Source: Chelatococcus sambhunathii (GTDB taxonomy: Bacteria > Pseudomonadota > Alphaproteobacteria > Rhizobiales > Methylopilaceae). Taken from it: 64,000 bases of DNA. A program made the position numbers and the translations under genes. The stretch spans positions 62,001 to 126,000 of the forward strand of contig JADBEO010000003.1 of the NCBI GenBank assembly GCA_031316315.1, given 5' to 3'. Below, one piece after another: positions 1 to 64,000 of this stretch. The notes beneath the pieces were generated by a model that was not told where the DNA came from, did not search any database, and worked only from the letters and a program-made list of their open reading frames with translations. The first letter of the stretch is position 1. Each line of letters starts with the position of its first letter.

Positions 1-328
1 GGCGACCGCCGTAGCCTCCCTCGCCACGGCCGCCTTCCCAGCCGCCGCTGGGACGGCCTCCGCTCGGCCGGCCGCCATAGCCCCCCTCGCCACGGCCGCC
101 TTCCCAGCCGCCGCTCGGCCGACCGCCGCTCGGCCGGCCGCCATAGCCCCCCTCGCCACGGCCGCCTTCCCAGCCGCCGCTCGGCCGACCGCCGCTTGGC
201 CGGCCGCCATAACCTCCGTCGCCACGGCCGCCTTCCCAGCCGCCGCTCGGACGACCGCCGCTCGGCCGGCCGCCATAGCCTCCGTCGCCGCGGCCGCCAT
301 AGCCGTCGCCCCGGCCGCCGCCTTCCCA
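1..328. repeat. 66-bp in-frame tandem repeat in the Gly-rich gene
   Basis: The marker cgccttccca recurs at positions 31, 97, 163 and 229 with exact 66-bp spacing, and again at 319 after a 90-bp unit. Each 66-bp unit encodes 22 residues on the minus strand. Copies differ mainly at wobble positions and at an Asp/Glu switch. This is a coding minisatellite whose copy number can vary by slippage. It continues beyond the left edge. Confidence 0.9.
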
Positions 329-688
329 GCCGTCATAACGTCCGCCGCCGTGGCCGTAGGGACCGCTTCCGCGCCCGTACCGGCTGCCGTAGCGCCGCTC
401 GAGGTAGCGCTCGCGCCAGGACGGGTCGTAGCGCCCGCCACCCTTCGAGGCGCCGCTTCCGCCTCCGCTTGAAGGGCCGGCTCCGCCGCCGGTCGAGGCT
501 CCGCTTCCCCCGCCGGTCCCCTTCCCCGGCTTGGGAGCCCCGCCGGACTTGCAATTCGTCGCGCCCGGAACGCAGTCCGAAACGTCGTTTGGATCGAATG
601 CGGTCGCCGGCGCCGTCAACGCAAGCGATGCTGCGCCGCACAGCAACATTACCGCAGTCATTCGGCCGCTGAAGAAGATGCGCGCCAT
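1..688 (-). CDS. Glycine-rich exported repeat protein, C-terminus cut by window edge
   Basis: The frame opens at ATG 688, preceded by a strong GGGGGGAG ribosome site, and runs off the left edge without a stop. Residues 1-34 look like a signal peptide: MARIFF start, hydrophobic core, cleavage near ATAFD. A short Cys-containing stretch (DCVPGATNC) follows, then a Gly/Ser/Pro linker and a segment rich in Arg, Tyr and Gly. From about residue 110 it is built of 22-residue repeats of the type GGWEGGRGEGGYGGRPSGG. Such proteins are usually surface or periplasmic and disordered; no enzymatic domain is visible. The function is unknown. The gene is real on the evidence of its ribosome site, signal peptide and in-frame repeats. 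Confidence 0.75.
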   Translation of the reverse strand, partial: MARIFFSGRMTAVMLLCGAASLALTAPATAFDPNDVSDCVPGATNCKSGGAPKPGKGTGGGSGASTGGGAGPSSGGGSGASKGGGRYDPSWRERYLERRYGSRYGRGSGPYGHGGGRYDGWEGGGRGDGYGGRGDGGYGGRPSGGRPSGGWEGGRGDGGYGGRPSGGRPSGGWEGGRGEGGYGGRPSGGRPSGGWEGGRGEGGYGGRPSGGRPSGGWEGGRGEGGYGGR

Positions 689-881
689 TTTACTCCCCCC
701 AACTGTTCTTTCGACTATCTTCTTTCGAAGAATAGCTCTATTGAGGCCGGAGTCAAAAGCGGCGTCGGGACAGGCCAAAAAAAGACCAAACGCCGGCCTG
801 GTCGCGCCGTTGGAGCATCCCTCAGGGCGATCCGGCGCGCCGCGATCCAAGTGGTCGTCAAGCCGGCGGGAGATATGGCCG

Positions 882-1337
882 ATGCGAGACCTGAACCGAT
901 GCGCGGCTCTGCTTTTAGGCGCGCTCTCAGCGCTGGCCGCGGCCTCGCCGGCGCGCGCCGACGAGTCGCCGCCCATTCCGGACTGCGACGCGCCAGACGG
1001 AGCGAGCACCGTCGAACGGCAGTATCAGACGATGACCATGCAGCCGTTCGAGCGTGGCGTGCTCAAGGTCGGCCCGGTGAAAGACCTTGGCGTTTTCCCC
1101 GCCGCGAAGGAAGACAACCCTTACGCGACCAAGGAGATGTTCATAAAGGCGACCCGCTTCTGCGAGGCCGTCGTGACGCTCCCGGACGGGACGGCGGATC
1201 CGACCTACTGGAGAATTCAGCTGACCTTCAACGTCCGGAACTGGCTAACGCCGTCGACATACTGCTCCCTGAAGCACGACGTCTGGGGGAACCAGTGCGC
1301 GGCATACCGGCCCCCGGGAGCCGCGCCGGCGCGATAA
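882..1337 (+). CDS. Small exported protein of unknown function
   Basis: This 151-residue protein starts at ATG 882 with GGGAG about ten bases upstream. Residues 1-26 form a signal peptide (RNRC-type basic start, Leu/Ala-rich core, cleavage at SPARA-DES). The mature part has four cysteines (CDAP, RFCEA, TYCSL, NQCAA) that could form two disulphides in the periplasm. I do not recognise a family. It stands alone between the divergent Gly-rich gene and the downstream glucosidase, with about 200 bases to the latter, so it is probably its own unit. A longer frame opening upstream was rejected because the signal peptide fixes the start. Confidence 0.7.
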   Translation: MRDLNRCAALLLGALSALAAASPARADESPPIPDCDAPDGASTVERQYQTMTMQPFERGVLKVGPVKDLGVFPAAKEDNPYATKEMFIKATRFCEAVVTLPDGTADPTYWRIQLTFNVRNWLTPSTYCSLKHDVWGNQCAAYRPPGAAPAR

Positions 1338-1533
1338 GATCCTCAGGGTCTGCGCCCTGGTCCAGAACGTCCGGCTCCGACGCGCCTCGAGAAGATCCCG
1401 GCCAAGGTGATCCGCGTGCAACGACGTCGCCAGCGTTCGCCGGAACGTCGGTCAGCCGAGCGACACGAATCGGTCATCCTTCGGTCAGCCGACCGGGTTA
1501 CGGCCGGCGCCGAGATCGAGCGGCGGAGGACGC

Positions 1534-3123
1534 ATGGCTGAACTGGCGTGGTGGCGGTCCGGGATTTTCTACCAGGTGTACCCCCGGTCGTTTCAGGACA
1601 GCGACGGCGACGGGGTGGGCGACCTCGAAGGGATCCGGCGCCGGCTCGGCTATCTCAAGGAGCTTGGCGTCGACGCCGTCTGGATCTCGCCGATCTTCCC
1701 CTCCCCCATGGCCGATTTCGGCTATGACGTCAGCGACTACTGCGACATCCATCCGCTGTTCGGCGACCTCGCCGGCTTCGACCGGCTCGTCGCGGAGGCT
1801 CATGCGCTCGGCCTGAAGATCGTGCTCGACTTCGTGCCGAACCACTCATCCGACGCCCATCCCTGGTTCGCGGAGAGCCGGGCGTCGCGGGCAAGCCCGA
1901 AGCGCGACTGGTACGTCTGGCGCGACCCGGCGCCGGGCGGCGGCCCGCCCAACAACTGGATGTCGAACTTCGGCGGCTCCGCCTGGACGTTCGACGAGGA
2001 CACCGGCCAGTACTACTACCACGCCTTCCTCAAGGAGCAGCCGGACCTCAACTGGCGCAATCCCGAGGTGCGCGCGGCGATGAACGACGTTCTGCGCTTC
2101 TGGATGCGGCGGGGCGTCGACGGCTTCCGCGTCGACGTGATCTGGCATCTGCTGAAGGACAAGGACTTCCGCGACGACCCGCCGAACCCGGACTACAGGC
2201 CGGGCGACGCCGACATCCGCAGCGTCCTGCAGACGCGCTCGACGGACCAGCCCGAAGTCCACGAGGTCATCGCGGAGCTCCGGGCGACGCTCGACGAGTT
2301 CGGCGACCGCGTGCTGATCGGCGAGATCTACCTGCCCGTCGAGCGGCTCGTCGCCTATTACGGCGCCGATCTCGGCGGCGCGCACCTGCCCTTCAACTTC
2401 CAGCTCATCCTCGCGGAATGGCGAGCGCGCGGACTTGCGAGGCTCATCGACGAGTACGAGGCGGCCCTGCCCGAAGGCGGCTGGCCGAACTGGGTGCTCG
2501 GCAATCACGACCAGCCGAGGGTCGCGACCCGCATCGGCCCGCGCCAGGCGCGAGTCGCCGCCATGCTCCTGCTGACGCTGCGCGGCACGCCGACCATCTA
2601 TTACGGGGATGAGATCGGGCTGGAGAACGTTCCGGTGCCGTCGGCCGAGGCGCAGGATCCGTGGGAGCGCAACGAACCCGGCCTCGGTCTCGGCCGCGAT
2701 CCGGAACGCACGCCGATGCAATGGGACGCTTCCGACAATGCAGGCTTCACGGCCGGCCGGCCGTGGCTGCCGCTCGGCGCGGACCACACGACGCGCAACG
2801 TCGCCGTCCTCGATCGGGACCCGCATTCGATCCTGTCGCTTTACCGCCGCCTCATCGCGCTGCGGCAGGACCCGATCCTGACAACGGGCGCGTACCACGC
2901 GGTCGAAGCGGAGGGCGACGTCCTGGCCTATGAGCGGCGTCTGGACGGCCGGCGCTGGCTCGTCGCGCTCAACCTCGGTCCGGAGCAGCGACGCCTCAGG
3001 CTGCCGGAATGCGACCGGACGGGAGGGAAGCTGCTGTTGTCGACCTTTCTGGACCGGACCGGGACGGTTTCCGATCCGCTGCAGCTCCGCCCGGATGAGG
3101 GCGTCATCGTCAGCCTCGCCTGA
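1534..3123 (+). CDS. GH13 alpha-glucosidase / oligo-1,6-glucosidase family
   Basis: This 529-residue glycoside hydrolase of family 13 has no signal peptide and so is cytoplasmic. The four family regions are intact: DFVPNH at residues 99-104; GFRVD with the Asp201 nucleophile; IGE with the Glu264 acid/base; and GNHD at 323-326. The QDSDGDGVGDLEGI segment near residue 21 is a calcium-site motif typical of the oligo-1,6-glucosidase/alpha-glucosidase branch. The expected role is hydrolysis of small alpha-glucosides, or transglycosylation. No sugar transporter or regulator lies beside it, so the substrate cannot be set from context. A distant second GH13 enzyme at 32.4 kb has a trehalose-synthase-like organisation. 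Family assignment is firm; the exact specificity is not. Confidence 0.9.
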   Translation: MAELAWWRSGIFYQVYPRSFQDSDGDGVGDLEGIRRRLGYLKELGVDAVWISPIFPSPMADFGYDVSDYCDIHPLFGDLAGFDRLVAEAHALGLKIVLDFVPNHSSDAHPWFAESRASRASPKRDWYVWRDPAPGGGPPNNWMSNFGGSAWTFDEDTGQYYYHAFLKEQPDLNWRNPEVRAAMNDVLRFWMRRGVDGFRVDVIWHLLKDKDFRDDPPNPDYRPGDADIRSVLQTRSTDQPEVHEVIAELRATLDEFGDRVLIGEIYLPVERLVAYYGADLGGAHLPFNFQLILAEWRARGLARLIDEYEAALPEGGWPNWVLGNHDQPRVATRIGPRQARVAAMLLLTLRGTPTIYYGDEIGLENVPVPSAEAQDPWERNEPGLGLGRDPERTPMQWDASDNAGFTAGRPWLPLGADHTTRNVAVLDRDPHSILSLYRRLIALRQDPILTTGAYHAVEAEGDVLAYERRLDGRRWLVALNLGPEQRRLRLPECDRTGGKLLLSTFLDRTGTVSDPLQLRPDEGVIVSLA

Positions 3124-3910
3124 GGCCATCTGCGCGCGTCGACGACCGACGGCGCGCGGGACTTCGCACAGGCGGCCCTCTGCCGGACACTGTGGACTGA
3201 ATTCATAGCTTCCTTATAGAAAGAGCTGTCATCGCACTGCAATATACGAGATTATTGCACTGCGCAAAATATTCGCCGCTGCGGCTCAGTGATACTGATT
3301 GTCCACATCTTTGGACTTAAGCAATCATGACTAGCGGATGCTGCTTGCGGCGGAGGATTCCTGCCCCATCATAGCAGATAGAGATGTGGCGATTCGCTCG
3401 CCTGCTTGTCCCCCGACAGGCGCTGGGCGAGCCGGACTGGTTGAAGCTGATGGAACTCAAGCATGACAGGCGGCCGCGCAGAAGCGGCCGTACAGGAATT
3501 CTTTCCCTCGCGCGCTGGGCCCGCCGCCCGGTTTCGACGATCCACACCGTCACGCCGACCCCGACCGTCGAGGGCCCGACGCGCGGCGACATGGCAGAAC
3601 GACGCCTCGTCGCGCTCGACCAGGGCTGAGCGTAGCCGGACTAGCCTCAGCCGTAAGCGGCCGTCCTTCGGGCGGCGGCGCTTTGCCGATCGAGCCGCCG
3701 GGCTCCAGCCGGCCGCATGAGCGCGCGATGAACGCCCGGCTCGGGCCTGGGCGTGACGGCGCGCTATCGGGCCACAAGAGCGCTTCCTCTGACGAATGGC
3801 TCTCAGCGTCGAGCGCCGCGCTCCCGACAGCGCCATTTTATCAGTCTGAGCAGTCCTCCGCCGAAAGGCCGGGCGCAGTTCGCGATGGGACTGGACACGT
3901 GATACGTCAC
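3124..3910. other. Long intergenic stretch without a convincing gene
   Basis: About 790 bases separate the glucosidase from the hydroxylase operon. Frames of 60-155 codons exist on both strands, but they are Arg/Ala/Ser-rich and lack ribosome sites. The part at 3200-3380 is AT-richer than its surroundings. It holds an inverted repeat, TGCAATA at 3238-3244 and TATTGCA at 3253-3259, which could be a regulatory site. No tRNA or insertion sequence was seen. Confidence 0.5.
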
Positions 3911-3924
3911 TGATATATTAGTTG
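3911..3924. promoter_or_regulatory. Putative GntR/FCD operator before the hydroxylase operon
   Basis: TGATATATTAGTTG lies 48 bases before the hydroxylase start codon. Its exact reverse complement, CAACTAATATATCA, occurs at 7593-7606 between the divergent GntR regulator and MFS carrier. Two exact copies of an AT-rich 14-mer in GC-rich DNA, both upstream of genes of one cluster, point to a shared operator. That the FCD regulator binds it is inference. Confidence 0.6.
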
Positions 3925-3971
3925 GGCAAGCAGGCGCCGACCTGTCCGGACACGTCCGAAGGAGGATCGTC

Positions 3972-4769
3972 ATGGAGCTCGCCCACAGCGCGATGTCGGA
4001 GCGCCAGAGGCGCTACCGCGCCAATTACCGGCAGCGTGTCGCCGGCTGGTACAACGGCTTCCTGCACATTGCGATCATCTACACCATCGGCCTGACCGCT
4101 CTGTACATCTACATCTCCAACCTGAACTCGCCGAGCTGGCTGGAGCTGCTGACCGTTCCGGTCACCTTCCTGTTCTGCAACTTTTTCGAATGGTGGCTGC
4201 ACCGGTACGTGATGCACAGGCCGTCGAGCAATCCGGTCGCGCGCGCGGTCTACAACCGGCACACGCTGCAGCATCACCAATTCTTCACCGAGCACGAGAT
4301 GCGCTTCGCGGATCACCGCGATTACCGCGTCACCTTCTTCCCGCCCTATGCGCTCGCGACCTTTACGCTGATGTCGATCCCCGGCGCGATCGCGCTCGGC
4401 TGGCTGTTCTCGGCCAATGTCGGCTGGCTGTTCATCTCGACGACCACATCGATCTACATGATCTACGAGTTCATGCACTTCTGCTGCCATGTCGACGAGA
4501 ACTGGTTCGTGCGGAACTGCCCCTTCATCAACACCAACCGCCGCCACCACACCGCCCATCACGACCAGTCGATCATGATGGAGAAGAACATGAACCTCAC
4601 CTTCCCGATCATGGACTGGCTGTTCGGGACGTCGGACCTCAACCGCGGCTTGCTTGGCACGTTGTTCAACGGCTACTCGACCCGGTACGTGAAGACCGAC
4701 ATGCGCAGGACCTCGCGCACGCCGGGCCGGCCCGACGCGCAGCCCGCCCCGTTGCAGGCGGCGGAGTGA
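3972..4769 (+). CDS. Membrane fatty acid hydroxylase (sterol desaturase superfamily)
   Basis: This 265-residue integral membrane di-iron enzyme carries the histidine clusters of its superfamily: His77/His82 (HRYVMH), His97/His101/His102 (HTLQHH), His169/His173 (HFCCH), and His192/193/196/197 (RRHHTAHH). Hydrophobic segments lie near residues 31-50, 57-72, 122-150 and 151-168. Members insert oxygen into C-H bonds of lipids, carotenoids or sterols using two iron atoms. It starts at ATG 3972 after an AAGGAGG ribosome site and leads an apparent operon of five genes, running to the PanB-like enzyme at 6764. The putative GntR/FCD operator lies just upstream. The substrate is unknown; a branched or short carboxylate is possible given its neighbours. 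Confidence 0.85.
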   Translation: MELAHSAMSERQRRYRANYRQRVAGWYNGFLHIAIIYTIGLTALYIYISNLNSPSWLELLTVPVTFLFCNFFEWWLHRYVMHRPSSNPVARAVYNRHTLQHHQFFTEHEMRFADHRDYRVTFFPPYALATFTLMSIPGAIALGWLFSANVGWLFISTTTSIYMIYEFMHFCCHVDENWFVRNCPFINTNRRHHTAHHDQSIMMEKNMNLTFPIMDWLFGTSDLNRGLLGTLFNGYSTRYVKTDMRRTSRTPGRPDAQPAPLQAAE

Positions 4770-4779
4770 GGATCGGCCG

Positions 4780-5169
4780 ATGGAGTCGATCGAGCCGAAC
4801 GTCGCCGCGCTCTGCTGGTTCGCGCTGTTCGCCGGCGTCGCCAGCCTCGGCTTCTACGTGATCGCGGGCCTGTTCCCGCTCGAGACCCGGCCGGACCTCG
4901 CGCGCAGCGCCTCGGGGCTGACATTGGTCGCGGCGCTGACGGTCGCCTTCCTGACGCTGGCCGTCGGCGCAGGTCTCTACGGCGCGCAGAACCTGCGCTG
5001 GACCAGCGTCGTGATCGTCGGCGGCCTCGCGCTGCTGTTCGCGCCGGGGCTGTTCAACCTCTGGCCGGCCGAGGCGCGGGACGGACGCGCCGGGCTTTCC
5101 GGCCTGCTCGCGGTGACGCTCGCCGCGATCTTCGGGCTGCAAGCGGTCGGCGGCGTCTTTCTCGCCTGA
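4780..5169 (+). CDS. Small integral membrane protein
   Basis: This 129-residue protein consists almost wholly of four hydrophobic helices, at about residues 8-30, 42-64, 73-92 and 104-128, joined by short loops. No catalytic or metal-binding motif is visible and I do not recognise the family. It begins 10 bases after the hydroxylase stop codon and is followed 33 bases later by another small membrane protein. It is therefore very probably co-transcribed with, and perhaps an accessory of, the membrane hydroxylase, for example in assembly or electron supply. That role is inferred from position only. Confidence 0.75.
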   Translation: MESIEPNVAALCWFALFAGVASLGFYVIAGLFPLETRPDLARSASGLTLVAALTVAFLTLAVGAGLYGAQNLRWTSVVIVGGLALLFAPGLFNLWPAEARDGRAGLSGLLAVTLAAIFGLQAVGGVFLA

Positions 5170-5202
5170 TCCGACGACAACGAGAAACTCCGGGAGGAGA
5201 CG

Positions 5203-5421
5203 ATGCCGTTCCCGATCAAGATGGGGCTCACCGTCCTCATCGGCCTCGCCGCGCTCGCGGCTTGGTTCTTCATGGGCCGCTTGGGCCAGACCGGCCCGCA
5301 ATGGGCGCTGCTCTTCCTTGGGCCCTTCACGATGGGGAGCCTGTGGATCTTCCCCGAGGTCATGCGCTCCAAGGCCGACAACCCTCCGGTCGGACGAGAC
5401 GCGGCGGGACGGGCGCGATGA
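5203..5421 (+). CDS. Small membrane protein, two helices
   Basis: This 72-residue protein starts at ATG 5203 behind a clear GGGAGGAG ribosome site. Hydrophobic helices span about residues 6-25 and 33-50, followed by a charged cytoplasmic tail. The stop codon overlaps the start of the next gene in an ATGA arrangement, showing translational coupling. The family is not recognised. With the preceding four-helix protein it forms a pair of small membrane proteins between the hydroxylase and the PanB-like enzyme, so a structural or accessory role in the same membrane process is plausible but unproven. Confidence 0.7.
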   Translation: MPFPIKMGLTVLIGLAALAAWFFMGRLGQTGPQWALLFLGPFTMGSLWIFPEVMRSKADNPPVGRDAAGRAR

Positions 5422-5723
5422 AGACCTATTTCGGGGACCGCACCATCGACGGCGTCATCGTGCTGGTCGACGGCCAGCCGCTCGAGCCGCATGACGAGAT
5501 CAGGAACCACGCCGGGAAAGACTTCGAGTGGTCCTACGAGGGCGAAGCGCCGGCGCAGCTCGCCTTCGCGCTGCTCTACGACCATCTCGGCGACGCCGGC
5601 CGGGCGGACACGCTGACCGATCGCTTCATGCGCGACGTCGTGGCGAACTTCCAGAACGAGTGGGAGATGACGTCCGCCGACATCGACCGCGTCATCTCGG
5701 GCTACGGCGCGGCCGCGGCGTGA
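5418..5723 (+). CDS. DUF6166-like protein
   Basis: This 101-residue soluble protein starts at ATG 5418, overlapping the preceding stop codon by four bases. The central motif FEWSYEGEAPAQLAFALL at about residues 38-55 resembles the FEWGYxGSGPxQLALALL signature I associate with DUF6166 proteins. The later part (RFMRDVVANFQNEWEM) matches the usual C-terminal pattern of a short helix followed by a Trp. The biochemical function of this family is not known. It is coupled to a membrane protein and precedes the PanB-like gene by 160 bases, with the dispersed repeat between. An earlier in-frame start would overlap the upstream gene heavily and was rejected. Confidence 0.65.
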   Translation: MKTYFGDRTIDGVIVLVDGQPLEPHDEIRNHAGKDFEWSYEGEAPAQLAFALLYDHLGDAGRADTLTDRFMRDVVANFQNEWEMTSADIDRVISGYGAAAA

Positions 5724-5730
5724 CCGGTCC

Positions 5731-5852
5731 TGCGTGCTTCGAGACGCCTCGGCTAGCGCCGAGGCTCCTCAGCATGAGGAAGCTCTCGGCAAGTCCCATC
5801 CACAAGCCTCCCTCATGCTGAGGAGGCCCGCAGGGCCGTCTCGACGCACGCA
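5731..5852. repeat. Dispersed paired palindromic repeat, copy 1
   Basis: One module runs from TGCGTGCTTCGAGACG to CTCCTCAGCATGAGGA (5731-5780). A second, inverted module runs from TCATGCTGAGGAGG to CGTCTCGACGCACGCA (5813-5852). Each module contains its own stem, and the pair form a large inverted repeat. Related pairs are at 11565-11675 and 16145-16262. All three are intergenic. This is a REP- or MITE-like chromosomal repeat; no coding function is visible. Confidence 0.85.
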
Positions 5853-5885
5853 GGCGGCCGCTGGAACCGCTTGAAAGGATGCGCC

Positions 5886-6764
5886 ATGGACGCACTCGCC
5901 AAGACGCCCCGCGAAAAGCGGACCATCCTCGACATCCGGGCGTCCAAGACGACCGGCGAGAAGATGGTCTACATGTCCGTCCCGGACTACACCTCGGCGA
6001 AATGGGCCGAGATGGCGGGCGTCGACGTCGCGGTCGTCGGCGACAGCCTCGCGATGATCGCGCACGGCCACGCCAGCACGATCCCGGCCACCATGGACAT
6101 GATGGTGATGCACGCGCAGGCCATCCGGCGCGGCGCGCCGAACACCTTCGTGCTCGGCTGCATGCCTTATCAGAGCTACAACACCGTCGACCGCGCGCTG
6201 ACCAACGCCACGCGCTTCATGCAGGAGTCTCTGACTGACGCGGTGAAGCCGCAGGGCGGAAAATCACAGGCGCATATTCTGAAGGCGCTGGTCGACGCCG
6301 GCATTCCGACGGCGTCTCATATCGGGCTGACGCCGCACACGATCGCGAATTTCGGCGGCTTCAAGATCCAGGGGAAGACGGCGGACGCCGCCTTCAAGAT
6401 TCTTCAGGACGCACTCGCGATCGAGGACGCCGGCTGCTTCATGCTGGAGTTCGAGGCGGTGCCGGCGCGCATCGCCAAGCTGATTTCCGAGCAGCTGACC
6501 ATCCCGACCATCGGCATCGGCGCGGGCGTCGGCACCGACGGCCAGATCCTGCTCTGCCACGACCTGCTCGGCGTCTTCACCGACTTCAAGCCGAAGTTCA
6601 CCAAGCGCTACGCCAACCTGACCGAGGTCGCGGTGGCGGGGATCGAGGCCTATGTGCGCGACGTGAAGTCGGGCGCCTTCCCGGACGACGACCACTCCTA
6701 TTCGGTCAAGGACGAGGAGTTCGACAAGTTCGCGACGATGGTCGAGCGGCGGAAGCAGGTCTGA
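5886..6764 (+). CDS. PanB-like enzyme with altered active site
   Basis: This 292-residue protein aligns along its whole length with ketopantoate hydroxymethyltransferase (PanB, PEP mutase/isocitrate lyase-type barrel). VGDS with Asp53, LEFEAVP with Glu190, IPTIGIGAG, and the KRYANL and HSY endings are present. Compared with my recollection of E. coli PanB, the metal-associated Asp of LADLPF is Cys92 (GCMPY), and the VKxEGG Glu is Gln123 (VKPQGG); Lys121 is kept. Normal PanB chemistry is therefore doubtful. ATG 5886 follows GAAAGGA and is preferred over an upstream TTG. It is the last gene of the hydroxylase operon and lies tail-to-tail with the GntR regulator. A lyase or aldolase acting on a carboxylate is inferred. 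Confidence 0.75.
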   Translation: MDALAKTPREKRTILDIRASKTTGEKMVYMSVPDYTSAKWAEMAGVDVAVVGDSLAMIAHGHASTIPATMDMMVMHAQAIRRGAPNTFVLGCMPYQSYNTVDRALTNATRFMQESLTDAVKPQGGKSQAHILKALVDAGIPTASHIGLTPHTIANFGGFKIQGKTADAAFKILQDALAIEDAGCFMLEFEAVPARIAKLISEQLTIPTIGIGAGVGTDGQILLCHDLLGVFTDFKPKFTKRYANLTEVAVAGIEAYVRDVKSGAFPDDDHSYSVKDEEFDKFATMVERRKQV

Positions 6765-6777
6765 GGACCACCCCGCC

Positions 6778-7545
6778 TCACACGTCCAGCGTCTTCCTCG
6801 TAAAACTCTCGATGTAGTCCATCAGCCGGTCGGAAGCGGCGCCCGCCGCGACGCCGTCGCGGCTGGCGATCGCCTCGGCGACCTCCGCGTGGAGGCGCGC
6901 GGAGAGCCCGAGGTCGCCGACCTCCTTGTAGTGCTGGTACCAGAAGCGACGCGACAGGGCCGTCATCAGAGCGATCGAGCGCACCGCGAACTCGTTGCGG
7001 GCGGAGGCGGCGGTCAGCTGGTTGAACTCGCGGTCGAGCCGCATGAAGGCGATGTCGTCAGACTGGTCGGCGGCGGCGCGCATGGCGGCAGCGATCTCCT
7101 CGAAGCGCTGACGCTCCGCCGGGTCGGCGCGCTCCGCCGCGAGTCTCGCCAGCAACGCCTCGAGGACCCGGCGCGTTTCGAGCAGGCGCAGCTGGGTCTT
7201 GAGGTTGATCTCGGAGACGAGGATGCCGCGGCGGGGCACGACCACGACCAGCCCGTCGCGCGCCAGGCGCTGCAAGGCCTCGCGGATCGGAGTGCGGCCA
7301 ATCCCCAGCCGTTCCGCCAAAGCGAGTTCGCTGAGGAAGGCTCCCGGCGGCAGCTGCAGCGTGGTGATTAGCTCTTCGAGCTCGACATAGGCGCGGTCCG
7401 TCAGCGTCAGCGCGGCTGCGCCCGCCCCCGCGCGCGCGCCGCGCTTCGCCGTGCCCGCGCCCTGCATGGACCGGGATCGCGACCGGGCGGTCGGCGCATT
7501 CATGACAGGCGTCCGCATCCAAGCATCGTCTCCCGTGCTTAGCAC
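6778..7545 (-). CDS. GntR family regulator, FCD (FadR/VanR-type) subfamily
   Basis: The 255-residue frame has a winged helix-turn-helix at about residues 45-115 (LGIGRTPIREALQRLARDGLV). It is followed by an all-helical FCD ligand domain (LLETRRVLEALLARLAA, LDREFN, HAEVAEAI). FCD regulators usually sense small carboxylates, often through a metal, and repress neighbouring catabolic genes. It is divergent from the MFS carrier at 7676 and convergent with the PanB-like gene. The 14-bp sequence shared by both promoter regions is its likely operator. The first 30 or so residues are basic and low in complexity; an internal ATG at 7503 could be the true start. Confidence 0.85.
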   Translation of the reverse strand: MLSTGDDAWMRTPVMNAPTARSRSRSMQGAGTAKRGARAGAGAAALTLTDRAYVELEELITTLQLPPGAFLSELALAERLGIGRTPIREALQRLARDGLVVVVPRRGILVSEINLKTQLRLLETRRVLEALLARLAAERADPAERQRFEEIAAAMRAAADQSDDIAFMRLDREFNQLTAASARNEFAVRSIALMTALSRRFWYQHYKEVGDLGLSARLHAEVAEAIASRDGVAAGAASDRLMDYIESFTRKTLDV

Positions 7546-7592
7546 CTCGTCATCCGGGGCGCCATGAACGCGGTCAGGTCATCAGTCGGCGA

Positions 7593-7606
7593 CAACTAAT
7601 ATATCA
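7593..7606. promoter_or_regulatory. Putative GntR/FCD operator between regulator and MFS carrier
   Basis: CAACTAATATATCA is the exact reverse complement of the sequence at 3911-3924. It lies 48 bases from the regulator's upstream-most start and 70 bases before the carrier start, where it could control both divergent genes. Flanking bases extend it to a local AATTG-containing palindrome. Binding by the FCD protein is inferred. Confidence 0.6.
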
Positions 7607-7675
7607 ATTGCATTTCTCGGATCGCCGAACTAGCTTGCCGATCAACCAATCATAAAAATTGATGGGAGGGTCAGC

Positions 7676-9085
7676 ATGTCCGATATCACGCTGCCGACAG
7701 GCGGCGCGGCGGCGGGGGTCCGCCCCGCTAGCGCCACGGCCACCGACGTCATGATCGCCGCGCGGCTCGATCGGCTGCCGATGACGGGCTACCAGAAGAT
7801 GATCTTCTCGATCATCGCCACCGCCTGGTTCTTCGACTCGATCGACCTCGGCTCGCTGACCTTCCTGCTCGGCTCGATCAAGACGGAGTTCAAGCTGTCG
7901 ACCGCGCAGGCCGGCTTCCTGTCGTCGATGAGCTTCGTCGGCATGTTCCTCGGCGCCGCCCTGTCGGGCATGGCGGCGGACCGGTTCGGCCGCAAGGTGG
8001 TCTTCCAGATCTCGATGCTCTTCTGGGGGCTTGGAAGCTTGTGGTGCTATTTCGCGCCGGATCCGACTTCGCTCGGCTATGCGCGCCTGCTGCTCGGCTT
8101 CGGCATGGGCATGGAGTTCCCCGTCGCGCTCGCGATCGTCTCGGAGTTCGTGCCGACCGCCAAGCGCGGCCGCTACCTCGCGATCCTCGAAGGCTTCTGG
8201 CCGCTCGGCTTCATCGCGGCCGGCCTGCTGAGCTGGTTCTTCCTCGCGAATTTCTCGTGGCGCGAGATGTTCCTGTGCCAAGCGGTTCCGGCGCTGTTCC
8301 TGTTCGTCGTGCGCTTCTTCGTGCCCGAAAGCCCGCGCTGGCTCGCCGATCAGGGACGGACGGACGAGGCCGAGAAGGTCATGGCCGACATCGAGTCCAA
8401 GGTGCTCCACCGCCTGCCCGCCGGCTCGACTCTCGCCGAGCCGAAGCCGATCGCCGCGACCGCCCGCGGCGAGCGCCGGTTCTCCTTCCTTGAACTCTTC
8501 AGCGGCGAATACGCCGGCCGCACCGTGATGATCTGGCTGACCTGGTTCTTCGCGCTGCTCGGCTTCTACGGCCTCACCACCTGGCTCGGCGCGCTGCTGC
8601 AGGCGGCCGGCTACACCGACGTGAAGTCGACCTCCTACGTGGTGCTGATCGCGCTCGCGGGCATACCCGGCTTCATCGCCGCGGCCTGGCTGGTGGACGC
8701 CTGGGGCCGCAAGCCGACCTGCGCGCTGATGCTGGTCGGCTCGGCCGTCGCCGCCTACGCCTATGGCAACGCGCCGTCCTTCACGATGCTGATCGTGTTC
8801 GGCCTCGTCATGCAGTTCTTCCTGTTCGGCATGTGGTCGACGCTCTACGCCTACACGCCCGAGCTCTACCCGACCCGGGCGCGCGCCACCGGCGCCGGCT
8901 GCGCCTCGGCCATCGGCCGCGTCGGCTCGCTGATCGGCCCGGCGCTGATCGGCGTCGTGCTGCCGACGCTCGGACAGGGCGGCGTGTTCGCGCTCGGCGC
9001 GGGCTCCTTCGTCATCGCGGCGGTCGCGGTCCTGACCCTCGGCGTCGAGACCAGGGGCAAATCGCTCGAGGCGATCTCCGGCTGA
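7676..9085 (+). CDS. MFS transporter, carboxylate/niacin-type (NiaP-like)
   Basis: This 469-residue inner-membrane carrier has the twelve-helix MFS pattern. The loop 2-3 signature is GMAADRFGRKVV, the loop after helix 6 is VPESPRWLADQGRTDEAEKV, and the late motif is YTPELYPTRARATGAG. These are typical of the sugar/metabolite:proton symporter subgroup that includes niacin and aromatic-acid carriers. It starts at ATG 7676 after a GGGAGG site and is divergent from the FCD regulator, sharing its putative operator. It most likely imports the compound metabolised by the hydroxylase/PanB-like operon; the substrate itself cannot be read from sequence. Confidence 0.88.
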   Translation: MSDITLPTGGAAAGVRPASATATDVMIAARLDRLPMTGYQKMIFSIIATAWFFDSIDLGSLTFLLGSIKTEFKLSTAQAGFLSSMSFVGMFLGAALSGMAADRFGRKVVFQISMLFWGLGSLWCYFAPDPTSLGYARLLLGFGMGMEFPVALAIVSEFVPTAKRGRYLAILEGFWPLGFIAAGLLSWFFLANFSWREMFLCQAVPALFLFVVRFFVPESPRWLADQGRTDEAEKVMADIESKVLHRLPAGSTLAEPKPIAATARGERRFSFLELFSGEYAGRTVMIWLTWFFALLGFYGLTTWLGALLQAAGYTDVKSTSYVVLIALAGIPGFIAAAWLVDAWGRKPTCALMLVGSAVAAYAYGNAPSFTMLIVFGLVMQFFLFGMWSTLYAYTPELYPTRARATGAGCASAIGRVGSLIGPALIGVVLPTLGQGGVFALGAGSFVIAAVAVLTLGVETRGKSLEAISG

Positions 9086-9218
9086 AGCCTCCTCGGCCCG
9101 AGGCCGCCTTCAGGGCGGCGCCGGACGGCGGTTCGTCGTCCGACGCCTTTCGCTCGGCCGCTCGCGCCGTCCGGGGGATCGTGCTAGCGCTCCGAGCCGG
9201 TCCACGGACAGGCGGACG

Positions 9219-9770
9219 ATGGAGTTCATCAGGCTCGACATCCCTGACGTCGTCGAGATCCGCCCGCGGCGATTCGCGGACGACCGGGGCTGGTTCGCCG
9301 AGACCTTCAAGCGCTCCGCCTTCGAGGCGGAAGGCCTCGACCCCGACTTCGTCCAGGACAATCGTTCGCTCTCGCGCGCTGCGGGCACGGTGCGCGGGCT
9401 ACACTTCCAGCTGCCGCCCTTCGCGCAGGCCAAGCTCGTCAGCGTGGCGCGCGGCGCGATCCTGGACGTGGCGGTCGACATAAGGCGCAGTTCGCAGACC
9501 TTCGGCCGCCACGTCGCCGCGCGGCTCGACGCGGAGAACGGCGCGCTGCTCTACGTGCCCGAGGGCTTCGCGCACGGTTTCTGCACGCTCGAGCCGGACA
9601 CCGAGGTCATCTACAGGGTCTCGCGCCCCTACTCCGCGGCGCATGAGCGAGCGGTGTTCTGGGCCGATCCCGCGCTGGCCATCGACTGGCCGGTAGAGGT
9701 CGCGAACGCCGTCGTTTCGGAGAAGGACGCGGAAGCGCCGAAGCTCGCAGCGACGCCCGAGCTGTTTTGA
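9219..9770 (+). CDS. rfbC: dTDP-4-dehydrorhamnose 3,5-epimerase
   Basis: This 183-residue cupin enzyme converts dTDP-4-keto-6-deoxyglucose to the 4-keto-rhamnose epimer in dTDP-L-rhamnose synthesis. The family hallmarks are present: DDRGWFAETF near the N-terminus; NRSLSRAAGTVRGLHFQ containing the catalytic His; ILDVAVDIRRSS containing the paired Asp; and VPEGFAHGFCTL. Length matches the family. It is followed, after an RTX remnant, by rfbA. The two other rhamnose genes, rfbB and rfbD, are not in this window and must be encoded elsewhere if the pathway is complete. The product would feed surface polysaccharide. Confidence 0.93.
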   Translation: MEFIRLDIPDVVEIRPRRFADDRGWFAETFKRSAFEAEGLDPDFVQDNRSLSRAAGTVRGLHFQLPPFAQAKLVSVARGAILDVAVDIRRSSQTFGRHVAARLDAENGALLYVPEGFAHGFCTLEPDTEVIYRVSRPYSAAHERAVFWADPALAIDWPVEVANAVVSEKDAEAPKLAATPELF

Positions 9771-9776
9771 GCTTAA

Positions 9777-10085
9777 AAACCGCCGAGCCTTTCGACGGCG
9801 CCCGACAGCGCCTCCAAGATCCACACCATCAGCGATTTCAGCGCCGCCAAGGACACAATCGAGCTCGCGAAGTCAGTTTTTTCGGCGCTGTCGCGCGGCG
9901 CGCTGGACGACGACGCCTTCGTGGTCGGCGCGAAGGCGGCCGACGACGAGGACAGGATCATCTACAAGTCCTCGACCGGCGCGCTGCTCTACGACAGGGA
10001 CGGCGCAGGCGGGGCCGACGCCGTGAAGTTCGCCATGCTCGGACGCGGCCTCGACATCGACGCCGACGATTTCCGCGTGATCTGA
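9777..10085 (+). pseudogene. C-terminal remnant of an RTX calcium-binding exported protein
   Basis: Codons are open from 9777 to the stop at 10083-10085 but with no plausible start: a TAA sits at 9774 directly upstream. The translated segment ends in DRIIYKSSTGALLYDRDG followed by VKFAMLGRGLDIDADDFRVI. This is the typical C-terminal module of serralysin-like and other RTX proteins secreted by type I systems, preceded by an HTISDFSAAKDTIELAKSVF stretch of the same module. The Gly/Asp nonapeptide repeats and any catalytic domain are missing. It sits between rfbC and rfbA. I read it as a deletion remnant rather than an expressed gene. Confidence 0.75.
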
Positions 10086-10158
10086 GGCGCGACCCGGCTA
10101 TAGATCGGCGGCCGGCGGATGACACGCGGCGCGCAGGTCAAGGCAGCAGGGGCGGCGT

Positions 10159-11037
10159 TTGAAAGGCATCGTACTCGCCGGGGGCTCCGGCACCCGGCTC
10201 TATCCGGCGACGCTCGCGGTCAACAAGCAGCTGCTGCCCGTCTACGACAAGCCGATGATCTATTATCCGCTGTCGGCGCTGATGCTGGCGGGGATTCGCG
10301 ACATCCTGCTGATCGCATCGCCCGAATTTCTCGACAGCTACAGGCGGTTGCTCGGCGACGGATCCGACCACGGCCTCAGCCTGTCCTACGCGATTCAGGA
10401 GAAGCCGGAGGGCATCGCGCAGGCGCTCGTGATCGGGCGCGAGTTCGTCGGCGACGGGCGGGTGGCGCTGGTGCTGGGCGACAACATCTTCTTCTCCGCC
10501 AATCTCGGCGAGCGGCTCAAAGCCGTCGCGTCCCGCGAGGCCGGCGCCACGATCTTCGCATACCAAGTCGAAGACCCGCAGCGATACGGCGTGGTCGAGC
10601 TCGACGCCGCTGGCCGGCCGACGGCGATCGTCGAGAAGCCGGAGAAGCCGCGCTCCGACTGGGCGGTGACGGGGCTTTATTTCTACGACAACGCCGTGCT
10701 CGACATCGCCGCCGCGCTGAAGCCCTCGACGCGCGGCGAATTCGAGATCACCGACGTCAACCGCGCCTATCTCGAACGTGGCGAGCTGTCGGTGGAAAAG
10801 CTCGGCCGCGGCGCGGCCTGGCTCGACACCGGCACGCATGACAGCCTGCTGGAGGCGAGCGAGTTCGTCCGCGCGCTACAGCACCGGCAGGGCCTCGCCA
10901 TCGCCTGTCTGGAAGAAATCGCCTTCGAGAACGGCTTCATCGACCTCGCGGCGCTGGAGGCGCGCGGGCGGCTGTTCGAGAAGACGGCCTATGGGCGCTA
11001 TCTCCTGCGCCTCGTCGACGCCCAGCGAGCGACCTGA
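10159..11037 (+). CDS. rfbA: Glucose-1-phosphate thymidylyltransferase
   Basis: This 292-residue nucleotidyltransferase makes dTDP-glucose, the first committed step to dTDP-L-rhamnose. The N-terminal [11 protein letters not shown] phosphate-binding loop, [16 protein letters not shown], the LGDNIFF metal-binding Asp, [20 protein letters not shown] and [14 protein letters not shown] are all intact. The start codon is TTG at 10159, preceded by CAGGGG; no ATG fits the family N-terminus. Its TGA overlaps the trmO ATG (TGATG), so the two are translationally coupled. It belongs with rfbC upstream. Confidence 0.95.
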
Positions 11038-11531
11038 TGGTCCGGCTGCAGGAGATCCGCGCCAACGAAGTCGCGGTCGAGCCGCCGCCCCCGACCGACG
11101 CCGGGCTTGTCTTCATCGGCCGCATCCGCACGCCCTGGACCTCGCGGCTCGACTGTCCGCGGCAGGGGCGGCGGGACGGCCCGACCTGCCGCATCGAGAT
11201 CTTCGAGCCGTGGGTCGCCGCGCTTGCGGGGATCGAGGCCTTCGGACAGATCGAGGTGATCTACTGGCTCGACCAGTCCCGCCGGGATCTTGTGCTGCAG
11301 AGCCCGAGGAACGACGGGACGACGCGCGGAACCTTCGCGCTGCGCTCGCCTGTTCGGCCGAACCCGATCGGGACCTCGCTCGTAACGCTCGTCGCAGTAG
11401 AGGGATCCACCTTGCTCGTCCGCGGCCTAGACTGCCTCGACGGCACGCCGCTGATCGACCTGAAGCCGGACCGCTGCCAGTTCAGCCCGCTCGCCGCGCC
11501 GCAGCCGGGGGATTTCCAGACCGGCGACTGA
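11037..11531 (+). CDS. trmO: tRNA m6t6A37 methyltransferase TrmO (TsaA/YaeB)
   Basis: This 164-residue SAM-dependent enzyme has a beta-barrel fold. TrmO methylates N6-threonylcarbamoyladenosine at position 37 of tRNAs decoding ACY. Recognisable parts are FIGRIRTPW, the [17 protein letters not shown] stretch and the signature [17 protein letters not shown], followed by [14 protein letters not shown]. Length is that of the short bacterial form without a C-terminal extension. It overlaps the rfbA stop codon by one base, so expression is coupled to a sugar-nucleotide gene without an evident functional link. Confidence 0.92.
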
Positions 11532-11564
11532 CGGCGTCTAGGCCGTCCGACACCACCCTCCCGG

Positions 11565-11675
11565 TTCCTCATCCTGAGGAGGCCGCGGAACGCGGGCCGT
11601 CTCGAAGGACGCACAACGCCGACGTCCCTGCGTGCTTCGAGACGCGCCTGCGGCGCTCCTCAGCATGAGGAAGGA
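11565..11675. repeat. Dispersed paired palindromic repeat, copy 2
   Basis: The module TTCCTCATCCTGAGGAGG to CGTCTCGAAGGACGCAC occupies 11565-11614. The opposite module CTGCGTGCTTCGAGACG to CTCCTCAGCATGAGGA follows at about 11629-11672. Relative to copies 1 and 3 the two modules are in exchanged order. The remaining DNA of this 310-base gap, up to the alcohol dehydrogenase at 11842, holds no gene I can support. Confidence 0.8.
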
Positions 11676-11841
11676 CGATGGCTCCGGCCTTCGTCGTGCG
11701 GCGGCGCCGGCTCCTGATGCGTCGCCGCAAAGGTGACGCATGGGGCGGACGCCTTAGAATCGCTGCGCCATCGATCCGCCCGGCCGAGCCATCCAGGGGA
11801 TATCCCTGCGCGCCGCCGGGCTCCATGCCGAAAGGACAGCC

Positions 11842-12897
11842 ATGTTCGCCTGCACCGGCTACGCAGCCCAATCCGCCGACGCGCCGCTGGCGCCGTTCGA
11901 CTTCAGTCGCCGCGACCTCAGGCCGAAGGATGTGCGCATCGAGATCGCCTTCTGCGGCGTCTGCCATTCGGACCTGCACCAGGCCCGCAACGAGTGGAAG
12001 AACACCGTCTATCCCTGCCTGCCCGGCCACGAGATCGTCGGCAGGGTCGTCGAGGTCGGCCCGGAGGTCACCAAATTCAGGGTCGGCCAGAACGCCGCCA
12101 TCGGCTGCATGGTCGACAGTTGCCGGACATGCGCGAGCTGCAAGGACGGCCTCGAGCAGTACTGCGAGAACATGTTCGTCGGCACCTATAACGGCGCCGA
12201 CAAGCAGACCGGCGAAAACACCTATGGCGGCTATTCCGACCAGATCGTCTGCGACGAGGATTTCGTGCTCCGTCTGCCGGAAAACCTCGATCTCGCGGCC
12301 GCCGCGCCGCTGCTCTGCGCCGGCATCACCACCTATTCGCCGCTCCGCCGCTGGAAGGTCGGGCCGGGCATGAAGGTCGGCGTCGTCGGCCTTGGCGGCC
12401 TTGGCCACATGGCGGTGAAGCTCGCCCACGCCATGGGCGCGAACGTCGTGCTGTTCACGACCTCGCCGAACAAGGTGGAGGACGCAAAGAAACTCGGCGC
12501 GGACGACGTCGTGATCTCGAAGGACAAGGAGCAGATGGCGGCGCACGCCTCGAGCTTCGACTTCATTCTCGACTGCGTCGCCGCGCAGCACGACATCAAC
12601 GAATACATCGCCCTGCTGAAGCGCGACGCGACGCTCTGCCAGGTCGGCGCGCCTGAGGATCCGCTGGCCGTCGCCGTCTTCAGCCTGATCTTCTCGCGCC
12701 GCAACTTCGCCGGTTCGCTGATCGGCGGCATCGCGGAGACGCAGGAGATGCTCGATTTCTGCGGCGAGCACGGCATCACGTCCGACATCGAGATCATCCC
12801 GATCCAGGACATCGAGAAGGCCTACGCCCGCATGCTGAAGAGCGACGTGAAGTACCGCTTCGTCATCGACATGAGCAGCCTGAAGCAGGCCGTTTGA
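11842..12897 (+). CDS. Zinc-dependent NAD(P) alcohol dehydrogenase, cinnamyl/YahK type
   Basis: This 351-residue medium-chain dehydrogenase is predicted cytoplasmic. Catalytic zinc ligands lie in GVCHSDLH and LPGHEIVG. The structural zinc site is CRTCASCKDGLEQYC (four Cys). The Rossmann motif is GVVGLGGLGHMAVKLAHAMGA. The pattern fits the YahK/cinnamyl-alcohol group, which reduces or oxidises a broad range of aldehydes and alcohols. The start MFACTGYAA follows GAAAGGACAGCC. It stands alone between repeat copy 2 and a convergent small exported protein. An aldehyde detoxification role is likely, but the physiological substrate is unknown. Confidence 0.92.
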   Translation: MFACTGYAAQSADAPLAPFDFSRRDLRPKDVRIEIAFCGVCHSDLHQARNEWKNTVYPCLPGHEIVGRVVEVGPEVTKFRVGQNAAIGCMVDSCRTCASCKDGLEQYCENMFVGTYNGADKQTGENTYGGYSDQIVCDEDFVLRLPENLDLAAAAPLLCAGITTYSPLRRWKVGPGMKVGVVGLGGLGHMAVKLAHAMGANVVLFTTSPNKVEDAKKLGADDVVISKDKEQMAAHASSFDFILDCVAAQHDINEYIALLKRDATLCQVGAPEDPLAVAVFSLIFSRRNFAGSLIGGIAETQEMLDFCGEHGITSDIEIIPIQDIEKAYARMLKSDVKYRFVIDMSSLKQAV

Positions 12898-12941
12898 GGC
12901 GACGCCGGCGCCGCGATCCCGCGGCGTCGGCGCTCCTGACT

Positions 12942-13325
12942 CTACTGGATGACAGCCGCTGCGGCGTTCTCGACCGCGAGGGCGCAGTAGACCGGAGAAG
13001 AATTGAGGCTCTTGCAGGTCATGACGACCTCGTGTCGTCCCTTGCCCGTCACTGGAAAAGTCTGGCGCCACCGCTCGTCCGGATTGGTGTGCGGTCCAAA
13101 GATCTGGGCGCCGTTGTCCGTCACCGTGATGGCCGTCGCGCTGTCGGTGTATCGATTGATGGTCATGACGCGCGCCGACACCTGGATCCCGGCGTCGCTT
13201 TGCAGGTCGACGACGACCCGGTCGTAGTTCTGGCCCTTCGTGCCGGATGACTCGTCGGCGAACGACGTCGCCCCGCCGAATAATATGAATATCATAAACC
13301 CGTGAAGTATTGACTGCTTTGACAT
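12942..13325 (-). CDS. Small exported protein of unknown function
   Basis: This 127-residue protein has a signal peptide at residues 1-23 (MSKQSILHGFMIFILF core, cleavage near TSFA-DES). The remainder is predicted mostly beta-stranded, with two cysteines (MTCKS and VYCAL) that could pair. No domain is recognised. It converges with the alcohol dehydrogenase and lies downstream of nasA on the same strand with its own AT-rich upstream region at 13326-13400, so it is probably an independent unit. Codon composition is somewhat less GC-biased near its start than in neighbouring genes. Confidence 0.65.
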   Translation of the reverse strand: MSKQSILHGFMIFILFGGATSFADESSGTKGQNYDRVVVDLQSDAGIQVSARVMTINRYTDSATAITVTDNGAQIFGPHTNPDERWRQTFPVTGKGRHEVVMTCKSLNSSPVYCALAVENAAAAVIQ

Positions 13326-13433
13326 GGTGCTTCTCCCGACGCGCCAGGAGAATGCGTCTTGTATTACGAGACGTCTACTGAGAGATTTCTTATTACTCTT
13401 TCCGGAATGCGGATGCGGCTAGCCCGCGTCGGG

Positions 13434-16112
13434 TCAGGCCGAAATCGCCTCCGCAACGCGCGTGGCCGCCAGCATCCGGCGGATCTCCGGCAGGCAGGAG
13501 CCGCAATTGGTGCCCGCTTTCGTCGCGGCGCCGATAGCGGCCGGTTCGCAGGCGCCCGCCGTGATCGCGCCTTCGATCACACCCTTGGCGACGCCATGGC
13601 AGGCGCAGACGAGCGGGCCGAGCGATGCGCCGGCGCTGGCGCGGCCGGCGAGCAGCAGGCCGCGCGTCTCGCTTTCGTTCAGAGGTTCGCCGAGCCGTCC
13701 GCGCAGATAGGTCCAGGCGCTCTCCTGCCGCTCCGGCCCGACGAACAGGCAGGCCTGAAGCACGCCGTCGCGGAACACCGCCGCCCGTTGGCGGCCACGC
13801 CGCAGGTCGGCGAACTCGACCACCTCGTCGCTTGGGTCGAGGTCCGGGATCACGTCGTCGAACAGAATCTCGCCGTCGGTCGCGAACAGGAGGCCGCTTC
13901 CGTTCGGGATGGCGGCCGTCGCCCACCATGCCCCTTCGGGCTTGTCGAGCGCGCCGCGCGAAAGCGCGAAGCCCTGTCGCTTGAACTTCGCCGGCCGGAC
14001 CGTGGCGGGGGTCGACTTCGCGTCCGGCTGGCCGGAAATCGGATCGACGCGGGCATGCACCAGCGCGCCGATCAGGCCGGAGGACGAAGTCTCCTGAGTC
14101 CAGTGGATCGCGGCGAACAGCGCGCCCTCGCGCGCGTCGGGCGTCACCCGCGCACGCAGCGTCGCCTCGCCATGCGCCGTGGCGACCGTCGCGAAGCCGC
14201 CGTCGACGACGCCGGCCTTCTCCGCGTCGACGGCTGAGATTTCCAGGAACGGCTCCGGCAGATGGCTGGACAGGCGCGGGCTTTTTCCGGTGCGCGTCAT
14301 CGTGTGCCACTGATCGCGGATACGGCCGGTATTGAGGCGAAGCGGGAAATCGCTCGACGGCCTCGCCGGGGCCTGCGGCGCCGCGACGGCGACGAAGCGG
14401 CCCCTGCCGTCGGCGGTGAAGAACCCGCCCTTGGCGAAGAAGCGCGTCTCGGTCCGCGCTCTGCCCTTGCGCGCCGGCCACTGCACCGGCTGAAGTCGAT
14501 CGTAGTCGCGGGTGTCGAGGGCGGCGAGCGCGCCGATGTCGAAGTCGCGCGCGCCGTCGTTTTCGAAGGCTGACAGCGCCGCATGCTCTCGAAACACCTC
14601 GCCGACCGTGCGCCAGCCGAAAGCCTCGCCATGGCCGAGACGCTTCGCCACCTGCGCGATCGCCCACCAGTCCGGCCGCGCCTCGCCGGGAAGCGCGAGG
14701 AACGGCCGCTGGCGCGAGATGCGTCGCTCGGAATTGGTGACCGTGCCGTCCTTCTCGCCCCAGGCGGCGGCCGGCAGGCGGATCTTCGCGCCGGCGGCGA
14801 GCGTGTCGTTGGAGGCGACGTTCTCCGAGACCACGAAATGATCGAGCCTGCCGAGCGCCTCCGCCACCGCGCCGGCGCGGGGCAGCGATGCGGCCGGGTT
14901 GGTTCCCATCACCCAAAGCGCGCGGATCTCGCCGCGCGCGACCGCCTCGAACATGTCGACCGCCTTGAGGCCGGGCGCCTCGGCCATGCGCGGCGCGTTC
15001 CAGAAGCGGCCGACCTTGTCGATCGAATTCGCATCGAAACCCATATGGGCGGCGAGCTGGTTCGCGAGCCCCCCAACTTCGCGCCCGCCCATGGCGTTGG
15101 GCTGCCCGGTCAGCGAGAACGGGCCCATGCCGGCCTTGCCGATCCGGCCGGTCGCGAGATGGCAGTTGATGATGGCGTTGACCTTGTCGACGCCGTCGGC
15201 CGACTGGTTGACGCCTTGGCTGTAGAGCGTGACCGTGCGTTCCGTCTCGGCAAACAGCGAGAAGAAGGCGACGATGTCGGCCTCCGCGACGCCGCAGACT
15301 CGCGCCGTAGCGGCGACGCTGGGCGCAACCTCCCTGGCGCGGGCGAGCGCGTCATCGAAACCCATGGTGTGCGCCTGCACATATGCAGCATCGATGCGCC
15401 CCGCATCGGCGAGATGTACGAGCAGGCCCGAGAACAGCGCGACGTCGGTTCCGCCTGCAATCTTGAGGTGAAGGTCGGCCTCCTCCGCGGTCGCCGAGAC
15501 GCGCGGGTCGATCACGACGATCTTGGCGCCGCGCTCGGTCTTCGCCGCCAGCATGCGCTGGTAGAGCACCGGATGGCACCAGGCCGCGTTCGAGCCCGCG
15601 AAGACCAGAAGGTCGGCGGATTCAAGGTCGCGATAGGTCCCCGGCACCGTGTCCGAGCCGAAGGCTCGGACGTGGCCGGCGACGGAGGACGACATGCAGA
15701 GCCGGGAATTGGTGTCGACGTTCGCCGAGCCAAGAAAACCCTTGAACAGCTTGTTAGCCGCGTAATAATCCTCCGTCAGCAGCTGCCCTGACAGGTAGAT
15801 GGCGATCGCCTTCGGGCCGTGGGTTTCAAGCGTCTGGCGAAACCCTTTGGCGACCGCGTCGAGCGCCGCTTCCCAGCTCACGCGCTCGCCGTCGATCTCC
15901 GGGTGCAGCAGCCTGCCCTCGAGCGACAGCGTCTCGCCCAGGGCCGATCCCTTCGAGCATAAGCGTCCGAAATTAGACGGATGATCTGGGTCGCCCACGA
16001 TCGTCGCGCCGCCCATGCGGTCGGGCTGGGCGAGCACGCCGCAGCCGACGCCGCAATAGGGACAGGTGGTGGCGATCGGCGCCGGGTTCGGATCGGCGGC
16101 ATGCACGTTCAT
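13434..16112 (-). CDS. nasA: Assimilatory nitrate reductase catalytic subunit
   Basis: This 892-residue cytoplasmic molybdopterin enzyme reduces nitrate to nitrite. An N-terminal 4Fe-4S site is formed by Cys17, Cys20, Cys24 and Cys52. The bis-MGD domain follows with typical segments (DTNSRLCMSSSVAGHVRAFG, GSNAAWCHPVLYQR, TGRIGKAGMGPFSLTGQPNAMGGREVG), then the molydopterin-dinucleotide-binding domain (LNTGRIRDQWHTMTRTGKSP). The last 60 residues form a BFD-like 2Fe-2S domain (CACHG...NCGSC) used for electron entry in NasA-type enzymes. It is the last gene of the nas operon, 178 bases after the flavoprotein, with a dispersed repeat in the gap. No Tat signal is seen, in line with an assimilatory role. 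Confidence 0.95.
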   Translation of the reverse strand: MNVHAADPNPAPIATTCPYCGVGCGVLAQPDRMGGATIVGDPDHPSNFGRLCSKGSALGETLSLEGRLLHPEIDGERVSWEAALDAVAKGFRQTLETHGPKAIAIYLSGQLLTEDYYAANKLFKGFLGSANVDTNSRLCMSSSVAGHVRAFGSDTVPGTYRDLESADLLVFAGSNAAWCHPVLYQRMLAAKTERGAKIVVIDPRVSATAEEADLHLKIAGGTDVALFSGLLVHLADAGRIDAAYVQAHTMGFDDALARAREVAPSVAATARVCGVAEADIVAFFSLFAETERTVTLYSQGVNQSADGVDKVNAIINCHLATGRIGKAGMGPFSLTGQPNAMGGREVGGLANQLAAHMGFDANSIDKVGRFWNAPRMAEAPGLKAVDMFEAVARGEIRALWVMGTNPAASLPRAGAVAEALGRLDHFVVSENVASNDTLAAGAKIRLPAAAWGEKDGTVTNSERRISRQRPFLALPGEARPDWWAIAQVAKRLGHGEAFGWRTVGEVFREHAALSAFENDGARDFDIGALAALDTRDYDRLQPVQWPARKGRARTETRFFAKGGFFTADGRGRFVAVAAPQAPARPSSDFPLRLNTGRIRDQWHTMTRTGKSPRLSSHLPEPFLEISAVDAEKAGVVDGGFATVATAHGEATLRARVTPDAREGALFAAIHWTQETSSSGLIGALVHARVDPISGQPDAKSTPATVRPAKFKRQGFALSRGALDKPEGAWWATAAIPNGSGLLFATDGEILFDDVIPDLDPSDEVVEFADLRRGRQRAAVFRDGVLQACLFVGPERQESAWTYLRGRLGEPLNESETRGLLLAGRASAGASLGPLVCACHGVAKGVIEGAITAGACEPAAIGAATKAGTNCGSCLPEIRRMLAATRVAEAISA

Positions 16113-16144
16113 GGGAGGCCGACCACAGAGCTGGAGCAGCCGAG

Positions 16145-16262
16145 TGCGTGCTTCGAGACGGCCCTCCGGGCCTCCTCAGCATGAGGAAGTTGGAAGCCCG
16201 CCATCCTCGCCCGCTCCTCGTCCTGAGGAGCCGGCCACAGGCCGGCGTCTCGAAGGACGCAC
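16145..16262. repeat. Dispersed paired palindromic repeat, copy 3, inside the nas operon
   Basis: The module GTGCGTGCTTCGAGACG to CTCCTCAGCATGAGGA (16145-16187) is followed by the inverted module CTCCTCGTCCTGAGGAG to CGTCTCGAAGGACGCAC (about 16214-16262). It fills most of the gap between the flavoprotein and nasA. Its strong stems could attenuate or stabilise the nasA part of the transcript. Confidence 0.8.
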
Positions 16263-16290
16263 TCCGGCGATGCAGCGAGGAGCGGCGCCA

Positions 16291-17934
16291 TCAGTAGACG
16301 TCCGCCTGGTAGCGGCCAGCCTTCTTGAGGTCGGCGATGAAGGCTTTGGCGCCATCGCCCTTAGCCCCATGTTCGGCCGCGATGTCGATCAGCGCCTTCT
16401 CGACGTCCGCCGCCATGCGCTTGGCGTCGCCGCAAACATAGAAGTGCGCGCCCTTCTCCAGCCAGCTCCAAAGCTCCGCACTGGCCTCGCGCATGCGATC
16501 CTGCACATAGACCTTCCTGTCGCCGTCGCGCGACCAGGCAAGCGAGAGCATGGTCAGCGCGCCGGCCTCCTGCAGTTCGGCGATCTCGTCGCGGTAGAAG
16601 AAGTCCGTCGCCTCCCGCTGGTGGCCGAAGAACAGCCAGGCGCCGCCGGTCGCCTTCGTCGCGCGGCGCTCGCGCAGGAAGGAACGGAACGGCGCGATCC
16701 CGGTGCCCGGCCCGACCATGATGATGGGGACGTCGCCGCTCTTCGGCAGGCCGAAGCCGTGCGCCTTCTGGACATAGACCTTGAGCTTCGCGCCCGGCTC
16801 GACGCGGTCGGCGAGATAGGTCGAGGCGAGGCCGAGGCGCGTGCGCTCGCCGATCCGGTATCGAACCGTGTCGACGGTCAGGCTCACCTTGCCCGGATCG
16901 GCCGAAAGCGCCGAGGAGATAGAGTAGAGCCGCGGCTGCAGCGGCTCCAGCGTCGCTAGAAACTCCGCGGCGGGCGGCGTCGCCGCCGGGAATTTCTCCA
17001 GCGCCGCAAGCACGTCGAGCGTCTCGAGGTCGCCGTCCGGATCCTCGCCCTCGGCGAGCCTCATCAGCTTCGCCTTGTCCGAGGCGTCCTCGGCATGCAC
17101 GCTCAGGAGTTCGAACAGCGCATCGGGCGCCGCGCCGAGCGAGACCTTCTCGGAAAGCCAGGTCGAGAGCGGCAGCGTCTGCCCGTCATGGCTGACGGGC
17201 GCATCCGGCGCGACGCCGAGGCGCTTGGCGACGTCGGCGGCGAGCGAGGGGCAGTTGGTCGCGAACAGGCCGAAGCTGTCGCCCGGCTCATAGGTGAGGC
17301 CGCTCTCGGTGAGATCGATCTCGACGTGGTTGGTCTCTTTTGACGAGCCCTCGCCGTTGAGTTTCAGGCGGGAAAGGAACGTCGCCTCGACCGGCGTTTC
17401 ACGGGAGCGGCCAGGCTCGGCCGCGGCGGGCTGGGCGGGAGCCGCCGCCGCCTCGGCGGGCTTCGCGGCCGGCGCCGCGCCGTCGAGCTCGGCGGCGAGC
17501 TTCTTCAGCATGCGCTGCGTTTCCTTGCCGCCGGGCACGCAGAGATTGAGCTTCTTCTCCTCGCCGGCCGCGATCGCCGCGGAATAGCTGTCGCAGAGAT
17601 AACCGCACTGGCCGCAGTCCTGCTGCGCCATGGCCGCCATCATGCGGCGCTTGAGCGGCTTTCCCTCCGCGAGCTTCATGCGCTCGTCGATCGGCATGGA
17701 GGCGTCGTGCCAGGGCGCGCCGTCCTCCTCCTCCTCGGCGGGGGCGGCCTGCGGAGCGCCCGGAAGGGGCTCCCCGAGCAGCGCGGTGGCCGCGTCGCGC
17801 GACAGCGCCTGCACGCCCCCGTCCATCGACAGCAGGCCCGCGAAGAAGCCGTTGAGCCAGGAGCGTTGTTCGGGGCTGAACGGCGCGTTTTCCGGCACCA
17901 ATGGCGGCAGCATCATCTGGGTGGGCGCGGACAT
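16291..17934 (-). CDS. NADPH-dependent flavoprotein with 4Fe-4S domain (CysJ-like, nitrate assimilation)
   Basis: This 547-residue protein resembles the FAD/NADPH half of the sulfite reductase flavoprotein: FAD motif RLYSISSA at about residue 335; NADPH motifs MVGPGTGIAPFRSF, FFGHQRE and YVCGDAKRM; and an aromatic C-terminus (DVY). The FMN-binding flavodoxin domain of CysJ is absent. In its place residues 100-140 hold a CxxCxxxC plus distal Cys cluster (Cys107, 110, 114, 132; CVPGG) of the PF04060 Fe-S type. It probably passes electrons from NADPH to NirA or NasA. ATG 17934 lies five bases after the nirA stop. The N-terminal FSPEQRSWLNGFFAG segment echoes that of NirA. Confidence 0.85.
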   Translation of the reverse strand: MSAPTQMMLPPLVPENAPFSPEQRSWLNGFFAGLLSMDGGVQALSRDAATALLGEPLPGAPQAAPAEEEEDGAPWHDASMPIDERMKLAEGKPLKRRMMAAMAQQDCGQCGYLCDSYSAAIAAGEEKKLNLCVPGGKETQRMLKKLAAELDGAAPAAKPAEAAAAPAQPAAAEPGRSRETPVEATFLSRLKLNGEGSSKETNHVEIDLTESGLTYEPGDSFGLFATNCPSLAADVAKRLGVAPDAPVSHDGQTLPLSTWLSEKVSLGAAPDALFELLSVHAEDASDKAKLMRLAEGEDPDGDLETLDVLAALEKFPAATPPAAEFLATLEPLQPRLYSISSALSADPGKVSLTVDTVRYRIGERTRLGLASTYLADRVEPGAKLKVYVQKAHGFGLPKSGDVPIIMVGPGTGIAPFRSFLRERRATKATGGAWLFFGHQREATDFFYRDEIAELQEAGALTMLSLAWSRDGDRKVYVQDRMREASAELWSWLEKGAHFYVCGDAKRMAADVEKALIDIAAEHGAKGDGAKAFIADLKKAGRYQADVY

Positions 17935-17939
17935 GAGCG

Positions 17940-19751
17940 TCAGGCCTTCTCGAGTTCGAACATGGTCTTGAGCGCGTCGATCTCGTGACGGCGCGTGAAG
18001 GCGGCGAAGGTCTCGGCCTCGCTCTCGCGATTGGCGAGGTAACCGCGCAGCATCTTCTCGACGACGGCCGGGCAATCCTCGCCCTTCACTTCAGAGACGA
18101 GGTCGCGGGCGATCGTGGCGTCGGTCCCAAAGCCGCCGCCGACGAGGATGTTGAAACCGTCGACGGTGTCTTCTTCGCCGACCGCCACCCGCGCGCCGAT
18201 CAGGCCGATGTCGCCGATGTAGTGCTGGGCGCAGGAGTGATGGCAGCCGGTCGCGTGGATGTTGATCGGCGTGTCGACGACGAGCCCGATCGCGTCGATG
18301 TGGGTCGCGATCTGGTCCGCAAAACCCTTGGTGTCGGCGGCGGAGAACTTGCAGCCGCGATTGCCGGTGCAGGCGACGAGGCCTGCGCGGACGTTGGAGC
18401 AGGCCGTGTCGAGACCGATGGCGCGGATCTTCTCCTCGACCTCAGCGACGAACTCGTCGCGGACGCCCGAGATCAGCAGGTTCTGCCAGACGGTCAGCCG
18501 GATGTCGCGGTCGCCGTAGTCCTGCGCGATGTCGGCGAGCGCCCGCATCTGCTCGCAGGACATGCGCCCGAGCTTGAGCGAGACGCCTATCCAGTTGTGG
18601 CCCGCTTGGCGTTGCGGGTGGACGCCGATATGCGCCATGCGGTCGCTCTCGGGCCGCGGCGCGAGGGCGCCCGCCGGCGCGCGCACGAGCTTGGCGCCGA
18701 GCAGCTTCTCGACCTCCTCGAGAAACTTGTCGAAGCCCCAGGCGTCGAGCACGTATTTGAGCCGCGCCTTGGCGCGGTCGGAGCGGTCGCCGTTCGAGAT
18801 GAAGACGCGCACGATGGCGTCGGCCACCTTGGTGGCTTGGTCCAGCGGCACGATCACGCCGGTGTCGCGTGCGAAGTCGCGATGGCCGGTGATCCCGCCG
18901 AGCGCCAGCCGCCACCAGACGCCCGGCTCGATCCCGTGCCCGTCAAGCACCTCGACCGCCTGGAAGCCGATATCGTTGGTGTCCTCGAGCGCGGCGATCC
19001 GCCCGGCGCCGTCGAAGGCGACGTTGAATTTCCTGGGCAGGCCGTAGAGCGAGCGGTCGTTGAGGATGTGGTGGTGCCAATCCTTGGCGTAAGGGCGCGT
19101 GTCGACGAGTTCCTGCGGATCGATGCCGGCGGTCGGCGTGCCAGTGACGTTGCGGATGTTGTCCGCGCCGGAGCCCCGCGCGGTGAGGCCAATGTCGACC
19201 AGGCCTTCGAGGAAGGCGGGGCCGTCCTTGGCGCCGATCTCGCGCACCTGGAGGTTCGCGCGGGTCGTCACATGGCTGTAGCCGCCGCCGAACTGTTCGG
19301 CGAGGTCGGCGACGCCGCGGAACTGCCAAGCCTTCAGGATGCCGTTGTGGATCCTGAGCCGGCACATGTAAGCGTCCTGCGTCGGCCCCACATAGAACAG
19401 GCCGTGGAAGCGAATGCGGAAGTCGTCGAGCTGCTTGGCGAACTTGCCCTCGGCCGCGAGCCCCTTCAGGCGGGCGTAGGCGTCGAACGGGTGCTCGTCG
19501 CGCTTGGCCTTTTCCTGCGCGACCAGCTTCTTGCCGGCCTTCTCCTGCCGGGCCATGGCCGCGAGGTGGATGGCGTCCGGTCCGGACGGGATCTGCTCCT
19601 GCGGCGTCGGCAGGGACTGGCCTGCCGCCTGCCCCTGGAACGGGACCTGTCCGCCGAAGCCGGCCGCGCCGCGCGATTCGCGGATCGCCTGCACGCCTGA
19701 GATGAAGCCTTCGAGATAGCGCTTCTGGTCGGGGGTGAAATCGCCGCTCAT
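17940..19751 (-). CDS. nirA: Siroheme nitrite reductase, NirA type
   Basis: This 603-residue enzyme reduces nitrite to ammonium with six electrons. Two ferredoxin-like half-domains alternate with siroheme/4Fe-4S domains. The cluster ligands lie in ACTGNRGCKFS and ATGCHHSCAQHYIGDIG (CxxxxxC and CxxxC). SHVTTRANLQVRE and RLTVWQNLLI are the family's substrate and siroheme contact segments. An N-terminal extension of about 90 residues begins FTPDQKRYLEGFISGVQ, nearly the same motif as in the next gene's flavoprotein, so the two may dock. It sits 10 bases after the FAD protein gene with GGAGG before the ATG. It is cytoplasmic; nitrite rather than sulfite as substrate is supported by the nas setting. 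Confidence 0.92.
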   Translation of the reverse strand: MSGDFTPDQKRYLEGFISGVQAIRESRGAAGFGGQVPFQGQAAGQSLPTPQEQIPSGPDAIHLAAMARQEKAGKKLVAQEKAKRDEHPFDAYARLKGLAAEGKFAKQLDDFRIRFHGLFYVGPTQDAYMCRLRIHNGILKAWQFRGVADLAEQFGGGYSHVTTRANLQVREIGAKDGPAFLEGLVDIGLTARGSGADNIRNVTGTPTAGIDPQELVDTRPYAKDWHHHILNDRSLYGLPRKFNVAFDGAGRIAALEDTNDIGFQAVEVLDGHGIEPGVWWRLALGGITGHRDFARDTGVIVPLDQATKVADAIVRVFISNGDRSDRAKARLKYVLDAWGFDKFLEEVEKLLGAKLVRAPAGALAPRPESDRMAHIGVHPQRQAGHNWIGVSLKLGRMSCEQMRALADIAQDYGDRDIRLTVWQNLLISGVRDEFVAEVEEKIRAIGLDTACSNVRAGLVACTGNRGCKFSAADTKGFADQIATHIDAIGLVVDTPINIHATGCHHSCAQHYIGDIGLIGARVAVGEEDTVDGFNILVGGGFGTDATIARDLVSEVKGEDCPAVVEKMLRGYLANRESEAETFAAFTRRHEIDALKTMFELEKA

Positions 19752-19761
19752 CGCCGCCTCC

Positions 19762-21006
19762 TCACGGCGTCGCCACGAAGGACCGGCCGAAGGCCAGGTC
19801 GTCGCGCATCTCGCCGAGCGGCGCGCCGGAGGCGATCAGGTCGAGATACCAGAGCGCGTCCGAGGCCTCGCCGACGAGGATCGCCCCGACCAGCCGGTCG
19901 TCGCGCATCACCAACTTGCGGTAATGGCCGTGGCCGGGGTCGGCGAGGGTGACGATGTCGTCGCCCTCCTCCGCCTCGACGGCGCCGGCCGAGAACACCG
20001 AGACGCCGGAGACCTTGAGATTCGTGGACAGCAGGCTGCCGGCGTAGGCGGCCTCCGCCTCGCCCGCGAGGTGGCGCGCGAGCGTCTTCGCGTGCTCGTA
20101 GGCCGGCGCGACCAGACCGTAGACGACGCCCGCGTGCTCGGCGCATTCGCCGATCGCATAGACATGCGGGTCCGAGGTCCGCATGGCGTCGTCAACGACG
20201 ATCCCGCGCCTGACCTCGAGCCCCGCCTCGCGCGCGAGGCCGGCGTTCGGACGCACGCCGCAGGACATCACGATCATGTCGGCCGGCAGCACCTCGCCGT
20301 CGGCGAGCTTCAGTCCCTCGACGTGAGCGTCGCCGACGATCTCGGCGCTCTGCGCCGAGAGGACGAAGCCGATGCCCTTCTTCTCGAGCTGGTGCCTCAG
20401 CGTCGCGGCCGCCTTCAGGTCGAGCTGCCGCTCCATGAGCTTGTCGAAGATGTGCACGACGGTCGTCGCGCAGCCGAGCTTTGCGAGGCCGTAGGCCGCC
20501 TCCAGCCCGAGCAGCCCGCCGCCGATCACCACGGCGCTCTTGTCCGGTCCCGACAGGTTCGCGAGCTTGGCCGCGTCGGCGCGGTCGCGGAACGTCACCA
20601 CCTCGGGGAGATGCGCGCCGGGCAGCGGCAGCCGGATCGGCTCGGAGCCGGTCGCGAGCACCAGCCGGTCGTAGGACGCCCAGCGGCCGTCTGTCAGGCG
20701 GACGGTCTTCTGCGCGAGGTCGATGCTCGAGACCTGCGCCTCGGTAAAGAGGCGGTAGCCGCTCTGTCCGTACCAGGAGCGGTCCTTCAGCGTCAGGTCC
20801 TCGTCGGCCGCCTCGCCGGCGAGCAGCGATGACAGCAACACGCGGTTGTAAGCCGCGTCCTTCTCAGCGCCGAGCACGGTCACGTCATACCGGCCGGGGC
20901 ATGCGGCGGTGAGCTCCTCGAGGAGCTTCAACGCGGCCATGCCGGCGCCGACGAGCACGATGCGCTCGCGCTCCGGCCGTTTCGTCGATGCGAGGGTCTC
21001 GCTCAT
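19762..21006 (-). CDS. FAD-dependent NAD(P)H oxidoreductase (NirB N-terminal-like)
   Basis: This 414-residue protein corresponds to the pyridine-nucleotide oxidoreductase half of NirB. The FAD motif is VLVGAGMAALKLLEEL and the NAD(P)H motif VVIGGGLLGLEAAYGLAKLG; LPADMIVMSCGVRPN and the YAIGECAEH motif follow. The Fe-S and siroheme parts of NirB are absent and provided instead by the separate nirA gene. The start MSETLAST at 21006 is preferred over upstream codons that would enter the leader. It is the first gene after the second ANTAR leader and is followed by nirA 10 bases later. It probably transfers electrons from NAD(P)H into the nitrite or nitrate reductase. Confidence 0.85.
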   Translation of the reverse strand: MSETLASTKRPERERIVLVGAGMAALKLLEELTAACPGRYDVTVLGAEKDAAYNRVLLSSLLAGEAADEDLTLKDRSWYGQSGYRLFTEAQVSSIDLAQKTVRLTDGRWASYDRLVLATGSEPIRLPLPGAHLPEVVTFRDRADAAKLANLSGPDKSAVVIGGGLLGLEAAYGLAKLGCATTVVHIFDKLMERQLDLKAAATLRHQLEKKGIGFVLSAQSAEIVGDAHVEGLKLADGEVLPADMIVMSCGVRPNAGLAREAGLEVRRGIVVDDAMRTSDPHVYAIGECAEHAGVVYGLVAPAYEHAKTLARHLAGEAEAAYAGSLLSTNLKVSGVSVFSAGAVEAEEGDDIVTLADPGHGHYRKLVMRDDRLVGAILVGEASDALWYLDLIASGAPLGEMRDDLAFGRSFVATP

Positions 21007-21088
21007 GGGCTTGCTTTCGACTCCGATGACGCCCTCAGGGGGGTCCGCTTCTCGGGCCGCGCCTCGCTCGGCAGGCGCGGACCAAAAC

Positions 21089-21137
21089 AAAAAGCCGCTG
21101 TCTCGACCCGCGTTCGTCTGCGTGTCGGTTCAGCGGC
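21089..21137 (-). terminator. Leader terminator of the nas reductase operon
   Basis: On the minus strand GCCGCTG (complement of 21131-21137) pairs with CAGCGGC (complement of 21094-21100). An inner CGAC/GTCG stem lies between, and a five-T run follows (21089-21093). It lies about 80 bases before the start codon at 21006, where an intrinsic terminator would block the operon unless antiterminated. It shares its 5' arm with hairpin P2 of the ANTAR element. Confidence 0.85.
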
Positions 21138-21162
21138 GATGCTGGCGCGCCCCTCTATGGGC
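21131..21162 (-). promoter_or_regulatory. ANTAR antiterminator RNA element (NasT target), reductase operon
   Basis: On the minus strand two short hairpins with six-base loops stand in a row. P1 is GCCC-ATAGAG-GGGC (21162-21149). P2 is CAGC-ATCGCC-GCTG (21144-21131). Both loops have A at position 1 and G at position 4, the defining feature of ANTAR-protein target RNAs. The 3' arm of P2 is part of the terminator's 5' arm, so P2 and the terminator exclude each other. NasT binding should favour read-through when nitrate or nitrite is present. Confidence 0.85.
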
Positions 21163-21208
21163 GAGTGGTCCAAACGTCATCGTCGACGGCGAACCACGTG
21201 ACAGCTCA

Positions 21209-21224
21209 TTCAAGACGCATGCCA
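21209..21224 (-). promoter_or_regulatory. Sigma-54-like promoter of the reductase operon
   Basis: The minus strand reads TGGCATGCGTCTTGAA, close to the -24/-12 consensus TGGCACG-N4-TTGCA. It lies 47 bases upstream of ANTAR hairpin P1, the same spacing as at the nrt operon. Transcription would start near 21196. Confidence 0.7.
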
Positions 21225-21360
21225 GCCGCCGGAACCGGCGGAATTCACTGGAATTCGAGCAGTTCTTTCCGGGAGCAGACCTCAGTCGGGACCGCCTAGG
21301 CGCACGGCGATTGTGCAGTGCGCCTAAAACGGGCGCCGGCCGTCGCCTCCGACGTTCGGA
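21225..21360. other. Upstream activating region of the nas reductase operon
   Basis: This intergenic DNA between nrtC and the sigma-54-like promoter has no gene. The block TTGTGCAGTGC at 21311-21321 is also found at 24801-24811 before the nrt promoter. The following TGCGC-N7-GGGCG is a weak match to an NtrC site. It is a candidate enhancer for NtrC. Confidence 0.45.
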
Positions 21361-22158
21361 TCAGGCCGCCTCCACGAAGCGGTGGCGCTCGTACAGGAAC
21401 TTGAGCACCGCCGCGCGGGCCGCGATGTAGGCGCGGTCGGAGACGAGCTCGAGCCGGTTCCGCGGCCGGGCGAGCGGCACGTCCAGCACCTCGCCGATCC
21501 GCGCCGAGGGACCGTTGGTCATCATCACGATCCGGTCGGAGAGAAGCACCGCCTCGTCGACGTCATGCGTAATCATCAGCACGGTGTTCTTCAGCTCGGC
21601 CTGGATCTGCATGACCTGGTCCTGCAGATGCGTGCGGGTCAGCGCGTCGAGCGCGCCGAACGGCTCGTCGAGCAGCAGCACCTTGGGCTGCATGGCGAGC
21701 GCCCGGGCGATGCCGATGCGCTGCTTCATCCCGCCCGAGATCTCCGCCGGGCGCCGGTCCTTGGCGTGCTCCATGTGGACGAGCTTGAGCTTGTGCATCG
21801 TCCAGTCGTGGCGCTCGGCCTTGGTCTTCGACCTGCCGAACACCTTGTCGACCGCGAGCGCGACGTTCTCGTAGCAGGTGAGCCAGGGCAGCAGGCTGTG
21901 GTTCTGGAACACGACGGCGCGGTCCGGGCCTGGTTCGTCCACCACCTTGTCCTGCAGGAACACGACGCCCTTGGTGGCCTTGGTGAGGCCGGCGACGATG
22001 TTGAGCAGGGTCGACTTTCCGCAGCCGGAGTGGCCGATGATCGAGATGAACTCGCCCTCGGCGACGTCCAGCGAGACGTCCTTCAGGACCTCGTTGGTCA
22101 TCGCCCCGCGCGAGAACGACTTGTCGACATGCTCGATCTTGAGAAACGGCTTGGTCAT
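21361..22158 (-). CDS. nrtC: Nitrate ABC transporter ATP-binding protein
   Basis: This 265-residue ABC ATPase couples ATP hydrolysis to nitrate/nitrite import. Walker A is GHSGCGKST; the Q-loop follows; the signature is ISGGMKQRIGIARAL; Walker B is VLLLDEPFGALD, with His in MITHDVDEA. The sequence is of the nitrate/sulfonate/taurine subfamily. It lacks the C-terminal NrtA-like regulatory domain of cyanobacterial NrtC and resembles the single-domain NrtD/NasD form. The start MTKPFLKI at 22158 follows nrtB after 14 bases. It is third in the nrtABC operon. Confidence 0.92.
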   Translation of the reverse strand: MTKPFLKIEHVDKSFSRGAMTNEVLKDVSLDVAEGEFISIIGHSGCGKSTLLNIVAGLTKATKGVVFLQDKVVDEPGPDRAVVFQNHSLLPWLTCYENVALAVDKVFGRSKTKAERHDWTMHKLKLVHMEHAKDRRPAEISGGMKQRIGIARALAMQPKVLLLDEPFGALDALTRTHLQDQVMQIQAELKNTVLMITHDVDEAVLLSDRIVMMTNGPSARIGEVLDVPLARPRNRLELVSDRAYIAARAAVLKFLYERHRFVEAA

Positions 22159-22172
22159 GGCTCTGTCCACCG

Positions 22173-23090
22173 TCACGCGTTGGCCGTGCCGCGCGTGACC
22201 GCGACGGCGATGAGGGCGACGATGCGGTCGAGCACGAAGCCGACCGCGCCGACGTAGACGAGCGCGAGGATGATGTCGCTGATGCGCGACGAGTTCCACG
22301 CGTCCCAGATGAAGAAGCCGATGCCGACGCCGCCGATCAGCATTTCGGCCGCGACGATGGCGAGCCACGACAGGCCGATGCCGATGCGAAGACCAGTGAA
22401 GATGTATGGCGCGGCCGCTGGCAGCATGATCTTCGAGAAATACTCGATCGGGTTGAGGCGCAGGACCTGCGCGACGTTCTTGTAATCCTGCGGAATGTTG
22501 CGGATGCCGACCGCGGTGTTGATGATCACCGGCCAGATCGCGGTGATGAAGATCACGAAGATCGCCGAGGGCTCGCCGTCGCGGAACGCCGCGAGCGAGA
22601 GCGGAAGCCAGGCGAGCGGCGGGATGGTGCGGAGCACCTGGAACACCGGATCTAGCCCCCGCAGCGCCCAGGTGGACGCGCCGACCAGCGCGCCGAGCGC
22701 GATGCCGGCGACCGCCGCGAGCGCATATCCGAGCGCGACGCGCTTCAGCGACGCGTAGAGCTGCCAGCCGAGGCCCTTGTCGTTGCCTCCGTTGTCGTAG
22801 AACGGGTTGGCGATCAGCTCCCAGGTGTCGGAGATCACGCGCGAGGGCGAAGGCAGCGACGAGGTCGGCGAAGAGCACAGCAGCTCCCAGAGCAGCAGCA
22901 GCAAGCCGACGGTCAGTAGCGGGGGCAGGAAGGTCGCCGCGGCGTCCATCATGCGGGTCTTCATCCGCGGCCCGAAGAACGGCTTCTTCGGGGCAGGCAG
23001 CGCGACCACCTTCGCGGAGGCCGGGGCCTCCGCCGGCTGGGCGGACTTCAGCGGCGTCACGTTCGACGCCGCGGCGGCGGTCTGTGTCAT
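22173..23090 (-). CDS. nrtB: Nitrate ABC transporter permease
   Basis: This 305-residue inner-membrane permease carries the binding-protein-dependent transport fold. A cytoplasmic N-terminus of about 50 residues is followed by six hydrophobic helices. The EAA-type loop (LDPVFQVLRTIPPLAWLPLSL, with the conserved Gly replaced) and the GLSWLAIVAAEMLIGGVGIGFFIWDAWN segment are typical of nitrate and taurine permeases. It lies between nrtA, 71 bases upstream, and nrtC, 14 bases downstream, on the same strand. Confidence 0.92.
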   Translation of the reverse strand: MTQTAAAASNVTPLKSAQPAEAPASAKVVALPAPKKPFFGPRMKTRMMDAAATFLPPLLTVGLLLLLWELLCSSPTSSLPSPSRVISDTWELIANPFYDNGGNDKGLGWQLYASLKRVALGYALAAVAGIALGALVGASTWALRGLDPVFQVLRTIPPLAWLPLSLAAFRDGEPSAIFVIFITAIWPVIINTAVGIRNIPQDYKNVAQVLRLNPIEYFSKIMLPAAAPYIFTGLRIGIGLSWLAIVAAEMLIGGVGIGFFIWDAWNSSRISDIILALVYVGAVGFVLDRIVALIAVAVTRGTANA

Positions 23091-23161
23091 CGGGCTCTCC
23101 GCGATTTCTGGTGTCGCCTGCGGGTCGCAGCGCGGCCGTTGGGCCGCGCCGGCGCGCTCCG

Positions 23162-24487
23162 TCAGGCCATGCGCTTGATGTCGAGGCTGGCGAGGTAGTC
23201 GCCGGGCTTCTCCGGGTCGAAGACCTTGCCGTCGAAGAACTTCTCGACGCCGCGCGAGGTCGAGGCCGGAATGTCGCTGACGCCGAGGTCCTTGGCGGCT
23301 TCGCGCCAGAGATCCTCGCGGTTCACCTTGTCGACCAGCGCCTTCACGTCGGTCGTACCGGGCAGGTAGCCCCAGCGGATGTCCTCGGTGATGAACCAGG
23401 CGTCGTGGCTCTTGAACGGGTAGGACGCGTGGTCCTTCCAGAAGTGCATGATGTACGGGCTGTTCTCGACCACGGGCTTGCCCGCGCCGTAGTCGAACTT
23501 GCCCTTCATCCGGTCGACGATGTCAGCGAGCGGCGCGCCGATCCAGTTGCGCTTGGCGCAGATGGCGGCGAGCTCTTCCTTGTTCTCCATCTTCTCGCAC
23601 CACTGCTGCGCCTCCATCACGGCGAGCAGAAGAGCCTTCGCGGCCTTCGGGTTCTTCTCGACGTAATCGGTGCGGAGCGCGAAGGCCTTCTCCGGATGCT
23701 TGTCCCAGAGCTCGCCCGTGGTGATCGCGGTGTAGCCGATCTTCTGGTTCTTCAGCTGCTCGTTCCACGGCTCGCAGACGCAGAAGGTGTCCATCGTGCC
23801 GACCTTCATGTTCGCCACCATCTGCGGGGGCGGCACGACGATCGTCTGGATGTCCTTGTTGGGGTCGATGCCGCCGGCGGCCATCCAGTAGCGGATCCAG
23901 AGGTCGTGGGTGCCGCCCGGAAAGGTCATCGCGGCCTTCACGTCCTTGCCCGAAGCCTTCTTCTTCTCGAGCGCTTCCTTGAAGGGCTTCGTGTCGAGAC
24001 CGAGCTTGAGATCGGCGTATTCCTGGCCGACCGAGATGCACTGGCCGGCGACGTTGAGGCGCGCCAGGATCGACATCGGCGTGCCGGCCTTGTTCTGCGT
24101 CACCGCGCCGGTCGTGATCAGGTAGGGCATGGGGGTGAGGATGTGCGCGCCGTCGATGCCGCCGCCGCCGGAGCCGAGCACGATGTTGTCGCGCGTCGTG
24201 CCCCAGGAGGACTGTTTCGTGACTTCGACTTCAGTCATGCCGTACTTGTCGAAGAAGCCCTTCTCCTTGGCGACGAAGAGCGGCCCGGCGTCCGTCAGGG
24301 CGATGTAGCCAAGCTTCGCCTTGGTCGTCTCTGGTCCCGCGCCCTGCGCGAAGACGCCGGAGGGCGAGAGAATTCTGGCGGCCGCGAGCGTCGCGGCGGC
24401 ATAGCCGCCGACTTGCAGCACGCTCCGGCGGCTGACGCCGGACAGAAGGGCGTTCGCGACGTCTGACGTCTTGGCGTCGTGGCTCAT
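23162..24487 (-). CDS. nrtA: Nitrate ABC transporter periplasmic binding protein
   Basis: This 441-residue protein binds nitrate/nitrite outside the membrane. The twin-arginine signal SRRSVLQVGGYAAATLAAARI near residue 20 suggests Tat export. The mature part follows the NrtA/CmpA pattern: KAKLGYIALTDAGPLFVAKEKGFFDKYG, DGAHILTPMPYL, MTFPGGTHDLWIRYWMAAGG, CEPWNEQL and ITEDIRWGYL. It is the first gene after the first ANTAR leader and heads nrtABC. The paralogue at 24840 is the cytoplasmic sensor NasS. Nitrate rather than bicarbonate specificity is inferred from the nas context. Confidence 0.94.
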   Translation of the reverse strand: MSHDAKTSDVANALLSGVSRRSVLQVGGYAAATLAAARILSPSGVFAQGAGPETTKAKLGYIALTDAGPLFVAKEKGFFDKYGMTEVEVTKQSSWGTTRDNIVLGSGGGGIDGAHILTPMPYLITTGAVTQNKAGTPMSILARLNVAGQCISVGQEYADLKLGLDTKPFKEALEKKKASGKDVKAAMTFPGGTHDLWIRYWMAAGGIDPNKDIQTIVVPPPQMVANMKVGTMDTFCVCEPWNEQLKNQKIGYTAITTGELWDKHPEKAFALRTDYVEKNPKAAKALLLAVMEAQQWCEKMENKEELAAICAKRNWIGAPLADIVDRMKGKFDYGAGKPVVENSPYIMHFWKDHASYPFKSHDAWFITEDIRWGYLPGTTDVKALVDKVNREDLWREAAKDLGVSDIPASTSRGVEKFFDGKVFDPEKPGDYLASLDIKRMA

Positions 24488-24565
24488 TTCCGGCTCCGCT
24501 GACGGCCTTCAGGGCCGCGTGATCTTCAAATGAGCCGGCCTCCAGACGATCGGATGCCGGCGAAC

Positions 24566-24613
24566 AAAAAAGCCGCTGTCTCGACATGCGTGATCGCGTG
24601 TCGGTTCAGCGGC
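24566..24613 (-). terminator. Leader terminator of the nrtABC operon
   Basis: On the minus strand GCCGCTG (complement of 24607-24613) pairs with CAGCGGC (complement of 24572-24578). An inner CGACA/TGTCG stem lies between, and six T residues follow (24566-24571). It is about 80 bases before nrtA and nearly identical to the terminator at 21089-21137. The 5' arm overlaps ANTAR hairpin P2. Confidence 0.88.
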
Positions 24614-24638
24614 GTTGCTGGCGCGCCCTTCGCTGGGC
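24607..24638 (-). promoter_or_regulatory. ANTAR antiterminator RNA element (NasT target), nrt operon
   Basis: On the minus strand P1 is GCCC-AGCGAA-GGGC (24638-24625) and P2 is CAGC-AACGCC-GCTG (24620-24607). Both six-base loops carry A1 and G4, as in NasT/NasR/EutV target RNAs. P2's 3' arm GCTG is part of the terminator stem. Stems match the second leader almost exactly while the loops differ except at the key bases, which supports selection on structure. Confidence 0.88.
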
Positions 24639-24684
24639 AGTGCGGTCATGACGTCTGCGCCGACGCGGACCGCGCAGCCGTCCA

Positions 24685-24700
24685 TTCAAGAGGCGTGCCA
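24685..24700 (-). promoter_or_regulatory. Sigma-54-like promoter of nrtABC
   Basis: The minus strand reads TGGCACGCCTCTTGAA, matching the -24 element exactly and the -12 element in four of five bases. It is 47 bases upstream of ANTAR hairpin P1, exactly as at 21209-21224. The predicted transcription start is near 24672. Confidence 0.75.
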
Positions 24701-24808
24701 GGTGCCGTGGAGCAGCCTCGACCGCTGCAATTGGAACGATTTGAAGGACGCGCCCGATCAGGCCCGATTATTCGTGCGAGCCAAAAAGCGCGCCCGCTTT
24801 TTGTGCAG

Positions 24809-24825
24809 TGCACTAAACTTGCGCA
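24809..24825. promoter_or_regulatory. Putative NtrC binding site upstream of nrtABC
   Basis: TGCACTAAACTTGCGCA fits the NtrC pattern TGCAC-N7-GTGCA with one mismatch. It lies about 109 bases upstream of the sigma-54-like promoter, a usual enhancer distance, and overlaps the end region of nasS. A second dyad, GTGCAGTGCAC, abuts it. Confidence 0.5.
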
Positions 24826-24839
24826 GATCGCGATTCAAT

Positions 24840-25961
24840 TCAGCCGGACTGAACGAGCCCGCCGATCTTCAATCCAAGCGGATCCGCCGCCAGGGAAATC
24901 GGGCCGCCGATCGCGCTGTCGAACGCCGACGGACGATAGACCGCCGCCGCGAGAGCCTCCTCGTCGGGGCCGTCGCCGGCCTGCCCCCAGCGCGCCATTT
25001 GGCCGTGGAGCCAGCGGGCGTGCCGCTCGTCCGGCCGCATCGCCCCGTCGCGCGCAAAGACGAGGTATCGGTCGTCCGTCAACGCCCGATCTCCGACGCC
25101 GGTCGAGAGGCGGCCGTCCAGGGCGCGCCGGATGATCGCGGGAGCGACGTCGAGCCTGCTGGAGGCGCCAAGCAGTTCCGCCGCCTCCTGCCGGTGCTCG
25201 GACCGCTCGAGCCATTCGCCGGCGGCGACCATGGCCCGGATGAGCCGCGCCGCGAGCTCAGGCCGCTCGCCCAGCCAGGATTCACGCACCGCGAGGACCT
25301 TCTCCGGACAGCTCGTCGCGAAGTCGACGCCGAGATGCAGGATCCGCCCAAGGCCGAGCTCCACCGCGACGGAATTCCACGGGGCGCCGACGCAAAAACC
25401 CTCGACATGCGCGTTTTCGAGCGCGTCGACCATGTAGGGCGGCGGCACCACCGCGAGACGCACGTCTTCGTCCGGGTTCAGCCCCGCCGCCGCGATCCAG
25501 AGCCGAAGCTGGTAGTTGTGGGTGGAAAAGGGAAAGGTCATGCCGAGAACCGGCGGCTGTTCGCCATTGGCGCGGCGGTCTTCGACGAGCCGCTTCAGCG
25601 CAGCGCCGGTCGCGCGCGGATCGCCCGGATCGCTGCCGTCGGGCAGCCGCTCCATCAGTTCGTCGTGCAAGTGCGGCGCCAGCGTCACCGCGTTGCCGTT
25701 GAGGTTCAGGGCGAGAGGAACGGCGAGCGGCGCCTTGATGGAGTTCAGGCCAAGGGAGGTCGCGATGGCGAGCGGCGCGAGCAGATGGGCGGCGTCGAAA
25801 TGGCCAAGCGTCAGCCGGTCGCGAATGTTCGACCAGGAGATTTCGCGGAACAGCTCGATTTCGATCCCCTCCGCCGCCGCGAAGCCGAGATCGGCGGCGA
25901 CGATCGGCACGGCGGCGTCGACCAGCGGGATGAACCCGATCTTGACGTGGTCGAGGCTCAT
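24840..25961 (-). CDS. nasS: Nitrate/nitrite sensor NasS (NrtA-like, cytoplasmic)
   Basis: This 373-residue protein has the fold of the NrtA binding protein but begins directly with MSLDHVKIGFIPLVDAAVPIVAA and has no signal peptide, so it stays in the cytoplasm. Segments such as FDAAHLLAPLAIATSLG, MTFPFSTHNYQLRLWIAAAGLNPDEDVRLAVVPPPYM and FCVGAPWNSVAVELG match the ligand-binding core. In known NasS/NasT systems NasS holds the ANTAR protein NasT inactive and releases it on binding nitrate or nitrite. Its ATG overlaps the nasT stop by four bases (ATGA), consistent with stoichiometric co-expression. A longer upstream frame was rejected. Confidence 0.9.
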   Translation of the reverse strand: MSLDHVKIGFIPLVDAAVPIVAADLGFAAAEGIEIELFREISWSNIRDRLTLGHFDAAHLLAPLAIATSLGLNSIKAPLAVPLALNLNGNAVTLAPHLHDELMERLPDGSDPGDPRATGAALKRLVEDRRANGEQPPVLGMTFPFSTHNYQLRLWIAAAGLNPDEDVRLAVVPPPYMVDALENAHVEGFCVGAPWNSVAVELGLGRILHLGVDFATSCPEKVLAVRESWLGERPELAARLIRAMVAAGEWLERSEHRQEAAELLGASSRLDVAPAIIRRALDGRLSTGVGDRALTDDRYLVFARDGAMRPDERHARWLHGQMARWGQAGDGPDEEALAAAVYRPSAFDSAIGGPISLAADPLGLKIGGLVQSG

Positions 25962-26563
25962 TTCAGAAGCTCCGCGGCGGTAACGACGGCCTGGGCGATC
26001 TCCGAGATCTTCTTTTTCTCGTTCATGGCGACGGTGCGAAGCAAAGCATAGGCCTGTTCCTCGCCGATGCCCTTCTGGCGCATCAGAATTCCCTTGGCGC
26101 GGTCGACGACCTTGCGTTCCTCGAGCTGGCTCTTGGCCTGGTCGAGCTCGGCCTTCAGCCGCGAGAAGGCGTTGAACCGGCTGACCATGGTGTCGAGGAT
26201 CGGCTTCACGCGCTCCTTCTTCAGCCCGTCGACGACATAGGCCGAGACGCCGGCGTCGATCGCCGCCTCGATCGAGGAGCTGTCCGACTGGTCGACGAAC
26301 ATGCCGACCGGCCGGCGCACGCTCCGGCTCATCTGGAACATCTGCTCCAGCACGTCGCGCGAGGGGTTGGCGAGGCCGATCAGGATGACGTCGGGATCTA
26401 TGGCGTAGATGCGCTCGAGGAGGTTCGCCCGGTCGGAGATCCGCAGGATCGTCGCGTGGCCCGCCTCTCGCAGCCCCTCCTCCAGGATCGCGGCCCGCAC
26501 CGGGCTCTCCTCGACGAGCGCGATCTTGAGCGGGCGGTCGGGCGTTTTCGGGCGATCGGCCAT
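25958..26563 (-). CDS. nasT: ANTAR-domain antiterminator NasT
   Basis: This 201-residue protein has an N-terminal receiver-like domain (LKIALVEESPVRAAILEEGLREAG, DPDVILIGLANP, GVSAYVVDGL) whose acidic pocket and phosphoacceptor region are atypical. It is followed by a coiled coil and a C-terminal ANTAR domain (SQLEERKVVDRAKGILM, GIGEEQAYALLRTVAM) that binds paired hexaloop RNA hairpins. Such hairpins are present in the two leaders at 21.1 and 24.6 kb. ATG 26563 with GGGGACG upstream is preferred; an in-frame start 24 bases earlier is possible. It forms a unit with nasS, probably with its own promoter upstream. Confidence 0.92.
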   Translation of the reverse strand: MADRPKTPDRPLKIALVEESPVRAAILEEGLREAGHATILRISDRANLLERIYAIDPDVILIGLANPSRDVLEQMFQMSRSVRRPVGMFVDQSDSSSIEAAIDAGVSAYVVDGLKKERVKPILDTMVSRFNAFSRLKAELDQAKSQLEERKVVDRAKGILMRQKGIGEEQAYALLRTVAMNEKKKISEIAQAVVTAAELLK

Positions 26564-26731
26564 CGGCGTCCCCGCGCGCGGCGTCATCACGCCGGCGCTT
26601 CATGTCGGAGACGTTGCAGTAAACGACGTTCCGCCGTCTCGCGACCCCGCGTCGCACGAGTGCGCGCGGAAGGGCCGGGCGCGGACGACGTCCGCCGGCG
26701 TTTGCGCTATCGCGATCCGTTCAGGCGAAGC

Positions 26732-27772
26732 TCACGCCGCGTGCCGCTCGGCCTCGGCGCCGTAGTACCCAACATATTTCGGGTTGATCGCCGTCTTCGG
26801 CAGGATCACCAGCACGTCGGTGGTGCCGAACTCCCGGTCGACGACGGCGCCGTCGCCGACATAGGCCCCGAGACGGAGATAGGCCTTGATCAGCGGAGGC
26901 AGCGTCCGCAGCGCCGCGCGGAGGTCGATCTCCTCCTTTGGCATCAGGTCGAAGGACGCCCGGCGCTCCGGCAGCGCGCCCGCAGCCCATTCGGCCGGCG
27001 CGGCGTGGAAGTGGTGGAGATAGGACAGCGGCAACCGCAGCTGCTTCGGATCGACGCCTTCGAGGCTGGCGCAGCCGATCATGACGTCGATCCTGTGGGC
27101 GAGGACATAGGCCCAGATGCCGTGCCACAGCAGTTCGACGGTGCGCTTGTCGCGATAGGGCTTCAGCACGCAGGAACGGCCGAGCTCCAGGAAGTTAAGG
27201 TGGCGGTGGCGCGCGATCAGCGGGTCGATGTCGAACTCGCCGGCGGTATAGAAGCCGAAGGCGCGGTCGGCGACGGACTGGCGCAGCAGCCGGTAGGTGC
27301 CGACCACCGCCGGCTTGGTCTTGAGCGGCGCGGCCAAGGCCGCGCCGTCGACCGCAAAACCCTTCATGCCGTTGAGCAGCGTCGCGGCGAGCGAGGGCCC
27401 CTGCGCGGCATGATCGGTCACGACGAGGTGGTCGCAGACGGCGTCGAACAGGTCCATGTCGCGCCGCCAGAGCTTCGCGATCGGGTCGGCGACGGCGGAC
27501 ATCTCCTCGAAAAACACCCGGTAGCGCAGGCGCTGGGCGTGCTTGACGTCGCGCGGCCGTTCGGCGAGGCGCAGTTCGAGCCCGCCGATCCGCCCGAGCG
27601 GCTTCGGCAGCGCCTGCGCCGACGCCTCCAGCCGGTCGCGGCTCGGCTTTCCGAAGCCCCATTTGGGCGTGATGGAAAAGCCCTTCGGCGCGGCTGTCGC
27701 CGCCTGACGATGGGAGCGGATGCGCCCCACGATGGCGCCCGGCCCTGACTGCGGCGGACGGTGAACGGTCAT
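26732..27772 (-). CDS. OlsB-type acyltransferase (GNAT fold, hemolysin-like)
   Basis: This 346-residue protein resembles the N-acyltransferase OlsB/hemolysin family, which transfers a 3-hydroxyacyl chain from acyl-ACP to ornithine in the first step of ornithine-lipid synthesis. Typical segments are RLAERPRDVKHAQRLRYRVFFEEM, DMDLFDAVCDHLVV, VVGTYRLLRQ, FLELGRSCVL and AYVLAHRIDVMIGCASLEGVDP. No OlsA acyltransferase gene adjoins it in this window. The first 60 residues are basic and family-variable. The gene lies between nasT and the histidine kinase, on the same strand, without obvious operon linkage. Family placement is good; ornithine specificity is likely but unproved. Confidence 0.82.
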   Translation of the reverse strand: MTVHRPPQSGPGAIVGRIRSHRQAATAAPKGFSITPKWGFGKPSRDRLEASAQALPKPLGRIGGLELRLAERPRDVKHAQRLRYRVFFEEMSAVADPIAKLWRRDMDLFDAVCDHLVVTDHAAQGPSLAATLLNGMKGFAVDGAALAAPLKTKPAVVGTYRLLRQSVADRAFGFYTAGEFDIDPLIARHRHLNFLELGRSCVLKPYRDKRTVELLWHGIWAYVLAHRIDVMIGCASLEGVDPKQLRLPLSYLHHFHAAPAEWAAGALPERRASFDLMPKEEIDLRAALRTLPPLIKAYLRLGAYVGDGAVVDREFGTTDVLVILPKTAINPKYVGYYGAEAERHAA

Positions 27773-27899
27773 GCGGCGCTCCGGCGCGTTTGCTCTCCCC
27801 TAGCGCGTCCATCGCGGTGAAGCGACGGGATTCGTGTGGGGAGCCGCCACAGAGGACATCACAAACAGCCGACGGCGAGATGACGTCACGCGGCCGTCG

Positions 27900-29549
27900 T
27901 CAACCAGCGAAACCGACAGGCCGCGCAGGCTCTTCCGGCCGCGCCGGCGCGATCGGCGAGAGAATCGCCTCCAGAGCGGACCGCTCCAGCGGCTTCGCCA
28001 GCGCGTGATCGAAGCCGTAGCCGCGGGCCTCCGCGAGTTCGCCGCTGTCCGCGCTCAGCGCGACGAGCAGGGCCGGCGGCCGACCCTCGGCGGCCTCGAC
28101 GATGCGCATCCTGCCGGCGGCGGCGCGACCGTCGAGGCGCGGCATCCGCATGTCGAGCAGCACGACGTCGAAGCGCTCGGCCTCGAAGCTCGCAACTGCC
28201 TCCGCGCCGTCAGCGACATGAACGGAGGCATGGCCGAACCGCGACAGATGCGCGAGCGCGATCAGCGCGCCGACCGGGTCGTCCTCGGCGACCAGGACCC
28301 TGAGCCCGCCCGAAGCCGGGAAGGAGACGGCCCGCGACGCGGCCGCGGGAGCGGCGCCCGCCAGCCGCTCGCGCAGCGAGGCGGCGCGCAGCGGCTTGAC
28401 GAGGTAGCCGTCGAAGCCGTCCTGCGAAAGCGTCTCGAGCGCCTTGCGCTCGCCGGGCGCCAGCATGAGCAGGACCGTCCCCGCGCCGCAGTCACGGGCG
28501 AGGCGCGCGAGCGCCGCCTCGTCTCCCGCGCCCGTGTCGACGACGACGATCTCTGGACGAAAGGCGACGAGCCCGGCAGCGTCGGCCTCTCCCGGCGCCG
28601 TCAGCCGCGCGGCCGCTCCGCGCGCGCCGAGCCATTCGACGAGCCAAGGCCCGCTGAACGCCGCCGAGGAGACGACGGCGACCCGGCGTCCCGCAAACTC
28701 CTTCTCCCGCGAAGACGCGTCGGCGCCCCAGCAGGGCAGCGTCAGCGTGAAGGTCGCGCCCGCCCCCGGCTCGGAGGCGGCGGTCAGCGTCCCGCCCATG
28801 GCGGAGGCGAGCCGACGGCTGATGGCGAGGCCCAGCCCCGCGCCGTCCGCGGTCGCGTCCGGCGCGCGTTCGAAATCGCGGAACAACCGTTCGGATCGCC
28901 GCGGATCAAATCCCGGTCCCGTATCGAGGACCCGAAACGCAAGCCCCGCCGCGGCGCGCTCGACGCGCAGGCCGACGCCGCCGCTCGCGGTGAACTTGAT
29001 CGCATTGCCCGCGAGATTGAGCAGGATCTGGCGGATGCGCCCCGCGTCGCCGACGATCTCGCCCGGCGCGTCCTCGGCGACGAGGGCCGCGAAGTCGAGC
29101 CCCTTCGCCTGCGCCCGCGGGGCCAGCAGTTCGGAGACCTCTTCGACCAGCGCGCCGACCTCGATGGTCTCAGCGGCCACGGCGCCGTCATGCGCGGAAA
29201 AGTCCAGCATCTCGTCGACGAGGCGCAGCATCGCGTCGGCCGAGCTTCTCACCGCCAGCGAATAGGTGCGCTGCTCCGGCGTCAGCGACGTGTCGAGCAG
29301 AAGGTCGACCGCGCCCACCACACCGGTCAGCGGCGTCCGCATCTCGTGCGCGGCCGCGATCAGCGGTCCGCCTTCGCCGGCGACGTTGGCGCTCGAGGTC
29401 GGGACGGCTCGGCCAGAGCCGCGCCGGCGGCCGAGGGCGAACCCGGCGACGCCCGCGGCCACGACGGCGCCGAAGGCCGCCCACAGTTCAAACGCCACCT
29501 GAACGCTCCGTCGCGCGCCACGTCCCGCGTTCGATCCTGCCCGAACCAT
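27900..29549 (-). CDS. Hybrid histidine kinase with two receiver domains
   Basis: This 549-residue protein starts with one transmembrane helix (about residues 18-40, FELWAAFGAVVAAGVAGFALG). HisKA follows with the phosphorylatable His in AAAHEMRTPLTGVVGAVD, then HATPase_c (GNAIKFTAS, DTGPGFDP, GAGLGLAISRRLASAMGG). The next domain is receiver-like (VVVDTG, KPLRAASL) but lacks the paired acidic residues after strand 1. The last is a full receiver with EDD, DMRMPRLDG and KPLERS. No cognate regulator or sensory domain is adjacent, so the stimulus is unknown. The start at ATG 29549 avoids overlap with the divergent Gre gene. Confidence 0.88.
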   Translation of the reverse strand: MVRAGSNAGRGARRSVQVAFELWAAFGAVVAAGVAGFALGRRRGSGRAVPTSSANVAGEGGPLIAAAHEMRTPLTGVVGAVDLLLDTSLTPEQRTYSLAVRSSADAMLRLVDEMLDFSAHDGAVAAETIEVGALVEEVSELLAPRAQAKGLDFAALVAEDAPGEIVGDAGRIRQILLNLAGNAIKFTASGGVGLRVERAAAGLAFRVLDTGPGFDPRRSERLFRDFERAPDATADGAGLGLAISRRLASAMGGTLTAASEPGAGATFTLTLPCWGADASSREKEFAGRRVAVVSSAAFSGPWLVEWLGARGAAARLTAPGEADAAGLVAFRPEIVVVDTGAGDEAALARLARDCGAGTVLLMLAPGERKALETLSQDGFDGYLVKPLRAASLRERLAGAAPAAASRAVSFPASGGLRVLVAEDDPVGALIALAHLSRFGHASVHVADGAEAVASFEAERFDVVLLDMRMPRLDGRAAAGRMRIVEAAEGRPPALLVALSADSGELAEARGYGFDHALAKPLERSALEAILSPIAPARPEEPARPVGFAG

Positions 29550-29655
29550 CCTTGCGGAAGCCTTGACGCGACGCCGCCGGATTCCGACTTTTGGCTGCTT
29601 TCGCCTTCGGGCGGAACGTGATCGTCTGAACGCTTTCCGGAGTTCTCCCAACGCC

Positions 29656-30132
29656 ATGAGCGTCGCCTTCACCAAGGAGCAGGACTACGAGGCGACCGCC
29701 GCGGATCTGCCCGACCGGCCGATCTCGCCGCATCCGAACCTCGTCACCAGGGAGGGACTTGCGGCGCTCGACGCTGCGCTTGCCGAGGCGCGACAAGCCT
29801 TCGCCGTCGCCAAGGCCGCGGGCGATCAGGATCTCGACCGCTCCGCGCTGGCGCGCGCGGCGCGCGACGTCCGCTACTACGCCGCCCGGCGCGCCAGCGC
29901 CGAACTGATTGAGACGGCCGGCGACGACAAGGTGGCGTTCGGCTCCCGCGTTACTTTCGAGCGCGAGGACGGCCGTCGACAGACCTTCCGGATCGTGGGA
30001 GAGGACGAAGCCGACCCGACAGCGGGCTCGGTGTCCTACATCTCGCCGCTCGCGCGGGCGCTGATGGGAAAGACGGTCGGAGACCTCGCCAGCTTCATGG
30101 GCGGCGAGGTGGAGATCCTGAAGATCGCCTGA
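29656..30132 (+). CDS. GreA/GreB-domain transcription factor, atypical
   Basis: This 158-residue protein has the C-terminal FKBP-like domain of Gre factors (VAFGSRVTFEREDGRRQTFRIVGEDEADPTAGSVSYISPLARALMGKTVGD). Its N-terminal part (LAALDAALAEARQAFAVAKAAGD, followed by a second helix with RYYAARRASAELIE) resembles the Gre coiled coil. The FDDxEG... type acidic tip of GreA is not evident, so RNA cleavage stimulation is uncertain. Gre paralogues may bind the RNA polymerase secondary channel with other effects. It starts at ATG 29656 and is divergent from the histidine kinase. Confidence 0.82.
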   Translation: MSVAFTKEQDYEATAADLPDRPISPHPNLVTREGLAALDAALAEARQAFAVAKAAGDQDLDRSALARAARDVRYYAARRASAELIETAGDDKVAFGSRVTFEREDGRRQTFRIVGEDEADPTAGSVSYISPLARALMGKTVGDLASFMGGEVEILKIA

Positions 30133-30147
30133 CGGCGCGGCCGTCAG
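30129..30147. terminator. Short stem at the convergent gene ends
   Basis: CTGACGGC-GCG-GCCGTCAG forms an eight-base-pair stem spanning the Gre-gene stop codon and the stop of the convergent exported-protein gene. No T-run follows on either strand, so it may be only a barrier or half-terminator. Confidence 0.35.
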
Positions 30148-30602
30148 CGGGACGCCTTGAACGTCTTGCCGTTCCAGATCAGCGTCTGCTTGCACTCCGC
30201 CGCACCCGCCTTCCCGCATGACCCGCCGTGGAGCGACAGCACCATCGCAGGCTTGCCGCGCACCGTCTTGAAGTCGATGGAATGCGCGTTGGAGTCGAGC
30301 ACCTTGACGTAGGCGCCGCCCGGCAGCGAGGCGAACACCTCCTGGGTACATCCGGCGGAACCACAGAAGAAGCTCATCATGCCGTCGCAGGAGAACTCGC
30401 CGTAGTCCAGGATGAAGTCGTCGACTCCGTCGGCGTTGATGTCCCGCCGCGTCATGAATTTTCCTCCGAGTTCGATCTTCGCCCCGCAGTTCTGGCGCGC
30501 CTCGTCGATCGAGGCTTCAACTTCCTTCGGCGCCGCCCATGCCAAGACCGGCGCGAGCAGAAGCGCGGCGGCGATGAAAGCCGCAAGACGAATGACCGGC
30601 AT
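30144..30602 (-). CDS. Exported protein of unknown function with calcium-loop-like motif
   Basis: This 152-residue protein has a signal peptide (residues 1-24, cleavage at AWA-APK). The mature part contains RRDINADGVDDFILDYGEF, an Asp-rich loop resembling the calcium-binding repeats found in FG-GAP and dockerin-like proteins. It also has about six cysteines (NCGAK, FSCDGMM, FFCGSAGC, GSCGK, ECKQT), suggesting several disulphides. I recognise no named family. It is convergent with the Gre-domain gene and ends at a shared short stem. The product is predicted periplasmic. Confidence 0.65.
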   Translation of the reverse strand: MPVIRLAAFIAAALLLAPVLAWAAPKEVEASIDEARQNCGAKIELGGKFMTRRDINADGVDDFILDYGEFSCDGMMSFFCGSAGCTQEVFASLPGGAYVKVLDSNAHSIDFKTVRGKPAMVLSLHGGSCGKAGAAECKQTLIWNGKTFKASR

Positions 30603-30685
30603 GCTCTGGGCGCCCCCCGACGCGAAATCCGCGAACAGAGTGGCCGACTTCGTCGCCGACCGTCAACGGCGGGCGAAGAGCCTCC

Positions 30686-30937
30686 TCACTCCGGCGAGGC
30701 GGCCTCTCGGAAGTAGGGCTCCACGGCGCCGTTGAGCTTGATCGTCAGCGGGTTGCCGCGCCGGTCGCGCGCGGCGCCGGCCGCGACACGAATCCAGCCT
30801 TCAGAGACCGAATACTCCTCGACGTTGGTCTTTTCGGCGCCCTTGAAGCGCACGCCGACGCCGCGCGCGAGGATCGCCTCATCGTAGAAGGGGCTCGACG
30901 GATCGGTCGACAGACGGTCGGGCGGCGCGTCGGCCAT
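30686..30937 (-). CDS. DUF3297 family small protein
   Basis: This 83-residue protein matches the compact DUF3297 pattern: DRLSTDPSSPFYDEAILARGVGVRFKG, then EEYSVSEGWIRVAAGAARDRRGNPLTIKLNG and VEPYF. The length is the usual one for the family. Function is unknown; members are widespread in Proteobacteria as single small cytosolic proteins. It is divergent from the esterase at 31139, and the strong inverted repeat at 31050-31094 lies between the two. Confidence 0.85.
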   Translation of the reverse strand: MADAPPDRLSTDPSSPFYDEAILARGVGVRFKGAEKTNVEEYSVSEGWIRVAAGAARDRRGNPLTIKLNGAVEPYFREAASPE

Positions 30938-31049
30938 GGCTTCATCCTTCAGGCGTTTCGGTCAGCTTCGGGCCGGCCTTCTACGCGAGCCGTGCGGCCT
31001 GCTCAATCCGCGGCGCAAAATCCGATTGCGCGACGCGCCGCCACACCGC

Positions 31050-31094
31050 CTCAATGTTGCGACGCAATACGCCTATATGCATCGCAACATTGAG
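31050..31094. promoter_or_regulatory. Perfect 13-bp inverted repeat in a divergent promoter region
   Basis: CTCAATGTTGCGA at 31050-31062 and its exact reverse complement TCGCAACATTGAG at 31082-31094 are separated by 19 bases that contain the sequence TATATGC. It lies 44 bases before the esterase start and about 110 bases before the DUF3297 gene. It could be a dimer-of-dimers operator or a leader hairpin. A nested short palindrome, TTGCGACGCAA, overlaps the left arm. Confidence 0.6.
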
Positions 31095-31138
31095 TTCCGA
31101 GGCATGCGTCCCGGACGCATGCGAAGGAGGCGTGAGGC

Positions 31139-32296
31139 ATGGCGAAAGCCCGCACACTGGTCGTCGATCATCGGCGCGAACGCAACCGCTGGGGCGCGCC
31201 AGCCGATAGGCGGCGAACGCGGGCGCGTACCGGCGCACGCCCCGGCGCCAGCCTGCTCGAGCCGGTCGAGGGCTTCGGCCCGAACCCCGGCGCGCTCGAC
31301 ATGCTCGCCTATGTCCCGCGCAAGCTTGCCCCCGATTCGCCGCTTGTCGTGGTGTTACACGGCTGTTCTCAGGACGCGCTCGGCTATGATGCATCGTCCG
31401 GCTGGTCGCGGCTCGCCGACGAGCTCGGCTTCGCCGTCGTCTTCCCTGAGCAGCGGCGGGCGAACAATCCCGGCGGCTGCTTCAACTGGTTCCTGCCAGC
31501 GCATTCGGCCCGCGGCCTTGGCGAAACGCGGTCGATCCGCGAGATGGTCGAGCACATGGCGACCACGCACGCGATCGACCGCGCGCGGGTGTTTGTGACG
31601 GGCCTTTCCGCAGGCGGCGCCATGGCCTCCGCGCTGCTCGCCGACTATCCGGAGGTGTTCTCCGCCGGCGCGGTGATCGCCGGCCTGCCATGCGGCGCAG
31701 CCTCGAGCATGCAGGAGGCGTTCCGCGCCATGTCGGATCCGCGACCGCGTCGCGCCGAAGAGCTCGGCGACATGGTCCGCGCCGCCTCGCCGCATGCGGG
31801 ACCCTGGCCGCGGATGCTGGTGCTGCATGGGACTGCCGACGAGACGGTCGCTCCGGGCAACGCCGACGCCATCGTCAGCCAGTGGCTCGACGTCCACGGG
31901 CTGTCGCCCGACGAGGCGCGCGGCGACGCGGTCGACGGACATCCCCGAATGAGCTGGACGCAGGACGGCCGGACCGTCGTCCAGCAGATCATGGTCGCGG
32001 AGATGGGGCATGGCGCGCCGCTCGACGTCGGCTCCGGCGAGCGCAAGGCGCCCTTCATGCTGGACGTCGGCCTCTCCTCGACCCGGCGCATCGCCGACTT
32101 CTTCGGCATTTCGGGCGCGCAGCCGAAGGGCGCCGGATCGAAGAGGGCGACCGCTCTCGCGAGCCCCTCGGCGATGGAGCCGGAGCGGAACCTGCCGCGC
32201 CGGACTGCAGAGCCGGAGGCGCCGCTCGGTTGGCCGTTGGTCACGCGATGCGGATCGGCGCTCGATAAGCTCCTGCGCGGATTTGGCCTGCGCTGA
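31139..32296 (+). CDS. PHB depolymerase family esterase (CE1 / LpqC type)
   Basis: This 385-residue alpha/beta hydrolase shows the depolymerase-family order. LVVVLHGCSQDALGYDASSGWSRLADELGF comes first, then FPEQRRANNPGGCFNWF and the nucleophile elbow GLSAGGAM. VLHGTADETVAPGNAD contains the catalytic Asp, and AEMGHGAPLD the catalytic His. No signal peptide is evident; the first 60 residues are basic and variable, so it may act inside the cell on polyhydroxybutyrate or on other esters. GGAGG lies before the ATG, and a strong inverted repeat lies upstream. The downstream GH13 gene begins 60 bases later on the same strand. Confidence 0.88.
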   Translation: MAKARTLVVDHRRERNRWGAPADRRRTRARTGARPGASLLEPVEGFGPNPGALDMLAYVPRKLAPDSPLVVVLHGCSQDALGYDASSGWSRLADELGFAVVFPEQRRANNPGGCFNWFLPAHSARGLGETRSIREMVEHMATTHAIDRARVFVTGLSAGGAMASALLADYPEVFSAGAVIAGLPCGAASSMQEAFRAMSDPRPRRAEELGDMVRAASPHAGPWPRMLVLHGTADETVAPGNADAIVSQWLDVHGLSPDEARGDAVDGHPRMSWTQDGRTVVQQIMVAEMGHGAPLDVGSGERKAPFMLDVGLSSTRRIADFFGISGAQPKGAGSKRATALASPSAMEPERNLPRRTAEPEAPLGWPLVTRCGSALDKLLRGFGLR

Positions 32297-32355
32297 GGCG
32301 AGCGGCGCCCGGAACGCCGTGCGCGCATGCCGCGTTCGCGAACCGGGGCCGCACG

Positions 32356-34035
32356 ATGAGCGCCGAAATGATCTCAGACCTCTGGTACAAGAACGCGGTC
32401 GTCTATTGCCTCTCGGTCGAGAGCTTCATGGACTCCGACGGCGACGGCGTGGGCGACTTCCGCGGCCTGACGCGCCGGCTCGACTATCTCCACGGCCTCG
32501 GCGTCACGGCGATCTGGCTGATGCCGTTCCAGGCGTCCCCCGGTCGCGACGACGGCTACGACGTCTCGAACTACTATGATGTCGACCCGCGCTACGGCAC
32601 GCTCGGCGACTTCGTCGAGTTCACCCACGGCTGCAAGCAGCGCGGCATGCGGGTGCTGATCGACCTCGTCGTCAACCACACCTCGAACGAGCATCCCTGG
32701 TTCAAGTCGGCCCGCGCCGACCCCAAGTCGCCCTACCGCGACTGGTACGTCTGGTCGAAGAAGAAGCCCGCAGGCGCCGACCAGGGCATGGTGTTTCCGG
32801 GCGTCCAGAAGACCACCTGGACCTATGACGAGAAGGCGAAAGCCTACTACTTCCACCGCTTCTACGATTTCCAGCCCGACCTCAACACCTCCAACCCGGA
32901 GGTTCAGGCCGAGCTTCTGCGGATCATGGGCTTCTGGATTCAGCTCGGCGTGTGCGGCTTCCGAATGGACGCCGTGCCCTTCGTAATTGCGGAGAAGGGC
33001 CCCGACGTCGGGCCGAAGCCGAAATCGCAATTCCAGATGCTGCGCGACTTCCGCGAATTCCTGCAGTGGCGCAAGGGCGACAGCGTCATCCTGGGCGAGG
33101 CCAACATCCTGCCGAAGGAAGCGCTGCAGTACTTCGGCGACGACGGCGACCGCATCCAGATGATGTTCAACTTCTGGGCCAACCAACGTCTGTTCCTCGC
33201 GCTTGCGACCGGCGACGCCCGGCCGCTCGCCAAAGCCCTGGAAGAGACGAAGCCGGGCTACCCGACGGCGCAATGGGGACTGTTCCTGCGCAACCACGAC
33301 GAGCTCGACCTCGGCCGGCTGACCGACGACGAGCGCGCCGCCGTCTTCGCCGCCTTCGGGCCGGACAAGGAGATGCAGCTCTACGACCGCGGCATCCGGC
33401 GCCGGCTCGCGCCGATGCTCAAGGCGGACCGGCGCCTGATGGAGCTCGCCTACAGCCTGATGTTCACCCTGCCGGGGACGCCGGTGCTGCGCTATGGCGA
33501 CGAGATCGGCATGGGCGACGATCTCTCGCTACCCGAGCGCCACTGCGCGCGGACCCCGATGCAATGGTCGGCGGAGAAGAACGGCGGCTTCTCGAATGGC
33601 GCGAAGACCTATCTGCCGGCGATCTCGGGCGGGGGCTTCGGCTTCGAGACGGTCAACGTCGCGCAGCAGCGGCGCGACCCGAACTCCTTCCTGAACTGGA
33701 TCGAGCGCGTCATCCGCATGCGGCACGAGGTCCCCGAGATCGGCTGGGGCGAGATGAGCCTGATTCCCGTTCGCGACAAGGCGATCCTCGCGCTGCGCTA
33801 CGACTGGCGCGGCGCGGCCGTGGTCGTGATCCACAATCTCGATCCCGAACCGCGCGAGGTCGCGTTCCGCTCCGGCGCGGACGGCGACGGCGACGTGCGG
33901 CTGGTCGACCTGCTCGGCGGCGAGCACAGCGACCCCGGCCCGGACGGCCGGCACCGCTTCGCGATCGAGGGCTACGGCTATCGCTGGTTCCGAGCCGGAG
34001 GGCTGGACGAGGCGATGCGGCGGAAGGACGTCTAA
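32356..34035 (+). CDS. GH13 alpha-amylase family, trehalose-synthase-like
   Basis: This 559-residue enzyme has all four GH13 regions: DLVVNH at 103-108; GFRMD with nucleophile Asp205; LGE with Glu248; and RNHDE at 312-316. NHDELDLGRL followed by an insertion (FGPDKEMQLYDRGIRRRLAPML) is typical of trehalose synthase (maltose alpha-D-glucosyltransferase) and related enzymes. So is LWYKNAVVYCLSVESFMDSDGDGVGD at the N-terminus. Maltokinase, GlgE and GlgB are not adjacent here. It probably interconverts maltose and trehalose or acts on a related disaccharide; some close homologues have other glucosyl-transfer roles. It is cytoplasmic, with no signal peptide. Confidence 0.85.
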   Translation: MSAEMISDLWYKNAVVYCLSVESFMDSDGDGVGDFRGLTRRLDYLHGLGVTAIWLMPFQASPGRDDGYDVSNYYDVDPRYGTLGDFVEFTHGCKQRGMRVLIDLVVNHTSNEHPWFKSARADPKSPYRDWYVWSKKKPAGADQGMVFPGVQKTTWTYDEKAKAYYFHRFYDFQPDLNTSNPEVQAELLRIMGFWIQLGVCGFRMDAVPFVIAEKGPDVGPKPKSQFQMLRDFREFLQWRKGDSVILGEANILPKEALQYFGDDGDRIQMMFNFWANQRLFLALATGDARPLAKALEETKPGYPTAQWGLFLRNHDELDLGRLTDDERAAVFAAFGPDKEMQLYDRGIRRRLAPMLKADRRLMELAYSLMFTLPGTPVLRYGDEIGMGDDLSLPERHCARTPMQWSAEKNGGFSNGAKTYLPAISGGGFGFETVNVAQQRRDPNSFLNWIERVIRMRHEVPEIGWGEMSLIPVRDKAILALRYDWRGAAVVVIHNLDPEPREVAFRSGADGDGDVRLVDLLGGEHSDPGPDGRHRFAIEGYGYRWFRAGGLDEAMRRKDV

Positions 34036-34093
34036 AACCAATCTCGCGCGATGTTGGGTCCGCCCGACTCCTCGGCGCATCGGCAGGACCCTG

Positions 34094-34429
34094 ATGTTGA
34101 TCGGCACGCGAACGCTTCATGTCGTCCGGGGCGAAAGCACGGTCGCAATGGACGTCCGCGTCTACGTCCCCGAGCCGACCGACGGCGGCGCGTGGTCCTG
34201 CCGTTACGAGATTGATTGGCCTGAGCGCGCGCGATCATTTCACTCCTGCGGCGTCGACGCCTTCCAGGCTCTCGAGCTTGCGCTCAAAATGGTCGGGTCG
34301 GAGCTCTATGCGAGCGAGCATCACAAATTCGGCCGGCTGTCGTGGCTCCAGCCCGGCGCTGGTTATGGATTTCCCGTCGCTCCCGCGTTCCGCGATTGCC
34401 TGATCGGAGAAGACAAGACGCTTCTGTAA
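34094..34429 (+). CDS. Small conserved protein, possibly DUF6968
   Basis: This 111-residue soluble protein contains TRTLHVVRGESTVAMDVRVYVPEPTDG, CRYEIDWPERARSFHSCGVDAFQALELALKMVGSELYAS and a Trp/Pro-rich end. The CxYEI...GxDxxQALxLAL pattern resembles DUF6968 proteins as I remember them; this assignment is tentative. Function is unknown. ATG 34094 follows GGCAGGACCC. The stop abuts the convergent ComM-type gene: the two stop codons are adjacent at 34429/34430. Confidence 0.6.
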   Translation: MLIGTRTLHVVRGESTVAMDVRVYVPEPTDGGAWSCRYEIDWPERARSFHSCGVDAFQALELALKMVGSELYASEHHKFGRLSWLQPGAGYGFPVAPAFRDCLIGEDKTLL

Positions 34430-35959
34430 TCACGCCGCCTGCGCCTGCTCCGCCGGAGCCGCGCGATAGGCGAGCGCCTCGGCGAGGTGGATGCGGCCGA
34501 CCGTCTGCGCGCCGTCGAGATCGGCGATGGTGCGCGCGACCTTGAGCACGCGGTGGTAGCCGCGCGCTGACAGCCTGAGGGCGTCGGCCGCGTCGCCGAG
34601 CAGCCGGCGGCCCGCCGCGTCCGGCCGCGCCGCCTCCTCCAGCGCCGAGACCGGCAGATGCGCGTTGAGCCCCGCGCCTTGCAGCCCGATCGCCTCGGCG
34701 CGCGCCGCCTGGAGCCGCCGCGCGGAAAGCACGCGCGCGGCGACGGCGGCGCTGTCTTCGGAAGCCGGCGGAAGCATGAGGTCGGCGGCGCTGACCGCGG
34801 GCACGTCGAGCCGAAGATCCATGCGGTCGAGCAACGGCCCGGAGATGCGGGCCTGGTAGTCGGCCGCGCAGCGCGGTCCGCGCCGGCAGGCGTGACCGCC
34901 CTCCCCGCCGCCGCAGCGGCATGGGTTCATCGCCGCGACCAGCTGGAAGCGCGCCGGATAGGCGATGCGGTGGTTGGCGCGGGCGATGACAGCCTCGCCG
35001 CTTTCGAGCGGCTGGCGCAGCGCGTCGAGCGCTTGGGCGGAAAATTCCGGCAGTTCGTCTAGGAACAGCACGCCGTGATGGGCGAGCGCGATCTCGCCCG
35101 GTCGCGGCCGCGCCCCGCCCCCCACCAGCGCCGCCATCGAAGCGGAATGGTGCGGGGCCCGGAACGGCCGCCGGTTGGTGAGCCGGCCGCCGGCGAGCTC
35201 GCCCGCGACCGAGCGGATCATCGCGACCTCGAGCAGCTCCGCCGGCGCGAGCGGCGGCAGCAGCGAGGGCAGCCGGCTCGCAAGCATCGACTTGCCGGCG
35301 CCCGGCGGACCGCAGAACAGCAGGTTGTGGCCGCCGGCGGCGGCGATCTCCAGCGCGCGCTTCGCCGTCTCCTGGCCACGCACGTCCTTGAGGTCGAGGC
35401 TCGCAGGCGCCGCGTCCGGCAAGCCGGGCCGCGGCCGCGCCAGAACCTGAACCCCCTTCAAGTGGTTCGCGATCTGGATCAGCGAGCGCGGCGCGACGAT
35501 GTCGAGCTCGGCGCTCGCCCAGGCGGCCTCGGCCCCGCAGGCCTCCGGGCAGATCAGCCCGTGCCCGCGGGCGTGCGCCGCGACCGCCGCCGGCAGCGCG
35601 CCGGCGACGCTCGTAAGCGTGCCGTCGAGCGCGAGTTCGCCGAGCACGGTGTAGCCCGAAAGAGCGTCCGACGGCACGGCCCCGATCGCCGCCATCAGCC
35701 CGAGCGCGATCGGCAGGTCGAAATGGCTGCCCTCCTTGGGAAGGTCCGCCGGAGCGAGGTTGACCGTGATCCGTCGCGGCGGCAGCGCGAGGCCGGAAGC
35801 GATCAACGCCGCGCGGACGCGCTCGCGCGCCTCGGAAACCGCCTTGTCCGGCAAGCCGACGATGGCGAAGGCCGGCAACCCCGGCGCGACCTGAACCTGC
35901 ACGTCGACGGCCCGAGCCTCGATGCCCTCGAACGCGACCGTCGAAACCCAGGTGACCAT
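34430..35959 (-). CDS. comM: ComM/YifB family Mg-chelatase-like AAA+ ATPase
   Basis: This 509-residue protein has the three-part ComM layout. The N-terminal Lon-S5-like domain contains FAIVGLPDKAVSEARERVRAAL and ITVNLAPADLPKEGSHFDLPIAL. The AAA+ core has Walker A GPPGAGKS, Walker B LFLDELPEF and a Cys-rich insertion, CRCGGGEGGHACRRGPRC. The C-terminal Mg-chelatase helical domain ends with RGYHRVLKVARTIADLDG. ComM is a hexameric DNA helicase that promotes branch migration during natural transformation. The gene marks the left border of the AT-richer island. Confidence 0.94.
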   Translation of the reverse strand: MVTWVSTVAFEGIEARAVDVQVQVAPGLPAFAIVGLPDKAVSEARERVRAALIASGLALPPRRITVNLAPADLPKEGSHFDLPIALGLMAAIGAVPSDALSGYTVLGELALDGTLTSVAGALPAAVAAHARGHGLICPEACGAEAAWASAELDIVAPRSLIQIANHLKGVQVLARPRPGLPDAAPASLDLKDVRGQETAKRALEIAAAGGHNLLFCGPPGAGKSMLASRLPSLLPPLAPAELLEVAMIRSVAGELAGGRLTNRRPFRAPHHSASMAALVGGGARPRPGEIALAHHGVLFLDELPEFSAQALDALRQPLESGEAVIARANHRIAYPARFQLVAAMNPCRCGGGEGGHACRRGPRCAADYQARISGPLLDRMDLRLDVPAVSAADLMLPPASEDSAAVAARVLSARRLQAARAEAIGLQGAGLNAHLPVSALEEAARPDAAGRRLLGDAADALRLSARGYHRVLKVARTIADLDGAQTVGRIHLAEALAYRAAPAEQAQAA

Positions 35960-36120
35960 GGCGCTTGCCCCGCTCTCAACTTTGACGATAGCAGGGCCGC
36001 GAGAGGCGGGCGATTATGTAGTTTGCAAATAGGGAGCTTGAAACCAACGGCGCAGCCATCGACATAAAAGGCCCAACGTGCAGGATTGGCGCGCATTCAA
36101 CGCATGGGGGCGCTGCGCGC

Positions 36121-37176
36121 ATGCCGATCGAGTTGGCCGTTCAAAGCGTCGATGATGCGCTGGGGTTTTTCTTTAATTTTGAAGCCATGTTCCCGGATGG
36201 CGAACCTGTCGTTTTTCATCTGGGAAATTGGGTCAGCACTCAGGTAAAAATAGAAGGTGACCGTCATTCTGAAATAAACGGCGCATTTCTTGACGCATAC
36301 ACCAGGATAAACAATGAACTTCTACGTTTTTATGCTTTAGCCAAATATGATAGTGCCGATATTAGGCTTCTAAAGCAAGAAGATTTGGAAAAATTTGAAT
36401 TTCGTGTTAAGGTTGAAGACGGAAGTACGGAACTTAGTGATAATCTCAAAGAGCTGCTTGAAAAGATCGGAGCGGAGCTGGTGAACAAACTTACTGGCAA
36501 GCAGCTTGTCATCGTCGTTTTAGGCCTTGGCCTTCTAACAAGCTCGTACTTTGGCGGCGGCTCATTTCTCGAATACCGAAAGGAGGTTCGGTTAGCCGAA
36601 GTTTCCTCTGAGGAACGCCGAGCGGCATTAGACGCCATGGAGTTTGCGAGCAAACGACAAGCCGAGCTTACAAAAGAAGTGATAGAGGTGATGAAGACAC
36701 AAGGTGAAATTGCAAATAGGGCACTAGTTGTTGCAAGTGGCGTTAACGAAAACTTGCTTAGAGCGGCGACTAAAACTGATAATGTTGTGCTGTCAGGAAA
36801 TCATTTAACGAAAGATGAGTCAAAAGAACTAATGGGAAGCCCAAGGCGGACTTCTCAGTCAAAAATCATTGAGCAGAATATGAAGGTTGTAGATGTCAAT
36901 ACCTCAGATCCTGCCAGCACATCGGTTGTCATTGAAGACGCCAATACACAAGCTCAATATAAGGTTTCGTTCGCAGACAGGTTGATAGATACCAAGTCGC
37001 GCGGCGTCCTTTTTGAGGCATTGGAAGGAAGAAGCCTTGCTTGGTTTCGCCTTAAAGTGAAGCAGGTTGAGGACGAGATTGTTTCAGTAGAGATTCTTGA
37101 CGTTAGGCAATCAGAAGATCTTACCGGAAGCGTTTTGGCGCCCACGGAACTCGCTCGGCCATCTAAAGCAGACTAA
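36121..37176 (+). CDS. Membrane-anchored protein of unknown function, island gene
   Basis: This 351-residue protein uses many AT-rich codons, unlike its neighbours. The N-terminal region (1-120) is acidic and mixed alpha/beta (VIEGD-like VKIEGDRHSEI, FLDAYTRINNELLRFYALAKYD). One transmembrane helix spans about residues 128-146 (LVIVVLGLGLLTSSYF). A charged helix or coiled coil follows (about 150-200: EYRKEVRLAEVSSEERRAALDAMEFASK). The C-terminal domain (240-335) is predicted beta-rich. I recognise no family. It lies directly upstream of two tiny genes and a DUF3800 gene, and horizontal acquisition is likely. A defence or signalling role is possible but has no direct support. Confidence 0.75.
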   Translation: MPIELAVQSVDDALGFFFNFEAMFPDGEPVVFHLGNWVSTQVKIEGDRHSEINGAFLDAYTRINNELLRFYALAKYDSADIRLLKQEDLEKFEFRVKVEDGSTELSDNLKELLEKIGAELVNKLTGKQLVIVVLGLGLLTSSYFGGGSFLEYRKEVRLAEVSSEERRAALDAMEFASKRQAELTKEVIEVMKTQGEIANRALVVASGVNENLLRAATKTDNVVLSGNHLTKDESKELMGSPRRTSQSKIIEQNMKVVDVNTSDPASTSVVIEDANTQAQYKVSFADRLIDTKSRGVLFEALEGRSLAWFRLKVKQVEDEIVSVEILDVRQSEDLTGSVLAPTELARPSKAD

Positions 37177-37178
37177 CC

Positions 37179-37301
37179 ATGCGCAAGGACGGGCGCGGGC
37201 ACGGCGACCACGACGAAGGCCCCTTTGATTGGAAGGCGACGGCGTTCTGTGTCGTCGCGCCGGTAGCGCTGGCGCTGCTGTGGGTCTGGTCGCGGAGCTA
37301 G
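37179..37301 (+). CDS. 40-residue single-helix membrane peptide
   Basis: A short frame opens at ATG 37179, two bases after the preceding stop codon, and ends at TAG 37301. It encodes a His/Asp-rich hydrophilic start (MRKDGRGHGDHDEGP), one hydrophobic helix (TAFCVVAPVALALLWVW) and a short basic tail. Close coupling to the 351-residue gene supports expression. Its last three bases overlap the end of the opposite-strand gene. Function is unknown. Confidence 0.5.
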   Translation: MRKDGRGHGDHDEGPFDWKATAFCVVAPVALALLWVWSRS

Positions 37302-37474
37302 CCGTTGCCTACCCGGTCGCCGCCCTTGGGCTTCTTCGGCTTCTCAGCCGAGGCGGGCTTAGCCTTCGCCAGCTGGCGCACCTTCTCCGCGAACCGCTCC
37401 GGATCGTCGTCCGTGTCTAGCTCGCGGGCGGCTTCCTTGAATTTGTCGACCTGCAGTTTAGGGTTGTCGGCCAT
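37298..37474 (-). CDS. Small charged protein, 58 residues
   Basis: A frame opens at ATG 37474, about ten bases downstream of a strong GGAGGG site, and ends at TAG 37298. It reads MADNPKLQVDKFKEAARELDT and continues with DDDPERFAEKVRQLAKAKP and a Lys/Pro-rich tail ending GDRVGNG. The Asp/Glu/Lys-rich helix and the length resemble small cytosolic proteins common in alphaproteobacterial mobile regions; no function is known. It is divergent from the DUF3800 gene at 37495 and convergent with the 40-residue peptide. Confidence 0.65.
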   Translation of the reverse strand: MADNPKLQVDKFKEAARELDTDDDPERFAEKVRQLAKAKPASAEKPKKPKGGDRVGNG

Positions 37475-37494
37475 TTCGATTAAACCCTCCGCCT

Positions 37495-38295
37495 GTGAAA
37501 CACTTTACAGCCTATATCGACGAAGCCGGGGACGAAGGCCTTGGCAAGCTAGCTTCCGGCTCCATAGGCGGCCAGTCGCGATGGTTCGTCTTGGGTGCCT
37601 GCATCGTCAACCATGACGGTGACCTTAAGCTACCGGCATGGAAGGACGCCATAATTGCGCGCTTCCCCAATAAACAGCGCAGAGATCTTCATTTCCGCGA
37701 TCTAAAACACGATCAAAAGGTAGTTGTAAGCCAAGAGATTGCTAAATTGCCTATCGGCGCTTGTGTAGTTATGTCTCACAAGGCGACGTTGATCGGAACA
37801 AAATACGAAGCGATCTACAAGCGAAAGGGCCATCTGTACAACTATCTGCTTCGTTGGATGCTAGAGCGTATAACATTCATATTGGAGCGTGAGAGCCTAC
37901 CTGAGCCAGCTTGCCTGAAAATCGTTTTCTCTCGACGAGCCAGCACCGACTATCAGAAAATGAAAGACTACCTCTATCTTATTAAGAACGAGAGGGAGAT
38001 GTTCACGCCCATCAGACGAATAAGATGGAACGTTCTCAACATAGAGGATATCGTAGTTGAAAATCACTCCAAATGGGCCGGCCTTCAGATAGCAGACTGT
38101 ATTACAAGCGCCTATTTTTCTGCTGTCGAGCCAAACATATACGGCAATTACGAGCCGACATATGCCACTCTTTTGAAAGAAAAACTTTTAACTACAAACG
38201 GTGTTAGTTTGAATTGGGGCCTTACTCCGGTCCCATCTCTTGGGGGCTGTCGCGCGGACGATCGACAGTACGCGTTTTTGCAGTCGCACCGATGA
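37495..38295 (+). CDS. DUF3800 domain protein
   Basis: This 266-residue protein starts with GTG at 37495 and the diagnostic N-terminal YIDEAGDEG, an acidic motif on the first strand of an RNase-H-like fold. Further conserved parts are WFVLGACIV, LHFRDLKHDQ, ASTDYQKMKDYL and a late WAGLQIADCITSAYFSAVE with Asp. DUF3800 proteins are thought to be nuclease-like and occur often in mobile and defence-rich regions; no activity is assigned. Base composition is lower in GC than in core genes. It is flanked by the small charged protein and the IS1595 transposase. Confidence 0.82.
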   Translation: MKHFTAYIDEAGDEGLGKLASGSIGGQSRWFVLGACIVNHDGDLKLPAWKDAIIARFPNKQRRDLHFRDLKHDQKVVVSQEIAKLPIGACVVMSHKATLIGTKYEAIYKRKGHLYNYLLRWMLERITFILERESLPEPACLKIVFSRRASTDYQKMKDYLYLIKNEREMFTPIRRIRWNVLNIEDIVVENHSKWAGLQIADCITSAYFSAVEPNIYGNYEPTYATLLKEKLLTTNGVSLNWGLTPVPSLGGCRADDRQYAFLQSHR

Positions 38296-38457
38296 GAAAG
38301 AAGTGGGCAGGCCCCCGGCTCCTGATTCACACCGCTACGGATGCTGCCGCCCGTGAGGGCAACTCGGAGATGTTCCGGCGCCTGCCTGCCCGCTAGAAAG
38401 ATATCAATTCGGCTATAAATTTCAAGCACTTACTAAGTCCTTGAGCGGACTCGTCTT
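38296..38457. other. Intergenic gap between DUF3800 gene and transposase
   Basis: This stretch of about 160 bases holds no gene I can support. I looked for the terminal inverted repeat of the IS1595 element here and beyond 39396 and found no convincing match. Confidence 0.4.
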
Positions 38458-39396
38458 TTACGCAACGGCGTCGTTATCAGTCCGCCGATACGTCAGACGC
38501 TTGCCGACGATGCCTGCTGCCGCGCGCTGCGTGCGCATCTGGTCGTTAACACCAAGCGCCACGCGGGCGTTGTAGCGGAACTCAAACTCCGCAAGGTAGC
38601 GGTGAAGGTGCTTCTCAGCGCAGTGCTGATAGACGCCCTTCATGCCGCGCTTGAAGATCGAGAAGGAGCCTTCGACGGTGTTCGTCGTGATCGGGCCGCG
38701 AGCGTATTCCTTGCGGCTGTGGTTGATGACGTGATGCTGCGCGAAGTCCTTGTCGAGGCCGAGATACCAGCGGCCTTCGTCGGACATGATGACGGCCTCG
38801 CGGGCGACGGTGGCGCGGATGATCGCCTGTAGCTCGCCCTTGGTCGTGCCCTCAGTGTGGAACATGCGGGTAGAGCCGCCGCGCTCCACCAGAGCGAATA
38901 CGGTGTTCTTGTAGCTGGACACGCCGTGGCCGTAGCGCTTCGGCTGGCCTTCAAGGCGACCGATGAAGGTCTCGTCGACTTCCACCACGCCGCCGCCGCC
39001 GCCCAGAGGGGCCAGATCGCCAGCGCGCATGGCCTCGCGGATGCGATGGGCCAGGAACCACGCCGTCTTGTACTGGACCTCAAGGATGCGGTGCAGCTGA
39101 TGAGCGCTGATGCCCTTCTTGGAGGAACACATCAGGTGGACGGCCTGCAGCATCTTATGGAGCGGCATCCGGGCGTGCTCGAACACGGTGCCGACCTTGA
39201 CGGTGAACTGCTTCTTGCAGTCGCCGCAGCGGTGAAGGCCCATGCGGACGCGAGCCGCAGCGTTCGGCTTGATCTTGGAGATCCGGCCCATGCAACCGCA
39301 GTGCGGGCAGATCGGCTTACCGTTCCAGATCGTGTTCTCAAGCCACTCAAAAGCGGCGGCTTCGTCGTGGAACTGGGGCTGAGAAAGGACGGACAT
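38458..39396 (-). mobile_element. IS1595-family transposase (ISXO2-like)
   Basis: This 312-residue transposase has an N-terminal zinc ribbon (CPHCGCMG and CGDCKKQFTV), a helical middle part (KMLQAVHLMCSSKKGISAHQLHRIL) and the ISXO2-type catalytic domain. The acidic residues fall in VEVDETFIG, IMSDEGRWY and NTVEGSFSIFKRG. The frame is intact. Its G+C content is closer to the host core than that of the genes to its left, so it may have arrived separately. Terminal inverted repeats and a target duplication could not be identified by eye, so element boundaries are not given. It marks the right part of the island. Confidence 0.88.
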
Positions 39397-39506
39397 CGCT
39401 AGAACCTCTTGACCTAGCGTTTATGGCACATCGTCACCGTGTTTGCAAGATACATAATCGCCGAGAGGCGTCAAGAACAATAAGAGAACAAATTTGACGC
39501 GAACGA

Positions 39507-40778
39507 ATGAGGAACGTAGAAGGGAGGTATCCAACTCTGGAGCCCGCATTGGACATCGCCGCGAAGCTCGCGATCCTCGCCGACGCCGCCAAATACGACG
39601 CGTCCTGCGCGTCGAGCGGAACGTCGAAACGTCATTCGGCCCCGGTGCGCGGCGGGCCGGCGCGCGGGCTCGGCTCGACCGAAGGCGCCGGCATCTGCCA
39701 CTCCTACGCGCCGGACGGCCGCTGCATCTCCCTGCTCAAGGTGCTGCTGACCAACGCCTGCGCCTTCGACTGTCTCTATTGCGTGAACCGGGCGTCCAGC
39801 AACGTGCCGCGCGCCCGCTTCTCAGTTCAGGAGGTCGTCGACCTCACCCTCGACTTCTACCGGCGCAATTACATCGAGGGCCTGTTCCTGTCCTCGGGCG
39901 TGATCCGCAGCCCCGACTACACGATGGAGCACGTCGTGCGGGTCGCGAAGTCGCTGCGGCTCGATCACGGCTTCAAGGGCTACATCCATCTGAAGACGAT
40001 TCCGGACGCGTCGCCTGAGCTGATTTCGGAAGCCGGGCTCTACGCCGACCGACTGTCGATCAATGTCGAATTGCCGGACGAGGCGAGCCTGAGGCGTCTC
40101 GCTCCCGAAAAGGACGGCCGCTCCGTACGCCGGGCGATGGCGGGTCTGCGCGGCCGGATCGAAGAGGCCAAGGTTGAGCGACGTGCGCCGCGATTCGCGC
40201 CTGCCGGGCAGAGCACGCAGATGATCGTCGGCGCAGACGCCGCGGACGATCGCGCCATCTTGAAGACGTCGTCGACGCTCTACGCCGGCTATCAATTACG
40301 GCGCGTTTATTATTCCGCCTTCAGCCCGATACCGGACTCAAGCGCAGCCTTGCCGCTGAAGCCCGCGCCGCTGATGCGCGAACATCGGCTGTATCAGGCC
40401 GATTGGCTCATGCGGTTCTACGGCTTCTCGGTCGACGAGATCACCGAAGGCGGCGGCATGCTCGACCTCGCCATGGATCCCAAGCTCGCCTGGGCGCTGC
40501 GCAACCGGCACTTCTTCCCCCTCGACGTACAGCGCGCCTCGCGCGAGGAGCTGATGCGCGTTCCGGGACTTGGCAGGACGACGGTCGATCGCATCCTGTC
40601 GTCCCGACGCTTCCGAGCCGTCCGCAGCGCGGATCTTGCGCGTATCAGGGTTTCACTCGGCAAGGTCGCGCCCTTCCTGCGGCTGGCCGACCACCGGCCG
40701 TCGATCGCGCTTCTGGAATCCGAACGTCTCGTGGAGCGGCTCGTCCCGCGACCGCGCCAGCTGGCGCTCGCCCTGTGA
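39507..40778 (+). CDS. Putative DNA modification/repair radical SAM protein
   Basis: This 423-residue radical SAM enzyme has the CxxxCxxC cluster at Cys85, Cys89 and Cys92 (CAFDCLYC). It is preceded by the family-typical KLAILADAAKYDASCASSG and LLKVLLTNA. The C-terminal part contains a helix-hairpin-helix DNA-binding motif (RVPGLGRTTVDRILSSRRF). The family is nearly always encoded with a UdgX/DUF4130 protein, as here: the next gene overlaps its stop by four bases (GTGA). A role in DNA base repair or modification is presumed, but the reaction is not established. Confidence 0.9.
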   Translation: MRNVEGRYPTLEPALDIAAKLAILADAAKYDASCASSGTSKRHSAPVRGGPARGLGSTEGAGICHSYAPDGRCISLLKVLLTNACAFDCLYCVNRASSNVPRARFSVQEVVDLTLDFYRRNYIEGLFLSSGVIRSPDYTMEHVVRVAKSLRLDHGFKGYIHLKTIPDASPELISEAGLYADRLSINVELPDEASLRRLAPEKDGRSVRRAMAGLRGRIEEAKVERRAPRFAPAGQSTQMIVGADAADDRAILKTSSTLYAGYQLRRVYYSAFSPIPDSSAALPLKPAPLMREHRLYQADWLMRFYGFSVDEITEGGGMLDLAMDPKLAWALRNRHFFPLDVQRASREELMRVPGLGRTTVDRILSSRRFRAVRSADLARIRVSLGKVAPFLRLADHRPSIALLESERLVERLVPRPRQLALAL

Positions 40779-42217
40779 CCCCCCGCCGCGTCGTCCTGGC
40801 CGGACCCGCCGACGTCGCCGGATGGCGCGCCGCGGCGCGGAGGCTGCTTGCCGACGGCGTTCCGGCGGAGGCGGTGGTCTGGTCGTCGGGCGGAGCGGAG
40901 GACCTCTTCTGCGACGCCGCGGACGGAGACGCCGAAGCGCCTTCGCCACCCGCTCCGAGCTTCAGCGTGCCGCGCGCGTTCGTCGAGCTCGCGGACGCAG
41001 GACTCCTGCACAGCGATCCGGGACGCTTCGACCTGTTTTACCGGCTGCTGGTCCGCGTCGTCGCGGATCGGTCCGCGCTCGGCGACGCGGCGGATCCGGA
41101 CCTCGTCCGGGCCCGCGCGCTCGCCAAGGCCGTGCGGCGCGACAAGCACAAGATGACCGCCTTCGTGCGCTTCCGCGAGGTCGGAACCGAGGCCGGCCCG
41201 CGCTTCGTCGCCTGGTTCGAGCCGGACCACCACATCGTCGAGGCGACGGCGCCGTTCTTCGTGCGCCGCTTCGCCGCGATGCGCTGGTCGATCCTGACGC
41301 CCGGCCGCTCGGCTCACTGGGACGGCCAGGATCTGCTGTTCGCCGACGGCGCGCGCCGCGCGGACGCGCCCGACGGCGACGCCCTGGAGGCGGTCTGGCG
41401 CACCTACTACGCCAGCATCTTCAATCCCGCCCGGCTCAAGGTCTCGGCCATGCGCGCCGAGATGCCGAAGAAGTATTGGCGAAACCTTCCTGAGGCCCCG
41501 CTCATTTCCCCTTTGATCGCCGGCGCGGCGAGGCGGACCGCCGACATGGTCGCCGCCGAGCCGCCCGCGCCGAAGAAAGGCCAGAGACTGATGTCGAAGC
41601 CGAAGCCGGAAAGACTGATCGACGAGACGGCGATCGACGCGCTGCGCGACGAGGTCGACGGCTGCCGCAACTGCCCGCTCTGGGCCGACGCCACCCAAGC
41701 CGTGTTCGGAGAAGGACCGGGCGACGCCGAGGTGGTGGTGGTCGGCGAGCAGCCCGGCGACAAGGAGGATATCGCCGGCCGCCCGTTCGTCGGCCCCGCC
41801 GGCGCGCTGTTCGACCGCGCGGCCGGGGAAGCCGGGCTCGACCGCAGCCGCGTCTACGTCACCAACGCCGTCAAGCACTTCAAATTCGAGCCGCGGGGCA
41901 AGTTCAGGCTGCACAAGACGCCGGCGCCGTCCGAGATCGCCGCCTGCCGCCCCTGGCTTGAGCGGGAACTCGCGGTCATCCGGCCGAAGCTCGTCGTCGC
42001 CATGGGCGCGACCGCGGCCCGCGCGGTCGTCGGCAAGCCGGTCAAGATCGGCGACACCCGCGGTCGGATCCTCGAGAGCGCCGAGGGCCCGGACGTGCTC
42101 GTCACGGTCCACCCATCATTCCTCCTGCGGCTGCCGGACGAAGCGCGCAGGCGAGAGGAATTCGAACGGTTCGTCGGGGACCTGCGTCTCGTCGCGCCCT
42201 TCGTCAAAGCCGCTTGA
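40775..42217 (+). CDS. udgX: DUF4130-UdgX fusion, uracil-DNA-binding protein
   Basis: This 480-residue fusion starts with GTG at 40775. Residues 1-255 are the DUF4130 domain (FDLFYRLLVRVV, RRDKHKMTAFVRFREV, WFEPDHHIVEATAPFFVRRFAAMRWSI). Residues 285-480 are UdgX. This has Fe-S cysteines Cys297, Cys300 and Cys391, the GEQPGDKED motif at 324-332, GRPFVGPAG, VTNAVKHFKF, and a KFRLH loop in place of the usual KRRIH, with the key His at 380. UdgX excises uracil and stays covalently bound to the abasic DNA through that His. Coupling to the radical SAM gene suggests a joint repair pathway. Confidence 0.92.
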   Translation: MTPRRVVLAGPADVAGWRAAARRLLADGVPAEAVVWSSGGAEDLFCDAADGDAEAPSPPAPSFSVPRAFVELADAGLLHSDPGRFDLFYRLLVRVVADRSALGDAADPDLVRARALAKAVRRDKHKMTAFVRFREVGTEAGPRFVAWFEPDHHIVEATAPFFVRRFAAMRWSILTPGRSAHWDGQDLLFADGARRADAPDGDALEAVWRTYYASIFNPARLKVSAMRAEMPKKYWRNLPEAPLISPLIAGAARRTADMVAAEPPAPKKGQRLMSKPKPERLIDETAIDALRDEVDGCRNCPLWADATQAVFGEGPGDAEVVVVGEQPGDKEDIAGRPFVGPAGALFDRAAGEAGLDRSRVYVTNAVKHFKFEPRGKFRLHKTPAPSEIAACRPWLERELAVIRPKLVVAMGATAARAVVGKPVKIGDTRGRILESAEGPDVLVTVHPSFLLRLPDEARRREEFERFVGDLRLVAPFVKAA

Positions 42218-42346
42218 AGCGGCGGCCGCGAGACTTCCGCCGCATAACCGGAAACTTGCGTGGCGCTTCGCGCGTTGGAGGCATGTCGGCCGCGCGTCTG
42301 CCTTCAGACGGCCGCCGGATCGAGGGGCGCCGGGAGGACGAAGACA

Positions 42347-43324
42347 ATGGTTGGCGATCATCTTCGCGGCGGCTCTGGGGCTGGGCGAGCCGCGCGGGAG
42401 CCGCTCAAGACCCACAGTTTCGGTTGGGACCCGCTCGAGCGCGTCAAGCTGGCGGCGAAGGGTCGGACTCCGTATGGAGCAGTCTTGCGCCCCAAGAGCG
42501 CGCTGGTGGCTGCGGGCGCAGTGGGCTTGGTCGCGCTGTCTTTGGCCGGCGTCAGCATCGTCGGCGCTGCCAGCGACGACGCGCGAACTTCGATGTCGGA
42601 GCGCGAGCAAAGCCTTGCGGCCCGCGAAACGTCGTTGCGCCTGCGCGAAGCTGAGCTCTCCGACTTCGAGCGCCGCAAGACCGAGGCCGAAAGCGCGGCG
42701 CGCGACGCCGAGCGCCGCTTGGCGGAATTGGAGACGCGCAGGTCGGACCTGCAGCGCCAGGTCGCCGAACTGACGGCGCCGATCGCGCCCGCCGCCGAAG
42801 ACGAGCGCAGGGCGCCGGCTGCTGGCGACGACCATGCGCGGGCGGCCGATGATCCGTCGCCGCCGGACGAGGACCCCGGCGACGGCGCGCTTTCCACCGC
42901 GAGCCGCCCTGCTGGAGAGACACCCAATCCCTCGAGCGCCCGAGTCGATGCGGCGGCCGAAGTCGCTAAGCCCGAGGGGCGCGCATCGGGCCGGTTGGCG
43001 GCCGTTGCCCTGCCCGGGGCAGGACTGACCCGGGTCTTCATCCATGTGCCGTTCACCGATCCGGTCGCGCGCGCTCGTGCGCAGGCGGTCGCGGCGGAGT
43101 TGCGTCGGCGCGGCGTCGACGTCGCGGAGATCCGAGGCGTGCCGCGCAGGGTCAGGCGAGACGCGGTCCGCTATTACTACGACGCCGATCGCGAGGCGGT
43201 CACGACGCTTCAGGAGGCCGTGCGCCAGGCCTCGCCGCGGGACGAGGCGCCGGCCCAGGCTCAGGATTTCCGCGGCTATCGCGCGCCGCCACGGCCGGGC
43301 ACGCTGGAGCTGTGGCTCTCCTGA
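42347..43324 (+). CDS. Membrane-anchored coiled-coil protein with LytR-C/SPOR-like end
   Basis: This 325-residue protein has a cytoplasmic N-terminus of about 50 residues, then a transmembrane helix (about 52-74, ALVAAGAVGLVALSLAGVSIVG). A long coiled coil follows (80-140, rich in Arg/Glu/Ala heptads: EREQSLAARETSLRLREAEL), then a Pro/Asp-rich linker. The compact C-terminal domain (235-300) reads RVFIHVPFTDPVARARAQAVAAELRRRGVDVAEIRGV. That domain resembles LytR-C or SPOR-like envelope-binding folds. Function is unknown; an envelope-linked scaffold is plausible. The start follows GGGAGG at about 42332. It stands between the DNA repair pair and the DUF1800 gene, in no evident operon. Confidence 0.7.
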   Translation: MVGDHLRGGSGAGRAAREPLKTHSFGWDPLERVKLAAKGRTPYGAVLRPKSALVAAGAVGLVALSLAGVSIVGAASDDARTSMSEREQSLAARETSLRLREAELSDFERRKTEAESAARDAERRLAELETRRSDLQRQVAELTAPIAPAAEDERRAPAAGDDHARAADDPSPPDEDPGDGALSTASRPAGETPNPSSARVDAAAEVAKPEGRASGRLAAVALPGAGLTRVFIHVPFTDPVARARAQAVAAELRRRGVDVAEIRGVPRRVRRDAVRYYYDADREAVTTLQEAVRQASPRDEAPAQAQDFRGYRAPPRPGTLELWLS

Positions 43325-43457
43325 GCGCGTCGGAGCGTACGGGAACCTGGCGAGATCGGTCGTATTGAACCGCTGATCTTGTCGACTTGGTAAGTCCCTG
43401 ACGGCACCCTCGCGAACCAGGGCGACCGCTGATTCGCGGCGTCCTCGGGGGTCATTC

Positions 43458-44813
43458 ATGCCGTTGGGCGCCAGAGATGCGCAGCGCGCTCGCGTCGCGA
43501 TGCAACGTTTCGGGCTCGGCCCGAAGCCCGGCGGGCTGGCGCGTATCGGCGACGACGCCCTGCAGGCGCTCAAGGACGAGCTCGACGCGCCGAAAATCGC
43601 GGCCATCGAGCGAGGCTCTCTCCCGACCTATGCGACGGCGACCCGCGTCTCCCAGGGAGACTTCTCGGAGGTGGAAGCGGTCCGCGAGCGCGAGCTGAGG
43701 GCCCGGATCGGCAAGCAGCTTTCGGTCGACATCGGCTTCGTCGAGCGGCTGGTGATGTTCTGGTCGAACCACTTCTCGATGTCGATCAACAAGGACGGCG
43801 TCATCCGCGGCACCTACGGCCAGCTGGAGCGCGACGTCATCCGCAAGCACGTGCTCGGCAAGTTCTCCGACATGCATCTCGGCGTCATGCGCCACCCTGC
43901 GATGCTCCGCTATCTCGACAACCAGGACTCGATCGGCCCGAACTCGGAAATCGGCAAGTCCTGGGGTGCCGGCTACAACGAGAACCTTGGCCGCGAACTT
44001 CTGGAGCTGCATACGCTCGGCGCCGGCGGCGGCTACAGCGAACAGGATGTCACGGCGATGGCGCTGCTGCTCACCGGCTGGTCCTACGTCCGCTGGTGGG
44101 AGATCGGACAGGACTGGGCGGACGTGCCGGACGATCGGCCGGGCCAGTTCTTCTTCCGCAAGGAATGGCACGAGCCGGGCGCGATCTCGTTCATGGGCGA
44201 GAAATATGCGCCCGAAGGCCAGAAGCAGGCGGAGAAAGCGATCCGCGACATCGCCCGCAAGCGCGCCACCGCCGAACACATCGCCTTCAAGCTGGTGCGC
44301 CACTTCATCACCGACGAGCCGACCAGGGCGATGGTCGAGCCGGTGGCCGGCGCCTTCCATAAGAGCAAGGGCGATCTGAAGAAGACGGCGCTCGCGCTCA
44401 TAAGCCTGCCGGCCGCCTTCGACGCGCCGCTGACCAAGATCCGGACGCCCTACGAGCTCTCGATCGCGCAGTTGCGCGCGCTCGGCGCCGGCTATCCCGA
44501 GGACGCGACGTGGCTGTTCTACGAGCCGCTCAGGGCCATGGACAATCTGCCGTGGGAGCGGCCGGCCCCGGACGGCTACCCGGATGAAAGCTGGGCGTGG
44601 CTCGATCCCGACGGCATGACGATCCGGCTCGACACCGCGATGCTCGCCGTCGACGCCTATGCCGAGGACTTCAGGAAATCAGCCTTCGAGCTCGGGAAGT
44701 CGCTGTACGGCGCGAGCCTGTCCGACACCACCAGCGACGCCTTGATGTGGACGACGGACAAGCGGGCGGGCCTCACCCTGCTGTTCATGTCGCCAGAATT
44801 CCAGCGGAGATAG
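43458..44813 (+). CDS. DUF1800 domain protein
   Basis: This 451-residue protein shows the DUF1800 pattern: AMQRFGLGPKPGGLARIG; LVMFWSNHFSMSINK, with its Trp/Asn/His core; GRELLELHTLGAGGGYSEQDVTAMALLLTGWSY; and FKLVRHFITDEPT with LMSPEFQRR at the end. No signal peptide is seen. DUF1800 genes are almost always followed by a DUF1501 gene, as here two bases later, and the two are thought to work together, perhaps at the cell surface. Biochemical activity is unknown. Confidence 0.9.
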   Translation: MPLGARDAQRARVAMQRFGLGPKPGGLARIGDDALQALKDELDAPKIAAIERGSLPTYATATRVSQGDFSEVEAVRERELRARIGKQLSVDIGFVERLVMFWSNHFSMSINKDGVIRGTYGQLERDVIRKHVLGKFSDMHLGVMRHPAMLRYLDNQDSIGPNSEIGKSWGAGYNENLGRELLELHTLGAGGGYSEQDVTAMALLLTGWSYVRWWEIGQDWADVPDDRPGQFFFRKEWHEPGAISFMGEKYAPEGQKQAEKAIRDIARKRATAEHIAFKLVRHFITDEPTRAMVEPVAGAFHKSKGDLKKTALALISLPAAFDAPLTKIRTPYELSIAQLRALGAGYPEDATWLFYEPLRAMDNLPWERPAPDGYPDESWAWLDPDGMTIRLDTAMLAVDAYAEDFRKSAFELGKSLYGASLSDTTSDALMWTTDKRAGLTLLFMSPEFQRR

Positions 44814-44815
44814 CG

Positions 44816-46171
44816 ATGGGCCGGATCATTCCGCCGGACGAGATCCCGCCCGCCCTCCGCGCCGCCGCGCTTCAGGGCTGCGAGGAATCGCGCCTCCTGA
44901 TGTCGCGCCGCTCCATGCTGGGGATCACGGCCGGTCTGTTCTCGGCGGCCTTCACGCCGCGCTTGGCGAGCGCCGCGGGCGGCCCGGATCCGCGCCTGCT
45001 CGTCGTCGTGCTGCGCGGCGGCATGGACGGCGTCAACGCGGTTGTCCCGCATGGCGACCCGGCCTATGTCTCGCAGCGCGGCGACATCGCGATCCCGAAG
45101 ACGGCGACGCAGGCGCTCGACGGCTTCTTCGGCCTCAATCCGGCGCTCTCGGCCTTCGGCCGGATGTACCGCGCCAAGCAGGCCGCGGCGGTTCATGCGG
45201 TCTGCACGCCGCTGCGCAACCGCTCGCATTTCGAGTGCCAGGACAATCTCGAGAGCGGTCTGCCGGACCTCGCCTCCAACCCGACCGGCTGGCTGAACCG
45301 GCTGCTGCAGGTCCTGCCTGGCGGAAGCCCGATCCGCTCTCACGGCGCGATCCAGATCGGCGAGGCGCCGCTCCTGCTGCGCGGCCCGGCCCCGGTGCTC
45401 GGCTGGTCGCCGACCTGGTTCTCGCACCCGCCGGAGTCGATCACCTCTTCAGTCTCCCGGCTGCTCAAGATGCGGGATCCTGAGCTCTACAAGGCGCTCT
45501 CGGCGGGCTTGAAATCCGACGAGCTGGCCGAGCGCGCCGGCGCCGGTGAGGACGACGTCAGCGGGCTGCGCAAGGCGTTCCGCGGCGCAGCGCGCCTGCT
45601 GTCGGCCAATGACGGGCCGCGCATCGCCGTGCTGTCCGTGGGCAATTTCGACACCCATTCCGACCAGGGCACGACCGACGGCTTCCTCTGGGGCTCGCTC
45701 AACGAGCTCGACCTCGGCCTCGCCGAATTCCAGGCGAGCGGACCGGCGATCTGGGACGACACGGTGATCGTGATGGCGACCGAATTCGGCCGCACGGTGA
45801 AGGTGAACGGCGACGACGGAACGGACCATGGCTCGGGTACGGTCGCGCTGCTCGCGGGCGGCGCCGTCGCGGGCGGGAAGGTCCATGGCGACTGGCCGGG
45901 GCTCGCCGCGAAGAACCTCGACGACGACGCTTTGATGCCGACGACCGACCTTCGCGCGGTGTTCAAGGGCGTGCTGCTCGACCATCTCGGGGTCGCGCCG
46001 AAGCTCCTTGACGAGAAGATCTTCCCTCAGTCGAAAGCGGTGAAGCCGCTGCGCGGCCTCGTCCGGAGCGGTGCGGGCGACGCCCTGGCGGACGCTTCCG
46101 CCGGCGACGCCCCGGTAGCGATGCGGCCCCTGTCGCCGATCGAGCGCTATCGCCGGCTCAACGCGAGCTGA
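44816..46171 (+). CDS. DUF1501 (sulfatase-like fold) Tat-exported protein
   Basis: This 451-residue protein carries a twin-arginine signal after about 28 residues (SRRSMLGITAGLFSAAFTPRLASA), so export of a folded, possibly metal-containing protein is likely. The DUF1501 core resembles alkaline phosphatase/sulfatase folds: LVVVLRGGMDGVNAVVPHGDP, FDTHSDQG, VIVMATEFGRTVKVNGDDGTDHG with clustered metal-type Asp/His, and LMPTTDLRAVFKGVLLDHLG. It starts two bases after the DUF1800 stop codon. The substrate is unknown. Confidence 0.9.
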   Translation: MGRIIPPDEIPPALRAAALQGCEESRLLMSRRSMLGITAGLFSAAFTPRLASAAGGPDPRLLVVVLRGGMDGVNAVVPHGDPAYVSQRGDIAIPKTATQALDGFFGLNPALSAFGRMYRAKQAAAVHAVCTPLRNRSHFECQDNLESGLPDLASNPTGWLNRLLQVLPGGSPIRSHGAIQIGEAPLLLRGPAPVLGWSPTWFSHPPESITSSVSRLLKMRDPELYKALSAGLKSDELAERAGAGEDDVSGLRKAFRGAARLLSANDGPRIAVLSVGNFDTHSDQGTTDGFLWGSLNELDLGLAEFQASGPAIWDDTVIVMATEFGRTVKVNGDDGTDHGSGTVALLAGGAVAGGKVHGDWPGLAAKNLDDDALMPTTDLRAVFKGVLLDHLGVAPKLLDEKIFPQSKAVKPLRGLVRSGAGDALADASAGDAPVAMRPLSPIERYRRLNAS

Positions 46172-46173
46172 GG

Positions 46174-47100
46174 TCAGAACGTCGCGCGGACGAGCCTGTC
46201 GAGCGCATCGTCGTTTGGAAAGGCGTCGAACGTGCCGCGAATCGTGGCGGTCAACGCGCCGGCGGCCGCGGCGCGACGCATCGCCGCCTCCCAGCCGCGT
46301 CCCTCGGCCAGGCTGGTGGCGAGCGCCGCCGCGAAGCCATCGCCGGCGCCGAGCGCGTCGACTGCGACGACCGGGAAGGCCGACTGCTCGATCGTCGGCT
46401 CGCCCCGTCGAAAGGCAAGCGCGCCCCGTCCTCCGAGGGTCACCACCAGCGCGTCCGGCCCTTTTGCGAAGGCGGCTTGCGCAAGGGCCTCAAGGTCGTC
46501 GCCGGCGGCGTCAAGGCTTGTCGCAAGCGCCCGCGCTTCGGTGCGATTGACGCAGAGCGCCGAGGTGACGGCGAGCAGAGCGTCGCTCATCGGCCGGAAC
46601 GGAGAAGGATTGAGCAAAGTGAAGCGTCCGGCGCGGCGCGCGATCGAAAACGCCTCGAGTACCGGCGCGTCGGGACTCTCGAACTGGGCGAGGCAGATCG
46701 CCGCGCCATCGATTGCCTTGGCGCAGCTGCGCACGTCTTCCGCCGACAGCGCGGCGTTCGCTCCGCTCGCGACCGCCAGACATGTCTCGCCGTCCGCTGC
46801 GATGAATCCGACGCCGCCGCCCGTCGGGCCAGCCTTGCGTCGCAGCAACTCCGGCGACAGTCCCGCGCGCTCGAAGGCCGGCGGCGCGAGGCGCGCAAGA
46901 TCGTCGTCGCCGACGGCGAACAGCCCGCCGACCTCCGCCCCGAGCCGCCGCGCGGCGACGGCGAGATTGAATCCCTTACCGCCCGGCTCCATGGAAAAGG
47001 ACCGCGCCGAAAGCGTCTCGCCCGCCTCCGGCAGCGCATCGACCTCGACGCAGCAGGCTGCAACGAAGCTTCCAACTACAAAAAGTCCGGCCGTCGCCAT
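46174..47100 (-). CDS. PfkB family carbohydrate kinase (ribokinase-like)
   Basis: This 308-residue sugar kinase opens with VVGSFVAACCVEVDALPEAGE, followed by PGGKGFNLAVAARRLGAEV (substrate-binding Gly motif). It ends with the DALGAGDGFAAAL signature, in which the Asp is the catalytic base. Two atypical features are the Ala/Cys-rich AACCVEV in place of the usual DH/D pair of strand 1 and a short lid. It converges with the DUF1501 gene and is divergent from the GntR/UTRA regulator at 47188, which may control it. The sugar substrate is unknown. ATG 47100 is chosen over upstream codons that would overlap the regulator's promoter. Confidence 0.85.
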   Translation of the reverse strand: MATAGLFVVGSFVAACCVEVDALPEAGETLSARSFSMEPGGKGFNLAVAARRLGAEVGGLFAVGDDDLARLAPPAFERAGLSPELLRRKAGPTGGGVGFIAADGETCLAVASGANAALSAEDVRSCAKAIDGAAICLAQFESPDAPVLEAFSIARRAGRFTLLNPSPFRPMSDALLAVTSALCVNRTEARALATSLDAAGDDLEALAQAAFAKGPDALVVTLGGRGALAFRRGEPTIEQSAFPVVAVDALGAGDGFAAALATSLAEGRGWEAAMRRAAAAGALTATIRGTFDAFPNDDALDRLVRATF

Positions 47101-47187
47101 GGCAGACCCGTCTTCGATGTCGCGTGAAAGGCGATAGCGCGATAGAGTCAGGAGATCGGCCACGGGCCGCGCGAGAAGCGTCAAGCG

Positions 47188-47958
47188 ATGTTGCAGGTGA
47201 TCTCAGGTTCCGGACAGACTCTGTCAAGCCGACTGCGGTTGAACGCGGATACGGCTCGGCCGAACTATCTCCAGCTCGAGCAGCAGATCGGCGACATGAT
47301 CCTGAGCGGGGAGCTCGCCAAGGGCGATACGCTTCCGCCAAGCCGCAAGCTCGCGGTCGAGCTCGGACTCAGCCGCGCGACGATCCAGAAATGCTACGAT
47401 TCGCTGCGCCGCGCCGGGCTGCTGAGCGCCCACGGCCGGCTCGGCTTCATCATCGAGGGCGGTCCCGACAAGATCAAACCCCGGATGGAGCGGCTGAAGG
47501 GCTTCACCGAGGAAATGCGCGAGCTCGGCAAGTCCGCCTCGTCGCGGGTGCTGCAGCAGGCGATCGTGCGGGATCGCTCGGTGGCCTCGATCTTCGGCGT
47601 GCCCTCGGATTCCGCGCTCCTGCTGCTGGTCCGCGTGCGCTACAGCGACGGGCTGGCTATGTCCAAGGAGACCGCCTGGTACGACGTCTCCGCGGCGCCC
47701 GGCCTCGCCGACAAGGACCTCAGCGGCTCTGTCTACCAGCTGCTCGGCGAGCAAGGCGTCGGGCTCGTCCACTGCGAGCAGACCATCGAGGCGAGCGAGC
47801 CTGACGAGGAGGAGTGCGACATCTTCGGGTTCGAAGAGCCGCGCCCCTGCCTGCTGATCAAGCGGCGGTCCTACGACAAGGACGAGCGCCTGATCGAATA
47901 TGTCGAGGGCATGTTCCGCGGCGACGCCTACGCCTACCGGCTGAAGCTGTCGGTCTGA
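47188..47958 (+). CDS. GntR family regulator with UTRA domain
   Basis: This 256-residue regulator has an N-terminal winged helix (YLQLEQQIGDMILSGELAKGDTLPPSRKLAVELGLSRATIQKCYDSLRRAGLL). A C-terminal UTRA effector domain follows (about 95-250: ASSRVLQQAIVRDRSVASIFGV, LLLLVRVRYSDGLAMSKETAWYD, EYVEGMFRGDAYAYRLKL). UTRA proteins usually sense phosphorylated sugars, histidine intermediates or phosphonates. Divergent placement from the PfkB kinase fits a sugar-phosphate signal. It is also convergent with the Fae-like gene. Confidence 0.9.
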   Translation: MLQVISGSGQTLSSRLRLNADTARPNYLQLEQQIGDMILSGELAKGDTLPPSRKLAVELGLSRATIQKCYDSLRRAGLLSAHGRLGFIIEGGPDKIKPRMERLKGFTEEMRELGKSASSRVLQQAIVRDRSVASIFGVPSDSALLLLVRVRYSDGLAMSKETAWYDVSAAPGLADKDLSGSVYQLLGEQGVGLVHCEQTIEASEPDEEECDIFGFEEPRPCLLIKRRSYDKDERLIEYVEGMFRGDAYAYRLKLSV

Positions 47959-48004
47959 AGCGCCGCCAGGAGGCGGACCGGCGTCCCGATCCGCCTCGCC
48001 AGGC

Positions 48005-48544
48005 TCAATACTCGACGACGCCGTCGAGGGCGTAGTGCTTGACGGTCTTGCGGTTGGCGATCAGCTCGTCGATCGTCGGCTCGCCCTTCATGGCGCGCGC
48101 CAGCGCGAGCTTCATGCCCTCGTAGTTGGTGCGGTAGAGGTCGGCCTTGTCGACGTTCTCGTCGGTCGCGCAGCGCGGGTCGAGCCAGAGCGTCACGATG
48201 ATGCAGAGATCGTCCACCTGATCCTTCGGGATCACGCCCTCGATCACGCTGTCGAGGATCGCGTCGCCGACGGCGCCCTGCACGACGCCGCCGAGCAGCT
48301 CGACATAGGCCTCGTTCTGCACCGTGACCTTGGTGGTCATCATGGTCGCCGGCTTCACCGCCTGGTTGAGGTCGCGCACCACGAACATGCGCGGATGGCC
48401 CACCGACTGGCCGAGCATCGACGCGAAAGCGGTCCCGACCGGCCCGTCCACCTTGCCGATCACGAGCTCCGGCATGGCGTCGGTCGACTGTCCCTCGACC
48501 GCGAGCACGGTCGCCTCGCCGGTTCGGAAGATGATGTCGGTCAT
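48005..48544 (-). CDS. Formaldehyde-activating enzyme homologue (Fae-like), atypical
   Basis: This 179-residue protein follows the Fae fold: PELVIGKVDGPVGTAFASML, RDLNQAVKPATMMTTKVTVQNEAYVELLGGVVQGAVGDAILDSVIEGVIPKDQVDDLCIIVTLWLDP and NYEGMKLALARAMKGEP. True Fae condenses formaldehyde with tetrahydromethanopterin. The catalytic His17 of Methylobacterium Fae, in the AHIDLIIG motif I recall, is Met24 here (AMPELVIG). Activity is therefore doubtful and a sensory or binding role is possible. It lies 22 bases after the carbonic anhydrase gene with GAAGGAG before ATG 48544. Confidence 0.85.
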   Translation of the reverse strand: MTDIIFRTGEATVLAVEGQSTDAMPELVIGKVDGPVGTAFASMLGQSVGHPRMFVVRDLNQAVKPATMMTTKVTVQNEAYVELLGGVVQGAVGDAILDSVIEGVIPKDQVDDLCIIVTLWLDPRCATDENVDKADLYRTNYEGMKLALARAMKGEPTIDELIANRKTVKHYALDGVVEY

Positions 48545-48566
48545 TGGAAACGCTCCTTCAGAAATC

Positions 48567-49217
48567 TCATTCGGTAGGCACGTCGGCCCAGACGCCGTCC
48601 GCGCCACGGCAGCGCAGGCAGCCGGTCGCGACGCCGAAATGCATGCCGGTGATCTCGAGTGACCCATCCTCGACGCGCTCGCGGATCCACGGGAAGGTCA
48701 TCAGGTTCTCGATGGTCACGCCGGCGCAGGCCTGCTCGCCCGCGAGTTGGCGGTCGGCGCCCTGCAGCGACGGGTCGACCGTCTTGCGCGCGCGGCTCGC
48801 CATGTTCACCCAGCCGACGACGAAATCGAACGCCTCCGGCGGCGCGCCGTCGAACAGCGCCTTCACGCCGCCGCAGCCTGCATGCGCGAGCACGACGATG
48901 CGCTTCACCTTGAGCACGCGGACGGCGTATTCGATCGCGGCGCTCGCGCCATGGTGGGACTGGTCGGGCGTATAGGGCGGCGCCAAGGCCGCCACGTTGC
49001 GGAGCACGAACAGTTCGCCTGGACCCGCGCCGAGGATCTGCTGCGGGTCGACCCGGCTGTCCGAGCAGCCGATCACCAGAACCTTCGGGGACTGTCCTTC
49101 CGCCAACGCCTCGAAGCGGCGCTGGAGGTCCGGCCAGGCCTCCTTGCGGAACCGCCTGTAGCCATCGAACAGCGCGTCCAGCGACCCGTCGGGGGTCGAC
49201 GTTTGCAAGTCAGCCAT
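48567..49217 (-). CDS. Beta-class carbonic anhydrase
   Basis: This 216-residue enzyme hydrates CO2. Zinc ligands Cys51, His112 and Cys115 and the Asp53-Arg55 dyad are present in VIGCSDSRVDP and VLAHAGCGG. FVLRNVAALAPPYTPDQSHHGASAAIEYAV is the typical second segment. There is no signal peptide, so it acts in the cytoplasm. It is followed 22 bases later by the Fae-like gene, which makes an operon likely and suggests a link to C1 metabolism, where CO2/bicarbonate balance matters. A much longer upstream frame was rejected because the ATG at 49217 has the usual family N-terminus. Confidence 0.93.
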   Translation of the reverse strand: MADLQTSTPDGSLDALFDGYRRFRKEAWPDLQRRFEALAEGQSPKVLVIGCSDSRVDPQQILGAGPGELFVLRNVAALAPPYTPDQSHHGASAAIEYAVRVLKVKRIVVLAHAGCGGVKALFDGAPPEAFDFVVGWVNMASRARKTVDPSLQGADRQLAGEQACAGVTIENLMTFPWIRERVEDGSLEITGMHFGVATGCLRCRGADGVWADVPTE

Positions 49218-49415
49218 GCGGAAGCTCCCGGTTCGCTTCGGCCCGACGCCAAGAGGTTGAGTAAGTCGGGAACGATCACGCCGGCCCGGCCGCGTCAACC
49301 GCGCAGTCCGTCGCGGCGACGCAAGCGCTAAGTCGTGTCTAATGCGCGCTGACGACATACTTCGCTTGGGAACAACCGCAGAGCGAGCCGGCAGGGGTCG
49401 GCTGAGGACATCGGC

Positions 49416-49976
49416 ATGAGCATCAGCACGAACGCGGCCGACGGGCCGCTTCCGGCATCCGGCGGCTACTCCGCGACGGCCAAGGCGTTTCACTGGACAG
49501 TCGCCGTGCTCGTCATCGTGCTGATCGCGGTGGGCGTCGGACGAGAATTCATGCCGAAAGGTCCCGAGAAGGACCTCGTCACGATGCTGCACAAGGCGAC
49601 CGGCATCGTTGTCCTCGGCCTGATGCTCGCGCGTCTCGCCTACCGGATCGGCCACCGTCCGCCGCCGCCGGAACCCGGCCAGCCGGTCTGGAAGATCGGG
49701 CTGTCTCACGCCGTTCACTGGGCGCTCTACCTGATCGTCATCGTCATGCCGATTCTCGGTTGGCTCGGCTCCAACGCGCTCGGTCGGCCGGTCAGCATGT
49801 ACGGCCTGTTCGATCTCCCGACCCTGATCGGCGAGAACAAGGATCTCGGAGAGACGATCTACGACATCCACGGCCTGCTCGGCTTCACGGCGCTCGGGCT
49901 GATCGTGGTCCATGCCGGCGCGGCGCTGCACCACCATTTCGTGCTGCGCGACGCGGTGCTGAAGCGGATGACTTGA
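49416..49976 (+). CDS. Cytochrome b561 family membrane protein
   Basis: This 186-residue four-helix membrane protein has the b561 layout. The first helix starts after YSATAKAFHWTVAVLVI with a heme-type His. MLHKATGIVVLGLMLARLAYR, LSHAVHWALYLIVIVMPILGWLGS and IHGLLGFTALGLIVVHAGAALHHHFVLRD carry the remaining His ligands. Such proteins pass electrons between quinol and periplasmic acceptors, or take part in superoxide handling. It is divergent from the carbonic anhydrase and convergent with the glycosyltransferase, with no clear partner gene. Confidence 0.92.
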   Translation: MSISTNAADGPLPASGGYSATAKAFHWTVAVLVIVLIAVGVGREFMPKGPEKDLVTMLHKATGIVVLGLMLARLAYRIGHRPPPPEPGQPVWKIGLSHAVHWALYLIVIVMPILGWLGSNALGRPVSMYGLFDLPTLIGENKDLGETIYDIHGLLGFTALGLIVVHAGAALHHHFVLRDAVLKRMT

Positions 49977-49983
49977 CGCTGTC

Positions 49984-51039
49984 CTATCTTCCCGCTTCCG
50001 CCTGCTCCATCAGATGTTCGAACACATCCGCGCACTGGAACCAGCGCGGCAGACGGATTCCGGCGCTGCGCGCGGCGCGCGCCGCCCTGGCGAGGGCGTC
50101 GCCGTCGGTGAGCAACCCCCGCAGCGCGGCCGCGATCGTCGCCGGGTCCTCCGGTGGCACGAGTTCGCCCGCTGCGCCCGAGATCAGCCCCGCCGCCGCC
50201 TCGCCGGCGCCCGCCACCACCGGAAGGCCGCGCGCCAGAGCCTCGGCGTAGGCCATGCCGTAGCCCTCGAGTCGCGACGTCAGCGCGAACAGGTCCGCCC
50301 GGTCGTAGGCGTCGGCGAGCGCGGTCTCGTCGATCTCGCCGACGAGCTCCGTCCGGTCGACCAGCCCTTCGGTCGCCAGCGTCGCGCGAAGCTCCTCCGC
50401 GTAAGCGGGATCGGCGTCGAGCGACCCGACGATCCGCCAGCGCCAGCCGAGATCGGCGATCCGGCCGAGCGCGCGGGCGAGCGTCGCCTGGTTCTTGCGG
50501 GGGCACACGGTCCCGACGGTCAGAATCACGGGGACGTCCCCGCCCCCGCCCCTTGCGCGCGGAACAGGGTCGGCGCCCGGCTCGGCGACCCGCAGCCGCT
50601 CCTTCGGAACGCCGAATCGATCGAGCAGCAAGGCCCTCGTCGCCGCGCTGGTCGCGACGACGACGTCGGCAGCCGCCAGCGCCGCGCGCTCGGTCGCCTC
50701 GAGCCGGTCGGCATCCTGCGCGGACAGCGCGGGATCCATCGACGCGGGATAGCGGACGAGCGCCGCGACCGGGCGGCCGAGAGCGGCGACGCCCTCCGCC
50801 GGCAACGTCCCATAGGCCAGTTCGTCGACGACGAGCATCGTCTCGCGCGGCACGGAAGCGAGGCGGGCCAGCGCGGCGTCGATCGCCCGCCCGGAGGCGA
50901 GCGGGAACTCCGGCGGCAGCGATAGCCATGTCGCTTCATGACGGCGTGCGGACAGCTCCGCCAGGAGGCGCGAGTCGTAGCGTCGCCCGTCGGCGCGGGA
51001 GGCGGAGCCGTCGGGCGAAGCGAGCGCCAGTCGAGCCAT
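49984..51039 (-). CDS. Glycosyltransferase family 4 protein
   Basis: This 351-residue GT-B glycosyltransferase has the GT4 signatures. VILTVGTVCPRKNQATLARAL opens the C-terminal Rossmann fold, with RIVGSLDADPAYAEEL following. The donor site is DLFALTSRLEGYGMAYAEALARGLPVVAG, containing the E-x7-E motif. The N-terminal acceptor domain is variable. It is predicted to transfer a sugar from a nucleotide donor to a lipid or polysaccharide acceptor. The adjacent divergent gene is opgH, so an envelope-glycan role is plausible. The specific linkage is unknown. Confidence 0.88.
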   Translation of the reverse strand: MARLALASPDGSASRADGRRYDSRLLAELSARRHEATWLSLPPEFPLASGRAIDAALARLASVPRETMLVVDELAYGTLPAEGVAALGRPVAALVRYPASMDPALSAQDADRLEATERAALAAADVVVATSAATRALLLDRFGVPKERLRVAEPGADPVPRARGGGGDVPVILTVGTVCPRKNQATLARALGRIADLGWRWRIVGSLDADPAYAEELRATLATEGLVDRTELVGEIDETALADAYDRADLFALTSRLEGYGMAYAEALARGLPVVAGAGEAAAGLISGAAGELVPPEDPATIAAALRGLLTDGDALARAARAARSAGIRLPRWFQCADVFEHLMEQAEAGR

Positions 51040-51308
51040 GTCGCAAACCCTCTCTCGCTGCTTGACGGCGCCGTCATAGCCGCGCCGGCCGGGATCACGA
51101 AGACCTCATCAGGGCGCGGCGGACCGTCCAAGCCCGACGAACTTCCGAGGCCGCAGCGACGTCGCGCCGCCCCCTTCGGCGTTGCCGGACGGCGCGACTC
51201 GCCTATTTGGACGTCGGGGCCGACAGGTACCGCCGCCGACAATCGCGTCATTGGGGCGTCGCCAGGAGTCGCCAATGGGACCACTCCCGGTCCAAACGAA
51301 AGCGTAAC

Positions 51309-53252
51309 ATGCGTTCGAGCATCGACTTATCGCCGGCTCAGCGGCTCGGCTCGTCCCGCATGTCCCGATTTTTGCAGCGCACCACCCCGACCGGGGCGCA
51401 ATCGGCGCTGGGCCTCGGGCTTCGGCGCCTGACCTTCGCGCTGTGCGTGATCGCGACGATCGCCGGCCTCGGCACCGCCTTCACGGTCGTGCTCAACCAC
51501 GGCGGGTGGACGATCCCCGAATTCGTCATGCTCGGCTGCTTCCTGCTGTCCGCTCCGTGGATCGTGATCGGCTTCTGGAACGCGGTGATCGGTTTTGCGC
51601 TGCTGCGGATCTGCGACGACCCCGTAGCCCTGGTCGCCCCCTGCGTCAGCAATGCGAACGCCCATGATCCAATCCGGGCGCGCGTCGCGATCGCCATGTG
51701 CGTGCGGCACGAAGATCCCGCGCGCGTTGTGCGCCGGCTCGACGCCGTCCTCCGCAGCGTCGACGCCACCGGCCATGGCGCGGCCTTCGACGTCTTTGTG
51801 CTCAGCGACAGCGTGAAGCCTGAGCTCGTCGCCGTCGAGGAAAGCGAGATCGCGGCATGGCGCGCCGGTCTGCAGAACCCGGACCGCGTCCTCTATCGCC
51901 GGCGCACCAGCAATGAAGGCTTCAAGGCCGGCAACATCCGCTCTTTCGTGACGAACGAGGGCCGCGGCTACGACCTGATGCTCACGCTCGACGCCGACAG
52001 CGTGATGTCGGGCGATACCATCCTGCGCCTCGTGCGCGTCATGCAGGCCAATCCGAAGCTGGGCATCCTGCAGAGCGTGGTCATGGGCCTGCCCGCCCGC
52101 ACGGTTTTCGCGCGCCTGTTCCAGTTCGGCATGCGCGCCAGCATGCGCTCCTACGCGATGGGAGAGGCCTGGTGGACCGGCGACTGCGGCCCGTACTGGG
52201 GCCATAACGCGGCGATCCGCATCAAGGCGTTCCGGGAGCATTGCGAACTGCCGACCGTTCCGGGCGGACCGCCGCTCGGCGGCGACGTGCTCAGCCACGA
52301 CCTGTTCGAGGCCGTGCTGATGCGCAAGGGAGGCTACGAAGTTCGCGTCCTGCCGCAAGAGGCCGGCTCCTGGGAGGACAACCCGGCCTCGCTGTCCGAA
52401 TTCCTGCGGCGGAACCTGCGCTGGTGCCAGGGCAACATGCAGTATCTCCGGCTGATCGGCCGGCCCGGCCTGCCGCTCGTCGGCCGCGTGAACCTCGCCG
52501 TCGCCATCCTGATGTACGCCGGCGCGCCGGCCTGGATCCTGTTCATGATGGCGAGCGCCGCGCAGGCCTGGGGCCCCGACCCGGTCTTCGGCGGCGACGG
52601 CCCGGCCGGCCCCTACCCCTTCGTGCTCTCGATCGGGCTGCTGATGGCGATGATGGCACTGCTGTTCGCGCCAAAGATCATGGGCTATCTCGACGTCGCG
52701 CTGACCAGGGATGAGCGCCGGCGCTACGGTGGCGGCGGAATGTTCCTCGCCGGCGCCGGCGCGGAAGGCGCGTTCGGCCTGCTGTTTGCACCGATCGTGT
52801 CCTTCTCGGTGACGGCCTTCCTGTTCCGCCTGTTCGTGCTGAGGCGGCCGATCGGCTGGATCGCGCAGGACCGCGACGGCAAGCGCACCCGCTGGAGCGA
52901 GGCTCTGAGGATGTTCTGGCCGACGACCCTGTTCGGCGTCGCGCTCGCCGGCTCGCTCTACGTCTCGGCTCCCGAGGTTCTGCCCTGGGCCGCGCCGGTG
53001 CTGATCGCCTATCTGTTCGCGGTTCCGTTCGCGGTGGCGAGCTCGTTAGACGCCCCCGACGCCGCTTGGCCGCGCCGGCGCCTCGCGGCGATCCCCGAAG
53101 AACTCGACGCGCCGTTCGAGGTGCGCGTCGTGGGCGCGGGCCCCGCCAGCGCCGCCGGCTACGCCCCTCCGATGGAGCCGTTCCGCTTCGACGTCGCGCC
53201 GACGCGGGCTCTCAGGCCGCTCTATTCGGCGGCGTCGCCCGCCGCGGAGTAG
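51309..53252 (+). CDS. opgH: Glucans biosynthesis glucosyltransferase OpgH (MdoH)
   Basis: This 647-residue inner-membrane GT2 enzyme builds the beta-1,2-linked backbone of osmoregulated periplasmic glucans. Two N-terminal helices precede the cytosolic catalytic core, with [21 protein letters not shown] (DxD type), [15 protein letters not shown] and [21 protein letters not shown] (Q/RxxRW type). Several C-terminal membrane helices follow. Its usual partner OpgG is not adjacent in this window. The reading frame overlaps the end of the convergent yciB gene by 31 bases. Start at ATG 51309. Confidence 0.92.
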
Positions 53253-53803
53253 CGCTGCAGAAGCGGCGCCTGCGCCATCGCGAAGACCATCGTGATCGGC
53301 ATGATGCCCCAGACCTTGAAGGCCACCCAGAAATCCGTGCTCTGGGTGCGCCACACGATCTCGTTGACCACCGCCAGGAACACGAAGAACCAAGCCCAGC
53401 GTAGCGAGAGCTTCATCCAGCCCGCATGCGTGAGTTCAAAGGCCTGGTCGAACACGATCGCGAGCAGCGGCCGGTTCATCGCCACGCCGGCGAACAGCGC
53501 CCCGGCGAACAGCAGGTTCACGATGGTCGGCTTGAGCTTGATGAACAGCTCGTCCTGAAGCGCAAGGGTCAACCCGCCAAACACCAAGACGACGGCGCCC
53601 GAAACGAGCGGCATCACCGGAAGCCGGCGTGTGAGGACCCAGGACAGACTGAGCGAGATGACCGTGGCGGCCATGAAGGCGCCAGTCGCCACGAAAAGGT
53701 TGCCGCGCGAGTTCGCCACGAAGAAGACGAGCAGCGGTCCGAGCTCGAGCGCCAGCTTCACCAGCGGATGAACGGCGCGAGTCGGGTCGGCGGCCTGGCT
53801 CAT
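53222..53803 (-). CDS. yciB: Septation protein A / inner membrane-spanning protein YciB
   Basis: This 193-residue protein with five to six hydrophobic helices matches the YciB/IspA family: [91 protein letters not shown] and [29 protein letters not shown]. It is linked to cell-envelope synthesis and septation, but the mechanism is unsettled. The gene is convergent with opgH, and their ends overlap. Confidence 0.93.
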
Positions 53804-53872
53804 GACGATCCTTTTCGCGTTCCTTTGCGCCGGGGAGCCGATCCGATCAAGCGCCGTTCGGCCGTCGACGCC

Positions 53873-54817
53873 TCAGCTCTTCGTTTGCGGGGTCGCTCTG
53901 CGCCCGAAATCGGGCGCCGCCGTGTCCTGTCCTTGCTCGATGATGCCGCGCCGGATGGCGCGCGTCCGAGTGAAGAGCTCGAACAGCTTGTCGCCCTCTC
54001 CCCAACGAATCGCGCGCTGCAGCGCCGTCAGATCTTCGGTGAATCGGCCGAGCATCTGAAGCACGGCGTCGCGATTGTTGAGGAAAACGTCGCGCCACAT
54101 CGTCGGATCGGAGGCGGCGATGCGCGTGAAATCTCGGAAGCCCGAAGCGGAATACTTGATGACCTCGGACTGGGTGACGTCCTCGAGGTCGGCGGCGGTG
54201 CCGACGATGTTGTAGGCGATCAGGTGGGGAACGTGGCTCACGATCGCGAAGACGAGGTCGTGATGCTCCGAGGTCATCGTGTCGACCTTCGCGCCCATGC
54301 CCTCCCAGAGCGCGCGAACCTTCGCCGCAGCCTCCGCGTCGGTCCCGCTTTCCGAAACGACGATGGCCCAGCGACCGTCGAAGAGCTCGGCGAAACCCGC
54401 ATCGGGACCGGAATGCTCGGTGCCCGCGATCGGGTGCGCCGGCACGAAGTGGGCGTGCGCGGGGACGTGCGGGCCCATCTCCCGGATCACCGCGCCCTTG
54501 ACCGAACCGACGTCCGTCAGGATCGCGCCGGGCTTGAGATTCGGCCCGATCTCGGCTGCGACCGCGCCGCTTGCGCCGATCGGCGTGCAGACGATCACGA
54601 GGTCCGCCTCCTCCGCCGCCTCGGCCGCCGTTTCCACGATCTCGTCGGCTAAGCCGAGTTCCGCGACGCGGGCGCGGACCTCGGGGCTCGCGTCGGTCGC
54701 AACGATGCGCCCGGCGAGCCCGCCGCGCCGCACGGCGTGCGCGATCGACGAGCCGATCAGCCCCACGCCGACGATCGCGACACGCTCGAACAGCGGTTCC
54801 TGGCGGGTCTCAGCCAA
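53873..54817 (-). CDS. tyrA: Prephenate/arogenate dehydrogenase
   Basis: This protein of about 314 residues performs the NAD(P)-dependent oxidative decarboxylation leading to tyrosine. The N-terminal Rossmann motif is [21 protein letters not shown]. The active-site segments are [31 protein letters not shown] and [14 protein letters not shown]. No ATG fits; TTG at 54817, overlapping the hisC stop by eight bases, gives the family N-terminus, while another TTG at 54853 is possible. It follows hisC and the chorismate mutase gene in one operon of aromatic and histidine-like aminotransfer steps, common in Hyphomicrobiales. Confidence 0.9.
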
Positions 54818-55934
54818 CGCGGCCGCCCGCCATGAACTCCGCGAGCGCGGCAAGCACGGCGCGGTTGGCCTCCTCGGTCCCGATCGAGAGCCTGAGCGCG
54901 TCCGGCAGGCCGTAGCTCTTCACCGCCCGCAGGATCAGGCCCCGCGACGTGAGGAAGGCGTCCGCGTCGGCCGCGGTCCGACCCGCTTCCTTCGGAAAGT
55001 GGATCAGGACGAAGTTGGCGACGCTCGGCGTGACCTCGAGACCGAGCCCGCGCACGCCTTCGGTCAGCTCGCCGAGCCAGCGGGCGTTGTGCTCGACCGC
55101 CGCATCGATATGCGCGCGGTCGGCGATCGCCGCGGCGCCTGCCGCGATCGCCGGGCCCGACACGTTGAACGGTCCGCGAATCCGGTTCAGAGCGTCGACC
55201 ACGCCGGCCGGGCCGTAGAGCCAGCCGATCCGGAGGCTCGCGAGCCCGAACACTTTCGAGAAGGTGCGCGTCATCACGACGTTTTCGGCGCCGGAGACAA
55301 GCTCGATCCCCGCGGCGTAGTCGTTGGCGCGGACATATTCGGCGTAGGCCGCGTCGAGCACGAGCAGGGTTGTCCTCGGCAGCCCGGCATGGAGGCGCTT
55401 GACCTCGTCGAACGGCAGATAGGTGCCGGTGGGGTTGTTCGGGTTGGCGAGGAAGACGACGCGCGTCTTCGGCGTGACGCGCGCGAGGATCGCGTCGACG
55501 TCGGCCGTGAGCGCCGTCTCCGGCGCGACGACCGGCGTCGCGCCCGCCGCGAGGATCGCGATCTTGTAGACGAGGAAGCCGTGCTCGGTGAACAGGCCCT
55601 CGTCGCCGGGCCCGAGATAAGCATTGGCGATCAACGACAGCAGTTCGTCCGAGCCTGCGCCGCAGACGATGCGCTCGGGGTCGAGACCGTGCGCGCGGCC
55701 GATCGCCTCGCGCAGCACGCGGGACGAGCCTTCCGGATAGATCTCGAGCGTGTCGGCGGCCGCGCGAAACGCCTCGATCGCGCTCGGGCTCGGCCCGAGG
55801 GGCGTCTCGTTGGAGGAGAGCTTATAGAGCTTCACCCCCGCAGGCGCGGCGCTGCCGCCCGGAACATAGGCGTCGATGGCTAGAGCGCCGGAGCGCGGCT
55901 GCGGGACCGTCGAAGCGATCGCTATGTCGGACAT
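54810..55934 (-). CDS. hisC: Histidinol-phosphate aminotransferase (HisC, tyrosine/phenylalanine capable)
   Basis: This 374-residue PLP enzyme of fold type I has [49 protein letters not shown] and [17 protein letters not shown], which holds the PLP-binding Lys. It transfers an amino group to histidinol phosphate; in this operon setting, between chorismate mutase and tyrA, the enzyme probably also aminates prephenate or phenylpyruvate. The start MSDIAIAS at 55934 follows the chorismate mutase gene after 14 bases. Confidence 0.92.
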
Positions 55935-55948
55935 CGGATTTACGGACC

Positions 55949-56731
55949 TCAGATCGCGGTCGGAGCGGCGTAGCCGCCGACCGGGACGGCGTTCGGCGCC
56001 GGCGGCTCCGCGCCGGGACGCGCGACGAGCCGGCTGCGGCGCGCGTTGCGCGTGACGCTGGCGAGCGTTTCGGCGTCGTCGGGCAAGGCGAGATCGCCGT
56101 CGTCGGCGACCGACCAGACGGAGATCTCCGAGACGCCGGCGTCGCCGAGGGGGCGGGCGATGACGAGGGCGGGCGTCGCGGCCGGATGGCTGGGCGCGAT
56201 GACGAAGGGCAGCCGCGCCATCACCTGCGGGCCCGCGCCGCCGAGGTCCTCCCACCATGCGGCGGCGGGCTCCGCGTCAATCCGCACCAGGCCGAGATCG
56301 CCGGTCGAGCCCGCGACCGCCCGAACGACGCGACCGGCGGTCGCGTGGCCGGCGAGCGGCACGTCGAAGCCGACATGGAAGCGCGCGAGGTCATGCATCG
56401 CGAGGGCGTCCGACCCCTGCTCGACATGCAGCGCGAAGGGCGACTGCACATGGGTGAAGGTCGCAATGATGGTGCGCCAGAGGTGCTCGGCGGTGGCGAC
56501 CGGCAGCCGGCCGTGATGGCGCGCGGCGATGCGGCGCATCATGTCGGCCTCGCGCTTCGGGCGAAAGGCGGAGCCGGTCTCAGCGGTGCGCTTGATCTCG
56601 ACGAGGCGGTCGATTACCGCCCCGCGCTCCATCAGCAACCGGTGCATCGCCTCGTCGATCCGGTCGATCTCGCGACGGATCTCGCCGAGCGTGTCCTGCC
56701 CGCCTAGCGTCTCTTGCAAGCTGTCGTTCAT
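55949..56731 (-). CDS. AroQ-type chorismate mutase with C-terminal extension
   Basis: Residues 10-95 of this 260-residue protein form the helical AroQ chorismate mutase domain ([34 protein letters not shown], with Arg, Lys and Glu in the expected places; [19 protein letters not shown]). The remaining 160 residues have a P-protein-like mixed fold without the usual prephenate dehydratase signatures. The domain converts chorismate to prephenate for the tyrA and hisC products downstream. ATG 56731 ([10 protein letters not shown]) is chosen; an in-frame codon at 56788 would add 19 residues. Confidence 0.85.
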
Positions 56732-56822
56732 CTCATCGGCCGGCGGCGGCGGGCCGCTTTCGGCCCGCCTCATAGCGCGCGTCTTCATAGACGAAGCGCG
56801 CGCTGAAGGCCAAGCCGGCCGA

Positions 56823-57452
56823 TCAGTGGCCGGCCTTGTGCGCCTTCTCGGCGTCCGGCGACTGCTGGTCGGCCACCTCCTCGGTGCCGTCGAGATGGTG
56901 CTGCTTGTGCAAAACGTGCGACTTCGCCTCGATATAGTGCGCGTGGTCGCTCACCCAGTCGGCCAGCGCGAGCAGGATGCCGGAGCCGACGAAGACGACG
57001 TGCACGACGACCATCCACCACAGGTCCCGGTCGCTGGAGGCGCCGAGATCCATGAAGGCCTTCAGCAGCTGGATCGCCGAGATCGCGACGATCGAGGCGA
57101 TCAGCTTCAGCTTGAGGCCGGAGAAGTCGATCTTGCCCATCCATTCCGGCCGCTCGTTCTGGTCATGGAGGTCCATGCGCGAGACGAAGTTCTCGTAGCC
57201 GGAGAAGATGACGAGCAGCACCAGGTTGGCCGTCAGCGAGAGGTCGATCAGCGACAGGATGCCGAGAATGACCTGGCTCTCCGTGGCCTCGAACACATGC
57301 GTTATGAAGTGGAGGAGTTCCTGGCCGAACTTGGCGAGGAGGACGAACAGGCCGAGGGCGAGGCCGATATAGAACGGCGCCATCACCCAGCGGCTGGCGA
57401 AAAGGCCGCGCTCGAGCGTCCGTTCGACGACGTTGTTGGCCAAAAAACTCAT
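56823..57452 (-). CDS. YqhA/TIGR00645 family inner membrane protein
   Basis: This 209-residue protein has three to four helices in the family's usual order: MAPFYIGLALGLFVLLAKF, VILGILSLIDLSLTANLVLLVIFSGYENFV, LKLIASIVAISAIQLLKAFMDL and WWMVVVHVVFVGSGILLALADW. The C-terminus is His-rich and hydrophilic (HAHYIEAKSHVLHKQHHL). The function of the family is unknown. It lies upstream of the chorismate mutase operon on the same strand, separated by about 90 bases, and is probably a single gene. Confidence 0.9.
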   Translation of the reverse strand: MSFLANNVVERTLERGLFASRWVMAPFYIGLALGLFVLLAKFGQELLHFITHVFEATESQVILGILSLIDLSLTANLVLLVIFSGYENFVSRMDLHDQNERPEWMGKIDFSGLKLKLIASIVAISAIQLLKAFMDLGASSDRDLWWMVVVHVVFVGSGILLALADWVSDHAHYIEAKSHVLHKQHHLDGTEEVADQQSPDAEKAHKAGH

Positions 57453-57547
57453 CCCCCGTCATTTCGCAGCGCCGCCTGCGGAAATGCGCATCGCACGAGC
57501 GGAAGCGGCGGGCAAGCCGCCCGGCGGCGCGCCCGACGCCGATCGCG

Positions 57548-57850
57548 TTACGGCGCGACTCCGACCGGGCGGCGGCGGCGGCGACCGATCAGCATGAACA
57601 GCACGCCGACGACTGCGAGCGCCGCAGCGGTGGGCTGCGCCAGGAGCCAGCCGAGGACCGGCGCCCCGGCCTCGCCGACCAGTTCACGCAAGGACTGCAG
57701 CGATTGAGGCGAGAACGCCGTCCAGGTCGTCTCGGTCCTGGTGAAGTCCCACGCGCCGGAGGCGACCGCGCGCGTGCCGTCGATGACCAACGCCACGAAG
57801 CCGGCCGCGAGGATCAGGAAGCCGAGAAGACGGAACAGGAAGCGGATCAT
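57548..57850 (-). CDS. Small two-helix membrane protein of unknown function
   Basis: This 100-residue protein has an N-terminal hydrophobic helix (FLFRLLGFLILAAGFVALVIDG), a Thr/Ser-rich periplasmic loop (FTRTETTWTAFSPQSLQSLRELVGEAG) and a second helix (AAALAVVGVLFMLIG) ending in a basic Arg-rich tail. This resembles small PetM-like or DUF-type inner-membrane proteins common in Rhizobiales, but I assign no family name. It has its own ATG at 57850 and no operon partner; it lies between yqhA-like and tRNA-Ser. Confidence 0.7.
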   Translation of the reverse strand: MIRFLFRLLGFLILAAGFVALVIDGTRAVASGAWDFTRTETTWTAFSPQSLQSLRELVGEAGAPVLGWLLAQPTAAALAVVGVLFMLIGRRRRRPVGVAP

Positions 57851-58052
57851 GGGCTCGATATGGGGTCCGGGTCGCGTCTGGCGAGAGTTGCAGCGCGGAC
57901 GGGCCGGAGCGCCCGCGCGGGCGCAGAATGGTCCGGCGCGACGGCGCGGGCAATCATGCGGAAGGCGGCCGCGTCACGGTTCCGGCGCGCAGCCCGTCAG
58001 GGCGCCCGCGACTCTTGTCACCCGCGCGCCGACTTGCTAGGTCGACCGCTCC

Positions 58053-58142
58053 GGAGGGGTGGCCGAGTGGTTGAAGGCGCACGCCTGGAAAGTGTGTATA
58101 CGGGGAACCGTATCGCGGGTTCGAATCCCGCTCCCTCCGCCA
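58053..58142 (+). tRNA. tRNA-Ser(GGA)
   Basis: The 90-base sequence folds as a serine tRNA. The acceptor is GGAGGGG with TCCCTCC, discriminator G and encoded CCA. The anticodon loop CTGGAAA carries GGA at 58087-58089. A long variable arm (TACGGGGAACCGTA) and the T arm GCGGG-TTCGAAT-CCCGC follow. It reads UCC and UCU codons. It is a single gene; the following 160 bases contain no other tRNA. Confidence 0.97.
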
Positions 58143-58289
58143 CGATCCTCACTGCTGAGCGCGCTAGCGAAGGCGGCATCGGCTGGAGGCGAAAAGCGTC
58201 GCTGTTCCGCGGCTTTGCGGGTCCGGCCTTCCCGCCCACCTTCAGCAGAGACGACTTGGCGGTCCGGCGTCCGGTCCCCATGCGTTGCG

Positions 58290-58640
58290 AAAATAGTCCC
58301 AGAACGTGTGGACGCGCTCGCCCGGATGAAGCTTGCGGACCAAGTCTGGGAGGCGGAAGCCGCGCGCCGCAAGCGCGCGGGCGGCGACCTCTGTTTCATC
58401 GACCCCGATCCGCTGTCACCGAGGTCTAGCGCAAGACCGACTTCCTCGACTCGGCCAGGAGCACATCTACGAGTCTAAGTCCGAAGCGGTCAGATCGATA
58501 TCCTATAAGCTGGACCGTCAAGCCTGCGCGCATTGCGAGGCCAGAGCATTCCGCGAATGCGGGCAATCGACCTCGTCTGACGGGCAAGACGTTCAAAGGC
58601 AGGCCGCGAACCACCTTCATCACAGATATTCTTTAATCTG
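58290..58640 (+). pseudogene. Frameshifted C-terminal remnant of a SulP anion transporter
   Basis: Two frames carry pieces of one family end. The first (about 58300-58420) encodes [30 protein letters not shown], like the STAS domain of SulP transporters (LARLAEE...RAGGDLYLVG). The second, shifted, (about 58430-58590) encodes [22 protein letters not shown] followed by CAHCEARAFRECG, the typical RIF.SK.EAI...LDPAVCRTCTARIFxEC end. The membrane part is absent and there is no start. It lies just downstream of tRNA-Ser and is read as a decayed gene. Confidence 0.55.
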
Positions 58641-58994
58641 CAATCGACAGCCGAGCCAACACGATCAATAACAAACGTCTATTTTAAACGCAGAAGAAAT
58701 ACACTTCGAAACAAAACATTGCCGGCGAAGTCTGTCCTCCCAAAGAATGAATAGATGAGTTCTATCGAACTCCTCGGCACGAACAAAAGTCGGGATCGTC
58801 TAAGAAATTCGGCCTTTCTTAGAGCGCGTCTATCGCAAAATTCGAAGAATGAAATGGCGGCGGCCTTGTCCGGGTCGAACAATCGAGGTCGCGCATTTGC
58901 ACGGCGTGGCCCATTCGGCGTCGCGCGTGGAGTTCAGCCGGCCCAGACAAGACCGGTAACGCCAGAATAACATATGCTTAGGAGGACGCTCTCG
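58641..58994. other. AT-richer intergenic region before the MFS gene
   Basis: About 350 bases, clearly lower in G+C up to about 58860, contain no credible gene; a 67-codon minus-strand frame lacks a ribosome site. The end holds TTAGGAGGAC at 58978-58987, the ribosome site of the MFS gene. It probably includes the promoter of the carrier. Confidence 0.4.
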
Positions 58995-60299
58995 ATGTCG
59001 GCAACCGCCAGTACGGCTGAGCTAGGACGAAGCGAAACGCCTGACATAATGAGCAACCGACGCCCGGAAGCAGATCCGGATATTGCGCCATCCGCTCGAA
59101 ATACGATCACGCTTGCGGCGACTCTCGGATATCTGTTCGACGCGTATGCGATCAACATCTACGGAATGACGCTTGCGCTGATCGCTCTCGAGTTCAACGC
59201 CAGTCTTCAAACGATGGGGATCATCGGCTCGATCTTCATCGCCGGTTACATGCTCGGCAGCTGCGTTTTCGGAATGCTCGGCGATCGCTTCGGCCGCAAG
59301 AAGACGCTCGGAGTCTCAATCTTCGCCTATGGCAGCGTGACAGCGCTCACCGGTTTCGCGGCCACTCCGGCGCAGTTCGCGGTCGGCCGCTTTTTCACGG
59401 GCGTCGGCGGAGGCGGCGAACTCACGGTCGGCGTGCCGTATGTCGTCGAGGCTTGGGATTCCAAGCGTAGGGGGCTGGGCGCCGGCCTCATGTTCGCGGG
59501 CTACGCCCTGGGCGTCGTCTATGCCGCTCTTGTCTCCGCGCTTGTGCTCGAGACGTTCGGCTGGCGGGCGATGTACTTCCTGGCGGCGCTCCCCGCCGTC
59601 GTCATCCTGTTCGTCCGCATGCAGCTCGAGGAGAGCCCCGCCTACACCGCGATGGTCGCCCACCTCGCGCAGACGAAGCAGGCTCGCCCGTCGTTCTGGA
59701 CGGCCCTGAAGGGGAGCGCGTCCTTGCGGCGCAACCTCGTCTGGGGCTCGCTCATCTACGTCTCCCTCGCGTGCATTTACTACGCCGAGACCGTCTTCGT
59801 CGTTCAGCTGATGGTCGCGGTCCACAAGCTGACCAATGCGTCCGCGATCGTCACGCTCGGCCTGTTCAACGTGTCGATGTTCGCCTTCTCCATTCTGGGC
59901 GGGATGCTTTCCGACAGGATCGGCCGAAAGCCTGCTGGTCTGATCCTTATCGTGGCGCTCGCCCTTGCGCTCTGGATCATGTTTTCGACCAGTTCCGTGC
60001 CGCTTTTCATCCTCTTCGGGTGCGTCGCCTTCGCCGGCATCGGCGGCTCCTGGGCGATCGGCATGGTCTATGTGGCGGAGTTGTTCCCCACGGAAGTTCG
60101 CGGGTCCGGCTACGGCTGGTCCGTCGCCCTCGGACGACTGCCGTCCATCTTCGTGCCCGCGGCGGTCGCCTGGGTGGCTGGCGTCGCGCCGGGCGGGATG
60201 AGCGACGCCATGAAATACTCCTGCGTGGTGCTGATCTGCGCCTTCGTGGCCTACCTGTTCGGTCCGGAGACTCTCAAGTCCAAGCGCCGCACCGGCTGA
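58995..60299 (+). CDS. MFS transporter, aromatic/dicarboxylate-type symporter
   Basis: This 434-residue twelve-helix carrier has the loop 2-3 motif GMLGDRFGRKKTLG and the second-half copy GGMLSDRIGRKPAGL. GVGGGGELTVGVPYVVEAWDSKRRGLGAG and VYVAELFPTEVRGSGYGW are typical of the metabolite:proton symporters (AAHS/SHS-like). ATG 58995 follows the AGGAGG site; an upstream ATG at 58974 lies too close before that site. It is convergent with the amidohydrolase-fold gene and shares with it an apparent catabolic setting under the LysR regulator downstream. Substrate unknown. Confidence 0.88.
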   Translation: MSATASTAELGRSETPDIMSNRRPEADPDIAPSARNTITLAATLGYLFDAYAINIYGMTLALIALEFNASLQTMGIIGSIFIAGYMLGSCVFGMLGDRFGRKKTLGVSIFAYGSVTALTGFAATPAQFAVGRFFTGVGGGGELTVGVPYVVEAWDSKRRGLGAGLMFAGYALGVVYAALVSALVLETFGWRAMYFLAALPAVVILFVRMQLEESPAYTAMVAHLAQTKQARPSFWTALKGSASLRRNLVWGSLIYVSLACIYYAETVFVVQLMVAVHKLTNASAIVTLGLFNVSMFAFSILGGMLSDRIGRKPAGLILIVALALALWIMFSTSSVPLFILFGCVAFAGIGGSWAIGMVYVAELFPTEVRGSGYGWSVALGRLPSIFVPAAVAWVAGVAPGGMSDAMKYSCVVLICAFVAYLFGPETLKSKRRTG

Positions 60300-60334
60300 T
60301 TGCTTCGTCTAATCTGGTTCCACGATCTCCCTCT

Positions 60335-60361
60335 GGCCCGGCGAAAGCCGGGCCCTTTTTT
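60335..60361 (+). terminator. Intrinsic terminator after the MFS gene
   Basis: GGCCCGGC-GAAA-GCCGGGCC forms a perfect eight-base-pair stem with a stable GAAA loop, followed by C and six T residues (60356-60361). It lies 36 bases after the stop codon. Confidence 0.95.
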
Positions 60362-60608
60362 ATGGCGAGCGAAACGCGCCTGGGAGCAGCGGCAAGCCTG
60401 TCTCGCATCGGCGGATCAGCCGGATCGCCGGTCGGCGGAGGCCTTGGACGCCGTGGCCCCGCTCGAGGCGGTAATTCCACGTCGTCCTCAGGATGGGGCG
60501 CTCACAAAACGCGCAGGCGTCCCGACGCACGGCCCGAACCGACCGCCTGCAGGGACGCAGCCACGCCAGCTCGGGCGCGACGCCGCGTCCCGCAGACTGC
60601 GCATAGCA
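60362..60608. other. Gap between convergent genes, no gene seen
   Basis: The stretch between the MFS terminator and the hairpin downstream of the amidohydrolase-fold gene is GC-rich. It contains no frame with a ribosome site or recognisable domain. Confidence 0.4.
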
Positions 60609-60638
60609 AAGGGGCAGGCGCCAGAGCGCCGACCCCTT
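60609..60638 (-). terminator. Possible terminator of the amidohydrolase-fold gene
   Basis: AAGGGG and CCCCTT pair around an inner GGCGC/GCGCC stem. On the minus strand the hairpin is followed by a short T stretch only. It lies 24 bases past the stop codon of the gene ending at 60662. Confidence 0.45.
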
Positions 60639-60661
60639 CCCAGAATCATCTTCAGCGGCGT

Positions 60662-61561
60662 TCAGGCGGCCTTCTTGTCGGCCTCCGCGGCAAGGCCGAG
60701 GCCGAGGATGCGGTCGGCGTTCCGCCAGCTGGCCTTCTCGTACGCCTCCTGGCTGAGGCCGAGCGTCTTGAAGTCCTCGACGCCCTGCTTCATCGGTCGG
60801 AAGGGATAGGAGGAGCCGAAGAGGAACTGGTCCGCCATGAAGTGGTTCGCGGCTTCGACGTAGCCGCCGCCGCCTGGGCAGAACGTGTACATGTCGGGCG
60901 ACACGAACACGTTCTCGTTGCGGAAGGCGACCGTCACGATCTCGCGGACGTTGGGATAGAAGCCGTGGCAGCAGACGATCTTCAGCTTCGAGAACGTCTT
61001 GGCGACCGTCTCGACGGCGAACGCGTCGTTCAACGTGAGGTCAGGGGTCGTCGGTCCGGACATGACGAATGCCGGCACGCCGAGCTTGTCGCACACTTCG
61101 TAGAGCGGCATCAGGCGTTCGTCGTTCGCCTTCATTCCCTCGGCATAGAAGCCCGCGTCGAGGTTGAGCGCCTTCATGCCGAGCTCTTTGATCGAGCGGG
61201 TCGCTTCGGCGACCGCCGCATCGCGTCCGAGCTCGATAGGGTCGACCGAGGCGACCGCGACGAGGCGTCCCGATCCGCGAGCGGCGACGGCGGCCAAATC
61301 GTCATTGGAGACGCGGACGCCCGGGACGCTGCGCGCGACCATCACGGCGACCGAGATGCCGGCGTCGTCCATCTCGGCGACGACGCCTTCCGGATCCTTC
61401 GCGCGCGTGAAGTGTTCCAGGTCGCGGGAGCCGACCCGCTTGTTGAGCCATTTCACGACGTCGTACTGCGGCGTGTTCGGCTCGGCGCCGAAGAAGGCGT
61501 GCAAGAAGGACGGACGGCTCCGCATGTCGACGATAGGCATCGACGGATAGGCTTCGGACAT
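60662..61561 (-). CDS. Amidohydrolase-2 fold protein lacking metal ligands
   Basis: This 299-residue TIM-barrel protein is of the amidohydrolase-2/ACMSD-like group: VVAEMDDAGISVAVMVARSVPG, ELGMKALNLDAGFYAEG, MPLYEVCDKLGVPAFVM, KIVCCHGFYPNVREI, and FGSSYPFRPMKQGVEDFKTLGLSQEAYEKASWRNADRILGL. The metal-binding HxH of the first strand is RSR here (VDMRSR, residues 12-16). The His of strand 5 is missing (FVMSGP), and the catalytic Asp of the usual G-T-D-YP is Ser251; His199 remains. A hydrolase or decarboxylase working without metal, or a non-enzymatic role, must be considered. It is the only gene between the convergent MFS carrier and the unknown divergent gene. Confidence 0.82.
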   Translation of the reverse strand: MSEAYPSMPIVDMRSRPSFLHAFFGAEPNTPQYDVVKWLNKRVGSRDLEHFTRAKDPEGVVAEMDDAGISVAVMVARSVPGVRVSNDDLAAVAARGSGRLVAVASVDPIELGRDAAVAEATRSIKELGMKALNLDAGFYAEGMKANDERLMPLYEVCDKLGVPAFVMSGPTTPDLTLNDAFAVETVAKTFSKLKIVCCHGFYPNVREIVTVAFRNENVFVSPDMYTFCPGGGGYVEAANHFMADQFLFGSSYPFRPMKQGVEDFKTLGLSQEAYEKASWRNADRILGLGLAAEADKKAA

Positions 61562-61845
61562 CTTTGTTTGCTCCGGTTGCGACGTCGGCTTCTGAGTTGT
61601 CGCCGCATCGCGGCAAGTTTCTGACCGACCTCGCTTGACTATCCGCGCGCGGGAAGCCTCGGGGCCATTGAATTGTCTGCATCGTTTGATAGTCCGGGAT
61701 TATCTTTCACGACGTCCCGGTCGATATCGCCGCCAGGCAATGCCTGCGCAATCTGGCGATAGGCGCAAACTAATTTACAGCCCAAAGCCTCGAGTCCACC
61801 CTTAAAGACCTCCGGGTCGCCCGGAAGGACCAAGAGGAGGACGAC

Positions 61846-62907
61846 ATGGCGGCATTGAACTGGGGAGCTTTGATCGACGGCGATCCAGCCCGCCTGGCTC
61901 AGGCCCGGACGCAGCTCGTCAGCGCGGCTCAATGGCTGGCGCGCGTCGAGCGCAGCTACGTCGAGCGAGCCGCCGGCAAGCCGTTCAGCCTTCGCTGGAG
62001 CGAGGATCGCAAGGCGCTGACGACCCATGATTTCGCGGACGAGATCGTGCTCGAGCTGCAGATCGACCGCCTCGTCATGCAGTTCACCGAGCGCGGTGAG
62101 CCGTCCGACCATGAGATTGACGTCGACGAGCGCTCGCCCGCGCATATCGAAGCCTGGATTCTGATCGAACTGCTGCATCGAGGCGTCGACCGGGAGCTGT
62201 TCTCCAAGGATCTGCCCTACGACACGTCCAATCTGTTCAATGGCGACGGCGTCGAGTTCTCGCCGAGCGAGTACACCGCCGAGCTGGCGCTGCTGGCTGC
62301 GCTGTTCCGCACCGGGATCGACATCATCCGCCACGCGTCGGACGATCCGTCCAACGTGCGGATCTTTCCCGGCGACCTGCATGTCGAAGGAAGCTGCGGC
62401 GACAGGGTGATCGGGTTCTCGCTAGGGGACGAGAATGCGCCCGAGCCGCATTTCTACGTCAGCGAAGACGGCGGACCGAACGCCGACAATACCGGCGCCA
62501 TCGAGGTCCTGAAGGTCGCAGATGTCACCGGGGGCGACGCTCCGGAAAGGATCGCGGCCTTTCTCAAGACCGGCGGGTCCCCCCCTCGCCACAAAGCTCG
62601 CGCCACGGCGCGCGCGGCGGGACCGGTTCAGCCCCGCCGCATCAGCTCAACTCACCATCGCAAGGACCGGAGCCCGCCCCGCCGGCTGCAGCTTTCGCGT
62701 ATTCGTGTCGGCATGGGCGGTCGGCAGGCCAGTTGCGGCAAGTTCGGCCAGCCGCGCATCCAAGCCGCCGAGCTTGTTGAGCTTCTTGACCGCCGCCACG
62801 AGCGTCGCGGCCATCGGCGTCATGATCTCGCCTTCCGCCCAGAACAGGCAGACGTCCTGAGAGGCCACCGGATCTACGAGGCGCAGCGCCTTGGTGCCCT
62901 TGTGTAG
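61846..62907 (+). CDS. Conserved protein of unknown function; end overlaps lysR antisense
   Basis: The frame is 353 residues long from ATG 61846 behind a strong AGGAGG site. Residues 1-250 look like a genuine soluble protein with balanced composition (NWGALIDGDPARLAQARTQLVSAAQWLARVERSYVE, HIEAWILIELLHRGVDRELFSKDLPYDT, EFSPSEYTAELALLAALF, EPHFYVSEDGGP). From about residue 250 it becomes Arg/His/Pro-rich and runs 261 bases antisense through the end of the LysR gene. The C-terminal third may therefore not be functional, or an original stop was lost. No family is recognised. It is divergent from the amidohydrolase-fold gene. Confidence 0.65.
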   Translation: MAALNWGALIDGDPARLAQARTQLVSAAQWLARVERSYVERAAGKPFSLRWSEDRKALTTHDFADEIVLELQIDRLVMQFTERGEPSDHEIDVDERSPAHIEAWILIELLHRGVDRELFSKDLPYDTSNLFNGDGVEFSPSEYTAELALLAALFRTGIDIIRHASDDPSNVRIFPGDLHVEGSCGDRVIGFSLGDENAPEPHFYVSEDGGPNADNTGAIEVLKVADVTGGDAPERIAAFLKTGGSPPRHKARATARAAGPVQPRRISSTHHRKDRSPPRRLQLSRIRVGMGGRQASCGKFGQPRIQAAELVELLDRRHERRGHRRHDLAFRPEQADVLRGHRIYEAQRLGALV

Positions 62908-63660
62908 ACCCGGCATGATCGTGAAGTGCGACGGGATGATCGTGCAGAGGCCAGCGAACTGCACCTGGAACATGAGGTGGAGGATCGACTCCGATTCCAC
63001 CTTCGGGCAAGGCATTCGCTCGACGTCTTCGAAGACTTGATCGACGAACTGCCGTTCGTGAATGCCAGAGCGGAGCATCGCCAGCGGCAGATCGGCCGCC
63101 TCTTTCCAGGTGATTTCAGTGCGTCCCTCGAACTCTTCGTTGTCCGGGACCAGAAGCACAAGATTCTCGGTGTAGATCTTGAGAGTGTTCCGTCGACCGA
63201 GCTCCGCCCGGTCGGCATAGGTGAGCGCGGCGTCCAGCGAGAAGTTGTTCAGGCCGCTCTTCATCGCGTCGTTTCCGATGAACTGCACGTCCATCGCGAC
63301 GTTTGGATGCTGCTCCCGCACCATCTGAAGAAGCAGGGGCAGCACCGGCGACATCGACGGCATCGCGCCCATCCGCAGCCTGCCGTGCAGGTTCTTCTGC
63401 ATGGCCGCCACCTCGTCGCGCATCGCCTCGCAGTTCGCGATGATGTTGCGCGCCCACTTGGCGACCCGGTCTCCTTCGGGGGTCAGTCCGCAGAAGCGTT
63501 GACCTCGGCCCCGCAAGAATATCGGGACTCCGATCTCAAGTTCGAGCTGCTTGATGCCACATGACAGGCTTGGCTGCGTGACGTTACACTTCTGGGCTGC
63601 GCGGCCGAAGTGACCTTCTTCGACGACGGCGATCAAGTACTTGAATTGTCTGAGAAACAT
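62647..63660 (-). CDS. LysR family transcriptional regulator
   Basis: This 337-residue regulator has the N-terminal winged helix MFLRQFKYLIAVVEEGHFGRAAQKCNVTQPSLSCGIKQLELEIGVPIFLRGR. An effector domain follows (LRMGAMPSMSPVLPLLLQMVREQHPNVAMDVQFIGNDAM, LLVPDNEEFEGR, HLMFQVQFAGLCTIIPSHF). An in-frame ATG at 63672 would add four residues. It is divergent from the TauE/SafE gene at 63896 and probably regulates it, the amidohydrolase-fold gene, or both. Its last 261 bases overlap the opposite-strand frame of the unknown gene. Confidence 0.9.
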   Translation of the reverse strand: MFLRQFKYLIAVVEEGHFGRAAQKCNVTQPSLSCGIKQLELEIGVPIFLRGRGQRFCGLTPEGDRVAKWARNIIANCEAMRDEVAAMQKNLHGRLRMGAMPSMSPVLPLLLQMVREQHPNVAMDVQFIGNDAMKSGLNNFSLDAALTYADRAELGRRNTLKIYTENLVLLVPDNEEFEGRTEITWKEAADLPLAMLRSGIHERQFVDQVFEDVERMPCPKVESESILHLMFQVQFAGLCTIIPSHFTIMPGLHKGTKALRLVDPVASQDVCLFWAEGEIMTPMAATLVAAVKKLNKLGGLDARLAELAATGLPTAHADTNTRKLQPAGRAPVLAMVS

Positions 63661-63795
63661 GACGTTGTCCATCCCAACGTATGTCGCCAGTTTCCATCGA
63701 AACCGGACGCTTGGCCGTATTCGGCTTCTTCGAATTAGTTTAGTCCGATAAAAGATTTTGGCAAGTCGATAGGTGGCGTCAATCATCGAAATCGT

Positions 63796-63810
63796 CGATC
63801 AGATTGATCG
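63796..63810. promoter_or_regulatory. Candidate LysR binding site
   Basis: CGATCAGATTGATCG is a perfect 6-3-6 palindrome in the AT-rich divergent promoter region between lysR and the TauE/SafE gene, 86 bases before the latter. It contains an AT-N7-AT core as in LysR sites. Binding is inferred from position. Confidence 0.45.
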
Positions 63811-63895
63811 GATTTATTTATCTATCGGCAATAACCAATCGTATTGAGGTGCCTCGCTGAAGTAAAATTCCGCCATCACGGCGACTTCGTGGCAT

Positions 63896-64000
63896 ATGGC
63901 GGGTATCACAATTGTCATCGGGCTTATCGGCCTCGCCGCCGGCGCGCTGATCGGATGCGTGGGCGTAGGCGGGGTGATCGTCGTCCCGGCGCTGGTCTAT
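63896..64000 (+). CDS. TauE/SafE family anion exporter, cut by right edge
   Basis: Only the first 35 codons are present. They encode MAGITIVIGLIGLAAGALIG followed by CVGVGGVIVVPALVY, the start of a sulfite exporter TauE/SafE protein with its Gly-rich first helix and VGVGGG-like signature. The family exports sulfite, sulfoacetate or other small organosulfur or organic anions. It is divergent from lysR across a palindrome-bearing promoter region, a common layout for a regulated exporter. The rest lies outside the window. Confidence 0.7.
   Translation, partial: MAGITIVIGLIGLAAGALIGCVGVGGVIVVPALVY

Follow-up and report, generated by a model that had tools for sequence, protein, structure and literature searches.

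The window analysed here is the whole 64,000-nucleotide stretch of Chelatococcus sambhunathii DNA, and the nitrate assimilation genes and leaders described below lie on its minus strand. Directly 5′ of two leader regions, where an earlier note made from the sequence had placed it, is a nasS-nasT pair whose reading frames overlap by 4 bases. nasT (25958..26590) encodes a receiver-like and an ANTAR domain (PF03861, 72.4 bits) and is a predicted RNA-binding antiterminator. Its product scores 24.5 bits against PF00072, under the cut-off of 30.2, and its solved relatives are 6wsh (“response regulator”), 1s8n (“putative antiterminator”), and 4akk (“nitrate regulatory protein”). nasS (24840..25961) is NMT1-like (PF13379, 239 bits) and encodes a predicted nitrate/nitrite sensor; genes for an NMT1-like sensor and a response-regulator-like ANTAR protein side by side, as seen here, are the mark of a NasS-NasT system. 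When the NasT sequence was aligned by eye, the usual phospho-acceptor position seemed to be a G, in DVILIGLANP.

The nitrate transporter genes follow: nrtA for the substrate-binding protein (23162..24487; PF13379, 352.6 bits), nrtB for the ABC permease (22173..23090; TIGR01183, 329.2 bits, above cut-off), and nrtC for the ABC ATPase (21361..22158; TIGR01184, 345.1 bits, above cut-off). The nas operon comprises a nasB-like gene for a NirB-like pyridine-nucleotide flavoprotein (19762..21006; PF07992, 211.2 bits; TIGR02374, 414.7 bits, under cut-off), a nirA-family nitrite reductase gene (17940..19751; NF007126, 959 bits, above cut-off), and a gene for a molybdopterin oxidoreductase with a BFD [2Fe-2S] domain (13434..16112; PF00384, PF04324). 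The last product is likely the assimilatory nitrate reductase, a name that rests on context because all its NCBIfam matches fall under cut-off, the best being TIGR01591 (formate dehydrogenase alpha, 443 bits), with NF047855 (NasC) at 400 bits.

Both nrtABC and the nas operon are preceded by a TGGCAYG-N4-TTGAA promoter, hairpin P1, hairpin P2, and an intrinsic terminator, in the order that the earlier note had described. In the nrt leader, the sigma-54-type promoter TGGCACGCCTCTTGAA (24685..24700) is followed by P1, GCCC[AGCGAA]GGGC (24625..24638, loop in brackets), P2, CAGC[AACGCC]GCTG (24607..24620), and the terminator GCCGCTG...CAGCGGC-TTTTTT (24566..24613). The corresponding nas elements are the promoter TGGCATGCGTCTTGAA (21209..21224), P1, CGCCC[ATAGAG]GGGCG (21148..21163), P2, CAGC[ATCGCC]GCTG (21131..21144), and the terminator GCCGCTG...CAGCGGC-TTTTT (21089..21137). 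The 3′ arm of P2, GCTG, is the end of the terminator 5′ arm GCCGCTG, as first claimed, so that P2 and the terminator are mutually exclusive. All four loops belong to adjacent short hairpins and have six bases with A at position 1 and G at position 4, and the two hairpins of each leader are 18 bases apart. A scan of both strands of the window for two adjacent A1/G4 hexaloop hairpins with stems of at least four pairs, followed by a T-run, returned only these two places. The A1/G4 rule noted earlier holds for all four window loops, but A1 is not strict, P2 having G1 in 6 of 16 leaders from the genus.

The distance from TTGAA to P1 is equal in both leaders, as previously claimed, but amounts to 46 bases to the GCCC of P1 rather than 47, and to 50 bases to the P1 loop. 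Rather than being empty, this stretch contains a further predicted hairpin, P0, overlooked earlier. The nrt P0 (24642..24673, loop GGCGCA) lies at the predicted +1 (about 24674), and the nas P0 (21165..21197, loop GACGAT) at a predicted +1 of about 21198.

Rfam had been proposed as a check, and no Rfam family gave a plausible match over either leader, at the gathering cut-off or at E ≤ 10. Our model R1, run against the whole genome, recovered both leaders; everything else it returned was either an antisense echo of one of these two or had E above 0.1. A third candidate, returned by model R2 at C81:5014-5107, is antisense within a serine dehydratase gene and was taken as chance. Across the order, 185 of 297 genomes gave no match at E ≤ 1e-4. 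For an order-wide set of 109 leaders, we used 71 of the 88 matches of one search, dropping 13 from genomes already represented, three near-copies of L191, and the false positive L202, and 38 sense matches of another, without L047, a match at E 0.0045 in which no leader could be seen. Such leaders also occur in two cultured relatives, Hansschlegelia zhihuaiae (L035/L206) and Methylopila jiangsuensis (L039/L207). From the search of the 297 genomes, the set leaves out most matches weaker than about 1e-6 and two stronger ones, G041:C281, whose match starts at the contig end, and G099. In counts on these 109, the genus comprises the window's genus plus G016, and the two confamilial genomes G014 and G015 are counted outside it.

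A sigma-54-type promoter lies 5′ of 86 of the 109 leaders, and of 70 of the 93 that are not from the genus; the reverse complement gave 2 matches, and 100 shuffles averaged 0.58, with at most 3. TGGCACG is found in 71 of the 86, and the promoter-to-P1-loop distance is 39–55 in 75 of them. The sigma-54 consensus is TGGCAC-N5-TTGCW, with GG at -24 and GC at -12. The -24 element in the window fits; the -12 element is TTGAA, with GA for GC, and relatives sometimes have GC at the same place (CTGCA, TTGCA). The same genome carries one rpoN, an ntrC whose product scores 722 bits (above cut-off) and contains GAFTGA, and a P-II (glnK-like) gene preceded by TGGCACG-N4-TTGAA. These observations support the sigma-54 layer that the earlier note had added. 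It is improbable that the leaders, though genuine ANTAR targets, start from another, sigma-70-type promoter, with the sigma-54-like element being a chance match or playing a minor part. The non-consensus -12 box and the 23 of 109 leaders with no promoter match would suit such a start; against it stand the conservation of the element, its constrained distance and near absence from the reverse complement, the recurrence of the TTGAA variant before the P-II gene, and hairpin P0, whose start coincides with the +1 predicted from the element.

Candidate NtrC sites, whose consensus is of the TGCAC-N7-GTGCA type, lie further upstream: TGCAC-N7-GGGCG with one mismatch before the nrt block (24791..24807), within an element common to the nas block, and an exact TGCAC-N7-GTGCG before the nas block (21301..21317). 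The pattern occurs in the window no more often than chance predicts (12 times versus 12.7 expected, allowing one mismatch), and we do not call NtrC sites by it alone. The longer element common to both sites was seen twice, with 0.32 expected and 4 of 100 shuffles reaching that count, for a pattern that was itself drawn from these sites. A GCA-N2-GCACAA core is present in 13 of 16 genus blocks.

The earlier note had read the two leaders as a duplicated module on the strength of their exact spacing. Duplication is supported by identities, tree, and synteny, but the spacing argument fails: spacing differs among relatives, with 47–53 bases from promoter to P1 loop across 16 genus leaders and 48 versus 52 within G012. 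The nas leaders are 74–82% identical to the nrt leaders of G000, G010, and G012, and 60–71% identical to the ten other genus leaders. In a leader tree with many weak nodes (24–70%), the nas leaders group together (support 70) and G000 joins G010 (97); a tree of five proteins places the three sister genomes in one clade at 100% support. Each of the ten other sampled genus genomes has one strong leader, with nasB next after nrtC, at a gap within 25 bases in seven. It appears that the regulatory block alone was recently duplicated: the nas leader would be a copy of the nrt promoter-leader block, and its arrival would have divided one operon into two.

That both leaders are instead older, one having been lost in most of the genus, we consider slightly less probable still than a sigma-70-type start. 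Double leaders do occur elsewhere, with at least two matches in 18 of the 112 matching genomes (G000 and G012 included; not all were checked), and in G220 and G278 (family f6) each leader has its best match in another genome rather than in its own partner, a comparison relied on only for the f6 genomes and G293, with 4 of 30 leaders absent (one each from G000, G010, G012, and G022). Loss fits poorly with nas leaders whose nearest counterparts are nrt leaders from the same clade, with models that find no second leader in the ten other genus genomes, and with the junctions between nrtC and nasB, of which seven are too short for a leader and four that were read, including that of the sister genome G008, contain no second leader. 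Candidate second leaders in the gaps of G102, G014, and G015 (the last two of family f1) were rejected as loose, isolated element matches that form no series of promoter, hairpins, and terminator. These three gaps may be coding.

Folded whole, both leaders are more stable than their shuffles (z -2.31 and -2.43). Each predicted fold contains the terminator but lacks P2, the outcome expected when no protein is bound; for the nrt leader, the minimum-energy structure also disrupts P1, which is present in the centroid. The isolated P1-P2 pieces are not notably better than shuffles (43 bases, z +0.76; 46 bases, z -1.09). P1, P2, and the terminator all covary in an alignment of 25 leaders drawn from the order, with changes on both sides in four of six P1 pairs, two of four P2 pairs, and three of seven terminator pairs. 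The covariation scores exceed all 500 shuffles and every slid control; for the count of pairs with both-side changes, 17 and 10 of 500 shuffles did as well. In the alignment, column 47 covaries with both of its partners, that in P2 (GC to AU in 10 of 25) and that in the terminator (CG to UA in 6 of 25), which fits mutually exclusive folds; the outer pair of P2, 35-48, is not formed in 13 of the 25 leaders.

Anatomy, covariation, and the adjacent nasTS genes support the earlier assignment of both leaders as ANTAR-target (dual-hexaloop) antitermination leaders, to which NasT is predicted to bind. A plain attenuator working without NasT, for instance one coupled to translation, would account for the stable predicted terminator and is very improbable given the adjoining nasTS genes and a P1 loop whose positions needed for ANTAR recognition are conserved (A1 in 86, G4 in 100, and both in 85 of 109 leaders).

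P0 is a conserved structure in the order, with an ANTAR-like loop in a subset. We rejected it as a universal ANTAR hexaloop, since a hexaloop-register hairpin occurs in only 36 of the 86 promoter-bearing leaders and other loop sizes are common. A bolder proposal, tentative and on balance doubtful, is a three-hairpin ANTAR switch in which P0, at the transcript start, would load NasT before P1 and P2 are transcribed and so commit the polymerase to antitermination ahead of its arrival at the terminator; the duplication would then place two such checkpoints in series.

Taken together, we consider it very probable that each leader is a two-input switch, combining an NtrC/sigma-54 start with NasT antitermination, and that the nas leader arose by duplication of the nrt block. 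By analogy with characterised relatives for NtrC binding, sigma-54 initiation, NasS-NasT signalling, and NasT binding, nitrogen limitation would lead NtrC and sigma-54 to start transcription at each leader, and nitrate or nitrite would likely free NasT from NasS, allowing it to hold P2 and prevent the terminator. Expression of the nitrate uptake and reduction genes would then likely require both scarce nitrogen and available nitrate. A copy of the nrt block was most likely inserted between nrtC and nasB in an ancestor shared by the three sister genomes; polymerases from the nrt promoter would since face another NasT-dependent terminator ahead of the reductase genes, and these would also have gained a promoter of their own. 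The coupling of sigma-54-type promoters with predicted ANTAR antitermination on nitrate genes extends across the order, in leaders that lack an Rfam match and for which we provide a covariance-supported alignment.

In kind, the mechanism is known from nas and eut leaders, and the action of NasT, NtrC, and sigma-54 here is predicted. The Paracoccus denitrificans nasA leader is controlled by NasS-NasT (PMC5424462, PMC3795266), with nitrate or nitrite reported to free NasT from NasS (PMC3795266). As observed or predicted here, nasTS lies directly upstream, an intergenic leader has one hairpin required for induction by nitrate and another that attenuates, and Ntr control is added (PMC5424462); the NtrC site mutated there lies before nasT, and the one at nasA is termed as yet unidentified in the available text (PMC5424462). 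The present case differs from P. denitrificans, as that text presents it, in having two leaders, each of which itself bears a sigma-54-type promoter (PMC5424462). The Klebsiella nasF leader likewise joins Ntr control to nitrate/nitrite antitermination via an A1/G4 hexaloop, but serves one operon through the single-protein sensor-antiterminator NasR (NIT-ANTAR) in place of NasS and NasT (PMC5424462, PMC3369931). Enterococcus faecalis has four EutV dual-hexaloop leaders in one gene cluster, with A1/G4 in the P1 and P2 hexaloops and P2 inside the terminator as here; it differs in responding to ethanolamine through phosphorylated EutV, with neither sigma-54 nor a P0-like hairpin described in the portions available (PMC3369931, PMC8934654). 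In Bradyrhizobium diazoefficiens, NasT also controls nirA and the narK operon, with predicted NasT hairpins in the leaders, but nasTS-nirA and the narK operon are at separate loci (PMC6759348, PMC4724949), and the word “promoter” is absent from the accessible text on this NasT regulon (PMC6759348). Apart from P0, which offers the new lead, the leaders described here mostly belong to a kind already known; a role of P0 in NasT loading is directly testable against the published single-hexaloop binding model.

Domain matches agree with the gene identities proposed in the earlier note for nasT, nasS, the nitrate transporter and the nas reductase genes. NasT carries an ANTAR domain, NasS is NMT1-like, the nitrate ABC transporter matches TIGR01183 and TIGR01184 (both above cut-off), and the nas operon encodes a NirB-like flavoprotein, a NirA-family reductase (above cut-off), a sulfite-reductase-flavoprotein-like protein and a molybdopterin oxidoreductase. 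The last is likely the nitrate reductase; it matched no nitrate reductase model at its cut-off. The nearest named relatives of NrtA come from Methylopila and Hansschlegelia (93–84% identity), Methylopila being placed in the Methylopilaceae (Hyphomicrobiales, Alphaproteobacteria). In the receiver-like domain of NasT (25958–26590), the usual phospho-acceptor position seems, when aligned by eye, to be G, which would fit NasS binding, not phosphorylation, as the control. The genome also encodes a second ANTAR-domain protein (L002, G000:C5:90272–90418, 41 bits).

The reading frames leave two minus-strand intergenic regions of similar length, 352 bases for nasS–nrtA and 354 bases for nrtC–nasB. Both hold the series that the earlier note had described, and that sequence reading and a scan of the window bear out: TGGCAYG-N4-TTGAA, the hexaloop hairpins P1 and P2, and an intrinsic terminator, the end of whose 5' arm is the 3' arm of P2. 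Both also have an NtrC-like site ahead of TGGCAYG-N4-TTGAA and a 5' hairpin (P0) ahead of P1. From promoter through T-run the two blocks are 74% identical, and in the window scan no other place has two A1/G4 hexaloop hairpins with a T-run after them. In the Rfam search suggested as a check, nothing matched the leaders at gathering thresholds; relaxing the limit to E ≤ 10 brought up just weak, implausible hits in the region. A search of the window's own genome with our leader model found both leaders; its remaining six rows were antisense echoes of these two or had E above 0.1. Elsewhere in the window, a DUF3800-VII RNA (Rfam, 60.1 bits; 38301–38390, minus strand) lies just beyond the end of an opposite-strand DUF3800 gene (37495–38295, plus strand; 45 bits) and adjoins an IS1595-type transposase (38458–39396, minus strand; 117 bits).

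We examined covariation in 25 aligned leaders, taken from the 38 sense leaders that the window and 40 fetched nasT loci had yielded. When P1 and P2 define the structure, pairing holds in 89.5% of cells, both sides change in 6 of 10 pairs, and the covariation score is 0.328, higher than in any of 500 shuffles (mean 0.167) or any slid control (0.056–0.116). With P1 and the terminator as the structure, 95.7% pair, both sides change in 7 of 13 pairs, and the score is 0.346 against a shuffle mean of 0.189. By a weaker measure, the count of pairs changed on both sides was equalled or exceeded in 17 of 500 shuffles for P1 with P2 and in 10 of 500 for P1 with the terminator, and none of these shuffle ranks is a probability, because the aligned sequences are related. 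Thirteen of the 25 leaders lack the outermost base pair of P2. One alignment column covaries with its P2 partner and also with its terminator partner, which fits the requirement of mutually exclusive folds.

A TGG-type sigma-54 pattern lies 16–119 bases upstream of the P1 loop in 86 of 109 leaders from 96 genomes (the 38 above and 71 further search matches), compared with 2 in the reverse complement and a mean of 0.58 (maximum 3) over 100 shuffles. It is present in all 16 leaders of the genus and 70 of the 93 others. The −24 part reads TGGCACG (71), TGGCACA (8) or TGGCATG (7), and the −12 part TTGAA (20), CTGCA (17), GTGCA (11), CTGCT (11), TTGTA (8) and others, so that relatives carry canonical-GC boxes at the same place. 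In the window's genome TGGCAYG-N4-TTGMW occurs at six sites (reversed pattern, one): the two leaders, three TTGCW sites and a TGGCACG-N4-TTGAA before a P-II (glnK-like) gene (L103, G000:C9:78573–78588), where the leaders' non-consensus −12 box appears again. There is one rpoN, and an NtrC (722 bits) with GAFTGA. The predicted sigma-54 layer is very likely. An apparent, loosely conserved GTTC-N6-GAAC-like palindrome also lies downstream of the NtrC-like site and ahead of the −24 box in the window and the blocks L033–L044 (e.g. CGTTCCAATTCGAACG in genome G005).

A second leader is present in three of 13 sampled genomes of the genus (G000, the window's own, G010 and G012), which five concatenated proteins place in one clade (100% support), with G008 as its sister (96%). 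The other ten each have one strong leader, with nasB next after nrtC, at most 25 bases away in seven cases, and the nrtC–nasB junctions of G008, G009, G007 and G001, read directly, contain no leader. The nas leaders form one group in the leader tree (support 70; G000 with G010, 97), a short tree in which many other nodes are weak, and are 74–82% identical to the clade's nrt leaders and 60–71% to the other ten genus leaders. The blocks are also homologous in the upstream element and, judged by eye, in the bases ahead of the start codon. These data are most simply read as a copying of the regulatory block into the operon; identities, leader tree and synteny support the proposed duplication of promoter and leader as a module. 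Across the order, two-leader genomes include those with L067 (G022), L142/L147 (G220), L151/L156 (G278) and L128/L144 (G293). The two leaders of G293 are mutual best matches (76% vs 65% or less), which suggests an independent duplication; each leader of G220 and G278 has its best match in another genome, and in G183 the partner within the genome and a leader from another genome match equally well, at 57%. Given these recurrent pairs, leader duplication seems to have occurred on more than one occasion.

In both leaders the predicted +1, which from usual sigma-54 spacing we take to be ∼24674 (nrt) and ∼21198 (nas), is the foot of P0. Among the 77 of 86 promoter-bearing leaders with an 18–45-base segment from the +1 region to P1, these segments fold better than their own shuffles (mean z −1.59; 30 in the lowest 5%). 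Segments of equal length taken from ahead of the promoter show no such excess (mean z −0.09; 7 of 77), and the difference marks a 5' hairpin as a common part of the leader architecture. P0 is readable as a hexaloop hairpin in 36 of 86, and 27 of the 36 loops combine a purine in first position with G4; outside the genus and G016 the hexaloop count is 21 of 69 (shuffles, 6.0). The 19 distinct family-loop combinations there, which are not fully independent and follow a criterion picked after seeing examples, include A1 with G4 in 7 (8.1% expected, P = 5e-4) and a purine at 1 with G4 in 11 (14.7% expected, P = 2e-5). Because of that non-independence and post hoc choice, and because the window's P0 loops have G1, not A1, many genus loops can close as tetraloops too and most leaders lack a hexaloop at P0, P0 as a putative third NasT site is a lead, not a result. 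A simpler alternative is a 5' stem-loop protecting the mRNA. An extra recruiting hairpin is plausible in light of the published structure in PMC8934654, in which a single hexaloop becomes the minimal ANTAR site and the dimer is proposed to bind P1 before P2.

Titles and abstract openings in the open-access literature, among the matches listed, describe neither a P0-like hairpin nor a sigma-54 promoter-to-ANTAR leader spacing. Together, PMC5424462, PMC6759348, PMC3369931, PMC8934654, PMC4724949 and PMC12316311 deal with leaders of the NasT, NasR and EutV types and with Ntr control, and also with a predicted control of nitrate ABC transporters by sigma-54 in Pseudomonadota. The earlier observation and its main interpretation stand, and the two leaders are well supported as an instance of an already known kind; they bring a clear evolutionary twist and, in P0, one structural lead.
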